DNA of 38,336 nucleotides. Source: a virus. This document shows positions 1 through 38,336 of the stretch, piece by piece. Location: the IMG/VR virus record IMGVR_UViG_3300023223_000252, positions 1-38,336 of that record. One strand, 5' to 3'. The stretch's first letter is position 1. Each line of letters starts with the position of its first letter. The translations under genes and the position numbers were made by a program. The notes beneath the pieces were generated by a model, which searched no databases, had not been told where the DNA came from, and saw nothing but the letters and a program-made list of their open reading frames with translations.

Positions 1-144
1 GCAGGTATAAACCCCTATTGTGAATACAGCACTCAACCAATGCAGTCGGATCAACACTAAACCCAAAGTCTAAACCAAATCCCCAACGCATACAAGATTG
101 AGGATGCTCAGGCCAGAAGTCTGTAGTGTCCCATAGTTTGAAGA
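1..144. repeat. 144-bp terminal direct repeat, copy 1 (contig overlap)
   Basis: These 144 bases are identical to 38193-38336. They lie inside terL, whose reading frame continues across the join without a stop or frameshift, so the repeat most simply reflects overlap at the ends of a circular assembly. The non-redundant length is then 38192 bp. A true direct terminal repeat is less likely because such repeats usually flank genes and do not split the terminase. Confidence 0.9.
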
Positions 145-835
145 TTGCGCCTTTAACATTACCACGCTGACCAAGACCATAAACAGCCCATTCGTAAGCG
201 TCAGCAGTACCAGCCATCACATTAGCAGGAATATCAGGGTTTGTATCTTCGATCTCTTTAATCTGCAATTCAGTTAAAAACCGATTGTCTTTGTAAGTCG
301 TATGCTGATAACCGTAATCACCCTTTTTCATGATCTTCTCAAATACCCAATGCCTGTTGTAGGAAGGATTGAAATCCATGATGATCTTCTTTTTAGTACG
401 GCGAGTTAATTGCTTGTAGGCAGTATAAGGAATATGCATCACTTCATTCAGCCAGAGTATATCTTGAGCCATTCCATGCAGTTTCCCAATGTCATTAGTT
501 GCTGAAAAGACTATCTTGGAACCATTGAAGAACGTGTATTCTTTAGGCTTGACTGTTTTCTTGACATAATAATTATCATCACTTGAGAGATTGAACATTG
601 CTGGACCTAAGCAGAAATCCATATCGAGGATAGTTGAATTGGTATGATCCGCTTCATTGAATCGACAACAACGAATATAAGTATTGGGATGATGAATAGC
701 ATAATTAATCATGTACTGAATAATTGCTATTGTCTTGCCTGATCTAGTTGAACCCTCAAAGATAAATATTCCGTACTTATCAAAGTTCTCAGCTAAATAA
801 TTGTACGTAATTGTGACATCAAGATTTACTTCCAT
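1..835 (-). CDS. terL: Terminase large subunit, N-terminal ATPase part (gene continues through the circular join)
   Basis: This is the ATPase that pumps DNA into the prohead through the portal. Translated from ATG 835, it shows a Walker A motif GSTRSGKT (residues 28-35), a Walker B motif DILWLNE (125-131) with the catalytic Glu, and a coupling motif MDFNPS (153-158), in the style of the Terminase_3-type phage terminases. The frame is open to base 1 and joins in phase with 38192, giving 439 residues in total, a normal TerL length. The start overlaps the stop of the preceding 42-residue gene as TAATG. The nuclease half is at 37708-38336. Confidence 0.95.
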   Translation of the reverse strand, partial: MEVNLDVTITYNYLAENFDKYGIFIFEGSTRSGKTIAIIQYMINYAIHHPNTYIRCCRFNEADHTNSTILDMDFCLGPAMFNLSSDDNYYVKKTVKPKEYTFFNGSKIVFSATNDIGKLHGMAQDILWLNEVMHIPYTAYKQLTRRTKKKIIMDFNPSYNRHWVFEKIMKKGDYGYQHTTYKDNRFLTELQIKEIEDTNPDIPANVMAGTADAYEWAVYGLGQRGNVKGAIFKLWDTTDFWPEHPQSCMRWGFGLDFGFSVDPTALVECCIHNRGLYL

Positions 836-963
836 TATCTTCCTTGCGCTGCTAGGCTGTTTAGTCTCTGCTGCTCAAATACGTGATCTATGCTCTTGCT
901 TCCAATGTAGAGGCAAAGAGCTAAGAACAAGACGTATGCAATAATTGCTCTCAGGGTTTTCAT
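835..963 (-). CDS. Small single-span membrane protein (42 aa)
   Basis: I do not recognise a family. The 42-residue product starts MKTLRAIIAYVLFLAL, so about residues 5-20 form one membrane segment, followed by a polar tail (about 22-42) rich in Gln and Arg. A longer in-frame upstream start exists at 1029, but ATG 963 overlaps the stop of the preceding gene as ATGA and is the likely start. Its own stop overlaps the terL start as TAATG, so it should be co-translated with the terminase. It pairs with the upstream coiled-coil membrane gene, and the two could act together at the membrane; that is inference from position only. Confidence 0.7.
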   Translation of the reverse strand: MKTLRAIIAYVLFLALCLYIGSKSIDHVFEQQRLNSLAAQGR

Positions 964-1373
964 ATCACCAACAGAACTATTTGATAGACAGTTCCACAGA
1001 TAATCACAACCGAGAAGAACAAGCACCAAGATAAAGCGTTAAGGTCTGCACCATGCAACGGCCAGAGAGTATTGCCTGTTGATTGGTCTATTTTACTTAA
1101 CTCTCTAGTTCTAGCCCGATAATCCTCATACATACTCTTTGAATCTTTTAATTGAATCTCAGCAGCATGAAGTAAGTTTATATGTTCTTCATTGGCCTCA
1201 CGCAATTCTTTGTTATCTTCTTTGAGCATATCATACACTTTTATTGAACAGGTTCCTTTAAGTTCCTCGTTAAGAATCTCAATTGTTTCCAGATTGAGCC
1301 TAACCGCTTCTTGAAGCTTACCACGCTCTTTCTCAAGTTCATCAACATGGCCTTTTATGCTATAATTACTCAT
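960..1373 (-). CDS. Coiled-coil protein with C-terminal membrane anchor (137 aa)
   Basis: The family is unknown. Residues about 8-95 are highly charged and heptad-like (long runs of Glu, Lys and Leu), indicating a coiled coil. The last about 25 residues, from near LNALSWCLFFSVVIICG, form one hydrophobic span that ends the protein. This is a tail-anchored layout with the bulk probably in the cytoplasm. The start overlaps the previous stop as TAATG, and the stop overlaps the 42-residue membrane gene as ATGA. It might be a membrane-bound scaffold or, less likely, a spanin-like protein, because spanins normally carry the anchor at the N-terminus. Confidence 0.75.
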   Translation of the reverse strand: MSNYSIKGHVDELEKERGKLQEAVRLNLETIEILNEELKGTCSIKVYDMLKEDNKELREANEEHINLLHAAEIQLKDSKSMYEDYRARTRELSKIDQSTGNTLWPLHGADLNALSWCLFFSVVIICGTVYQIVLLVI

Positions 1374-2056
1374 TATTCGCCACCTTCCTTCATTGGGTAA
1401 ATGTGTTCTTCAGGATTAAATAGCAATTCCCAATTGTTCTTCACAGAAATTATTTTATCACTATCCTTTTTATGGATAACTAACGGAGCTTCATAACGCC
1501 ACCAAATTAACATCTTCGGTTCAGTGCGAGCTTTAGCCTGTTCATCAATCAAATACTTAGACTCTTTTACATGCGTACTTTCATGAGCACCAAATTCAGC
1601 CAGAGTCATAGTCACCTTACAAGCAGAACACTTACCGCGAAATACTTCATAATTAGAATCACCATGAAAGACCATTACTTTATAATTCTTAGTCACATCA
1701 ATAATGCCTGTTCTTGGATGCTTGTGAACTGTCACCCACTCGAAGATCTTAGAGATTGCATTCTTGCCAATATCTAAACGATCACCAATAATTGAATACA
1801 TTGCCCGCTGAATCATTTCATCTTGTTCAGCATTGATCTTATCTGCAAAGGGTATCATTTGTTCTTCAAGCTTGCCATATCTTTCACGAGCTTCTTCAAT
1901 AGCAATTTGTTCTTCTTCGGTCATTTCCTTGTGAAGATCTTGCGCAACTCTAAGTTTCTTAGCTGCTTTAGCTTCTTCAGGAGTATAATGCTCTACTTTA
2001 CCAGTATCGATAATATTGTCATTGGTGATCAGCTTGCCTTTAGATTTCTTTTTCAT
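1373..2056 (-). CDS. Hypothetical protein with C2H2-like zinc-binding motif (227 aa)
   Basis: No family is recognised. The N-terminal about 20-75 residues are Lys/Glu rich and probably helical. Residues about 139-161 hold CSACK followed by HESTH, a spacing that could bind one zinc ion as a C2H2 finger. Aromatic and basic residues follow (near LIWWRYEAP). The gene overlaps the one upstream by 17 bp and is itself followed by a TAATG junction, so it belongs to the tightly packed cluster between terS and terL. A nucleic-acid-binding role in packaging or regulation is possible but rests only on the finger and the position. Confidence 0.75.
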   Translation of the reverse strand: MKKKSKGKLITNDNIIDTGKVEHYTPEEAKAAKKLRVAQDLHKEMTEEEQIAIEEARERYGKLEEQMIPFADKINAEQDEMIQRAMYSIIGDRLDIGKNAISKIFEWVTVHKHPRTGIIDVTKNYKVMVFHGDSNYEVFRGKCSACKVTMTLAEFGAHESTHVKESKYLIDEQAKARTEPKMLIWWRYEAPLVIHKKDSDKIISVKNNWELLFNPEEHIYPMKEGGE

Positions 2057-2297
2057 TGGATTCAGCTTCTTTCAATCGATTAAGTATATCATTAAATGTT
2101 TCCATAGGCATTGAGACAATAGTATCATCTTCATTATAACGAAGCGTAATGATTTGATCATAAGTTAAAGGAACAAGACTCTTGGCTAAAGTTTGGAAAA
2201 ATGAATCGTTCTTTAGTTCTTTCTTCTCATTGGCTGTCAATGTGATAGCTCTATAGTGATTGGTTAGTTTATCTTTAGAAAGCTCTTTATCTGCCAT
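2040..2297 (-). CDS. Hypothetical acidic protein (85 aa)
   Basis: I recognise no family. The product begins MADKELSKDKLTNHYRAI, is rich in charged residues and has no membrane segment or cysteine cluster. The ATG at 2297 shares its A with the TAA stop of the gene upstream (TAATG), which argues for this start over one three codons further upstream. The centre (PLTYDQIITLRYNEDDTIV) looks like a small alpha/beta fold. It belongs to the eight-gene insertion between the terminase subunits. Confidence 0.7.
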   Translation of the reverse strand: MADKELSKDKLTNHYRAITLTANEKKELKNDSFFQTLAKSLVPLTYDQIITLRYNEDDTIVSMPMETFNDILNRLKEAESNEKEI

Positions 2298-3166
2298 TAG
2301 TCGCAATCCCCCAGAAACTTGTCTACCATTTCTTTATTTACTGTCCGGTTATCGTGAGTCTGAGCTAAGTGGTGAACTTCATCCAGAGCAATAGCACCTT
2401 CACGAATCATGCGAACAACATAATTAGAGCATAATCCCTTTGGCACTTCTACCTCATTGGTATCAAACTGCTTCAGTGCTTCAGGTGGAATCTCATTTAC
2501 TTCATTCATGTAAATAACATCATGGCTTTCACCTTGAAGTTTACCATCAGAAGAACCCATTGTGATAGTTGAACCATTAGGCAAATGCTCTACCAACATT
2601 TCATCAATAACATCTTCAGTAGCTTTACCCTCAAGTTTATCCATGCGAGCCATTATAGCGGCAAGGTCCGATTTCTTCATGACAACTTCATCATCAGCAA
2701 TATCAGGCGCAGATTCTTCTTGCTCGTACTCAACAACATCTTCAACGTCATCATCTTTAGGCTTTTCATCAGGCTTATCGTATTGAGGATGAAATATTTC
2801 CCAACCATCATGAGCAACTACCGAATACTGATCTGATTCAACCAAGAACTTTAAGTAATCCGCCCGAGTTGGATTAGCATTACCCCATGCCGCAGGAAGT
2901 TCAACAACCTCACCGGCTGCTTCAGCTTCTTGACGCTTCTTAATATCACGCTTTAGCTCACCGAATGTAGGCTGTTTTGGTTTGAATGGATTGCCCCGAC
3001 CTGGAAGCATATCAGGATGGTGATTAAATTTACGACTATACGGAACTTTGTCATCTGTTGGGCGATGACTCATATCTTCACCCATGCCAGTACGTTTCAA
3101 CTGTCTTTCAACACGTTGATCTTCAGTCTGTACGTTCTTTACTGTTCTCTGCTGCTTGCTGCTCAT
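2297..3166 (-). CDS. Hypothetical protein with acidic central linker (289 aa)
   Basis: The family is unknown. Residues 1-85 are basic and Pro-rich, with GRGNPFKPKQPTFGELK near residue 55. A strongly acidic linker follows at about 130-160 (EKPKDDDVEDVV), then a helical segment (about 160-190). A C-terminal domain near 195-289 contains AIALDEVHHLAQTHDNRTV. The gene has a clear Shine-Dalgarno (AAAAAGG, 8 nt before ATG) and follows an 80-bp gap, so it may be translated independently of the gene before it. A modular DNA-packaging or virion-associated protein is plausible from position only. Confidence 0.75.
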   Translation of the reverse strand: MSSKQQRTVKNVQTEDQRVERQLKRTGMGEDMSHRPTDDKVPYSRKFNHHPDMLPGRGNPFKPKQPTFGELKRDIKKRQEAEAAGEVVELPAAWGNANPTRADYLKFLVESDQYSVVAHDGWEIFHPQYDKPDEKPKDDDVEDVVEYEQEESAPDIADDEVVMKKSDLAAIMARMDKLEGKATEDVIDEMLVEHLPNGSTITMGSSDGKLQGESHDVIYMNEVNEIPPEALKQFDTNEVEVPKGLCSNYVVRMIREGAIALDEVHHLAQTHDNRTVNKEMVDKFLGDCD

Positions 3167-3244
3167 AATCTAACCTTTTTAGTTACTCGTTTAAGGGCTA
3201 AACCTGTAATTAGGCTCAGGAATAGCCACTTTGAATTTACCGTT

Positions 3245-3622
3245 TTACTCGCCCGAAATGGCTTTAATTGCAGCCTTAACTTCACCTATACCAACGCGAT
3301 TGTCAATACCGCCATCAAGCTCTTTAATATCAATGCCGTTTTCTACTGCCAACTTCAAGGCTCCTTTAGTGGCTGTATTGTTTGGGAAACGAGGCTCAAC
3401 CTTCTTCGGTGGATTCTTCTTACCTTTAGCTGCTGCACGTTTCAACTGAGTGGCAATAGAACGATCATTCTTCTCTTCTAAACGCTCTTGAGCAGTAGGA
3501 AGCTTTACAACCACTTGTTTATTGATCTTCTTCTTTGGTCTTGGTGTCGTATCTTCAGGCGCACCGAACTCACCTTTAGCAAATGCTTTAGCTGCTTTGG
3601 TCATCTTCTTTTCTTTGGGCAT
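3245..3622 (-). CDS. Basic protein with C-terminal E3-binding-like (PSBD-like) domain (125 aa)
   Basis: The first about 80 residues are Lys-rich and low in complexity, suited to nucleic-acid binding. The last about 42 residues (from ATKGALKLAVENGIDIKELD to the end) follow the pattern of the peripheral subunit-binding (E3-binding) fold: an LA-x-E-x-G-I-D helix, a Gly-rich turn with R-V, then a second helix E-V-K-A-A-I. I chose ATG 3622 over 3628 because it sits 7-8 nt after AAGGA. In the 2-oxo-acid dehydrogenase complexes this fold docks one enzyme onto another; here it more likely acts as a small protein- or DNA-binding module. Confidence 0.7.
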   Translation of the reverse strand: MPKEKKMTKAAKAFAKGEFGAPEDTTPRPKKKINKQVVVKLPTAQERLEEKNDRSIATQLKRAAAKGKKNPPKKVEPRFPNNTATKGALKLAVENGIDIKELDGGIDNRVGIGEVKAAIKAISGE

Positions 3623-3642
3623 TATCATTCCTTATTTTATGA

Positions 3643-3981
3643 TTAAGTTAAACTAAAATATTTCTCTTTGTCTCTGGCTTCTCGTTCTTCTTCCCTGATC
3701 CGATACTTTTTATCGACTTCCTTGATATGTTCTGCACGTTGCCGGCGAAAGATGGCCTCTGGTGTCTCCTTAACTTTGCTAAATCGTACGTGATCACCCT
3801 TTTTATATCCTTCTTCTTGGTGAATCTCATACAATGGCGTAAGAAAAGCTTTAATTACAGCACGCTTTACACGCTTGTTTATCTTCTTAAAATCAAAGTA
3901 AATATATTCATCTTGCATTAACCTTGATTCAAGTCCTAAAACTATTATTTGTGCCTGATCAGCTAAAATCGATAGACTCAT
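3643..3981 (-). CDS. Hypothetical charged helical protein (112 aa)
   Basis: No family is recognised. The N-terminal half (MSLSILADQAQIIVLGLES) has a mild hydrophobic helix, and the rest is alternating Lys/Arg and Glu, ending in a helix rich in REEEREARDKEK. ATG 3981 overlaps the stop of the 48-residue gene upstream as ATGA, supporting both genes. A shorter alternative start exists but lacks that junction. It lies in the terS-terL interval and has no visible catalytic motif. Confidence 0.7.
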   Translation of the reverse strand: MSLSILADQAQIIVLGLESRLMQDEYIYFDFKKINKRVKRAVIKAFLTPLYEIHQEEGYKKGDHVRFSKVKETPEAIFRRQRAEHIKEVDKKYRIREEEREARDKEKYFSLT

Positions 3982-4124
3982 GATTGTATTCCTGAATAGT
4001 TGCTGTTACCTTGGACGGCGGTGGACTTTTCCCTTTTATCTTGTTTCTTCCGCCTTATCTCAGACTTAGCACCAAGTAGCATATCAGCATATTCCTTAGC
4101 TTTTGCCTTATCACTTACCTTCAT
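3978..4124 (-). CDS. Small basic protein overlapping the end of terS (48 aa)
   Basis: This 48-codon frame starts MKVSDKAKAKEYADMLLG inside the 3' end of terS (14-bp overlap) and ends with a TGA that overlaps the ATG of the next gene (ATGA). The product is strongly basic (RRKKQDKREK near residues 24-33) and soluble. The double overlap with genuine genes and the absence of another frame here support it. Its position after terS could suggest a packaging cofactor, but nothing in the sequence proves that. Confidence 0.65.
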   Translation of the reverse strand: MKVSDKAKAKEYADMLLGAKSEIRRKKQDKREKSTAVQGNSNYSGIQS

Positions 4125-4653
4125 TATCATTTCCAGTATAGTTAATATTCACAGTAATCTCACGATCTTTCATATCATCACCCTGTTCATCTAATCCCAA
4201 TAGTTTAGCAACACGTTCAGCGGCTTTCAGTGGATCACGTAAGGTTATCTTCTCAGTTCTAAAGTCAATATTACCTTCTTTATCCAACTTGGTACATACT
4301 GTGAGAGATTGAATAGCTCGTTGGTTTGGTGAATCTTCATCAATTGCAATATCCAGTAAATCTTTATCATAATAGTCAGAAGGTTTAGCTTGCATAATTT
4401 CTTTACATAGTCGTAAAATATCGTTTTCATCTATAGCGACTTTTTCAGCTAAATCGGCTTTATGTTGAGCAATAAACTTTTTGACGTATGGCTTTGTAAG
4501 GATCTCTTGAGCAGCTTGTCTTGAGTTTTGTGGGTTGTTAGGTACGTAACCGCAAGCCCTTGCAGCACGAGCGCCGTTATTATCCTTGAGGTATTCCATG
4601 ACAAAAGTATATTCTTTGTCAGTTAGGCCATCTTTGTTTACTTTACGTGCCAT
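4111..4653 (-). CDS. terS: Terminase small subunit
   Basis: This DNA-recognition subunit selects phage DNA for packaging and stimulates TerL. The N-terminus shows the Terminase_2-type signature LTDKEYTFVMEYLKDNNGA followed by ARACGY and a Gln/Ala-rich helix (about residues 10-50), which forms the helix-turn-helix. Residues 60-150 are helical and probably mediate oligomerisation, and the C-terminus is acidic with Asn/Gly. At 180 residues it is normal for the family. A sigma70-like promoter lies directly upstream (4685-4712) and the leader carries CAGCAGCAG with only a weak Shine-Dalgarno. terL is eight genes downstream, an unusual separation. Confidence 0.9.
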   Translation of the reverse strand: MARKVNKDGLTDKEYTFVMEYLKDNNGARAARACGYVPNNPQNSRQAAQEILTKPYVKKFIAQHKADLAEKVAIDENDILRLCKEIMQAKPSDYYDKDLLDIAIDEDSPNQRAIQSLTVCTKLDKEGNIDFRTEKITLRDPLKAAERVAKLLGLDEQGDDMKDREITVNINYTGNDNEGK

Positions 4654-4684
4654 TTTGTATCTTTCTGCTGCTGGTTGGTTTGTA

Positions 4685-4712
4685 ATATTATATAAAGAAT
4701 CGGTTAATTCAA
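4685..4712 (-). promoter_or_regulatory. Candidate sigma70 promoter for terS and the packaging operon
   Basis: On the minus strand TTGAAT (4707-4712) is followed after 16 nt by TAATAT (4685-4690); an overlapping TATAAT sits at 4687-4692 with 14-nt spacing. It lies between the end of the early coiled-coil gene and terS, so it would start the packaging transcript. Judged by motif match only. Confidence 0.5.
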
Positions 4713-4963
4713 GAATTATTAGCTTTTAAGGCTTCTATCTCTTCTTGTGCTTCTCTTAATTGCTTGGCTAATTCTATGCATCTTGTGGCTGTCTGTTTGT
4801 TAGTTCTGCCCATTTGCTTAAATGCTATTTCAGTTTCCTCTAGCTGCTTCGCTAGCTCTGTACATGCTTCCAGCTTTACAAATAGTGTTTCAGATAGTTT
4901 AGCATTGCTATACTCAACAGACGACCATATCTGCCCACCGCTTAATATTTCTGTTACTTTCAT
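4709..4963 (-). CDS. Hypothetical coiled-coil protein (84 aa)
   Basis: I recognise no family. After a short N-terminal segment (MKVTEILSGGQIWSS) the protein is almost entirely amphipathic helix, with an ELAKQLEE/ELAKQLRE repeat about 27 residues apart (near residues 37 and 64), typical of a dimeric coiled coil. Its ATG overlaps the preceding stop as ATGA, after the ribosome site AAGGTGAAAA shared by the neighbouring junctions. It ends the early operon, just before the terS promoter. Confidence 0.7.
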   Translation of the reverse strand: MKVTEILSGGQIWSSVEYSNAKLSETLFVKLEACTELAKQLEETEIAFKQMGRTNKQTATRCIELAKQLREAQEEIEALKANNS

Positions 4964-5259
4964 TTTTTCACCTTCAGTATCTCTTTTCTTAAACCGTCAG
5001 TATATCTTATATCACATTGCAGTTCCATACGACCATGACAAACAGTAACTAATGCAGTCATTTCCTCTAGCTGCTGCTCTAGCTCGGCAATGCGTGGTTG
5101 CCTGTTCCACCATTCAATAGTTGCACTTTCAACTCCACATTCTATATAATACAAGCAATGGGTATCCTCACAACAAGTAGCATACATGCACGTTCCTGTT
5201 ACATACTCTACTGTTACCTTACTGCCGCATGCAGGGCATGGCTTTAATTTGTCGCTCAT
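4960..5259 (-). CDS. Zinc-ribbon protein, restriction-alleviation (Lar)-like (99 aa)
   Basis: The product begins MSDKLKPCPACGSKVTVEY, followed by a second cysteine pair (TCCED, then CLYYIECG) and IEWWNRQP. This order, a CPxCG knuckle, a later cysteine group and a W-N-R-x-P end, is the pattern of the small Lar-like restriction-alleviation zinc proteins of phages. A Glu/Leu-rich helix follows (about 52-85). I chose ATG 5259, in ATGA overlap with the previous stop, over an upstream ATG that would read through the ribosome site. The Lar-type role (modulating host type I restriction) is an inference from the motif. Confidence 0.7.
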   Translation of the reverse strand: MSDKLKPCPACGSKVTVEYVTGTCMYATCCEDTHCLYYIECGVESATIEWWNRQPRIAELEQQLEEMTALVTVCHGRMELQCDIRYTDGLRKEILKVKK

Positions 5260-5357
5260 TTTTTCACCTTCTTTTTCTTCTTCCAATCAATTTTATCGTG
5301 GTTATCCCTGCGCTTCTTCCAGTCAGGCGAGCGTGTATCTTTATCGCCCTTGCTCAT
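5256..5357 (-). CDS. Lys/Arg-rich microprotein (33 aa)
   Basis: This 33-codon frame starts MSKGDKDTRSPDWKKRRD and ends in a run of lysines (KKKKKVKK). ATG 5357 overlaps the nuclease stop as ATGA, and the TGA at 5256-5258 overlaps the next gene's ATG. The product is very basic and probably binds nucleic acid. The 3' end doubles as the ribosome-binding site of the following gene, which explains part of its C-terminus. It has no homologue I can name. Confidence 0.6.
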   Translation of the reverse strand: MSKGDKDTRSPDWKKRRDNHDKIDWKKKKKVKK

Positions 5358-5671
5358 ATTGTCACTTTCGGCTGATTTATTATCTGTTGGTTGAGGTATT
5401 CTACATCTATTAAGTTTTCAATAAGCATCCAATGCCCTTGAATAACCCACATTTCAGCAAATTTACGTTCTCCTGTGGTTAATTTACGTTTAGAAGGTAC
5501 TTGAGAACCATCTTTCACCTCGCATATTACAGTAATTCCCTGCTTTGTTACTACTAAATCCGCGCAATTGGGAAGATTAGATATATCCAAGACAGAAAAA
5601 CCAAGAGTCTTGAAGCCGTTAATGATCTCCTGGTGATTGAGGTCCTTGCGATTCCTTGAATAATTTCTCAT
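5354..5671 (-). CDS. PD-(D/E)XK nuclease, Holliday-junction-resolvase/VRR-NUC-like (105 aa)
   Basis: The protein has the catalytic core of a restriction-endonuclease-fold nuclease: Asp38 in NCADLVV, then Glu51 and Lys53 in ITVICEVKDGS, followed by a Lys-rich segment and the helix TTGERKFAEMW. The size and order fit small phage VRR-NUC or Hjc-like enzymes that cut branched DNA. It lies two microprotein genes after the Rad52-like annealing protein, so it probably resolves recombination or replication intermediates before packaging. It could instead be a more general DNA-repair nuclease. The start overlaps the previous stop as ATGA. Confidence 0.8.
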   Translation of the reverse strand: MRNYSRNRKDLNHQEIINGFKTLGFSVLDISNLPNCADLVVTKQGITVICEVKDGSQVPSKRKLTTGERKFAEMWVIQGHWMLIENLIDVEYLNQQIINQPKVTI

Positions 5672-5814
5672 GCTTTCACCTTTCCGTATTTCTCAAAGTC
5701 ATACTGGCTTATTTTGAATCCCTTGAATAACATTACACCACCAGTAAAATGCTTAGGCCATTTCCTATCATGGTATAAAAACGCTTCTTCTGCAATGCTT
5801 AATTCCTTTTTCAT
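5668..5814 (-). CDS. Small hypothetical protein (48 aa)
   Basis: The frame starts MKKELSIAEEAFLYHDRKWP and ends GKVKA. It overlaps both neighbours by ATGA junctions and carries the ribosome-site sequence GGTAAAAGC before its ATG. Residues 17-35 are aromatic and basic (HDRKWPKHFTGGVMLFKGF), suggesting a small folded domain. No family is recognised. Gene packing and codon-phase conservation at both ends make it a probable real gene. Confidence 0.65.
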   Translation of the reverse strand: MKKELSIAEEAFLYHDRKWPKHFTGGVMLFKGFKISQYDFEKYGKVKA

Positions 5815-5939
5815 GCTTTTACCTTCCTTCCTAATTGTTTAATCTCTTGGGTGAATCTGTGCTTTTCATCCCTTGTAAGCTGGCTTGTGGCATCAATCAC
5901 CTTGATAAGCTTTACTTTATCGACAGTAGATAAATTCAT
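5811..5939 (-). CDS. Small charged helical protein (42 aa)
   Basis: The 42-residue product (start MNLSTVDKVKLIKVIDATS) is a single predicted amphipathic helical pair with an excess of Lys. Its ATG overlaps the Rad52-like gene's stop (ATGA), preceded by GGTGAAAGC, and its stop overlaps the next start in the same way. No family is recognised. A role as accessory factor to the annealing protein is possible because of tight coupling. Confidence 0.65.
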   Translation of the reverse strand: MNLSTVDKVKLIKVIDATSQLTRDEKHRFTQEIKQLGRKVKA

Positions 5940-6418
5940 GCTTTCACCTCTTTAGTAATTGCAGCAATGTAACCTTCAGGAGTAGCCCAAGCAGGTAATT
6001 TAGGCTTAGAAGCAAGCTTAAACGATCTACCGGCAGGAACTAAACCAACCCAATCATTAGGCAATGAATAAAGGTATCTACCAATTCCCCACAATACAGC
6101 AGCACGCTTAAAGGCATCAGATATTTTACCCTTTTCTGCTTCTACTTGGGTATCTCCAGCGCCGTTTGCTTTCCAGATCCACTGATCATTCATGAATATA
6201 CCTAAGTTGCAAATAGCTATATTGTCGGCATGGCTGTAATTACATTGCCAGTTCTCAACACCTACGACATCATCTAATCGCTTCATTACATCGCGAGCAT
6301 CGATATAGGCTAAGGCAATACCTTTAGTCTTATCTTTATTTGTTGCACCTACCCGAAAAGATACTTTTCTTGGATCAAATGGGCATTTTAATTCTTCTGC
6401 TAATGTTAATTCTCTCAT
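5936..6418 (-). CDS. Rad52/Rad22-family single-strand annealing protein (160 aa)
   Basis: This recombinase promotes annealing of complementary single strands. Diagnostic features of the Rad52_Rad22 fold are present: ALAYIDARDVMKRLDDVVG (about 35-53), GVENWQCNYS (53-62), the Gly-rich GAGDTQVEAEKGK (86-98) and the hallmark helix KISDAFKRAAVLWGIGRYLY (98-117). I place the start at ATG 6418, after AAGAAGGTAAGTAAT, because the longer frame would extend back into the previous gene. Its neighbours SSB, nuclease and helicase make a coherent replication-recombination set. Length is short but normal for phage members. Confidence 0.88.
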   Translation of the reverse strand: MRELTLAEELKCPFDPRKVSFRVGATNKDKTKGIALAYIDARDVMKRLDDVVGVENWQCNYSHADNIAICNLGIFMNDQWIWKANGAGDTQVEAEKGKISDAFKRAAVLWGIGRYLYSLPNDWVGLVPAGRSFKLASKPKLPAWATPEGYIAAITKEVKA

Positions 6419-6419
6419 A

Positions 6420-7307
6420 TTACTTACCTTCTTTCGTTGTTGTTTCGTTATCCATAAATTCAAATTCTAATTGGCAATTGGTACACATCATGCCGCCTTT
6501 ACCCTTGGATTTCTTCTTGGGCATTTCGTTCCAGTCCCTTTTATGTCCTGCTGCTTTAACCAACACTTCAAGTTCTCTTATTTCTGCTGCTGCTTCAGGG
6601 TAAGCCTCTTCTAGCTCTATCATTTCTCCAGGTGCAGCATAAGCACCGCATAGGCATTCACCAGATTTACAAAGCTTATCAACGACAGGATTTCTTTTAA
6701 GATCATTAATGCGGATATACTCTTGGCATTCTTTAGCGGTCCAATTGTGAATTATGCTTGTCCAAATTCTAGCACCTTCCTGAAAAACCAATTCTACATT
6801 ACCCATACGGCGAACTGATTCATCAGAACGAACACCGGAGATAAGCATAATTTTATCTAAGTGCTTAGTCTTTAGTTCTCGGATCAGCATTCTAAGTGGT
6901 CTATCTTTAAGTTTAGAAAACATCATGAAATGTTGACCAGGACCAGGAAAGCCATGCTTAATCACAATATCTTTATAGATCATCGGGTCAGGGGTTCCAT
7001 CTGCTTTGGTATTCTCTGCTGCTTTCTTTTCGTATAGTTTCCAGTTATGTTTATTACAGGTTTCGTATACAAATTCTCTTGTTTGTCTTACGCCTATTCC
7101 TGTATTCATGTGAGCCATTGCGGTAAATTTAGGATGAAGGCTGGCAACGTGACAGGCAGTTAATGAATCATGACCACCTGAGAACATGCCAATTACTGAA
7201 GAACATTTATACTTATCCAAGACAGTATCGATTAAATCATGGCATTCTTTTATTTTAGCAGTCCAGTCAATATCTAGTTCATGGCTTTGTAATCTAAAAT
7301 CGTTCAT
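6420..7307 (-). CDS. PP-loop ATP pyrophosphatase, PAPS reductase/DndC-like (295 aa)
   Basis: The N-terminal half is a PAPS-reductase-family domain: PP-loop SGGHDS (residues 43-48) binds the ATP phosphates, and GVRSDES-x-RR (158-167) matches the family's second conserved site. The C-terminal region has clustered cysteines, LCKSGECLCG (Cys213, 218, 220) and CTNC (275-278), which could hold an iron-sulphur cluster as in DndC-like proteins. Phage members are generally annotated as PAPS reductases, but without assimilation genes beside it a role in thiolating DNA or RNA is as likely. ATG 7307 overlaps the helicase stop (ATGA). The Lys-rich tail (KKKSKGKGG) is unusual. Confidence 0.85.
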   Translation of the reverse strand: MNDFRLQSHELDIDWTAKIKECHDLIDTVLDKYKCSSVIGMFSGGHDSLTACHVASLHPKFTAMAHMNTGIGVRQTREFVYETCNKHNWKLYEKKAAENTKADGTPDPMIYKDIVIKHGFPGPGQHFMMFSKLKDRPLRMLIRELKTKHLDKIMLISGVRSDESVRRMGNVELVFQEGARIWTSIIHNWTAKECQEYIRINDLKRNPVVDKLCKSGECLCGAYAAPGEMIELEEAYPEAAAEIRELEVLVKAAGHKRDWNEMPKKKSKGKGGMMCTNCQLEFEFMDNETTTKEGK

Positions 7308-8671
7308 ATTGCTTTCTCCTGCTGCATATTTGAATACCTGCCATTAAAAAACTTTGCTCTACCCTGAATAGTCAAAGTTGACATTTCAATATCAAGATAC
7401 GTCAAGCCTTTTGGATTGTTCCTGTTTTTCGTAAGATTAACTATTAATTTTCCCTGTAAATCTTTAGTGGTTAAAGTCTCATATTCTTCGGTTCCATCGC
7501 GTCTAGCCATGTAATTCTTCTTTCTCGCGTCTTGATCAGGATCTATTCTATCCGCTAAAACGATTATAGATGCCTCCTGTTCAATAGTAGAGCACTCGGC
7601 TAGGTGATGAGTCGCTGGACGTTCACTTGCGGCCTCTCTGTTCAATTGAGCCAATGCAACAATTGATATATCATTGTCGATCGCACACTGTTTTAACGTC
7701 AAAGCCATGTGATGAACTTGATCACGTCTTGAGGTTTTTGGGTAAGTTGGCTTGATTCTCTGCAAGTAATCAATAAAAACTACTTTCACATTTTTCTGAA
7801 TAACTAATCGTTTAATCCAGCGACAAATATCTTCAACAGTATCACCCTTACGATTTTCACCAGTAGACATAAACAGCGTTTCTTTCATATCTGCCAAATC
7901 TTTAACACCTTTTTGCATATCGGCCATTTCGCCATGAGTGAGATTTTGGCTCTGAAGTTTCTTTAATGCAACACCGGAGAGAGTAGACAAACAACGCCAA
8001 GAGATCATCCAATCAGACATTTCAGCACACCAGTAAGCAGTATTGACCTTCTTCTGAGCACCAATTATGCAATTATGAGCTAAGATTGTTTTGCCTACAC
8101 CTGGCCGAGCAGCGATTATATTCAAATCTCCGCCAATCATCGGTGCAATTTCATCAAGTATATCTATTCCCCAAGGGTTAAAGACTTGTTCTTTGTTTCT
8201 AATCTGCATGAACTTATCCATCCCTGCACCAATAAAATCTTTCATGGTCCTGATCTTGGTTTCACAGAATCTTGAGTCTGCTGCAATGTCTATCGATTGA
8301 GCTAAAGTCTCGTTCAGGTCATTGATTGATATATTCTGATCATCAATCATGTGGTCCAGAGTCATTATCTTAATCTTCAATCTTCTTCTGATTGATAAAG
8401 TAATTAAGTCTTTGATTGCTTGTCGCCAGTTATTCCCCGATATGTTTGAGAATAGAAAACCGTTATTCATCAGGAAACTTTTCTTGAAAGCATTATCATC
8501 AATCATATTTTCTTCAATTGCTTTTTTTAAGTCATTGAATAGTGATCCGTAATTGTCAGTAAAATCTTCTACTGTGATCTGTGCAAGTATTTCTTCTCTG
8601 CATACATGCCAAGTGAATAGAGAGTAAACAACTTGTGCTTCAGGATTATATTGGGTTTGGGAAGAAGTCAT
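7304..8671 (-). CDS. Replicative DNA helicase, DnaB family (455 aa)
   Basis: This hexameric helicase unwinds the fork. It has an N-terminal helical domain (about 1-110) and a RecA-like ATPase domain from about 165: Walker A ARPGVGKT (189-196), Walker B VVFIDYLQ (297-304) and the DnaB motif QLNREAASERP...STIEQEA (343-367). I place the start at ATG 8671, after AAGGA and inside the end of the replication-protein gene, because the N-terminus YNPEAQVVYSLF then aligns with DnaB proteins; the GTG at 8725 would add 18 unsupported residues. No primase domain is fused, so priming must come from the host. Confidence 0.92.
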   Translation of the reverse strand: MTSSQTQYNPEAQVVYSLFTWHVCREEILAQITVEDFTDNYGSLFNDLKKAIEENMIDDNAFKKSFLMNNGFLFSNISGNNWRQAIKDLITLSIRRRLKIKIMTLDHMIDDQNISINDLNETLAQSIDIAADSRFCETKIRTMKDFIGAGMDKFMQIRNKEQVFNPWGIDILDEIAPMIGGDLNIIAARPGVGKTILAHNCIIGAQKKVNTAYWCAEMSDWMISWRCLSTLSGVALKKLQSQNLTHGEMADMQKGVKDLADMKETLFMSTGENRKGDTVEDICRWIKRLVIQKNVKVVFIDYLQRIKPTYPKTSRRDQVHHMALTLKQCAIDNDISIVALAQLNREAASERPATHHLAECSTIEQEASIIVLADRIDPDQDARKKNYMARRDGTEEYETLTTKDLQGKLIVNLTKNRNNPKGLTYLDIEMSTLTIQGRAKFFNGRYSNMQQEKAI

Positions 8672-9398
8672 TGCTTGGAGTTCCTTGCTGTTGATTGTTG
8701 CTTGTTTGTCTTGCTTTGAAGTCACTTAGTTTTATCCACTTGTCTCTAAAGGCACTCATTGACCAAACTTGTGGACAATATTTTTCTAAGAGATTATCAT
8801 CAAGGAATTTTAGCATTGAGTAAAGTTCATCGATTTTAATTTCATCCTTTTCGACTAACAATCTACAAGAGTCATACCATGCCTTAGTTTTCCAGTTCAC
8901 CGATTTAGTTATCTTTTTATTGTCACTTAACATCTGGTAATAATTCTTACAAAAATCCAAATACACACTATTGGCGCTTTTAAGCCAATTTTCTTGGACT
9001 TGGTTAATGGTAGGTTCTATACTTATAGGTTTAGGTGACACTCTGTCAGTACTCTGAGGTGACACTCTGTCACTACTACATGACTCTCTGTCAGTACGAC
9101 ACTCTGTCAGTACTGACTCTCTGTCACTACTGACTCTCTGTCCTTGTGAGAGGCTAATTTTGTATTTATTGCGAGATCCTACACTCTTTTTCTTTTTTAG
9201 GATGTCTTTTGCAATTAATGACTCAATATGTCTTATTACTGTACGTTCTGACATTTCGCATTTAAGAGCAATTCCCATTTGTGATGGCCAACATTCGTTC
9301 TTATCGTTTGCGTAATCACAAAGAGCAAGTAAAACAAGCTTTGTCATTGGTGAGCCTGTTTTTATGCTTAATGCTTCTGCTGTAAGCTTATAAGACAT
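8646..9398 (-). CDS. Replication initiation/helicase-loading protein with winged helix (250 aa)
   Basis: Residues about 10-80 form a winged helix-turn-helix (MTKLVLLALCDYAND, then WPSQMGIALKCEMSERTVIR) as in phage replication protein O-like initiators. A Ser/Arg/Asp-rich linker (about 86-123, repeated DRES/DRVS) is encoded by DNA repeats that look like initiator-binding iterons. The C-terminal helical domain (140-230, ending SAFRDKWIKLSDF) resembles helicase loaders. The gene directly precedes the DnaB-type helicase, with a 26-bp overlap. ATG 9398 shares a base with the preceding stop (TAATG), so the longer upstream start is rejected. The likely role is to bind the origin inside its own gene and recruit helicase. 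Confidence 0.85.
   Translation of the reverse strand: MSYKLTAEALSIKTGSPMTKLVLLALCDYANDKNECWPSQMGIALKCEMSERTVIRHIESLIAKDILKKKKSVGSRNKYKISLSQGQRVSSDRESVLTECRTDRESCSSDRVSPQSTDRVSPKPISIEPTINQVQENWLKSANSVYLDFCKNYYQMLSDNKKITKSVNWKTKAWYDSCRLLVEKDEIKIDELYSMLKFLDDNLLEKYCPQVWSMSAFRDKWIKLSDFKARQTSNNQQQGTPSNDFFPNPI
9035..9148. repeat. Six iteron-like repeats; probable replication origin
   Basis: Six copies of a roughly 17-bp unit, GAC(A/T)CTCTGTCA(G/C)TACT on the plus strand, begin at 9037, 9061, 9082, 9098, 9115 and 9132; the last is degenerate at its 3' end. The last three are exactly tandem (16-17 bp steps). They lie in the linker-coding part of the replication-protein gene, as the lambda origin lies in gene O, and are followed at 9150-9220 by AT-rich sequence that could open first. 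This placement supports an origin. Confidence 0.7.
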
Positions 9399-9637
9399 TA
9401 AGATGCCTCCAGACTGGCTATAAACGCCTGGCACTTATCAATCTCAGTAGTTACCATATCTTGATCTTCTTGGCACATTGTAGGATCTTCTGATAAGAAA
9501 ATGTAGCACCAAATGATATGCGAGTTATTGGCTGAAATGTATTCTTGGTTCCTGCATCCATCGCAAACCCTATATTCTTCAGGCTTGAGTATAGACAAAC
9601 AGGTATCGCAGTAAAGTAATTCGGGGGGTTCGTTCAT
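9398..9637 (-). CDS. Small zinc-finger protein (79 aa)
   Basis: The first half contains YCDTCLS and VCDGC, two CxxC pairs about 16 residues apart, which should bind one zinc ion. The second half is acidic and helical (EDPTMCQEDQDMV onward). It has a good ribosome site (TTGGAG, 8 nt before ATG) and is followed directly by the replication protein with a TAATG overlap, so the two are translated together. No enzyme motif is seen. A regulatory or DNA-binding role is possible. Confidence 0.75.
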   Translation of the reverse strand: MNEPPELLYCDTCLSILKPEEYRVCDGCRNQEYISANNSHIIWCYIFLSEDPTMCQEDQDMVTTEIDKCQAFIASLEAS

Positions 9638-9782
9638 GTGGGCATCTCCAAGTCAGTTTTTCCGAATCTAGAAAAAACAGTAAATGGCAACCCAACTCGG
9701 ATTAAGGCTGTCCTAGTTTCTTACGCTAGTGAGCCATCACTGTTCTCACCTTACACTAAGTAAAGTGAATTACAAATCAATA
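9638..9782. other. 145-bp noncoding gap between SSB and zinc-finger gene
   Basis: No frame longer than a few codons is convincing here. On the minus strand two small inverted repeats are visible, CACTTTAC with GTAAGGTG (9734-9757) and GTGAG with CTCAC further along. There is no U-tract after either and no good promoter pair, so I cannot assign a function beyond a structured leader. Confidence 0.4.
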
Positions 9783-10115
9783 TCAAAAAGGCAGATCGTC
9801 TATCGGATCAACATCTTGGACATTCGGGTCCATTCGGGTAGTTGGCGTTGCTTGTCCATGACTATCGTTACTATCAGCAGTACGAGGCTGATTATAGAAT
9901 ACCTTGCAGTTTCCTAGTATCTCGCCCTTCTTACCTGCTTCTCGTTCTTCTTTGCTTACTGCCTGACTAATGAAACCATGATCGCCGTATTGATTCGCCT
10001 CTGTGGTATCAATGAAAGTAGTAAGATTCAAGTAAGTTCCTTTTTCGCCTTTGTATAATCTGGCCTTGTCAATTTTTGTAACATCGATACTAATATTAAT
10101 TCCGATTTTTGGCAT
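9783..10115 (-). CDS. ssb: Single-stranded DNA-binding protein (110 aa)
   Basis: The product starts MPKIGINISIDVTKIDKARL, with an OB-fold-like body (GEKGTYLNLTTFIDTTEANQ, then KGEILGNCKVFYNQ), a low-complexity polar linker and the acidic tip DPIDDLPF. That tip is the SSB C-terminal motif through which SSBs recruit replication and repair proteins. Start ATG 10115 follows AATAAGGAAAATAAT; the longer frame would include the untranslated leader and hairpin. At 110 residues it matches a group of short phage SSBs. It sits ahead of the replication protein and helicase and probably works with the Rad52-like protein. Confidence 0.88.
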   Translation of the reverse strand: MPKIGINISIDVTKIDKARLYKGEKGTYLNLTTFIDTTEANQYGDHGFISQAVSKEEREAGKKGEILGNCKVFYNQPRTADSNDSHGQATPTTRMDPNVQDVDPIDDLPF

Positions 10116-10150
10116 ATTATTTTCCTTATTTGTTTTGTTTGTTGGGTAAA

Positions 10151-10180
10151 TTAAAATAGCAGTACCCTCCAGTACTGCTA
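10151..10180 (-). terminator. Hairpin with short U-tract upstream of ssb
   Basis: On the minus strand TAGCAGTAC pairs with GTACTGCTA (9 bp, loop TGGAGG), followed by TTTTAATTT. It lies between the 71-residue gene and ssb. It could be a weak terminator or an attenuator. The loop displays a Shine-Dalgarno-like GGAGG. Confidence 0.55.
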
Positions 10181-10197
10181 AAGCCTCCAATGGCTAA

Positions 10198-10413
10198 CTA
10201 ATCTTTAAGTATTCTATCAATCTGATCGCACTTATCACAGCCGTAATCAGTCTCGCCCATATTGACCAGCGTTGTGCAAAGTTCACCTGCTAAATTGCCC
10301 ATTGCTTTCAGCTTCTTATCAAGTTCTGCAATAATCTCTGTCGCTGCATCCTCGCACTCATTCTGACCGCTAAATGTCTCAGCCTTTATTTCTAGCCATT
10401 TCTTATAGCTCAT
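10198..10413 (-). CDS. Hypothetical helical protein (71 aa)
   Basis: No family is recognised. The sequence is mainly helical (ATEIIAELDKKLKAMGNLAG near 24-43), with a C-terminal CDKC pair (about 60-63) and an upstream Cys that could bind a metal. Its ATG shares a base with the upstream stop (TAATG), and the gene ends just before the hairpin at 10151-10180. It belongs to the first part of the early operon. Confidence 0.7.
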   Translation of the reverse strand: MSYKKWLEIKAETFSGQNECEDAATEIIAELDKKLKAMGNLAGELCTTLVNMGETDYGCDKCDQIDRILKD

Positions 10414-10829
10414 TAAAGCACCTCTACGCTTCTATGCACGATTTTTACAGTAGCAGGGAACTCCTTAACTGTTCTTAGTCCCATTGCTGTGGGTTGAAGG
10501 TCATAGAAGTACTCTTTGAGCTTCTCAGTATTCCAAGTTTCGCGTTTATAAGCTTTCTTGTATTTGATATCCATAGACAAATGATCAAACCCTTCGCCAA
10601 GATCTAAAACTAATTGTCTTAAATCATTGCTAATCATTTCCATTTCATTTTCAATAGGAGCCAATTTTTCATCAATAACTAGTTGACGTTCAGCCAGTTT
10701 CTTGAGTAAGTCTTGATATTCTTCATCCAGGTAAACCGAATTGAACTCTTTTTTAAGAGCAGAGTATTCAACTACCTTGCTATCAATTACTTGAAGCATC
10801 TTTATTTTTTCTACATTCATCACACTCAT
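10413..10829 (-). CDS. Hypothetical coiled-coil protein (138 aa)
   Basis: Residues 10-75 are a long charged helix (EEYQDLLKKLAERQLVIDE and following) suited to a coiled coil. The C-terminal half (YKKAYKRETWNTEKLKEYFY onward) is basic and aromatic and may bind DNA. This layout, an N-terminal coil and a C-terminal KxxY-W segment, is often seen in unnamed phage early proteins next to recombination genes. The start and stop both form TAATG junctions with neighbours. I cannot assign a function. Confidence 0.72.
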   Translation of the reverse strand: MSVMNVEKIKMLQVIDSKVVEYSALKKEFNSVYLDEEYQDLLKKLAERQLVIDEKLAPIENEMEMISNDLRQLVLDLGEGFDHLSMDIKYKKAYKRETWNTEKLKEYFYDLQPTAMGLRTVKEFPATVKIVHRSVEVL

Positions 10830-10996
10830 TACTTGTTACCTTCCTTTAATGCTGCTTCTTGTCGTTCGAGTTCTCTCATACCCAATAGAATAGCTTTACT
10901 GCTGATCGCTTGCTTTTTGGTATCATTACGCTTGCAGTACTCACAGATTCTTTCATGAGCGCCTAAAGCTATCCAAATTTGCTTTTTTTCTTGCAT
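10829..10996 (-). CDS. Small hypothetical protein with CxxC pair (55 aa)
   Basis: The 55-residue product (start MQEKKQIWIALGAHERICEY) has a CEYC pair at about residues 18-21 and an amphipathic Lys/Glu-rich C-terminal half. Start ATG 10996 follows a good ribosome site (AAAGGAAAAATATTAAG) and an unstructured AACAACAAAA leader, and the stop overlaps the next start (TAATG). These junctions make it a probable real gene, although the family is unknown. Confidence 0.68.
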   Translation of the reverse strand: MQEKKQIWIALGAHERICEYCKRNDTKKQAISSKAILLGMRELERQEAALKEGNK

Positions 10997-11052
10997 CTTA
11001 ATATTTTTCCTTTACATTGATTTTGTTGTTACAAGATTCTACCTTCCCACTC

Positions 11053-11082
11053 AGCCGGTTCTCTCTCAGGAACCGGCTTTTT
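11053..11082 (+). terminator. Plus-strand-facing intrinsic terminator
   Basis: AGCCGGTTC (11053-11061) pairs with GAACCGGCT (11070-11078), followed by TTTTT on the plus strand. On the minus strand the hairpin is preceded by A residues and has no U-tract, so it should stop plus-strand (antisense) transcription or serve as a stem-loop in the minus-strand mRNA. Confidence 0.6.
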
Positions 11083-11084
11083 AA

Positions 11085-11225
11085 TTAATACGCCTCTTCC
11101 TCGTTTATAGCTTTTTCAATTTCACCACAATCTACGTGATCAACTTCATCCCACTCTTTAGAACAGTGAGGACAAACGCCATCATAAACAGCGTGAATAT
11201 ATTCGCTAAAATCTTCTATCGGCAT
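11085..11225 (-). CDS. Small putative zinc-binding protein (46 aa)
   Basis: The product starts MPIEDFSEYIHAVYDG and has VCPHCSKEW followed by HVDCGE, so two or three cysteines and histidines could hold zinc. The rest is acidic. ATG 11225 follows GGAAGGTGCTTAAT at the end of the previous gene; the longer upstream frame is rejected because it would overlap that gene. No function is known. Confidence 0.65.
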   Translation of the reverse strand: MPIEDFSEYIHAVYDGVCPHCSKEWDEVDHVDCGEIEKAINEEEAY

Positions 11226-11226
11226 A

Positions 11227-11526
11227 TTAAGCACCTTCCAATTGATCAAGTTTTTGTATAAAATGCTCAACTATTTCTAGCTGGTCACAATCAAGACACT
11301 GAAAATTAAGGACTGATCCCTTACCAAAGTGCTCTTTACGCAATTGCTGCGGCTCACACAGATCAAGGCCCTGACGACTACACCAAATAGCATATTCAGC
11401 ATAAACCTTCTCACGATCATTATGAGCAGTAAAATCATACATGGCAAATTCAGGTAGATCATCGAGATCCAGCATTAAATCAGAGGGATATACAAGCTCT
11501 TTAGCTATTTCTTGTGGACTAGGCAT
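11227..11526 (-). CDS. Hypothetical acidic protein (99 aa)
   Basis: No family is recognised. The protein is acidic (LMLDLDDLPEFAMYDF near 17-32), with a central helix (REKVYAEYAIWCSRQGLD) and a C-terminal FQCLDCDQLEIVEHF segment with a CxxC. The very acidic surface and early position would suit a host-takeover or DNA-mimic protein, but that is speculation. It follows the first early gene by 1 bp and is followed directly by the 46-residue gene. Confidence 0.7.
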   Translation of the reverse strand: MPSPQEIAKELVYPSDLMLDLDDLPEFAMYDFTAHNDREKVYAEYAIWCSRQGLDLCEPQQLRKEHFGKGSVLNFQCLDCDQLEIVEHFIQKLDQLEGA

Positions 11527-11527
11527 T

Positions 11528-11734
11528 TTAGTAATCCCCCTTTAAGCGTTTCACTTCCATTAGTACATCAGTGAAATCAATATCGTTTCTCACAGCTAAA
11601 AGATGAATGCGCCTTGTTTCATCAAGCACTTCCGTAGATTCATCATCACAAAATTCGGAAAGCCACACTTTGTAAATATTAACAGCACTTATCCGAACCA
11701 TTAATTCTTTACATTTCATATTAGTTAAACTCAT
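11528..11734 (-). CDS. First gene of the leftward early operon, unknown (68 aa)
   Basis: This is the promoter-proximal gene of the minus-strand early unit. The 68-residue product (start MSLTNMKCKELMVRISAV) is helical and charged, with no motif I recognise. The leader before ATG 11734 carries GAGAGAATATT as ribosome site and, upstream, the AACAACAAA-rich sequence that is repeated in inverted orientation at 11983-11998. First early genes of phages often act against the host, but nothing in the sequence shows what this one does. Confidence 0.7.
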   Translation of the reverse strand: MSLTNMKCKELMVRISAVNIYKVWLSEFCDDESTEVLDETRRIHLLAVRNDIDFTDVLMEVKRLKGDY

Positions 11735-11813
11735 AATATTCTCTCAGTTTGTTGTTGTTAAAAAACTCTCAATACTTAAAAATAGCCCCTGTTTAACCTT
11801 ATGCAAGTGCTAA

Positions 11814-11843
11814 TGTGAAGATTTGTGAAGATTTGTGAAGATT
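11814..11843. repeat. Three tandem 10-bp repeats, TGTGAAGATT
   Basis: The copies at 11814-11823, 11824-11833 and 11834-11843 are exact. The period of about one helical turn puts the three sites on the same face of DNA, as expected for cooperative regulator binding. They sit upstream of the plus-strand -10 and downstream of the minus-strand -10, so one protein could activate one direction and block the other. Confidence 0.85.
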
Positions 11844-11862
11844 ATTATCTAAATAGACTTGT

Positions 11863-11870
11863 ATTATAAT
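11863..11870. promoter_or_regulatory. Palindromic -10 element for divergent promoters
   Basis: ATTATAAT reads TATAAT on both strands (plus 11865-11870, minus 11863-11868). No good -35 box stands at 16-18 bp on either side, so expression may depend on an activator bound at the adjacent TGTGAAGATT repeats. Transcription to the left would feed the early genes. Confidence 0.45.
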
Positions 11871-11876
11871 TTTAAG

Positions 11877-11985
11877 GAATAATATTCAGGTAGTTGAGCA
11901 GCTTATACGCCTCCCCCGATAAGCCGATCAGCCAGAAGCCTCCTTAGTGAAAAAGGCCACTAACCTCAATTAGTGGCCTTTCTTT
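11877..11985 (+). ncRNA. Candidate plus-strand small RNA or attenuated leader (about 109 nt)
   Basis: It would start from the plus-strand TATAAT at 11865-11870 and end at the intrinsic terminator 11952-11985. It contains hairpin GCTTAT/ATAAGC (11901-11906 and 11919-11924) whose loop is CCTCCCCC, complementary to purine-rich Shine-Dalgarno sequences. No open frame of note lies within it. The start point and the existence of the RNA are inferred from motifs alone. Confidence 0.4.
11952..11985. terminator. Strong bidirectional intrinsic terminator
   Basis: AAAGGCCACTAA (11952-11963) pairs perfectly over 12 bp with TTAGTGGCCTTT (11970-11981), loop CCTCAA. Both sides have T-rich tracts (TTTCTTTT to the right on the plus strand, TTTTTC on the minus strand). 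It should end the long late minus-strand transcript after the XhlA-like gene and also stop or attenuate the plus-strand transcript. Confidence 0.85.
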
Positions 11986-12015
11986 TAACAACAACAAAAC
12001 AAAAGGTAAGTTATT

Positions 12016-12105
12016 ATGATCTCTATTATATTCACAGTATTAGAAATATTTTTCGTCGTCGGAACCCTTGGACTATGGACAGCAGGAATGTTCAACCTTA
12101 TCTAG
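12016..12105 (+). CDS. Plus-strand 29-residue membrane peptide
   Basis: This is the only credible plus-strand gene. The 29-residue peptide starts MISIIFTVLEIFFVVGTLGL and is one hydrophobic span with a single acidic residue (Glu10). ATG 12016 follows a good ribosome site (AAAAGGTAAG, about 9 nt spacing) and a leader TTTTAACAACAACAAA identical to that of the minus-strand early operon. Its last 8 bp overlap the 3' end of the XhlA-like gene. Because the bidirectional terminator lies just upstream, it would be expressed only by read-through. It could be an early membrane effector or holin-type regulator; function unknown. Confidence 0.5.
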   Translation: MISIIFTVLEIFFVVGTLGLWTAGMFNLI

Positions 12106-12292
12106 CAAGTAAGGTTATCACAGCGCCGAGCAAGGCAACGAGTACGGAACCAACAACAAACCAAACACCGCCCTCTATTCGTCTTAATCGGCCGCTATCC
12201 TGAACTTGATTAGTTTCAAGAACTATCACACGATCTTCAGTTTCATTAGTTAACTTTTCCAAAGCATCTACTCTTTCGCTTAAATTCGCCAT
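12098..12292 (-). CDS. XhlA-like membrane protein, lysis cassette (64 aa)
   Basis: Residues 1-38 form a charged coiled coil (SERVDALEKLTNETEDRVIV) and residues about 43-62 a single membrane span ending in Ala-Arg (WFVVGSVLVALLGAVITLLA). This layout and length match XhlA, the haemolysin-type protein that works with a holin in PBSX-like lysis systems. It has a strong ribosome site (GAGGGACTAG). It is the last gene of the late transcript, immediately before the bidirectional terminator, next to two other membrane-associated lysis candidates. Confidence 0.75.
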   Translation of the reverse strand: MANLSERVDALEKLTNETEDRVIVLETNQVQDSGRLRRIEGGVWFVVGSVLVALLGAVITLLAR

Positions 12293-12314
12293 CTAGTCCC
12301 TCACTTTCTGGCTT

Positions 12315-12824
12315 TTAGGTTTTACCACTATCATCTGTATCAACTTCCTTGTTTCCAGCGTTAGCATTCAAGATTTCTTTCTCTTTTTTCTTAGGGACAT
12401 AATGATAGACTTTGAACACTGCTAAAAACACTAGACAGGCAAACCCTAAAATCAATGCTCCATAAAAAAACCAAACGAATCCCAATAGCGCAGCATGTAT
12501 CGCTTCTATAAAACTAGGCATAGCAACCATCACAAACGCACCACCAACACAAGCACCAGCAACCATCATATCTTTACATGCAATGGCTACAACCCCTAAA
12601 ATGATCAGAACACCACCAAGAATGAAGAACCACCATGATTGACCAGTAGTTGCTCCCTTTTCGTGCTTATCGCTCTTACCATCCTTTAATTTGCCTTTTA
12701 CGGCATTTATTATCTTGCCATTACCAATTGTATCCGTATCTGTTGGTATATTCAGACGCGGTCCCTTTATACAACCTGGAAAACAAAAACATAAAATTAT
12801 TAATACTGCAAAATATTTATTCAT
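12315..12824 (-). CDS. Membrane lipoprotein with about three spans, holin candidate (169 aa)
   Basis: The N-terminus MNKYFAVLIILCFCFPGC looks like a lipoprotein signal (lipobox FPGC, Cys18). A polar segment follows, then about three membrane spans: WWFFILGGVLIILGVVAIA (about 66-84), a Gly/Ala-rich one near VAGACVGGAFVMVAMP, and FVWFFYGALILGFACLVFLA (about 117-136). The C-terminal tail is charged (KKKEKEI onward). Its ATG overlaps the upstream stop (ATGA). Multiple spans in a lysis block suggest a holin, but a lipidated holin would be unusual, so the signal could instead be a first membrane span. Confidence 0.65.
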   Translation of the reverse strand: MNKYFAVLIILCFCFPGCIKGPRLNIPTDTDTIGNGKIINAVKGKLKDGKSDKHEKGATTGQSWWFFILGGVLIILGVVAIACKDMMVAGACVGGAFVMVAMPSFIEAIHAALLGFVWFFYGALILGFACLVFLAVFKVYHYVPKKKEKEILNANAGNKEVDTDDSGKT

Positions 12825-13165
12825 CGTATTCTTTCAATGTAATTATAGTTTATGATCCGACCACCATAATAAAGATGCACTGTTTCTTCAACAGTATCCC
12901 AAATCTTATAATACCTGCCGCGAGTGCAATCAATAACCCAACCATCAATATGATTCAAGGCATGAGTCACTTCTGTAAATTGCTGAGTTACATGCAGTAT
13001 ATAGCCATCGTGTTTCTCTTGAAAATCCTGAGCTTTATCTAAGCAGTCATTTTCTACAGGCACATAAGGCTTACGGCCAATATCTCGCATTGTACCATGC
13101 CAAGCAGGAGCGCGATAAGCACAAGAGCAGCAAAGCAATATTAGAATTGGCATTAATTTAATCAT
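12821..13165 (-). CDS. Lipoprotein with transglutaminase-like cysteine-peptidase residues (114 aa)
   Basis: A signal peptide (MIKLMPILILLCCSC) ends in a Cys15 lipobox, placing the mature protein in the envelope. The mature part has the order Cys41 (ENDCLDKAQDFQEK), then His68/His72 (THALNHIDGW) and Asp79 (VIDCTRG), which matches the catalytic triad order and spacing of bacterial transglutaminase-like (BTLCP-type) cysteine proteinases. It stands at the head of the lysis cassette, where an endolysin would be expected. The start overlaps the LamG gene's stop (TAATG). A role in wall or protein cleavage is inference. Confidence 0.65.
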   Translation of the reverse strand: MIKLMPILILLCCSCAYRAPAWHGTMRDIGRKPYVPVENDCLDKAQDFQEKHDGYILHVTQQFTEVTHALNHIDGWVIDCTRGRYYKIWDTVEETVHLYYGGRIINYNYIERIR

Positions 13166-13872
13166 TATGATATAAACTCATTATTGTAGATAGCTGCATG
13201 ATCGGCGGGAGTCCAAAGAGTGCTTCCTATATTGCAAATGCCAAAACGTCCATTCCAATTCAAACCACTAAACCCGCCTATGTCTCCTATTTTAGTATAA
13301 GAAGAAATAGTTGTAGTAGTAGTTATTACTGTGCCAGTTGTACTCTCGACGCCATTATGGAAAAGCTGCGCATGTACTACAGCGCCAACTTGTTCTAAGG
13401 ACACCCCTGTCATATTCCACGCGCCAGTCGAGTATGTGGGGATTGCGAAATCAGCCATATCATTACCACCTGTACGGAAATTAATTCTCATAGTGGTTGT
13501 GTTGGTGGGGAAAATATCATCAGAACCAGAGTTACCAAATATTATCTCTTCAGTAGTATCGTTCTTTTTCCACCAGATAGTAGCACTGTAATAAGTTCCG
13601 CCGCCATTGTGTACTACATCATTGATAACATCCATAGCACCATCACCATCCCAACAAACACCGCGAGTAGTATCAGTAGGAAAAGTCCCGCCTACGTTTG
13701 TCGCGTCTGCGCCTAATGTATTTACCACATCACCATCAAAAAGATAATTGGCTATTCGAGAAGGATATACAAAAGGGGGAGGAGTTCCACCGCCAGCAAT
13801 TACAGATCTGTTAGCACTGATAGCAGAACTATTACCTGATTGCACTGATTGATTGCTAGAAATTACACTCAT
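13165..13872 (-). CDS. LamG/concanavalin-like lectin, tail-tip or receptor-binding protein (235 aa)
   Basis: A Ser/Asn/Gly-rich N-terminus (about 1-35) precedes a jelly-roll domain with LamG features: IANYLFDGD at the start, a GVCWDGDG strand, YYSATIWWKK, and the C-terminal SSYTKIGDIGGFSGLNWNGR followed by ADHAAIYNNEF. Such domains bind carbohydrate and are common at phage tail tips. It follows two small proteins with similar Gly/Ser-rich N-termini and is encoded just before lysis genes. No catalytic residues are seen. It probably decorates the virion and helps adsorption. Confidence 0.75.
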   Translation of the reverse strand: MSVISSNQSVQSGNSSAISANRSVIAGGGTPPPFVYPSRIANYLFDGDVVNTLGADATNVGGTFPTDTTRGVCWDGDGAMDVINDVVHNGGGTYYSATIWWKKNDTTEEIIFGNSGSDDIFPTNTTTMRINFRTGGNDMADFAIPTYSTGAWNMTGVSLEQVGAVVHAQLFHNGVESTTGTVITTTTTISSYTKIGDIGGFSGLNWNGRFGICNIGSTLWTPADHAAIYNNEFIS

Positions 13873-13876
13873 TTAA

Positions 13877-14260
13877 TTAACTCTTTGTGTATTGGATTGT
13901 AAAATAATCGGTTCCGTATCCTGTGAAAGTGGCATTAGTATCAACTAAAATATTCGTAGCATTACATCTCATTGTTACGACATTACCAGAAGCATCGGCA
14001 TAAGGTAGCATTAAAGCCTCAACGCCGCTTGAATAAGCAGCCGCAGGTAAAAACACAATGCTTTCTAAATCAATACCAGTTACGCCATGAGCCTCAACCT
14101 TATTACCAGTCTCAGGAAGCAATCCAAAGGCAACGCTTTTTTGGTAAATCGTTTTTTCACCTACAGATTTTAGCCCTGTATCTTGCTCAGTAGTGGAATA
14201 GTCTACACCACCACCACCGCCACCATTGCTAATTACTGAACTGCCGCTAGTTGCACTCAT
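13877..14260 (-). CDS. Small tail-tip-like protein with Gly-rich N-terminus (127 aa)
   Basis: No family is certain. The N-terminus MSATSGSSVISNGGGGGGVD resembles that of the following LamG protein (MSVISSNQSVQSGNSSAIS), suggesting a shared attachment segment. The remainder is beta-rich (FGLLPETGNKVEAHGVTGID). It is transcribed between the beta-helix protein and the LamG protein, with a ribosome site overlapping the previous gene's end (AAAAGGATTTTAGTAA). It probably forms part of the fibre or spike. Confidence 0.65.
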   Translation of the reverse strand: MSATSGSSVISNGGGGGGVDYSTTEQDTGLKSVGEKTIYQKSVAFGLLPETGNKVEAHGVTGIDLESIVFLPAAAYSSGVEALMLPYADASGNVVTMRCNATNILVDTNATFTGYGTDYFTIQYTKS

Positions 14261-14263
14261 TTA

Positions 14264-14614
14264 CTAAAATCCTTTTCCTTGCAGAACAAAGATACTCAAA
14301 GTCGGAGTAGTCGCACCAGCTAAAACAAAGCGCCATTTACTACCGCGAGGTACATCAGAATTAATATTTTCTACACCGGCAGCAGTTTGACTAAATGTTG
14401 CATCTTCTACCCAAGTCGTTCCACCATCTTGTGAAGTCTCAAGTGTTAAAGTACCACCACCAAAGCCACCTCTAGATTGAATACGTCCTTTACTTCCGTT
14501 ATATGTCCACTCACGACCATTGCCATCAGCAGCAAAATAATCAGTTACACCTTCACCGGCAGGATTACGCAGTTCTTCTGCACCTGGTTGATCTAATGGA
14601 TTAATTAAACTCAT
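14264..14614 (-). CDS. Small beta-rich virion or receptor-binding protein (116 aa)
   Basis: No named family. The product has strands such as GNGREWTYNGSKGRIQSRGG and LTLETSQDGGTTWVEDATF and ends near TPTLSIFVLQGKGF. The DGGTTW element resembles surface-exposed repeats in fibre tip modules, and a similar DGGTSW occurs in this phage's tail tubular protein B. It has an unstructured A-rich leader with AAAAGGA well ahead of the ATG. Placement between fibre genes suggests a virion role. Confidence 0.65.
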   Translation of the reverse strand: MSLINPLDQPGAEELRNPAGEGVTDYFAADGNGREWTYNGSKGRIQSRGGFGGGTLTLETSQDGGTTWVEDATFSQTAAGVENINSDVPRGSKWRFVLAGATTPTLSIFVLQGKGF

Positions 14615-14632
14615 TTTGTTTTATTCCTTTTG

Positions 14633-16135
14633 TTAAGTTGATAAAAGTAATGTTAAAGCTGTTGCGGTTACATCGACAATATTAGATTTTGCAATTATGA
14701 TCAGTTCAACATAATCACCCTGAACCATGCGAACCTCACCAATCCCAACAGCTTTGTTAGGAGTAGCAGCAGAGCAAGTAACTGAATCACGACTAGCAAG
14801 AATTAATTCAGTACCATTCTTCCGCAAGTATGTCCAGTATTCACGATTATTACCGCTGGCAGGTTCCAATAGCATTTTATAGCCAATATTAAATGTCATG
14901 GTATCGTCACCGGTATGCGTAAGCAATCCAGAACTATCATCCATTTTACATTCATCACCGCTTAAAGTATAAGTACCAGCAATTAATACTTCAGAAGTTA
15001 AATCTGAAATAGCCGTCAAAGCATCATCACCATCGGCAATATAAGAAGTACCTTTTGCAGCACTATCTTCAGTTCCACCATTACCAAAATTATGCTGGAA
15101 AACAACTGTCGGATCACAACGATTAAACGTATCGACATAAGTCCCAAGACCCCTAAAATCACAGTTCTCCATTCGGAAGATCTCAGTGACATTAGTTGAG
15201 CCAGCGACATTTTTTACAGCAGTACCACCAGCAGGAATATCACAATCAACAAAGGATAGATTCACTACTTCTACGGCAGTCATACCGCTAAAGTCTAAGA
15301 ATATACCTGCATTGTTTTCTATTAAAGAATTTCTGAAAGCTATAATCTGAGCAGTACCAGTAAAAACAAAACCCGAAGTAGTTGCATTAGAAAATTGACT
15401 ACGAATAGCAATGAAAAACCTATAATTATCTACTAAACCAACCTTATCGCAAGTCGAACTGGCAACTACATTCAATGAAAATGCATGAGTTCCATCATCA
15501 GAACAATCAAACAACGTACCATTAACAGCCTGTAGCAATATATTCTCAATACTTACACTTAAATTTGTACAAGTAAGCAATGCGCCTGTACCAGTATAAA
15601 TAAATCCGCTTTTACTAGGACTTACACCACGCAAGAAAGCACCATTAAGATTAATCCGATCAGTACCAAGCGATATAATCTGATTTATGAAATAGATCTT
15701 AGTAGCATCTAAAATAATCACACCAGCTACAGGATCAGGCAAATCGGTTTTAGTAAAGATTTCTACAATAGGTGAAATAGTTCTGCGCTCACTCAATATA
15801 ATCCAGTCATCAGCACCAGCAGTAATTTCAATCCAATCACCAATTTCAGGAAGATTAACAGTTGCAGTACTTCCATTAATTTCATCAGAGCCAGCAGGAA
15901 CAACATTCACATCATTAGCAGTAGATTCATTATGACGAATATAATAGCTTACGCCTAAATTAGAAGCACGATCAGGAAGGGCAATATTCACTTCAGCAGA
16001 ACTAGGATCAACATTTATACGCCGGTGAACCCCTGTCGTTAATAAAGTCAAGGAACTCAGAATAGGAGTCACCAAAACATCAACCGCATGATCACCATCA
16101 AAATTTACATTGTCTGCACCTGGAGTAAGAGCCAT
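14633..16135 (-). CDS. Tail spike-like protein with beta-helix region (500 aa)
   Basis: The N-terminal about 115 residues look like an attachment domain (LPDRASNLGVSYYIRHNEST). The middle (about 150-340) has short repeating strands with exposed Asn and Ser (IENILLQAVNGTLFDCSDDG, FRNSLIENNAGIFLDFSGM, FVDCDIPAGGTAVKNVAGS), typical of a parallel beta-helix. The C-terminal about 120 residues form a separate beta domain. This is the layout of trimeric phage spikes or adsorption proteins, often with polysaccharide-binding or degrading activity, but I see no defined catalytic pair. The start overlaps the previous stop (TAATG). Confidence 0.72.
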   Translation of the reverse strand: MALTPGADNVNFDGDHAVDVLVTPILSSLTLLTTGVHRRINVDPSSAEVNIALPDRASNLGVSYYIRHNESTANDVNVVPAGSDEINGSTATVNLPEIGDWIEITAGADDWIILSERRTISPIVEIFTKTDLPDPVAGVIILDATKIYFINQIISLGTDRINLNGAFLRGVSPSKSGFIYTGTGALLTCTNLSVSIENILLQAVNGTLFDCSDDGTHAFSLNVVASSTCDKVGLVDNYRFFIAIRSQFSNATTSGFVFTGTAQIIAFRNSLIENNAGIFLDFSGMTAVEVVNLSFVDCDIPAGGTAVKNVAGSTNVTEIFRMENCDFRGLGTYVDTFNRCDPTVVFQHNFGNGGTEDSAAKGTSYIADGDDALTAISDLTSEVLIAGTYTLSGDECKMDDSSGLLTHTGDDTMTFNIGYKMLLEPASGNNREYWTYLRKNGTELILASRDSVTCSAATPNKAVGIGEVRMVQGDYVELIIIAKSNIVDVTATALTLLLST

Positions 16136-16479
16136 TAGATTTTTCCCTTTTCAATTTCTATTAATGCCGATATTGCAGCAACTTCAGGATCTTCACTATT
16201 GGCAATCAGTAAATCTATTGCTTCCCCACGAAGTTTAACTATTTTTCCACGAGCTATATTCTTAACCTTACGATCAGGAGGCTCAACAAAAGCAATAAAG
16301 CGATCACCCTTTAACTGGTCACCGGCATTTACTTTCTTATTTCCTGCGTATTCAGTAAAGTATTCATTATAAGCAGAGTGATATTTACGCTTAATCATGC
16401 GCTTAAATTCTTCTAAGTTCTTTGATTCATAGACTTCAAGAACTCTATCGCCTATCATTCTTACATATTTTTTAGCCAT
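16135..16479 (-). CDS. Small basic protein between fibre genes (114 aa)
   Basis: No family is recognised. The product starts MAKKYVRMIGDRVLEVYESK and is mixed alpha/beta with a basic middle (PPDRKVKNIARGKIVKLRGE) and an acidic C-terminus. ATG 16479 shares its A with the fibre gene's stop (TAATG) and uses GGAAGG in the end of that gene as ribosome site, so an upstream in-frame start is rejected. A fibre-assembly chaperone or fibre-linker role fits its position, without direct evidence. Confidence 0.65.
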   Translation of the reverse strand: MAKKYVRMIGDRVLEVYESKNLEEFKRMIKRKYHSAYNEYFTEYAGNKKVNAGDQLKGDRFIAFVEPPDRKVKNIARGKIVKLRGEAIDLLIANSEDPEVAAISALIEIEKGKI

Positions 16480-18047
16480 TAGTTGACCTTCCATAATTTT
16501 ACTTGATGATAAACTTCAGTACCAAAACTAGAGCCAATTCCTTGACCATTAGAAGCTTGAGTCGTATCAACTCGCATTTGAACTTCAAACTCTTCACTGC
16601 CACCACTTACAGTAAATTCAGCATCTAAAAAAGTACTTGGTGAGACATCAACCCCAGTCTGATCAGGCGCATGGCAAGAACTTCCAAGCTTTACATCTGA
16701 AGGACTTCCATCAGGATCACGAACAAGCTTTGTTTGAGCAAAACCCACATTGTAAATAGTTGCTCTCGCTTCAAGTCTGTAATCACCATCCTGCAAAGTG
16801 AATTTGTCCGAGGCTAATACACAATGATTTCCATCATCATAAACTTCAGTATTTAGCGTAATAGCAAACCAACTTCCACTAGTTGCAGTTCCACCACCAA
16901 CACCAGAAGATTGTTGATTCTCCATTAATATATAATCATTTAAGGCTGTTGCATTGGTTTTAATCCATACCGCAGCACCTACAGAAGAATCCACACATGC
17001 ATAAACATTATCAGCAGTTACATCAACCCACTGTGAACCAACCGCATAACCCGAAGCACTGTCATCAGTTACCGCAGGGGCAACAGTTGCAGCATAGTTA
17101 TTAAGCAATGAATTTAGCAGTATCCAGATTGCCGCCGTATTGGTTGAATCGACACAGATATAAGAACGGTTCAAAGTGACATCAATCCAAATAGAACCGA
17201 CTTCATAACCTTCATCAGCATCATCATCAGCATCAGGCGCAACAGTAGCAGCAAAATTGCCTTGTAAATTATCTGTTCTTTTCCAAACTGCCGCACCGGT
17301 AGAAACATCTAAAGCGACATAAGATTGATCAGTTACAGTATCGACCCAACGAGAACCAACAGCATAACCTTCAGTAGTATCATTCCCTACAGCAGGAGCA
17401 ATCACAGCCGTATAATTGGCTTGAGGTACAGCAGCAGCAAAAGTTTCAGACTTAGCAGCCCAATGAAGTGCCGAGAAAGTTGTAACACCATCACCGCCAT
17501 AGATTACAGGAACCGGCACATCTTCAGGAGTTATAGCCCATGCTTCAGCAGCATCAGCAGATTGAGAAAGTACATAAGTTGGATCACCATTTGAATCAAA
17601 GGCCAGAAAGAAACCAGCTCTATTGATACTATCGGTAATTGTAAAAGGATTTACTGAAGTAATTGCATTTAGTAAAAAGGATTCTGATATATCCTGAATC
17701 ATTCGTACTTGATCATCTAATTGCTGTTCAAGAGCAGCAGAATCTAAAGCTTCATTCTCGATTATGTCGTAATCTTGACTTACAGGTATTTGCCTGGAAA
17801 CTGTGTATTCAGTACTATTACCCACAAAAGCAAAGTATTGTTCAACAGTGACTTCAGTTCCATCTTCATTAATAGCAAAGATAAAACCACCTTGATTAGT
17901 GTTTTGATTAGCGCCAGAGACTAAATCTTGTTGATTAATAAAGAGGCTACTTTTTACTGCGCCGTATTCCCAAGGAATAGGTATAATCACGCTCGTTGCG
18001 GAGCTTTGTACAATTACTGGTTCATATGATTCAGCAGCTACAGTCAT
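16479..18047 (-). CDS. Tail fibre protein with T7-like N-terminus and three 53-residue repeats (522 aa)
   Basis: Residues 1-130 resemble the virion-attachment domain of T7 tail fibre (YEPVIVQSSATSVIIPIPWEY; VEQYFAFVGNSTEYTVS; LDDQVRMIQDISES). Residues about 211-363 contain three repeats of period 53, each with NYxAxxAP, a DD cluster, GYxVGSxWxD and a final AAxW. The C-terminal about 155 residues (from DYILMENQQSSGVGGG) look like a jelly-roll receptor-binding tip. A good sigma70-like promoter (18105-18133) lies upstream, so the fibre genes can be expressed separately from the ejection proteins. The fibre recognises the host surface. Confidence 0.85.
   Translation of the reverse strand: MTVAAESYEPVIVQSSATSVIIPIPWEYGAVKSSLFINQQDLVSGANQNTNQGGFIFAINEDGTEVTVEQYFAFVGNSTEYTVSRQIPVSQDYDIIENEALDSAALEQQLDDQVRMIQDISESFLLNAITSVNPFTITDSINRAGFFLAFDSNGDPTYVLSQSADAAEAWAITPEDVPVPVIYGGDGVTTFSALHWAAKSETFAAAVPQANYTAVIAPAVGNDTTEGYAVGSRWVDTVTDQSYVALDVSTGAAVWKRTDNLQGNFAATVAPDADDDADEGYEVGSIWIDVTLNRSYICVDSTNTAAIWILLNSLLNNYAATVAPAVTDDSASGYAVGSQWVDVTADNVYACVDSSVGAAVWIKTNATALNDYILMENQQSSGVGGGTATSGSWFAITLNTEVYDDGNHCVLASDKFTLQDGDYRLEARATIYNVGFAQTKLVRDPDGSPSDVKLGSSCHAPDQTGVDVSPSTFLDAEFTVSGGSEEFEVQMRVDTTQASNGQGIGSSFGTEVYHQVKLWKVN
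16959..17417 (-). repeat. Three 53-codon repeats in the tail fibre
   Basis: Three diverged copies of a 53-residue unit, starting near residues 211, 264 and 317, are recognised at the protein level by AP, DD, GY-VGS-W-D and AA-W anchor residues. The DNA copies are not identical, so this is old internal duplication. It probably lengthens the fibre shaft. Confidence 0.75.
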
Positions 18048-18104
18048 GACAAAAACCTTTTTTTATTGTTAAGTGAAAGGCTGCTGCTGCTATATCGATA
18101 AGTA

Positions 18105-18133
18105 ATAATAGTTTACGAATATTACTATTGCAA
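18105..18133 (-). promoter_or_regulatory. Sigma70-like promoter for the tail-fibre operon
   Basis: On the minus strand TTGCAA (18128-18133) is followed by exactly 17 nt and TATTAT (18105-18110). It lies 57 bp before the fibre ATG, in the 212-bp gap after the giant ejection-protein gene. The leader contains CAGCAGCAGCC and AAAAAAAGG. Confidence 0.6.
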
Positions 18134-18208
18134 GTAATTAGCAAAAAAGCATAGACCTTGAAATAATCTGTTATAGACATACGTTTTATTTATCGATACC
18201 CTTCTATC

Positions 18209-18261
18209 AAAGCTCTTTTGGATGGCCTTGGGATGATTCCCCAACCGATTGAGCTTTTTTT
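18209..18261 (+). terminator. Hairpin beside the giant gene's stop, plus-strand-facing
   Basis: AAAGCTC (18209-18215) pairs with GAGCTTT (18251-18257), with an inner TTGGG/CCCAA pair, followed by seven T on the plus strand. On the minus strand only TTT follows, so it would terminate minus-strand transcripts weakly. It begins directly after the giant gene's stop codon. Confidence 0.5.
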
Positions 18262-21200
18262 ATTTCCTATTATCAACTGCCCGACGAATCTGTTTGTATG
18301 GTGGAGCCAACTGTTTACCAAGCCTATCAACATCACCAAGAGCACCTTCAATATCGCCATCCCAAAGCTCACGCATTATCTCATAACCAATACCGGCATC
18401 AGTTGCACCCTTGAATAATGGGATATTCCCACCACTCCAATGCTTGCCCCGAACCTTATTGCTTATTTCTCTTGCTACTGAATTAACCATGAACACCCCT
18501 GAGATAGGACCCGAAGCCATCATAATGACAACTTCCCATAAATCCTCTTCTTCAAGCTCACCCTTTGAAAAGTAGGCATAAGCCAAAGAAACCAGCCCTT
18601 GAGTAATCGGAATCACTCCATGCTGAAGAACTAAAGTCTTGATAAATATCTTGCGAGCCTGTTCATTATTTGAAAGCCCCTTCATTAATTCGCCATAGGT
18701 CAGCGGATTGGCTGCACTAAATTTATAACCATCACGCTTTAATAGATACTGAATATCTCTATAGGATTGAGCATAGTAACTAGCTTGAAGTAATGGATTG
18801 GATGCAAATTGTAGTAAGGCTTTAGTTCCTGAACCACCACTACGCAAATATTGAGGCATTGTCGCAACCATACTGGCTTGCTGAGTTGCTTCAACTGTAA
18901 TCATAATATCAGCCATGATCCGTTCATGCTGCTCAGTCTTAGAAAATCCATCATACTTCCCTGATTTCTTAATTACTGCATAGAGCAATGCGCCATTCAT
19001 TGAGTTGGCAAGAATATCCCCGAAACCTGGAACAAGCATACCACGCTGGATTAAATTACGCCAAGCCTTGGGACCTTTTACATTGATAGCATTAATCATT
19101 TCTTCACTAAAACCCCTGCGCATTCTTCCCTGCATCCAAGGATCTTTCATAATAGTTCTGAAAAACTCACGAACTTCAGAATTAGAATCGAGCAAGTCAG
19201 GAGCAAATTGAGCCATTTCAAGAAGTACATCATTATCTAACTGCAAAGCAACGCCTGGCATACCCATAAGCTGACGAGTACCAGAGAATACATTTCCCCA
19301 CAATAAAGTAATTGATGAATAACTACGAAACTTATCAACCATAGGATTATCTTTATCCTTAGTGATCGCCTTATTGATACTCATATCAGTTACGCCCTTG
19401 ATGAAATCCTTCTGATACTTATCACCAAATGCTTCACGAACACCCATCAATAATTCACGACTTAATAGTAAATCACGATTATAGATTGCTGGATCAGTCA
19501 TGTGGACAAATTTAGCCACATCAGAAACATGCTCTATAAAGTGGGCAAAGTAATCTATATCTTTGGATTTCTTGCCATGCATTACCCGACTATGAGCAAA
19601 AGACTGATAAAAATTTACTGCATTGAAATTCTTCTCAAAACCAACAGCATCACCAATCTGAACCATAGGAAAATAAAACTCTTCATTTCTGATCATACGA
19701 TGACCAAATATTTCTTCATGCTTGTCGTTGACCTGATTAAATGATTCATCAAGGATTTCACTAGTACGATTCATGAACTTGACAACTTCAGGACCAAGCA
19801 ACTCTTCGATCTTAGCCATATCTTCAGCAAGCTTTTGAAAGTGAGGATTAAGGGAATCGCCGCTTTTGTTTTGATACGCCCCTAAGTTTTGTCCATGCTC
19901 TTGCCTAATGTCAGAATATTTATGCATTGTTTCGCCAACAGTTAAGACCTTACCAATCTCAGACCATTGTTCTGTACCTGGAACTTTCTTCTTAGCTGCA
20001 TCAATATGATCTTTTCCTAAAATCTTTTCTGCTGCTTGTGAGAATTTTTCCACTATTTCTTCACGCATGATTATATGCTTGTATAATCCACGATTTCCAT
20101 CATTGAGAATCTTGCGAAGCCTAGATAAACCCTTTGCATCCAAACCAAGCTTAAATGTATCTTCAATCAATATAGCTGGAGTCTGCATTTTAGTTTTCAT
20201 TGGGGTAGGTTCATCATCAGGAACATCACGCAGTTTAGCACGTTCAGCCAAAGAAGGGGAAAGTAATGCAATGTCAGCCTTAACAGCGGCCAAATGCTTT
20301 AGATTGCTTTCAATGACAGCAGCAGAACCCTTTTCAATGTAGGCTTCAATGTTTTTCTTTATTTCTTCAAGCTGTACAGGAGTAAGATTTTTATTGCGCA
20401 AAGGATGCAAAAGACTAAATACGCTTAAACGTGCTTCGTTTCTGTGAAATTCTTCTACTGATTTATCACTGTCAATTACGGTAGCAGGATTAAGTTTTTC
20501 ATGAAGTCGTTGCTGGATCTCATTTACTTTAGCCTCTGACTTACCAAGCACATTAGTAATTCCCCACTTCAGATTCTTATGAAGCATCTTAGCAGTTTTA
20601 GCTTTAGCCTGTTCTTCACGAAGCTTTAGCGGCTTAGTGTATGGGTCTAAGACTTCATTGATCTCTTTACGAATCTCGCCTGCTGTTTTCTTAACTCTTG
20701 CAATGGCAATATCTTTGATAAGTTCTAGCCCATCTTTTCTTACTGCTGAAATAGTTTTTGCATCTGCATTATATTTAGACAATCTATTTTTAAGCTGGTT
20801 TTTCCTATTTCCTGCCGGTAAAAGCTGAGTCTTTTTACCTTCAGCGACCTGAGTTAATATTTTTTTAGCTATGGCCGATAGAGTATTCTTCAAAGCACCC
20901 TGATAAAGTAGATCGTACTCAGCTTTAATTTCTTTTTGAGTAGCCGTAAGAACTGGCTTTGTAGGCTTTTTAATGGCCTGCAAGTTATCATCAAGATAAT
21001 TAACTAAATCATATTGCCCAACAATATCACCCTTGGCAGTAATACCAGCCTCATTCAATGCATCAATCATTTGATCCCAAGAACGGCCAGAACCTTCTTG
21101 AATAAGATTAATTCTTGCCCAACCTTTTAACTTACCTGTTTGCTTGAGAGCTTCAGCTAAATCTTCATCAAGTAGTAAACCACCCTCATTTTTAACAACA

Positions 21201-24200
21201 TCGATTAAATTTTCTCTAATCTCAGAACGTATTTCATAATCTTGTAGATCATTGTCATACTGTTCTTGAATCTCGCCAAGCTCTTTACTTTCAGGAGAGG
21301 CAGCAATCTTAGCCTTAACTTGTGCTTTAACTTTACTTTCTACTGCTTGCATGAACTCAGCAGCTTCAGCACTCTTTACCGATAGAATCTCAAGCGCATC
21401 ATCAGCCAGTTCGTTTATATCCTCAAGAGCAGGTTCACGCTTCTGACGTACTTTATCATCAGTTTTTATACGCTGCTTTATTTTCTCTTCAGCCTTGGCT
21501 ATTGCTTGACCTTCACCGAATGCAGTCTGATAAATATTCTCGACAACACCAGCATAATACTTATCTATTTCTGCTCTGCGAACTTGTTGATTAATAATTG
21601 GGTCACTTTGAAAATCGCTAATTTGTGTACGAGCAACAGAAGCAACGACCTGAGCTTTATCAATAATATCTTGATTGATCATTTTAGGGATTGTCTCACC
21701 CTTGATAATCTTCTTAGCTATACTGATAACCTGTAAACGCTCTTTGTTGGTTTGCTGATCCTCACTAAAACGAATATCCGCCATGCGCACTTCGGCAGAC
21801 CGTTCAACATTCCTCTCAGATTTACCTTCAGGCACTTTTAATACTTCGGTCAATTTTATAGGATCTTCAAATACTCCTAATCCTTTACCTTTGATGACAA
21901 CTGGATAACTAAAATGCGGTGACGCTCCAATGTCTTTGGCATCGCTGTGGAACTCTTGTCCTTTTTCAAATTGTACTGCACCAACTAAAGTCCCATTGTC
22001 CATTCCTTCAAATTGAGGATCTGCAAACAAGTCGACCATGTCAGAGATGTTTGGAAAACCATTGGCAACGTTTACATCAGAACCAATCTTAGAGCCTTTG
22101 TTGGCTCCTTTTTTACCTGCACTATAACCAAAGAACATACCACCGCGAACTTCAAAAGTAGATTCCTGAAGTGCTTCTTCCATTTGCTTAACTGAAGTCC
22201 ATTCCTCAAGAAACAATGCAGCCCATTCTGACTTAGGCTTAAATTTCTTTGAATTTACAGTTGCTTCACGAAGATCATTTGAAACTTTTAAGAAATCTTC
22301 CTTGCTTACTTTTTTTGATTTAATAGCCCACTCAACTTCACGAAAATAAACATTGGCGAAAGTAGGATTGGCGCGAAGGTTCTCTTTAGAATACAAAGCA
22401 ATAACACCAACACCATCTGTTGAGTTTACACGATTCTGAAAACGGCGGAACATATTTTCGTCAGTGAAAGCCCAACCAGCTTCAGCACCTTTATGTTCAT
22501 CCATATACGGATAGCTCACACCACCTTGAAGATCGATACTAATTCCCGATTTGGGATCAAGGCCAGGATAAACGCCAACCTTGGTGCGATCACTGAAATA
22601 TATAAACTTCTTTTTTCCTTTAAGTGACGAACGTTTTATGAATGGCACATCGCTGGCAGTCGAGAATCTCAACGGCTTAATACTTGATTTTGCTTTATCG
22701 AATTTATCCTCGTCTATATCATCTTCAAATAGCGTTCCTGATTCATCTTCTACTCCTTCAAGATGTTCTTGTGGCGTTATGGGTTCGCCCTGTTGATCAC
22801 CTTCTCGATCTTTATAGGCATCTTTCCCTGATGGCGCAGTACTAAAACGCTGATCACCTTCTTGAGTTTGTCCAGCTTCACGACCCAAAGGCTTACCGGC
22901 TATAACATCTTCAGCAATGGCAGCACCAGATTTCTCAACCATCTTACTAAATTTAGAAGATATGTCACGAATAAAACGCTTAATCTTTTGCCATACGGTA
23001 TCTAATCCTTCAGGAACTTCACCAGTTCTTTTAATTTCTTCAATAAGGTTAGCAGCTAACTCTTGTGCTTGCCCTTCCTTGTCCAATTCCTTTATACTGT
23101 CAAGGAATTCAGGGGTAGCAACCACTCTTGCGTCCTTCTCAAGCTGTTTTAGCTCTGAGTCGGTTATAACACCTAAATCACGCATCATGTGAAAGTTTTC
23201 ATGAACTACCTTAAAATCTGTTGCACTCTCAGGCAAGGTAATCGTTTTAGTTGTTGAGTCAGATACACCTAATTTTGTCATTCCGTATTCAGCTTCAAAG
23301 ACTGAATCAGGTACAATATTCACAGTGTATTCAATGCCAGCTTCTACTTTACTTTTAATAGAGAAACTTCCAGGCATTATTTCTTCAATGTCTGCATACT
23401 CGCCAATTGATTCTCTCAGTACTTCAGAAGTAACTTTACGATCAGCCAAACTATCAAGCTTTTGTATCTCAATATTCTTACGGTTACGGCTATCAACTAC
23501 CTGATCTTCAACATCTTGATTTACATCTTGATGTGCTTCGACTAAGTTTTTCACTTCTTTGACTGTCATATCACTATCAGCTAAATCTAGCAATTCTTTT
23601 ATTTCAGCGTCACTATTCGCAAAGGCAACAGATTGTAACATTTTCTTTTCTTTGAAACTCAGCAAGGCATTATCCATTTTAGACATATCGACCTGATCAA
23701 GTTCTTCTTGAACCATATCGGCCTTGCGCTGCATTTCTTCGATAACATTCATCTTATTAGGGTTAGCCATGTGGCGACCTAATCTAGTGCTTGAACCCAA
23801 GGCAGAGACGAAAGCCATACCCTTTATTGCCTCAGTCATAGATTCAATAAATTCACCTTCAATCATTGAGTATTCAAAACCGTTAGCTTCAGCAAATTCT
23901 TTAGCATAGATTTTAACAGTCGCTTCAATTGTCGTTTGAACAAATTCCTCACCTACTTCAATCCCATAGGTTTTAATCAAGTCTTTAGAAAAAGGCTTAA
24001 ACCCCTTAATAAAACTTTTACCGAAATCAGTCAGAGCCTTAAACCCTTGAATCTCAGCAGCAATATAAGGAATCATAGCGATTTGAGTTGCCACAAAAGC
24101 TTCTTCAGGGTCCATTCCACCATGAACTAAAGTATCTCGCATTTGTCCAGCAGTACGCCCATAAGTATAAACAGCAGCACCAGCGCCAGCAGTAGGGATT

Positions 24201-25336
24201 CCCAATGTCATAGCCGCAAGAAGATCGAGACTCATGCTTACAGAACTCATAAATATCTCTCTTGGTAAACCTTTTTTAGTAAAGTGTTCACGAACAGAAG
24301 AACGATAATTATTCATAGCTTTTTCGCGTTCAATGCTTCGCTCGCCATCCTTCATCAATTGAGAATAGTTTTTCATGATCTTCTCAGTATCGACTTCTGC
24401 TTGTTCTTCAGCGTTGCCACCTTGTGCAAAATGACCTTCAGCATAAAAGAAAGAGGGTGCAATTTCGCCACGAACATTAGCCTTAGACAATTTATCCTTA
24501 ATAAATGTACGAAGCTTTTTCTCGTCTTTAATATCTTTAGTCTGTAAATAAAGCATCTTTGGATTCAGTAAACCATCACCCTGCTCTGCAAACATTCTAG
24601 CAGTAGAAGCAAAGCCCTCACCAATATCATAGCCTGATTGCTTTAAGCGAGTACCAACTTCATTCAGAAAGGTTTTATCTTGGGCAGGATTCAAAGCCTG
24701 TAAATACATAAAGGCATAATGCTTTTCTTCTTCAGGGAATTGCTCAAAGATTTCATAGTTGAAATAATCCGCATCCTGCATCTGCATATTCTTAAATAGA
24801 AAGTCCTGCATATCTTTTGATAAAGTTCTTCGACCATGCGCAATAATTAGATCAGGAGCTTCAGAGAAGGATTTCATCATAGGATCGACATAACCAGCAT
24901 CTTCAATATCGCCAGTAAGAAATTCCTTAGCAGTCAATAAAGTGGTATCCTCAAGCTCAAGAGGCTGACGACCTTTACCAGCTTCTTTATCCTTGACCAT
25001 TTCTAAGAAGGATTTTCCCGCTTCACTTCTTTTGGGATTAATCAAGTTCTGAATACCCTGCATCATAGAAGAAGAATCAGGTACGCTTTCCTCGTTCTTT
25101 AAGCCAAACCAAGCTTTATACATTGATTTATAGTCGTTCTTCAAAGGATCAACACCAAGCTTATCAGCTAAAAAGGCAGTAGCTAAATGCTCATTGTTCT
25201 TTTCGTTCATCCGAGTACTTGAGACTATATCGGTATAAAGTTTCTTACGATTGAGTTTAGGCTTTGGAATATTTATATTGTAGCCTTTTTCCTCCATCGT
25301 AGTTGCGAAATCTTTGAGAGATACTGGATCGGCCAT
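18260..25336 (-). CDS. Giant internal virion/ejection protein with polyvalent-protein features (2358 aa)
   Basis: It sits where T7 has gp16, last of three ejection-type proteins. Visible parts: an N-terminal helical region; a Gly/Ala-rich hydrophobic stretch near 365-390; an HENFH motif at 712-716 (HExxH zinc-peptidase signature) followed by MRDLGVITDSELKQLEKD; an unknown domain about 890-1190 (YFSDRTKVG...YPGLDP, GYSAGKKG) bracketed by RFS motifs at about 829, 889 and 1189; a long helical part (about 1200-1900); and a C-terminal region from about 2005 with membrane-like helices and EATQQAS, resembling domain LPD38 of large polyvalent proteins. No lysozyme motif is seen. It probably enters the host with the DNA and forms part of the ejection channel. 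Confidence 0.82.
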   Translation of the reverse strand: MADPVSLKDFATTMEEKGYNINIPKPKLNRKKLYTDIVSSTRMNEKNNEHLATAFLADKLGVDPLKNDYKSMYKAWFGLKNEESVPDSSSMMQGIQNLINPKRSEAGKSFLEMVKDKEAGKGRQPLELEDTTLLTAKEFLTGDIEDAGYVDPMMKSFSEAPDLIIAHGRRTLSKDMQDFLFKNMQMQDADYFNYEIFEQFPEEEKHYAFMYLQALNPAQDKTFLNEVGTRLKQSGYDIGEGFASTARMFAEQGDGLLNPKMLYLQTKDIKDEKKLRTFIKDKLSKANVRGEIAPSFFYAEGHFAQGGNAEEQAEVDTEKIMKNYSQLMKDGERSIEREKAMNNYRSSVREHFTKKGLPREIFMSSVSMSLDLLAAMTLGIPTAGAGAAVYTYGRTAGQMRDTLVHGGMDPEEAFVATQIAMIPYIAAEIQGFKALTDFGKSFIKGFKPFSKDLIKTYGIEVGEEFVQTTIEATVKIYAKEFAEANGFEYSMIEGEFIESMTEAIKGMAFVSALGSSTRLGRHMANPNKMNVIEEMQRKADMVQEELDQVDMSKMDNALLSFKEKKMLQSVAFANSDAEIKELLDLADSDMTVKEVKNLVEAHQDVNQDVEDQVVDSRNRKNIEIQKLDSLADRKVTSEVLRESIGEYADIEEIMPGSFSIKSKVEAGIEYTVNIVPDSVFEAEYGMTKLGVSDSTTKTITLPESATDFKVVHENFHMMRDLGVITDSELKQLEKDARVVATPEFLDSIKELDKEGQAQELAANLIEEIKRTGEVPEGLDTVWQKIKRFIRDISSKFSKMVEKSGAAIAEDVIAGKPLGREAGQTQEGDQRFSTAPSGKDAYKDREGDQQGEPITPQEHLEGVEDESGTLFEDDIDEDKFDKAKSSIKPLRFSTASDVPFIKRSSLKGKKKFIYFSDRTKVGVYPGLDPKSGISIDLQGGVSYPYMDEHKGAEAGWAFTDENMFRRFQNRVNSTDGVGVIALYSKENLRANPTFANVYFREVEWAIKSKKVSKEDFLKVSNDLREATVNSKKFKPKSEWAALFLEEWTSVKQMEEALQESTFEVRGGMFFGYSAGKKGANKGSKIGSDVNVANGFPNISDMVDLFADPQFEGMDNGTLVGAVQFEKGQEFHSDAKDIGASPHFSYPVVIKGKGLGVFEDPIKLTEVLKVPEGKSERNVERSAEVRMADIRFSEDQQTNKERLQVISIAKKIIKGETIPKMINQDIIDKAQVVASVARTQISDFQSDPIINQQVRRAEIDKYYAGVVENIYQTAFGEGQAIAKAEEKIKQRIKTDDKVRQKREPALEDINELADDALEILSVKSAEAAEFMQAVESKVKAQVKAKIAASPESKELGEIQEQYDNDLQDYEIRSEIRENLIDVVKNEGGLLLDEDLAEALKQTGKLKGWARINLIQEGSGRSWDQMIDALNEAGITAKGDIVGQYDLVNYLDDNLQAIKKPTKPVLTATQKEIKAEYDLLYQGALKNTLSAIAKKILTQVAEGKKTQLLPAGNRKNQLKNRLSKYNADAKTISAVRKDGLELIKDIAIARVKKTAGEIRKEINEVLDPYTKPLKLREEQAKAKTAKMLHKNLKWGITNVLGKSEAKVNEIQQRLHEKLNPATVIDSDKSVEEFHRNEARLSVFSLLHPLRNKNLTPVQLEEIKKNIEAYIEKGSAAVIESNLKHLAAVKADIALLSPSLAERAKLRDVPDDEPTPMKTKMQTPAILIEDTFKLGLDAKGLSRLRKILNDGNRGLYKHIIMREEIVEKFSQAAEKILGKDHIDAAKKKVPGTEQWSEIGKVLTVGETMHKYSDIRQEHGQNLGAYQNKSGDSLNPHFQKLAEDMAKIEELLGPEVVKFMNRTSEILDESFNQVNDKHEEIFGHRMIRNEEFYFPMVQIGDAVGFEKNFNAVNFYQSFAHSRVMHGKKSKDIDYFAHFIEHVSDVAKFVHMTDPAIYNRDLLLSRELLMGVREAFGDKYQKDFIKGVTDMSINKAITKDKDNPMVDKFRSYSSITLLWGNVFSGTRQLMGMPGVALQLDNDVLLEMAQFAPDLLDSNSEVREFFRTIMKDPWMQGRMRRGFSEEMINAINVKGPKAWRNLIQRGMLVPGFGDILANSMNGALLYAVIKKSGKYDGFSKTEQHERIMADIMITVEATQQASMVATMPQYLRSGGSGTKALLQFASNPLLQASYYAQSYRDIQYLLKRDGYKFSAANPLTYGELMKGLSNNEQARKIFIKTLVLQHGVIPITQGLVSLAYAYFSKGELEEEDLWEVVIMMASGPISGVFMVNSVAREISNKVRGKHWSGGNIPLFKGATDAGIGYEIMRELWDGDIEGALGDVDRLGKQLAPPYKQIRRAVDNRK

Positions 25337-25338
25337 TT

Positions 25339-27279
25339 TTATTCCTTGCTATTTTGAGCTTTTCTAAATGCTTCGTACTGGTCGCGCACTTCCCTTGATA
25401 CTGGAACGGTATCTTGATACTGTCGCCATTTACCAGTTTTAGGATCTTTCGCAAATCCTGTCAATTCTTTTATTTCTTGCGCACTCTTGCCTTTGCTTTC
25501 AAGGCTTTCAACATCTTTAATAGTGGCTTTCATTGGAGCTTTAACAATAAATAGTTCATTATTAATGTATTCAAGCTTATCGGTAGGCTCAAGAAGTGGC
25601 AAAGTAGATTCCATATATCCACCCTGAGCAACAGGAGCAAGCATAGAGGTGATCGCTTTCACCTTCAGGTCATCGTCGCTTACCTTGTCGAAGAAATCAT
25701 TTATAAACTTTTGGGCAGGTTCAAAGCCTTGAGTATTATTAATTCTTCTGGCTTCTTCTTCCATATTGTGTTGTGCAGTCCAACGTTGACCGGCAGTAAT
25801 ATCTTTATAATCCGAGAATAACAAACCGACACCAGGATAACGAAACCTAGCATATTGCAAGAATTGATTCTGCTCTTTCTTGGGTTTAAGAACTTGAACA
25901 TCTGCATCATCGATTGCAGCACCGATTTCTTTTGAACGTTTTGAGATATAGCTATCAATCTGTTCATTATAGATTTTCTTGTCAGTCTTAGAATTTAGCT
26001 GCTTATTCAATTGAGCTTCAATAGTAGAATCACCCATTTCAGCAATCTTTAACCTTAGAGTCTGAACTTCTCTTTCATCAGTAAAAGGGGTCATATCTTC
26101 CATATCTCGATACATTATAGAAGCTTCAGAATTTATCTTATTCTTTGCAATCTCGCCTGATACCTTCTTGTGGAAATCACTTACATACTTTGCAGTATTT
26201 GCAGCTTCTTTAGTATTCCAGCCTTTTTGATAAGCCATAATATAATTGTCAGGTAAGCCAGCAGAACGCAATTGATCCAATGACTGCCGAACACTTGGAT
26301 TAGTTTTTTCCTGAAATACCATAATATTAAAGTTTTGTTGTTTGACAATTTGATCATCTACCTGCTTTTTTACAGACTTCAGATAGCGAGAACGAGAGCC
26401 GGCATCTGCATCAAGCTTAGATAATATCTGACGTTCTTCAGGCACAGTAAGATCAAGAGCAACAATCTTTTCTTTATAGATCTTAATTGCTTCAGCCTGA
26501 TCATAGTTAAAAGTATCTTCAATAGTCTTAAATTGTGCAGCACTTACCGAGCCTTTAATCTGGCCGGCAGTCATAGCCAAATCAGCATAATCCTTATTGG
26601 CATTCTCATTCAGCGTATTTATTGAAGTCTGGAAGATTGCAGTTTCATATACTGCCTTATCTCTCTGACGCTGCTTCATTTTAATTTCAAGCTGTTGATA
26701 TGATTGCTCTTCGGTAATAGCTCCCATTTTGTAAAGCTGATCGAAATAGCCACCCATTTCTTCTTTAGCTATCTTGTCGTCCTTCATAACCTGAGACATC
26801 ACCGAATCAATACCCATATTCAAGTTGGTTATATTATCAACCTTCTCTATGTACGCTATGCGGTTTTTAGCAGCATTATGAAACAGTGCAGGACTATTCT
26901 TAGTAAGATTCTCATTTGCAGCATTTTGACTTATTTTACTGCTAAGATTTTTAGGTATCCAGTCGCGAGCTTCAGCTTCCCATTCTTCAGCCATTTGTTT
27001 AAGTTCTTCAGGGTCACTTGTTTGACTTATCGCTACCTTGAAATCATTATCATACTTAGTCAGAAACGCCGTATACTTAACCATTTGAGCAGTAGCTTGT
27101 TCCTGAGCAGCTTGACGAGCAGCCTTTTCTTGAACACCGAAAGCGCGAGTACCAGAATTAAGCATTGAACCGATTGCCTGTTGACTCTTCTGCATATTGT
27201 CTAAATTGAAATTGGCATTAATACCACTATTGGCATTCTGCGCTTGAACTGGATCACGAATTAAATCTTTATCAGCCAC
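25339..27279 (-). CDS. Internal virion/ejection protein, T7 gp15-like position (646 aa)
   Basis: The protein is almost wholly helical, with Gln/Ala/Lys-rich heptads (near 50-75 AARQAAQEQATAQMVKYTAF) and no membrane span. Size and position, between a gp14-like and a giant gp16-like protein, match the T7 internal core protein gp15. The start is GTG 27279, with AGGGGG about 8 nt upstream, and overlaps the previous gene by 8 bp. It probably forms the periplasmic part of the ejection tunnel. Sequence evidence is layout and composition, not a named motif. Confidence 0.75.
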   Translation of the reverse strand: MADKDLIRDPVQAQNANSGINANFNLDNMQKSQQAIGSMLNSGTRAFGVQEKAARQAAQEQATAQMVKYTAFLTKYDNDFKVAISQTSDPEELKQMAEEWEAEARDWIPKNLSSKISQNAANENLTKNSPALFHNAAKNRIAYIEKVDNITNLNMGIDSVMSQVMKDDKIAKEEMGGYFDQLYKMGAITEEQSYQQLEIKMKQRQRDKAVYETAIFQTSINTLNENANKDYADLAMTAGQIKGSVSAAQFKTIEDTFNYDQAEAIKIYKEKIVALDLTVPEERQILSKLDADAGSRSRYLKSVKKQVDDQIVKQQNFNIMVFQEKTNPSVRQSLDQLRSAGLPDNYIMAYQKGWNTKEAANTAKYVSDFHKKVSGEIAKNKINSEASIMYRDMEDMTPFTDEREVQTLRLKIAEMGDSTIEAQLNKQLNSKTDKKIYNEQIDSYISKRSKEIGAAIDDADVQVLKPKKEQNQFLQYARFRYPGVGLLFSDYKDITAGQRWTAQHNMEEEARRINNTQGFEPAQKFINDFFDKVSDDDLKVKAITSMLAPVAQGGYMESTLPLLEPTDKLEYINNELFIVKAPMKATIKDVESLESKGKSAQEIKELTGFAKDPKTGKWRQYQDTVPVSREVRDQYEAFRKAQNSKE

Positions 27280-27808
27280 CTAGTAGCCCCCTTGTTACAT
27301 TTGCCATTTCAGCATAATCTTTATTTTGAGAGTTTGCGGCAGGTCCGTACTTATCCCAAAAGTTCGCATTCTCGCTATAAGTTTCATAGGCATCCATTCC
27401 GCCAGACATACCGCCAGAGATAGCAGAAAGTTTAGCAGCCTTTTCAGCAGACTCAGCAGCAATAAGCATATTTTGGCGTTGAACTTCTTGAACCGACAAT
27501 TGATAAAACATATCTTGCCCACGCTGTTGAGCATTGGCTTCCTGAGTAGCAGCAACTTCAGAGATATAAGCAGCAATATCACCAGACATTTCAACACCTG
27601 AACGGCTATAACCTGATTCAAGCTGTGCAATTCGTTGATCATTAATACGAGATTCGCGCTTTGCATTAGCTACACCAGCCTGACGCATGGCAACCATTCG
27701 ATTAGTAATATCCTGAGATTGAACAGAAGCATTCATTTTAATTTGTTTGGCTTGATTCATACCACCATAAAATTGAAACCCTGCTTGGCCTATCTTCATT
27801 AAAGTCAT
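27272..27808 (-). CDS. Internal virion protein, T7 gp14-like position (178 aa)
   Basis: The small helical protein begins MTLMKIGQAGFQFYGGMNQA and is rich in Ala, Gln, Arg and Met. It continues NRMVAMRQAGVANAKRES and a Gly/Ala-rich EMSGDIAAYISEVAATQEAN segment, features of gp14-like ejection proteins that insert in the outer membrane. The order gp14-like, gp15-like, gp16-like is conserved with T7. A strong promoter (27848-27876) stands directly upstream, giving the ejection module its own transcript. Confidence 0.75.
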   Translation of the reverse strand: MTLMKIGQAGFQFYGGMNQAKQIKMNASVQSQDITNRMVAMRQAGVANAKRESRINDQRIAQLESGYSRSGVEMSGDIAAYISEVAATQEANAQQRGQDMFYQLSVQEVQRQNMLIAAESAEKAAKLSAISGGMSGGMDAYETYSENANFWDKYGPAANSQNKDYAEMANVTRGLLGG

Positions 27809-27847
27809 GTAGCTGATTATATCACCTCGCGTTCACTACTCTCATTT

Positions 27848-27876
27848 ATTATAGAGAATATATCATTTTTTACCAA
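27848..27876 (-). promoter_or_regulatory. Sigma70-like promoter for the ejection-protein genes
   Basis: On the minus strand TTGGTA (27871-27876), 17 nt, then a perfect TATAAT (27848-27853). It lies 40 bp before the gp14-like ATG and just after the tail tubular B stop. This is the best single promoter match in the window. Confidence 0.7.
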
Positions 27877-27886
27877 TTTTATCATA

Positions 27887-30697
27887 TCAATTCGTAGACC
27901 TTGAATCTGTCTTGACTCCAGTTGCACCGATTTGACTCACCGTTAGGCAGTATGGGCTGTCGGATCTTATGCCTATATTTGCCTCTTCTGCATACCCCTG
28001 AACTGTCTCTACTTTAATCTTACCTGTATATTCGGGAATCTTCTGATCAGTTACAGCTTCTTGATTAAGAAATTTACCATTACGCCAAAGAGTTTTATCA
28101 CCTTCCTGAGCATTAGCAGTTAATTCAAAGGCCACACTATCAACAACAAACACATCAAATTCATTATCTCGACGTTTACCACCCTGACCGCCGCCAATCT
28201 GAGGACTATTGTACATATCAACCAATTCAGCAAGAGAGTAAATCTTTAAGCCAAAGTAAGCCGTATTTGTACTGTCGGTATAAGTACTGATCATTTGGCG
28301 AGGAAAGAAAACAGAGTATTGATCAACCGGTAAAGCAGTAGTAGGTAAACTAATATCAACCAATATTTCATCTTCATCATCATTTAATATTTCATCTTCA
28401 TCATCATTTAGTAATTCAGTCTCACCGCTAAATTCTACATCTACAGTAATATCATCTAAATCGGTAGTTCCTGGTTCAATGATTAAATATTGGGAATCGC
28501 CGGTCATGGCAAAGTATTCATCATTAAGAGTTAATGGAGCGCCACTAGAATTAATCACTACTGTAAGTATTGGGGATAATGCATTTATTTTAACAATCAT
28601 GCAATCATCGGCATTTACTGTATAAAAGCCCACCACAGGCACAGTAAGATCAAAGACCGTTATTAGTGTGTTATCGAGTGCAAAAGGCAACCAGTATAGC
28701 AATCCTGCCCTTACTTGCGCAAATCCGAGAGGATCACCAAGGACAATTTCAACACCATCATACTTTACAATCAGATTATCAACAGGCGCAGCCAGACGAA
28801 GGAATGACCCTAAGCCTGAATACGGTATTGTTTTCTCGTTAAAAGAAGCATTCCAATAAGTGAAATCTTCATTGCCTGGTAAAGCTAAACAATCATTTAC
28901 AGTTATTCCATCAAATACAGTTAAAGCATCAATGCATTCATTTGTTTGTGCAGTCGACTCATAATAGATACCATCTTGACGTTTTACGATCATACCAATA
29001 ATATCACCATCAGTAGTAAGAATAGAATCAATATCAATGACAGTACCAATTTCAACTTGCTCCCATGGCTTACCAGCTTCAGTCTGAGTATTTTTAACCA
29101 ATGGGTGTTTTGACCATGCGTTGACGTTTTGATCCGGTTCCGTAGTAAAAGTAAGCAATAAACCACTATCAAGCAGAACATAAACAATCCTATCAGGGGT
29201 TTGAACAAAAGCAATCTTTACAATCTTCGCATCTTTCATCAAGTGAGGTGCCAATATAGTCATATCTTTACTTGCGTATCCATCATCTTCAAACACAAAA
29301 TTTAAGCTTCTTATACGTTTTCCACCTGATTCAACAAAATAGGAAGTATTATCTGCTCTAATTGGCTGGACTGGATCAGTACCTACTTGCTGTTGCTTCT
29401 GAACTAAAATATTAGCAATAGATATACCTGTTGCACTATTACGCGAACCAATAGTAAAAGGCGCATTATCAGTACCAATAATTAATTGCTGATCTACTGC
29501 AAACCATCTTGCACGATTACGAACATCATCAAGCAGAGTAAATCTAAAAGGACTGGTATCAAGAAAGCCAGTTTGAAAGTTTTCCCAAATAAGCGTTTGA
29601 CTCACATAAACATCAGAAGGATAAGCCTCAACGCCTGAGAAGAATAAACGTTCATCGAATATTTCACAGCATGTAGGATAACCTGGACGAGTGCCGAAGG
29701 AACCCAAAGCCCATTCCCAAGAATTGGTAACAGCTTCAAAGAATCCAGAATCTAAATCAGCAGATACTTCAGTTGCAGACGTATAGCCGGTAATAATATA
29801 ATTATTGTAAATGATTCCATCAATTTCTAATGTCCAATCAATAGTTCCACTAATATCAACATAATCGACACGAACCAAAGCATTATACTCAGGCACATCA
29901 CGAACAACAATATTATTCAAATTGTTTTTACTTGTTACTGAACCGATAGTTTGCCAAGAAGTACCGCCATCAATAGATAATTGTAGGCTAATAGTTCCTG
30001 TCCAAGTATTGCCAGTTGTAAGCGTAACACTTGTTCCAGTAGCCGGCAAAGGATCTGAAGTGTCGCTTGAAGTGTATGTGTCACTATCGCTATTACTTCC
30101 TGCATGAGCAATACGAAACTTGCGCCCAACATCATCAGAAGTAAATAAATCTTCAGTTGAAGTAATTGTAACAGCAGGATCAATTCCAGTAACCACCGAG
30201 ACAGTGCTTGAAGTATCACCGTTAGCAGTTGCATAAGGTCCGCCATTTATCTCAGCAGCCGCAATCGTCCAAACAAATTCAGACGTATTCTTAATTATCT
30301 GTACTGGATAATCAGGATGGCAAACATACATCGTATCATAAACCTGCCTAAAATATAGTTGATCAAAGTCAGTAGCAGAATAGGGAATTGCTAAAGTAAA
30401 GACCTGAACACCTTGAGGATTGAAGAAGATTATATTGCTATTAACAAAGATCATTTGAAAGAACTCAGCCCTTGAGATAATCCATGGATGAATAATAGAA
30501 TCAACAAAACTGTCTACATCACCTATTCTTGATTGAATAACGGATCCTAATCGACGTTTAATAGCTCCTTGAGGTTCAACTACGAAATTATTTAGTTGAC
30601 GCATCCAAGCACGATATTTATTCTGATCAGAGCGACCCCAAAGCAATGGAGTGACTTCTCCGCCATTCATTGCCAAGACTGGATTTTTATCTGCCAT
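27887..30697 (-). CDS. Tail tubular protein B / tail nozzle (936 aa)
   Basis: The N-terminus (NPVLAMNGGEVTPLLWGRSD, then RQLNNFVVEPQGAIKRRLG) is the hallmark of podovirus nozzle (gp12-like) proteins. Conserved later parts include FDERLFFSGVEAYPSDVYVS (about 350) and YFVESGGKRIRSLNFVFEDD. An insert near residues 763-779 contains two exact copies of LNDDEDEI. It forms the tip of the tail tube and follows tail tubular protein A by 9 bp. At 936 residues it is longer than T7 gp12 (about 794), mainly through beta-rich insertions. Confidence 0.85.
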   Translation of the reverse strand: MADKNPVLAMNGGEVTPLLWGRSDQNKYRAWMRQLNNFVVEPQGAIKRRLGSVIQSRIGDVDSFVDSIIHPWIISRAEFFQMIFVNSNIIFFNPQGVQVFTLAIPYSATDFDQLYFRQVYDTMYVCHPDYPVQIIKNTSEFVWTIAAAEINGGPYATANGDTSSTVSVVTGIDPAVTITSTEDLFTSDDVGRKFRIAHAGSNSDSDTYTSSDTSDPLPATGTSVTLTTGNTWTGTISLQLSIDGGTSWQTIGSVTSKNNLNNIVVRDVPEYNALVRVDYVDISGTIDWTLEIDGIIYNNYIITGYTSATEVSADLDSGFFEAVTNSWEWALGSFGTRPGYPTCCEIFDERLFFSGVEAYPSDVYVSQTLIWENFQTGFLDTSPFRFTLLDDVRNRARWFAVDQQLIIGTDNAPFTIGSRNSATGISIANILVQKQQQVGTDPVQPIRADNTSYFVESGGKRIRSLNFVFEDDGYASKDMTILAPHLMKDAKIVKIAFVQTPDRIVYVLLDSGLLLTFTTEPDQNVNAWSKHPLVKNTQTEAGKPWEQVEIGTVIDIDSILTTDGDIIGMIVKRQDGIYYESTAQTNECIDALTVFDGITVNDCLALPGNEDFTYWNASFNEKTIPYSGLGSFLRLAAPVDNLIVKYDGVEIVLGDPLGFAQVRAGLLYWLPFALDNTLITVFDLTVPVVGFYTVNADDCMIVKINALSPILTVVINSSGAPLTLNDEYFAMTGDSQYLIIEPGTTDLDDITVDVEFSGETELLNDDEDEILNDDEDEILVDISLPTTALPVDQYSVFFPRQMISTYTDSTNTAYFGLKIYSLAELVDMYNSPQIGGGQGGKRRDNEFDVFVVDSVAFELTANAQEGDKTLWRNGKFLNQEAVTDQKIPEYTGKIKVETVQGYAEEANIGIRSDSPYCLTVSQIGATGVKTDSRSTN
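28362..28409. repeat. Perfect 24-bp tandem duplication inside the nozzle gene
   Basis: 28362-28385 and 28386-28409 are identical. They encode two copies of the acidic octapeptide LNDDEDEI in a surface loop of tail tubular protein B. Exact identity implies recent duplication or slippage. The number of copies may vary between relatives. Confidence 0.9.
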
Positions 30698-30706
30698 GTA
30701 AGCCCC

Positions 30707-31348
30707 TTATCTTAAAAAGTAATTAGAACGAGGATTAACAGAGTTCTTTTGTCGTGCCATTGAGAAATTGCGAGGACGAAAGCGAACCTTTCTAGCCCTG
30801 TTTTGCCTTGTGGCAGTGACTTCAGCACGAATAACTTGATAATCAGCTTTCATATCAGAAGCAACAGCGCGATCATTTGTAACATTGTAAGCCACTTTAG
30901 AAGCTAGATAGATAATAACTAATTGAGTCATTTGCTCAGACCACTTAGCCGGCGATAGTTCTATGCGCTGATAAAACATCTGAAAGCCCTCAAAGCGAGC
31001 AATTAAGAAATTGTCCTGCATTTTCCAGTCAAGATCAACACCAGTACGAATATTGGTTTGAATTGTAGCAGATTCTAAAATATATAAATAGTCAGGGGGA
31101 AGAAGATATTGATACTGACCAAACACGCCAGCATATTCATCAGTCTTAAATTGTAGTAAAACCGGACCTGTATAGAGTTCGTCCCAATTTACCATATTCT
31201 GAACTTCGCGTATACATCGTTCAGTCCAACGCTTCATCAGCGCGGCAGTTGTATCATCTTTGGTATTAATGTTATTAATTGTTTTTTCACCGATAAGACT
31301 CAGCGCCATATTAGCGACATCTGTTAAACTCGATAATTCTGAACTCAT
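30707..31348 (-). CDS. Tail tubular protein A (gp11-like) (213 aa)
   Basis: The start MSSELSSLTDVANMALSLIG and ERCIREVQNMVNWDELYTGP are characteristic of the gp11-like adaptor that joins portal and nozzle in T7-like tails. The C-terminal half is helical and basic (TATRQNRARKVRFRPRNFS). I use ATG 31348, six nt after GAGGTG, instead of the GTG three codons upstream. Its length is close to that of T7 gp11 (196). It follows the capsid terminator, so it needs read-through or a promoter I do not see. Confidence 0.88.
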   Translation of the reverse strand: MSSELSSLTDVANMALSLIGEKTINNINTKDDTTAALMKRWTERCIREVQNMVNWDELYTGPVLLQFKTDEYAGVFGQYQYLLPPDYLYILESATIQTNIRTGVDLDWKMQDNFLIARFEGFQMFYQRIELSPAKWSEQMTQLVIIYLASKVAYNVTNDRAVASDMKADYQVIRAEVTATRQNRARKVRFRPRNFSMARQKNSVNPRSNYFLR

Positions 31349-31371
31349 TAATAACACCTCAAGTAAAAGTT

Positions 31372-31414
31372 AAAAAATAGAGGGCTGAAACAGCAGCAGC
31401 AGCAACAGCCCTCT
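31372..31414 (-). terminator. Intrinsic terminator after the major capsid gene
   Basis: On the minus strand AGAGGGCTG (31414-31406) pairs with CAGCCCTCT (31387-31379), 9 bp, with an 18-nt loop holding GCTGCTGCTGCTG, followed by ATTTTTTAA. Its place directly after the capsid gene parallels the T7 late terminator, which reduces expression of tail genes relative to capsid. Confidence 0.85.
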
Positions 31415-31431
31415 GATACTATAGTAATCTT

Positions 31432-32406
31432 TTAGGTAACAGCACCGAAACCAATGATCACAACACGTTTATCATCCACGCGAACTGCATTACAGAACTC
31501 ACAGATGTATAGAACGAAACTGAAACGCTGACCAGGATCTTGATCGATCTGAGTCGTTAGTGCTTCAGCTTTATTCCAATATCCCCATTCCATAGTAAAC
31601 GCAACAGAAATACCTTCTGCATGAGAACCAAGGATTGAAGTAGAATATGCGCTCATTAGTGGGTGAACAATCATGTGAACATTGTACACTTCAGGAAGCG
31701 TATAGTTCTCCATGTGGTGATGGCCATGATCAATGAAGTCACTGGACTGAATAGTGTCACCACTATTTATAATCAAGCTGGATTTCATTGCTGGCGTAAT
31801 TACTTGGAATACTCGCTCACCATCCAAGAAGTTCTCTTCAAACTTCTGCGCAACCTGTGCAACAACATCTTTATCAAATGCTGAAATACCGGCAGTGATA
31901 GAAAGAACTTGAGCAGTCGGGAAATTAACTGCTGCGCCAGAATCTAAGTCACGACCACGAAACGCAGTGTTTGCAGTAATGACATTAAGAATATTGGCAT
32001 CTTCTTTCTTAACCACTTGACGCATGATTGTGCGAAGAACTTTAGATTGCGGTGAAGAATTCTCTGCAACTTCATCCAACTTACGGAAGACATAACCGGC
32101 TTCAATGATCCGACTTGGACACTGAGTACGAGTCTTAGTAATTTGAGTATGCGGAGTTTGAAGATCATACCATGCAGCGAAAGTCGTTGCACCAGCTTCT
32201 TCATATTCCATACGGTATTTACCACTATCATCAGTGACTAGGTCATCTGAAGCTTCGTCAAGAGGTTCATACGCATCAAACCACGCATTAATACCTTTAA
32301 CTGATTCGTGTTCAACTCTTTCGCCTAAACGATTTTTGAACTGTTGTCCTGCTAAGTAAGTAACAGAATCTGAGTATTCATCTTTCCAATGTTGGTCTAA
32401 GGCCAT
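31432..32406 (-). CDS. Major capsid protein (324 aa)
   Basis: The protein forms the head shell. Family-like features are the N-terminal HWKDEYSDSVTYLAGQQFKN, the central DANILNVITANTAFRGRDL, and the C-terminal strand-rich RFSFVLYICEFCNAVRVDDK, resembling the roughly 320-residue capsid proteins of marine and environmental podoviruses (Phage_capsid_2-like). Scaffold and portal genes upstream and the strong terminator downstream support this. The ribosome site is TTGGAG, 11 nt before the ATG. An HNH gene has been inserted between it and the scaffold gene. Confidence 0.85.
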   Translation of the reverse strand: MALDQHWKDEYSDSVTYLAGQQFKNRLGERVEHESVKGINAWFDAYEPLDEASDDLVTDDSGKYRMEYEEAGATTFAAWYDLQTPHTQITKTRTQCPSRIIEAGYVFRKLDEVAENSSPQSKVLRTIMRQVVKKEDANILNVITANTAFRGRDLDSGAAVNFPTAQVLSITAGISAFDKDVVAQVAQKFEENFLDGERVFQVITPAMKSSLIINSGDTIQSSDFIDHGHHHMENYTLPEVYNVHMIVHPLMSAYSTSILGSHAEGISVAFTMEWGYWNKAEALTTQIDQDPGQRFSFVLYICEFCNAVRVDDKRVVIIGFGAVT

Positions 32407-32564
32407 GAGGCTATATCTCCAATTTAAAATTAGTATTAAACAAAACGATTTATAATTTTGCCGTATTCCTAATCTTAAAAAGGGGGCAGCTAGTTGGTAG
32501 GCGCTGCGTGTAGAGCTTGTTCCTGCTTATACATTGTATTGCAAGAAATAACTTTTCAAGTAAT
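32407..32564 (-). promoter_or_regulatory. Capsid leader region (158 bp)
   Basis: No gene is present. On the minus strand there is a weak promoter-like pair, TTGAAA with TACAAT (15-nt spacing), then GCAGC/GCTGC flanking a 12-nt loop followed by CCCCTTTTT, and an A/T-rich leader ending in TTGGAG. The combination suggests local control of capsid expression, but no element is strong. Confidence 0.35.
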
Positions 32565-33050
32565 TCAAGCTAATAATTTTCGTTCAGCCTCAAGTCGTGC
32601 TTGATAAGCTTCTTCCTGAGTATCGAATGAACCAATGTGTTTAACCTTTTGATTGATCTTTATTTGAGCTATCCATTTATTATTGGCCTTTTTCCAGCTA
32701 ACGCCTTTATACTTTGAAGTCATTCCTTCACGTTTAGCCTTATTGAAGCAGTTCTCTGACCTTGTCACACTGCGAAGATTCTCTATTCGATTATTCTGCT
32801 TGTCTCTGTCTATGTGATCCAACTCAGGGGGAAGTTCGCCATAAATCATAAACCAGTGAAGTCTATGTGCTAGAATCCTAACCCTTGATCCACTTATGCC
32901 AATAGTTATCCTTCGATAGCCTTTATGAACTGTTCCTGCAAGATCACCTTCTTTGATTGTAGTATTAGGACGAGGGCAATTCCAGTATGGTTTTCCATCG
33001 ACGAAGTTTATTAATTTGGAGAGTGCTTGGTAGTATTTGAGATTTTTCAT
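32565..33050 (-). CDS. HNH homing endonuclease with AP2 domain (161 aa)
   Basis: This is a free-standing homing endonuclease that spreads by cutting DNA lacking it. The HNH core is AHRLHWFMIYGELPPELDHI (about 61-80) plus DRDKQNNRIENLR, and the C-terminal AP2-like DNA-binding domain spans about 113-157 (GVSWKKANNKWIAQI; IGSFDTQEEAYQARLEAER). Length and domain order are typical of HNH-AP2 genes in phages. It interrupts the scaffold-capsid pair and has its own promoter (33112-33139). The cleavage target is probably the junction in phages lacking the insertion. Confidence 0.9.
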   Translation of the reverse strand: MKNLKYYQALSKLINFVDGKPYWNCPRPNTTIKEGDLAGTVHKGYRRITIGISGSRVRILAHRLHWFMIYGELPPELDHIDRDKQNNRIENLRSVTRSENCFNKAKREGMTSKYKGVSWKKANNKWIAQIKINQKVKHIGSFDTQEEAYQARLEAERKLLA

Positions 33051-33079
33051 TGTACTGTACCTTTGTTGTTTTTCATTTT

Positions 33080-33111
33080 AAGCGTCCTACACCATATAGG
33101 GCGCTTTTTTT
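33080..33111 (+). terminator. Plus-strand-facing hairpin upstream of the HNH gene
   Basis: AAGCGTCCT (33080-33088) pairs with AGGGCGCTT (33098-33106) with one G:U pair possible only in plus-strand RNA, followed by seven T. It would stop antisense transcripts. In minus-strand mRNA it would form the 5' stem-loop just after the promoter. Confidence 0.6.
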
Positions 33112-33139
33112 ATTATACACACATATTCCACATAGACAA
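33112..33139 (-). promoter_or_regulatory. Sigma70-like promoter for HNH and capsid
   Basis: On the minus strand TTGTCT (33134-33139), 16 nt, then TATAAT (33112-33117). It stands immediately after the scaffold terminator, which makes HNH-capsid a separate transcript. Confidence 0.6.
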
Positions 33140-33140
33140 G

Positions 33141-33183
33141 AAAAAACCCCTCAATGTTGCGAAATTCATAACACTGAGAGGTT
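33141..33183 (-). terminator. Intrinsic terminator after the scaffold gene
   Basis: On the minus strand AACCTCTCAGTGTT pairs with AACATTGAGGGGTT over 14 bp (two U:G pairs that form only in minus-strand RNA), loop 11 nt, then TTTTTT. It is 17 bp downstream of the scaffold stop codon, so the packaging transcript should end before the capsid. Confidence 0.85.
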
Positions 33184-33199
33184 TGCTTGTGGACAGAAG

Positions 33200-34171
33200 T
33201 TATTGAGGTCCGCCGATTGCCTTGCGGTTTGCTTTATACAGCTTAGTTCGTTCTTCCCTGTATTCAGTCTTGGATATTTCTTTATTATTCAAACGAGTCT
33301 CAAGATTATTTACTTGTTCTTTGAAACCTGTTGTATGAGTATGATTTACAGTACCAGCAACAGACGATTCACGATAAACGCTTGTCATTTCATGCAGCAT
33401 CTTAATAGTTGAAAGATCGTTAGTGTAACCCTTTTTTACAATAGTCTCTTTCCATTCAGGATGTCTTTCAAGAAACTGATTTATCTCATGCATATTAGCA
33501 TCAAAGTTACCAGCCCACTCAATTCTTAGAGCGTTAGTCGTGGCTTTATGTTGCTCTTCAATCTTATTCTGTTGATTTGCGCCGTAGCGATCACCTTGCC
33601 CCTGAATGACATTATCAAACATTGGCATTAAAGCATTTACCTGAGACTGATTTAAGCCAGCTTCATGAAATCCCTGATAAAGAGATTCAAAACCACCTTC
33701 GCCGAAATAAGCTTGAACCGCATCAGCATTCATATCTTTAATAATCTGTGGAGACTCATACAGATCAGGAGAATCAGGCACACCAACATGTTGATTCCAA
33801 GCAAGCTTTTCTTCAGCAGTACTTGTTTCATCAGGCATCATCAGGTTTTTCTTACCGATCATGCTCTTGAGGTTATTGTGAGACTTCATAAATGCTTCCA
33901 TTGAACCATGCTGTTCAAATGCTGGATCATCACGAAACCCTTCAGGAAGTGATTGCTTCCAAGCCATGCCATCATCAGGAACAAATTCAGGAGTCGTACC
34001 AAGTAAACCGCTTGAAGGTTCCGTTGGCTCTGCTGCTGGAGTACTCGGCTCAATATCTCTCAATGCTTGAGTATCTTGGCTTTCACCTGATACCGGCTGA
34101 ATATTTGTTGGCTCACTTGCTGCTTGTGGTTCCGCCGCTGGTGCTGGCGCTGCTGCTGAATCATCTGACAT
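33200..34171 (-). CDS. Scaffolding protein (323 aa)
   Basis: The N-terminal about 70 residues are Ala/Pro/Glu/Ser rich and disordered (MSDDSAAAPAPAAEPQAASE). The body is helical and acidic with Asn/Gln-rich turns (ANQQNKIEEQHKATTNALRI), and the C-terminus is basic (EISKTEYREERTKLYKANRK), typical of a capsid-binding end. Size, composition and its place between portal and capsid identify a scaffold. It overlaps the Bbp19-like gene by 11 bp and is followed by a terminator. In this type of phage the scaffold guides head assembly and then leaves. Confidence 0.82.
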   Translation of the reverse strand: MSDDSAAAPAPAAEPQAASEPTNIQPVSGESQDTQALRDIEPSTPAAEPTEPSSGLLGTTPEFVPDDGMAWKQSLPEGFRDDPAFEQHGSMEAFMKSHNNLKSMIGKKNLMMPDETSTAEEKLAWNQHVGVPDSPDLYESPQIIKDMNADAVQAYFGEGGFESLYQGFHEAGLNQSQVNALMPMFDNVIQGQGDRYGANQQNKIEEQHKATTNALRIEWAGNFDANMHEINQFLERHPEWKETIVKKGYTNDLSTIKMLHEMTSVYRESSVAGTVNHTHTTGFKEQVNNLETRLNNKEISKTEYREERTKLYKANRKAIGGPQ

Positions 34172-34514
34172 TTGTTTCTTCTTTCAGTTCTTGGTTTATT
34201 TTTTCATGAATATAAATTATTGCGGCTTGATTACCGAGAGCAAAATCTGTATCTCTTGGAGTACTGGCAAAACAAGACCTATTGAATCTAAATAAATCTT
34301 CCAAGTGCTTCAGAACAATTTTACCTTCTTCAGTCTTGAATACCTGCTTGAATGCATAAACAATTTCTTGATCACTCTTTTCACGATCTTCAACATTCTT
34401 ATGATATGCCTGTTCTTTGAGTGTTTTTTGCATTGCTTTGTGTTGAACACGAAGATAATCAGGATCAGTATTATTGTGCTTGTTTGGTAGCTTTTCACGT
34501 TTATCTAAACTCAT
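34161..34514 (-). CDS. Bbp19-like phage protein (117 aa)
   Basis: The central segment YAFKQVFKTEEGKIVLKHLE, followed by SCFASTPRDTDFALGNQAAIIYIHEKI, follows the pattern of the Bbp19-like phage domain (FxxxFxTxxGxxVLxxLxxxF, then T-x-F-x-x-G-x-x-x). The molecular role of that family is poorly defined. It is normally found between portal and scaffold genes in podoviruses, as here. ATG 34514 overlaps the preceding stop (ATGA). Confidence 0.75.
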   Translation of the reverse strand: MSLDKREKLPNKHNNTDPDYLRVQHKAMQKTLKEQAYHKNVEDREKSDQEIVYAFKQVFKTEEGKIVLKHLEDLFRFNRSCFASTPRDTDFALGNQAAIIYIHEKINQELKEETNVR

Positions 34515-34885
34515 GCGTCCACCGCAAGAGCTAAAGCCACTATCGCTTCTTTAAGCTTTTCATTAACCTTGTTTGTTTTAGCAATGTCGGCAAATTGATC
34601 ATCAAAGCACCGATTCATTGTTGCAATTGTTGCTTTTGCCTTGGTTAGCTTTTCATTAGTCGCCCTGACAATTTCCCTATCTCCACTACGAGCTTCAATC
34701 AAGGCTTGGTTTGCTGCTTTGCCACTTCTTATAGTATCATTGAGGTTTCCAATCTCGTCTTTATGAACTTGCAATGCGCAATTCTTTTCATCGATAGTTT
34801 GTTGTGCATTATCTAGGTCAATTTCCAAATATCCATAATTGACTTTGAGAGTATCAATTTCTTTCTCTAGTTCTGCTTTTGTCAT
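34511..34885 (-). CDS. Coiled-coil protein between portal and scaffold (124 aa)
   Basis: The entire protein is a predicted coiled coil (MTKAELEKEIDTLKVNYGYL onward) rich in Glu, Asn and Lys. It has no recognisable family. The leader is unusual: AGCAGCAGAAACAGCAAC and another CAGCAGCAA before the ATG, with only a weak AAGAAAG ribosome site. A role in head assembly, perhaps as a scaffold accessory, fits the neighbours. Confidence 0.68.
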   Translation of the reverse strand: MTKAELEKEIDTLKVNYGYLEIDLDNAQQTIDEKNCALQVHKDEIGNLNDTIRSGKAANQALIEARSGDREIVRATNEKLTKAKATIATMNRCFDDQFADIAKTNKVNEKLKEAIVALALAVDA

Positions 34886-34920
34886 ATTGCTGCTGCTTTC
34901 TTAGTTGCTGTTTCTGCTGC

Positions 34921-36663
34921 TTATCCCATTGCTGGCGTATTGGTTAAATTACTACTCATTTGATTTAACATTGAGTTCTCGGCATTAGCATCTTGAAGAT
35001 TAAGGTTATCAATAGGCAATGCTTTAAGCTTCTCAATTTCACGTTCTTCATTAGCAATCTTCTCTTGTTCATCATACCAAGCCTGAGTTTCTTTCTGATC
35101 CTTAATGTAATCAGGACTCACGCGATTCATTCTCAAGATCTCTTTCTTTACCTTGGCAGTATGTAAAACCGCAGCAATAGAAGGAGATTCTGCCTCTACA
35201 GCAGACACTAAACCAATTTCCTCAATAGATTTAAGTAGCTGGCCTATCTCGAGCTGATCAAGTTTCATATCTAAACGAGTAGTGAAATCAATCCGAAGCT
35301 CTTGAGTATCCCACGCCTGACGTAATTCAGCCGGCATTTCAGGAAAAGCACCAGCATCAAGCAATAGATAAAATACGTGTGTAAGAGTCACAGAGTAGAG
35401 TTCATCATATAAACGAGCAATGATAGGTAAAATCATCTGAATCTTCTCAGCTACCCTTTGAGTAACTTCAGTCGCAGTCATATTCTTGTGATCTTCCAAA
35501 GTACGAAAGATATTCACATAAAACATATTGCGCACTTGTTCTTCAAGCTTCTCGATATACGCTGCTGCATTCTGCACATTTATTTCAGCCTGATACATAA
35601 AAGGCTTATCGTTCTGAGCAGGGTTCCAGAAATTTACTGCACCTGGTGTAATATCAATGCTATTCTGATCGCTCATTGTACCAGATAGAAATAGCGGAGG
35701 ATTAACACCTAATTCAATTCCATCAGAAACATCGGCAGAAAGTATATCCAAAGCAGCCATCAAACCCTTTGTCATAAATGCCACACCGCGACCATAAGGA
35801 TTATTATCTAAGTTAATCTGAAAGCGAGGAACTGCATACGGACAATGACGATAACCACCTTCTTCAACAATTGTACCATCTTTTTCTAAAATGTAGTACG
35901 AGGCATATTTCATTTCTTCAGGCTTATCTAGCTCAGATATTCTGTAATCTTCTGCACCATCTTTACCCTTGATCTTTTTATACCGCTTTTTATAATCCAG
36001 TCGGGGAAATACGCAGTGAATGTATTTAGATACTTCATAACGAGTCTTTGGATCATCATATTGCTTCATTACTTCCTCAGGTATCGCATCACCCCAAAGT
36101 TCGTATGCTTGGCAAGCAGTCATTTGAAAGTCACGAAAGACAGTATTAATTTTTCCATCTTTATCTTCAGCAATATTGCATAGATCAATCATGAAGTTCT
36201 GAAAGCGTAAACCTTTATCTTCAGTCATTTCAGAGTATTGCACACCAGTACAGACAACAACATAATCATGAATTGTATCAATAGTGGATAAGATAAAATT
36301 ACTTGCAGCCAGTTTATTTATTGAAATCTCTGAGCATTTAGCAAACCAATCTTCATTCACTTTAGACTCGGATAGATCCTTATCAGCTACCCGAAACCCA
36401 AAGAACTCATCTTGTAGATTAATGGTATTAGAAAAAAGGCCGGCTGTTAAATCTCGCGCAGCCTCAATGCCTGTTGGATTCTGAGGACTTTGTTTACCAG
36501 CAATATTAGATTCACCAGTATATGAATTGTGATCTTCAGGGGAATAGAAGAAACGACAAGTTTCACGCAATGATATAAATACGTCATTGTCTACTTTTAA
36601 TTGACCTCGCATAGCTAAAAGCTCTCTGCCTTTGTACTTGCGTAAACCTTTATCTTTTTCCAT
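34921..36663 (-). CDS. Portal protein (head-to-tail connector) (580 aa)
   Basis: The twelve-fold ring through which DNA is packed. Typical of the T7/podovirus connector family are RETCRFFYSPEDHN near 32, ARDLTAGLFSNTINLQDEFFG (about 68-88), YGRGVAFMTKGLMAALDILS (about 287-306) and the later helix MTATEVTQRVAEKIQMILPI. The C-terminus is helical and acidic. Length and place (after terL, before scaffold and capsid) agree. The ribosome site is AAGGAATAATT. Confidence 0.9.
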   Translation of the reverse strand: MEKDKGLRKYKGRELLAMRGQLKVDNDVFISLRETCRFFYSPEDHNSYTGESNIAGKQSPQNPTGIEAARDLTAGLFSNTINLQDEFFGFRVADKDLSESKVNEDWFAKCSEISINKLAASNFILSTIDTIHDYVVVCTGVQYSEMTEDKGLRFQNFMIDLCNIAEDKDGKINTVFRDFQMTACQAYELWGDAIPEEVMKQYDDPKTRYEVSKYIHCVFPRLDYKKRYKKIKGKDGAEDYRISELDKPEEMKYASYYILEKDGTIVEEGGYRHCPYAVPRFQINLDNNPYGRGVAFMTKGLMAALDILSADVSDGIELGVNPPLFLSGTMSDQNSIDITPGAVNFWNPAQNDKPFMYQAEINVQNAAAYIEKLEEQVRNMFYVNIFRTLEDHKNMTATEVTQRVAEKIQMILPIIARLYDELYSVTLTHVFYLLLDAGAFPEMPAELRQAWDTQELRIDFTTRLDMKLDQLEIGQLLKSIEEIGLVSAVEAESPSIAAVLHTAKVKKEILRMNRVSPDYIKDQKETQAWYDEQEKIANEEREIEKLKALPIDNLNLQDANAENSMLNQMSSNLTNTPAMG

Positions 36664-36672
36664 AATTATTCC

Positions 36673-36912
36673 TTAGTAGCCCAAAGTCGATCCTGGTTGA
36701 GCAATGATTTTAGACTTAGAACGAGAAGCAGCAGCTAATTGACGACTCTTATTTTTAGCAGCTTGACCAACATTTGCATCTTGCATAGTCACAGGAGGCG
36801 CAGCAGCAGGAGCAGCTTTAGGCTTTTCAGCTTTTGTCATTACTCCAGCATAACCACCTTCATCAAACCAACCGCCAACACTATCACCAATATCTTCAAC
36901 AACTTTACCCAT
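36673..36912 (-). CDS. Small Ala/Pro/Lys-rich protein, possibly virion (gp7.3-like) (79 aa)
   Basis: The sequence starts MGKVVEDIGDSVGGWFDEGG, has an Ala/Pro/Lys stretch (EKPKAAPAAAPPVTM) and ends with a SRQLAAASRSKSK, GSTLGY segment. The pattern of low complexity followed by a basic Ser/Arg end and terminal Gly recalls T7 gp7.3, a small tail or scaffold-associated protein, but similarity is weak. It lies just before the portal gene. The ribosome site is CGGAGATTATT. Confidence is high that it is a gene, low on role. Confidence 0.65.
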   Translation of the reverse strand: MGKVVEDIGDSVGGWFDEGGYAGVMTKAEKPKAAPAAAPPVTMQDANVGQAAKNKSRQLAAASRSKSKIIAQPGSTLGY

Positions 36913-36951
36913 AATAATAATCTCCGTTTTTTTTTACAAAATATGTTTGTA

Positions 36952-37401
36952 TTAGAGTTTTTGCAAACAAATGAACTGATTAATATCCTTGTTCCATTTG
37001 AAATCATAGCCGTATTTTCTGCATAATATTTCTAAAGTCTGGCTCTCTTTGCCTAATATCCACAATTGTAAATCTGCATATTTAGCTATGTCTGGCCTCA
37101 CTTGATCCTCGTAGAATCTAAACCAATTGAATTTATTGCTCATGGTGCATAGATGCATATTGACCATTCTTTTATTGTTTGGTGTTTTTTTCATCCATTC
37201 ATATATAAATACTGCTTCAACTGTCTCATTGACAATGCCAACATAAACATTACAGCGATCAGAAAGAAACTTTTTAATTGCTTCAGGTGCATAAGAATCC
37301 ATCCCTTGCATAACTTTTGAGAAACAGCCATTATATTGAGTGAGTAGAGATATTATCTCAGGTAAATCCTCACTATTGGCTATGCTCATTCTAGGTTTCA
37401 T
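36952..37401 (-). CDS. GNAT-like N-acetyltransferase fold protein (149 aa)
   Basis: Secondary structure order fits a GNAT fold: MSIANSEDLPEIISLLTQY (first helix), VYVGIVNETVEAVFIYEWM (central strands), then NWFRFYEDQVRPDIAKYADL and the C-terminal ILCRKYGYDFKWNKDINQF. The acetyl-CoA pyrophosphate loop is not a perfect R/Q-x-x-G-x-G/A, so activity is uncertain. ATG 37401 overlaps the stop of the 27-residue gene (ATGA). Similar small GNAT-like genes occur near terminase and portal genes in many phages, with unknown substrates. Confidence 0.65.
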   Translation of the reverse strand: MKPRMSIANSEDLPEIISLLTQYNGCFSKVMQGMDSYAPEAIKKFLSDRCNVYVGIVNETVEAVFIYEWMKKTPNNKRMVNMHLCTMSNKFNWFRFYEDQVRPDIAKYADLQLWILGKESQTLEILCRKYGYDFKWNKDINQFICLQKL

Positions 37402-37481
37402 CTTGGACCTTCTAAAAATAAACAGAACTCTCTAGCTAGAAACCCTGCTATAAATGCCAATATTATCACTGCATATATCAT
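37398..37481 (-). CDS. 27-residue membrane peptide in the terL operon
   Basis: The 27-codon frame (start MIYAVIILAFIAGFLAREFC) overlaps the upstream zinc-ribbon stop and the downstream GNAT-like start with ATGA at both ends, making three linked genes. The first about 15 residues form a membrane helix and the rest is charged. Such overlap at both ends is unlikely by chance. No family is known. Confidence 0.65.
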   Translation of the reverse strand: MIYAVIILAFIAGFLAREFCLFLEGPR

Positions 37482-37711
37482 CTTAAACCCCCATAGCTGT
37501 GAATCCCTAGCATTCCTGCCTGTTTCTTCTTGATCAATGTATCCTCAACACCCTTATTAATGCAATTAAGACATTGAAGTTTTACATGGCAATAGTTTTC
37601 ATGAGTCCACACTTGGTTATGTGGACAAGTTCTACACTTAAAGTATACTTTCTTTTTGCCGAAAGTTTGCGTCATCGATCTCTTAAACTCTTCACTTAAT
37701 CCTTCAATCAT
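37478..37711 (-). CDS. Zinc-ribbon protein after terL (77 aa)
   Basis: The protein has two CxxC pairs, KCRTCPHNQVW (about 25-35) and LQCLNCINK (about 45-53), with intervening Cys/His (NYCHVK), so it should bind zinc. Flanking segments are basic. Its ATG overlaps the terL stop (ATGA), suggesting translational coupling to the terminase. A nucleic-acid-binding accessory in packaging, or an HNH-derived remnant, are both possible. Confidence 0.7.
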   Translation of the reverse strand: MIEGLSEEFKRSMTQTFGKKKVYFKCRTCPHNQVWTHENYCHVKLQCLNCINKGVEDTLIKKKQAGMLGIHSYGGLR

Positions 37712-38336
37712 CGTCTTTGCCTTTGTCTTACTCTGCTGATTACTTCAGGTCTACCCGAACTACGACCTCTATTCTGAAAACTCTCATTACCTACTTTATT
37801 CATCATCACCCAATACCTTGCTGCATCAATTAAATGATTGTATTTATCTACAGGCTCTTTACGTTCAGTATCTTCGCCATCTTTCCAAGTCTGGATCTTC
37901 CATTTATAATGCTCAAACTCTAGTTGTAAGTTGGGTGAATCCCTGTGTACATAAATCTTGAACCTTTTCATTTGCGTAATTCCATCAAGGATAGAACCTG
38001 GACCCTTCTTCACGCTTGCTATGTTATAGCCTAAATTATTGAGACTTGCAATATTTTCTGATGCAGCACAATCAGCCACAATCATAACATCTTTAGGCAT
38101 ATTCATTTCTTCAAACTTGCCTTGAATCGATGGCAGGGATGGCATAGTTATATTTTTAGTCGTATAAACTTGAGTATCATACAAATGTTCACGCAGGTAT
38201 AAACCCCTATTGTGAATACAGCACTCAACCAATGCAGTCGGATCAACACTAAACCCAAAGTCTAAACCAAATCCCCAACGCATACAAGATTGAGGATGCT
38301 CAGGCCAGAAGTCTGTAGTGTCCCATAGTTTGAAGA
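37708..38336 (-). CDS. terL: Terminase large subunit, C-terminal nuclease part (continues at 1-835)
   Basis: This is the RNase H-like nuclease half of TerL, which cuts the concatemer. Its acidic residues in family order are Asp256 in LDFGFSVDP, Asp319 in VADCAASE and Asp401 in LIDAARYWVM (numbered from ATG 835). The frame enters from the window edge, in phase with 1-835 over the 144-bp repeat. An ATG at 38283 is an internal methionine, not the start. The stop overlaps the following zinc-ribbon start. Confidence 0.95.
   Translation of the reverse strand, partial: FKLWDTTDFWPEHPQSCMRWGFGLDFGFSVDPTALVECCIHNRGLYLREHLYDTQVYTTKNITMPSLPSIQGKFEEMNMPKDVMIVADCAASENIASLNNLGYNIASVKKGPGSILDGITQMKRFKIYVHRDSPNLQLEFEHYKWKIQTWKDGEDTERKEPVDKYNHLIDAARYWVMMNKVGNESFQNRGRSSGRPEVISRVRQRQRR
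38193..38336. repeat. 144-bp terminal direct repeat, copy 2
   Basis: Exact copy of 1-144, inside terL. Remove one copy to obtain the circular sequence. Confidence 0.9.

Follow-up and report, generated by a model that had tools for sequence, protein, structure and literature searches.

The 38,336-nucleotide viral genome record analysed here (the window) carries six near-palindromic repeats (iterons) within its replication initiator gene, at positions 9036-9143. Very likely, this array forms the part of an intragenic replication origin to which the initiator binds, a joint reading in which the winged helix of the encoded protein reads the iterons, AT-rich DNA nearby is opened and the helicase encoded next is recruited. 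An intragenic origin in an initiator gene is a known kind of arrangement, and with this array the window joins the HTH_36/PHROG 391 initiators. The coordinates of the relevant features are listed in Table 1. A 144-bp direct terminal repeat (positions 1-144 and 38193-38336) indicates that the record represents a complete, circularly assembled genome, which was opened inside the large terminase gene. With megablast, the initial 25 kb of the window gave no match to named phages, and nothing was found in Rfam and tRNA scans.

Table 1 Features of the window that bear on the proposed origin. Positions refer to the window; domain roles, the unwinding element and the linker disorder are predictions.
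Feature	Position	Strand	Evidence or remark
Iteron 1, TGACACTCTGTCA	9036-9048	+	
Iteron 2, TGACACTCTGTCA	9060-9072	+	
Iteron 3, TGACTCTCTGTCA	9081-9093	+	
Iteron 4, CGACACTCTGTCA	9097-9109	+	1 mismatch
Iteron 5, TGACTCTCTGTCA	9114-9126	+	
Iteron 6, TGACTCTCTGTCC	9131-9143	+	1 mismatch
Replication initiator (P0001), 250 amino acids, O-like, HTH_36 winged helix	8646-9398	-	Pfam and PHROG
N-terminal winged-helix DNA-binding domain, residues 1-86	9141-9398	-	AlphaFold2 model, PDB matches
Recognition helix, residues 51-63 (ERTVIRHI...), with Arg52 and Arg56	9210-9248	-	Model, covariation
Linker with iterons, residues 87-130, predicted disordered	9009-9140	-	AlphaFold2 pLDDT
C-terminal helical domain, residues 132-236, putative role only	8691-9005	-	Model, weak profiles
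DnaB-family replicative helicase, directly next gene	7304-8725 (alternative ATG start 8671)	-	Pfam, PHROG, NCBIfam
AT-rich, least stable 60 bp near the array; weak candidate unwinding element	8903-8962		Nearest-neighbour energy
AT-rich intergenic region	11735-12097		Holds the 60 bp with the lowest stability in the genome (11827), less stable than the array flank

The iterons are 13-bp near-palindromes of the form TGAC[A/T]CTCTGTCA, and each is an imperfect palindrome with TGACA-gag-TGTCA (TGAC-n5-GTCA) as the best form. Their start-to-start spacing along the array is 24, 21, 16, 17 and 17 bp. An initial annotation of the sequence had reported six near-copies in the initiator gene, though not their palindromic character; all six were located, and its spacing of 16-17 bp for four copies applies to the last four, preceded by the two wider gaps. 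With up to two mismatches allowed, the six array copies were the sole matches to the pattern TGACWCTCTGTCA in the 38,336 bases, compared to a mean of 1.9 scattered matches in the shuffled-sequence control. The copies are read in codon frames 1, 0, 2, 0, 0 and 0, and hence in all three frames of the initiator gene, where they encode the peptides GQRVS, DRES, LTECR, DRES, DRVS and DRVS, respectively. Exact GACAGAGWGTC cores occur six times in the gene, while 2000 shuffles of synonymous codons produced a mean of 0.3 and a maximum of 3. The mixed frames and differing peptides indicate that the repetition belongs to the DNA and not to the peptide. The annotation had also stated that the repeats force a DRES/DRVS peptide, which does not hold across three frames, whereas its view that the DNA dictates the protein sequence is strengthened by them.

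The initiator matches HTH_36 (PF13730, E = 7.3e-16, 58.2 bits with a cutoff of 25), and among the phage protein families it scores best against PHROG 391, ‘replication initiation O-like’ (E = 8.4e-24). A sequence search of solved structures with the initiator gave no match. The AlphaFold2 model of the N-terminal domain has pLDDT values mostly above 90, is confident over residues 1-80 and comprises helices at residues 3-11, 17-29, 40-47 and 51-63 as well as wing strands at 67-70 and 78-81. Helix 51-63 was assigned as the recognition helix because it is placed just before the wing. Structural matches of this domain in the PDB are generic winged helices, such as CAP (3ryp_A; Z 9.4, rmsd 1.4) and the plasmid initiator RepA (4pql_A, 4pt7_B; Z 9.0), the latter tied with unrelated winged helices. 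CAP recognises the half-site TGTGA, and its Arg185 contacts guanine. Alignment with the CAP helix SRETVGRIL would presumably place Arg56 of the initiator at this position, which we take as a lead only.

In the linker, pLDDT is below 50 at residues 87-108 and ranges from 47 to 58 per block of ten up to residue 130. The iteron-bearing stretch thus probably encodes a disordered segment, in which DNA sites could be tolerated in any reading frame with the protein unharmed. The array falls in this linker, between the winged helix and the C-terminal domain, as previously described. Profile matches of the C-terminal domain are weak (PHROG 2357, E = 1.6e-3; DnaD-like helicase loader, E = 0.12). The neighbouring gene, already annotated as a DnaB-type helicase, matches PF03796 (E = 1.1e-37) and PHROG 19 (E = 1.2e-54), and NCBIfam agrees. 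The replication operon also contains a gene with a PAPS-reductase domain (6420-7307; Pfam, E = 2e-9).

In the mechanism that we propose, the winged-helix domain would use its recognition helix to bind the six near-palindromic iterons, and the covariation described below suggests that Arg56, together with Arg52, reads GTGAC-type half-sites. As in lambda and Stx phages, the bound array may nucleate a nucleoprotein complex (PMC7466680). By analogy with lambda, it would then presumably open the nearby AT-rich stretch. The C-terminal domain may recruit the phage's own DnaB-type helicase, a step suggested by lambda and by the weak profile matches. Lambda O acts with P and DnaB in this step, whereas in the window a DnaB-family helicase gene directly follows the initiator gene, with no P-type loader.

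In the ori-lambda of lambda and Stx phages, four or six iterons lie within the central part of gene O (PMC7466680). The window shares with these phages a position of up to six iterons mid-gene, between the DNA-binding and C-terminal parts, and a helicase-related gene that adjoins the initiator gene. It differs from lambda in its iteron sequence, in the tight spacing of the last four copies and in a weak AT tract, and the initiator has no match to Phage_rep_O (PF04492) in Pfam up to an E-value of 1. In its way of working the array would resemble ori-lambda, while by profile its initiator falls outside the lambda O family. In the initiators of RepA_N plasmids and PLE satellites (pSK41, pTZ2162, PLE RepA), the DNA-binding domain covaries with the origin (PMC7145576, PMC8263062). 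Such covariation, an N-terminal winged helix and semi-palindromic iterons are likewise found here. In contrast, the window initiator has no RepA_N match in Pfam up to an E-value of 1, its iterons do not have the poly-A centre of RepA_N and PLE iterons, and the PLE origin is intergenic.

The candidate unwinding element near the array is 78% AT and belongs to the top 0.3% of the genome's 60-bp segments for instability. Across 104 distinct loci of relatives, the AT content of the 60 bp that follow the array exceeds that of the locus by 8.5% on average; the corresponding signal in the window is weak, with only +3% in the adjacent 60 bp and +15% at 80-120 bp. Cumulative GC skew, which had been suggested as a check, showed no extremum at 9.1 kb (detrended extrema lie at 10.2 and 24.7 kb), but the test is uninformative because all main genes share one strand. 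Alternatively, the iterons might be bound by the initiator chiefly for autoregulation or copy control, by slowing transcription through the gene, while replication would start at another place such as the AT-rich intergenic region. Besides the genome's least stable 60-bp stretch, this region holds three tandem copies of the 10-bp repeat TGTGAAGATT (11814-11843) and a two-way terminator-like hairpin with T runs (approximately 11948-11990), and we infer the status of the array as replication start from the analogy with lambda. However, iterons are absent from the intergenic region, which heads the early gene block behind the terminator-like hairpin, a position expected of a promoter region, and probably is the early promoter region. 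Furthermore, the sites of the relatives lie throughout in mid-gene and not at the promoter, and the same arrangement is an origin in lambda and Stx phages (PMC7466680). We consider a mainly regulatory role unlikely and favour the intragenic origin.

When 2.9 million viral contigs were scanned on DNA only for two GACAGAGWGTC copies within 28 bp, 26 loci were found, 24 of which are in ORFs with the same type of winged helix. The pair is located on the initiator coding strand in 22 loci, on the opposite strand in two and outside such genes in two. The copies are often in mixed frames with a spacing of mostly 21-23 or 39 bp, and some of the encoded initiators are only about 20-30% identical to that of the window. 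The reversed pattern, a control that gauges chance yet is not initiator-free, gave four matches, three of which represent one initiator gene with different repeats of its own. In bacterial genome contigs, six of 45 pattern matches were in such initiator genes and most others were other repeats.

A single-sequence protein search of the viral contigs detected no relatives, while an alignment-based search yielded 80 loci with 70 distinct genes, including that of the window. Conserved proteins lacking repeats had been named in the initial annotation as the finding that would speak against an origin; in 66 of these 70 genes the repeats exceed all 40 synonymous shuffles, and the more distant relatives L185, L186 and L189 have no repeats according to shuffle-type repeat detection. 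Repeats detected de novo are nearly always in the linker (nucleotides 250-390 of the gene), and their sequence varies by group (GTGACAGAGAGTCAC, GTGCAGGAGCTGCAC, GTGAAAAATCTGCAC, CTATGCCGCCAAAAAGCATAG). The window gene has the features of the group, namely an HTH_36 N terminus, linker repeats beyond codon-level chance and the repeat class predicted by residues 52 and 56. O-like initiators of the HTH_36/PHROG 391 type occur in Salmonella, Shigella, Vibrio and Aeromonas phages (SfV, S107, mEp010, Vibrio 1.016.O and others). They have the same winged-helix domain, linker repeats and mixed reading frames as the window, and several (Vibrio 1.016.O, BUCT708) also have the helicase gene next; they differ in their repeat class, which goes with residues 52 and 56, in their usual spacing of 21-24 bp and in other C-terminal domains.

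Alignment of the recognition helix across the relatives (SERTVIRHI in the window) revealed that Arg52/Arg56 occurs with TGAC-n5-GTCA (25/25), Arg52 combined with Asn, Thr or Ser56 with GTGCA (23/23) and Ser or Thr52 with TATGCC (11/11). Since the Arg/Arg group had partly been chosen by its DNA, we retested the rule on genes found by protein only. Two or more GAC-n5-GTC copies were present in 11 of 14 previously unused Arg/Arg initiators, and GTGAC-type half-sites of some kind in all 14. The exceptions were L171, in which the half-sites are direct repeats, Vibrio phage D77, which has a single exact GAC-n5-GTC copy besides two near ones, and Bifidobacterium phage PMBT6, whose palindromes have the form GTGAC-n6-GTCAC. 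Among genes with other residues, two GAC-n5-GTC copies were seen solely in a Lys52/Arg56 gene (L028 = L167) that had already been found by its DNA. When only clusters without any member found by the DNA pattern were scored for at least two GAC-n5-GTC copies, the Arg/Arg clusters were positive in 9/12 cases versus 0/35 for others at 90% identity (p = 1.6e-7), 5/7 versus 0/14 at 70% (p = 0.001) and 2/3 versus 0/12 at 60% (p = 0.03).

A blind half-site search for GTGAC-n5-GTCAC pairs returned at least 114 new loci. Among the matches listed, 44 are in ORFs detected as the initiator type, with Arg/Arg in 42, and the first copy in these listed initiators starts a median of 26 residues past the matched helix domain. 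A contrast search for GTGCA-n4-TGCAC pairs gave 16 matches in such initiator ORFs, none of them Arg/Arg; because most of what it recovered belongs to lineages outside the SfV group, these matches provide a contrast but do not put the Asn56 rule to the test. Counted by clusters at 60% identity, Arg/Arg accounted for 31/33 in the GTGAC search, among the matches listed, versus 0/7 in the GTGCA search.

The covariation could also reflect shared ancestry only, with one Arg/Arg clade that inherited one repeat and with no influence of residues 52 and 56 on the site. The sequences are indeed related, and the p-values above weaken with coarser clustering. Nevertheless, the Arg/Arg set has a common site at a median N-terminal identity of 34%, and in the closest cross-class pairs, whose N-terminal domains are 87% identical outside residues 52 and 56, the class switches with the change from Arg56 to Asn. 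Moreover, at 40% identity the blind search still assigned Arg/Arg to 12/13 clusters, among the matches listed, versus 0/6 for the other site. Ancestry as the sole cause hence appears quite improbable. That the repeat sequence tracks recognition-helix residues encoded by the same gene is direct comparative evidence for the earlier claim that the protein binds here, and it supports the view that the initiator reads the repeats of its own gene. The proposal of a lambda-O-like intragenic origin is thereby supported with respect to binding, while origin function would follow from the analogy. An explanation at the protein level, in which a DRES/VTESH linker was selected as a peptide or grew by slippage without a role of the DNA, was rejected as extremely unlikely: the linker peptides VTESH and GDRES are alike in several relatives, but the copies are in different frames in the window and in many relatives (29 of the 44 initiators listed from the GTGAC search), synonymous shuffling fails to recreate the repetition, and the repeat class follows the recognition helix.

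Beyond the window, we lean towards the view that residues 52 and 56 set the iteron half-site across the whole phage initiator superfamily, which would make the origins of uncultivated phages predictable from sequence. The proposed code would assign GTGAC to Arg/Arg, GTGCA to Arg with Asn, Thr, Ser or Ile, TATGCC to Ser or Thr52 and, probably, CCCCCGCA to Arg with Ala, Gly or Gln. The open-access literature searched contained no report of a GACAGAGWGTC-type iteron or of a 52/56 rule, although the review by Weigel and Seitz (2006) may mention intragenic repeats; the two-residue rule appears to be new to this literature. Origins within initiator genes were already known, while those of most sequenced phages have not been located, and the specificity of initiators for iterons has so far been studied case by case. 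Since reader and site are part of one gene, every genome provides a matched pair of the two. The covariation offers a testable rule for which initiators use which origins, with relevance for replicon compatibility and satellite parasitism, and a means of locating origins in metagenomic phages.

Several further observations were made during these searches. The GTGAC half-site matches listed also include the more distant initiator families L277, L274 and L251. Initiators with Arg52 and Gly, Ala or Gln56 from Aeromonas, Sphingopyxis and Pseudomonas phages (L198, L202, L204, L205, L206) have CCCCCGCA-type repeats in common, some of them 17 bp apart as in the window. Four initiators with Ser or Ala52 and Arg56 (L179, L180, L181, L183) contain linker repeats of the sequence AACTGTTGCAGAG, GGTATGTCAGAGA or similar, possibly further specificity classes. 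Via the reversed control pattern, we detected an Ala52/Arg56 initiator with the iteron CCTGTCTCACAGGGAGACAG (L035 6036-6680, L036, L037). Of the at least 114 half-site loci, 24 belong to a head-assembly (scaffold-like) gene family with GTGACGTTACGTCAC and no relation to initiators; here, the paired palindromes GTGACGTTACGTCAC and GTGACGTTGCGTCAC are approximately 33 bp apart and conserved in 24 contigs (for example L283 1723-1770, L209, L222, L240 and about 20 more). In the window itself, an HNH-endonuclease-like ORF, recognised by eye, is located at 32565-33050 between the capsid and scaffold-like genes.
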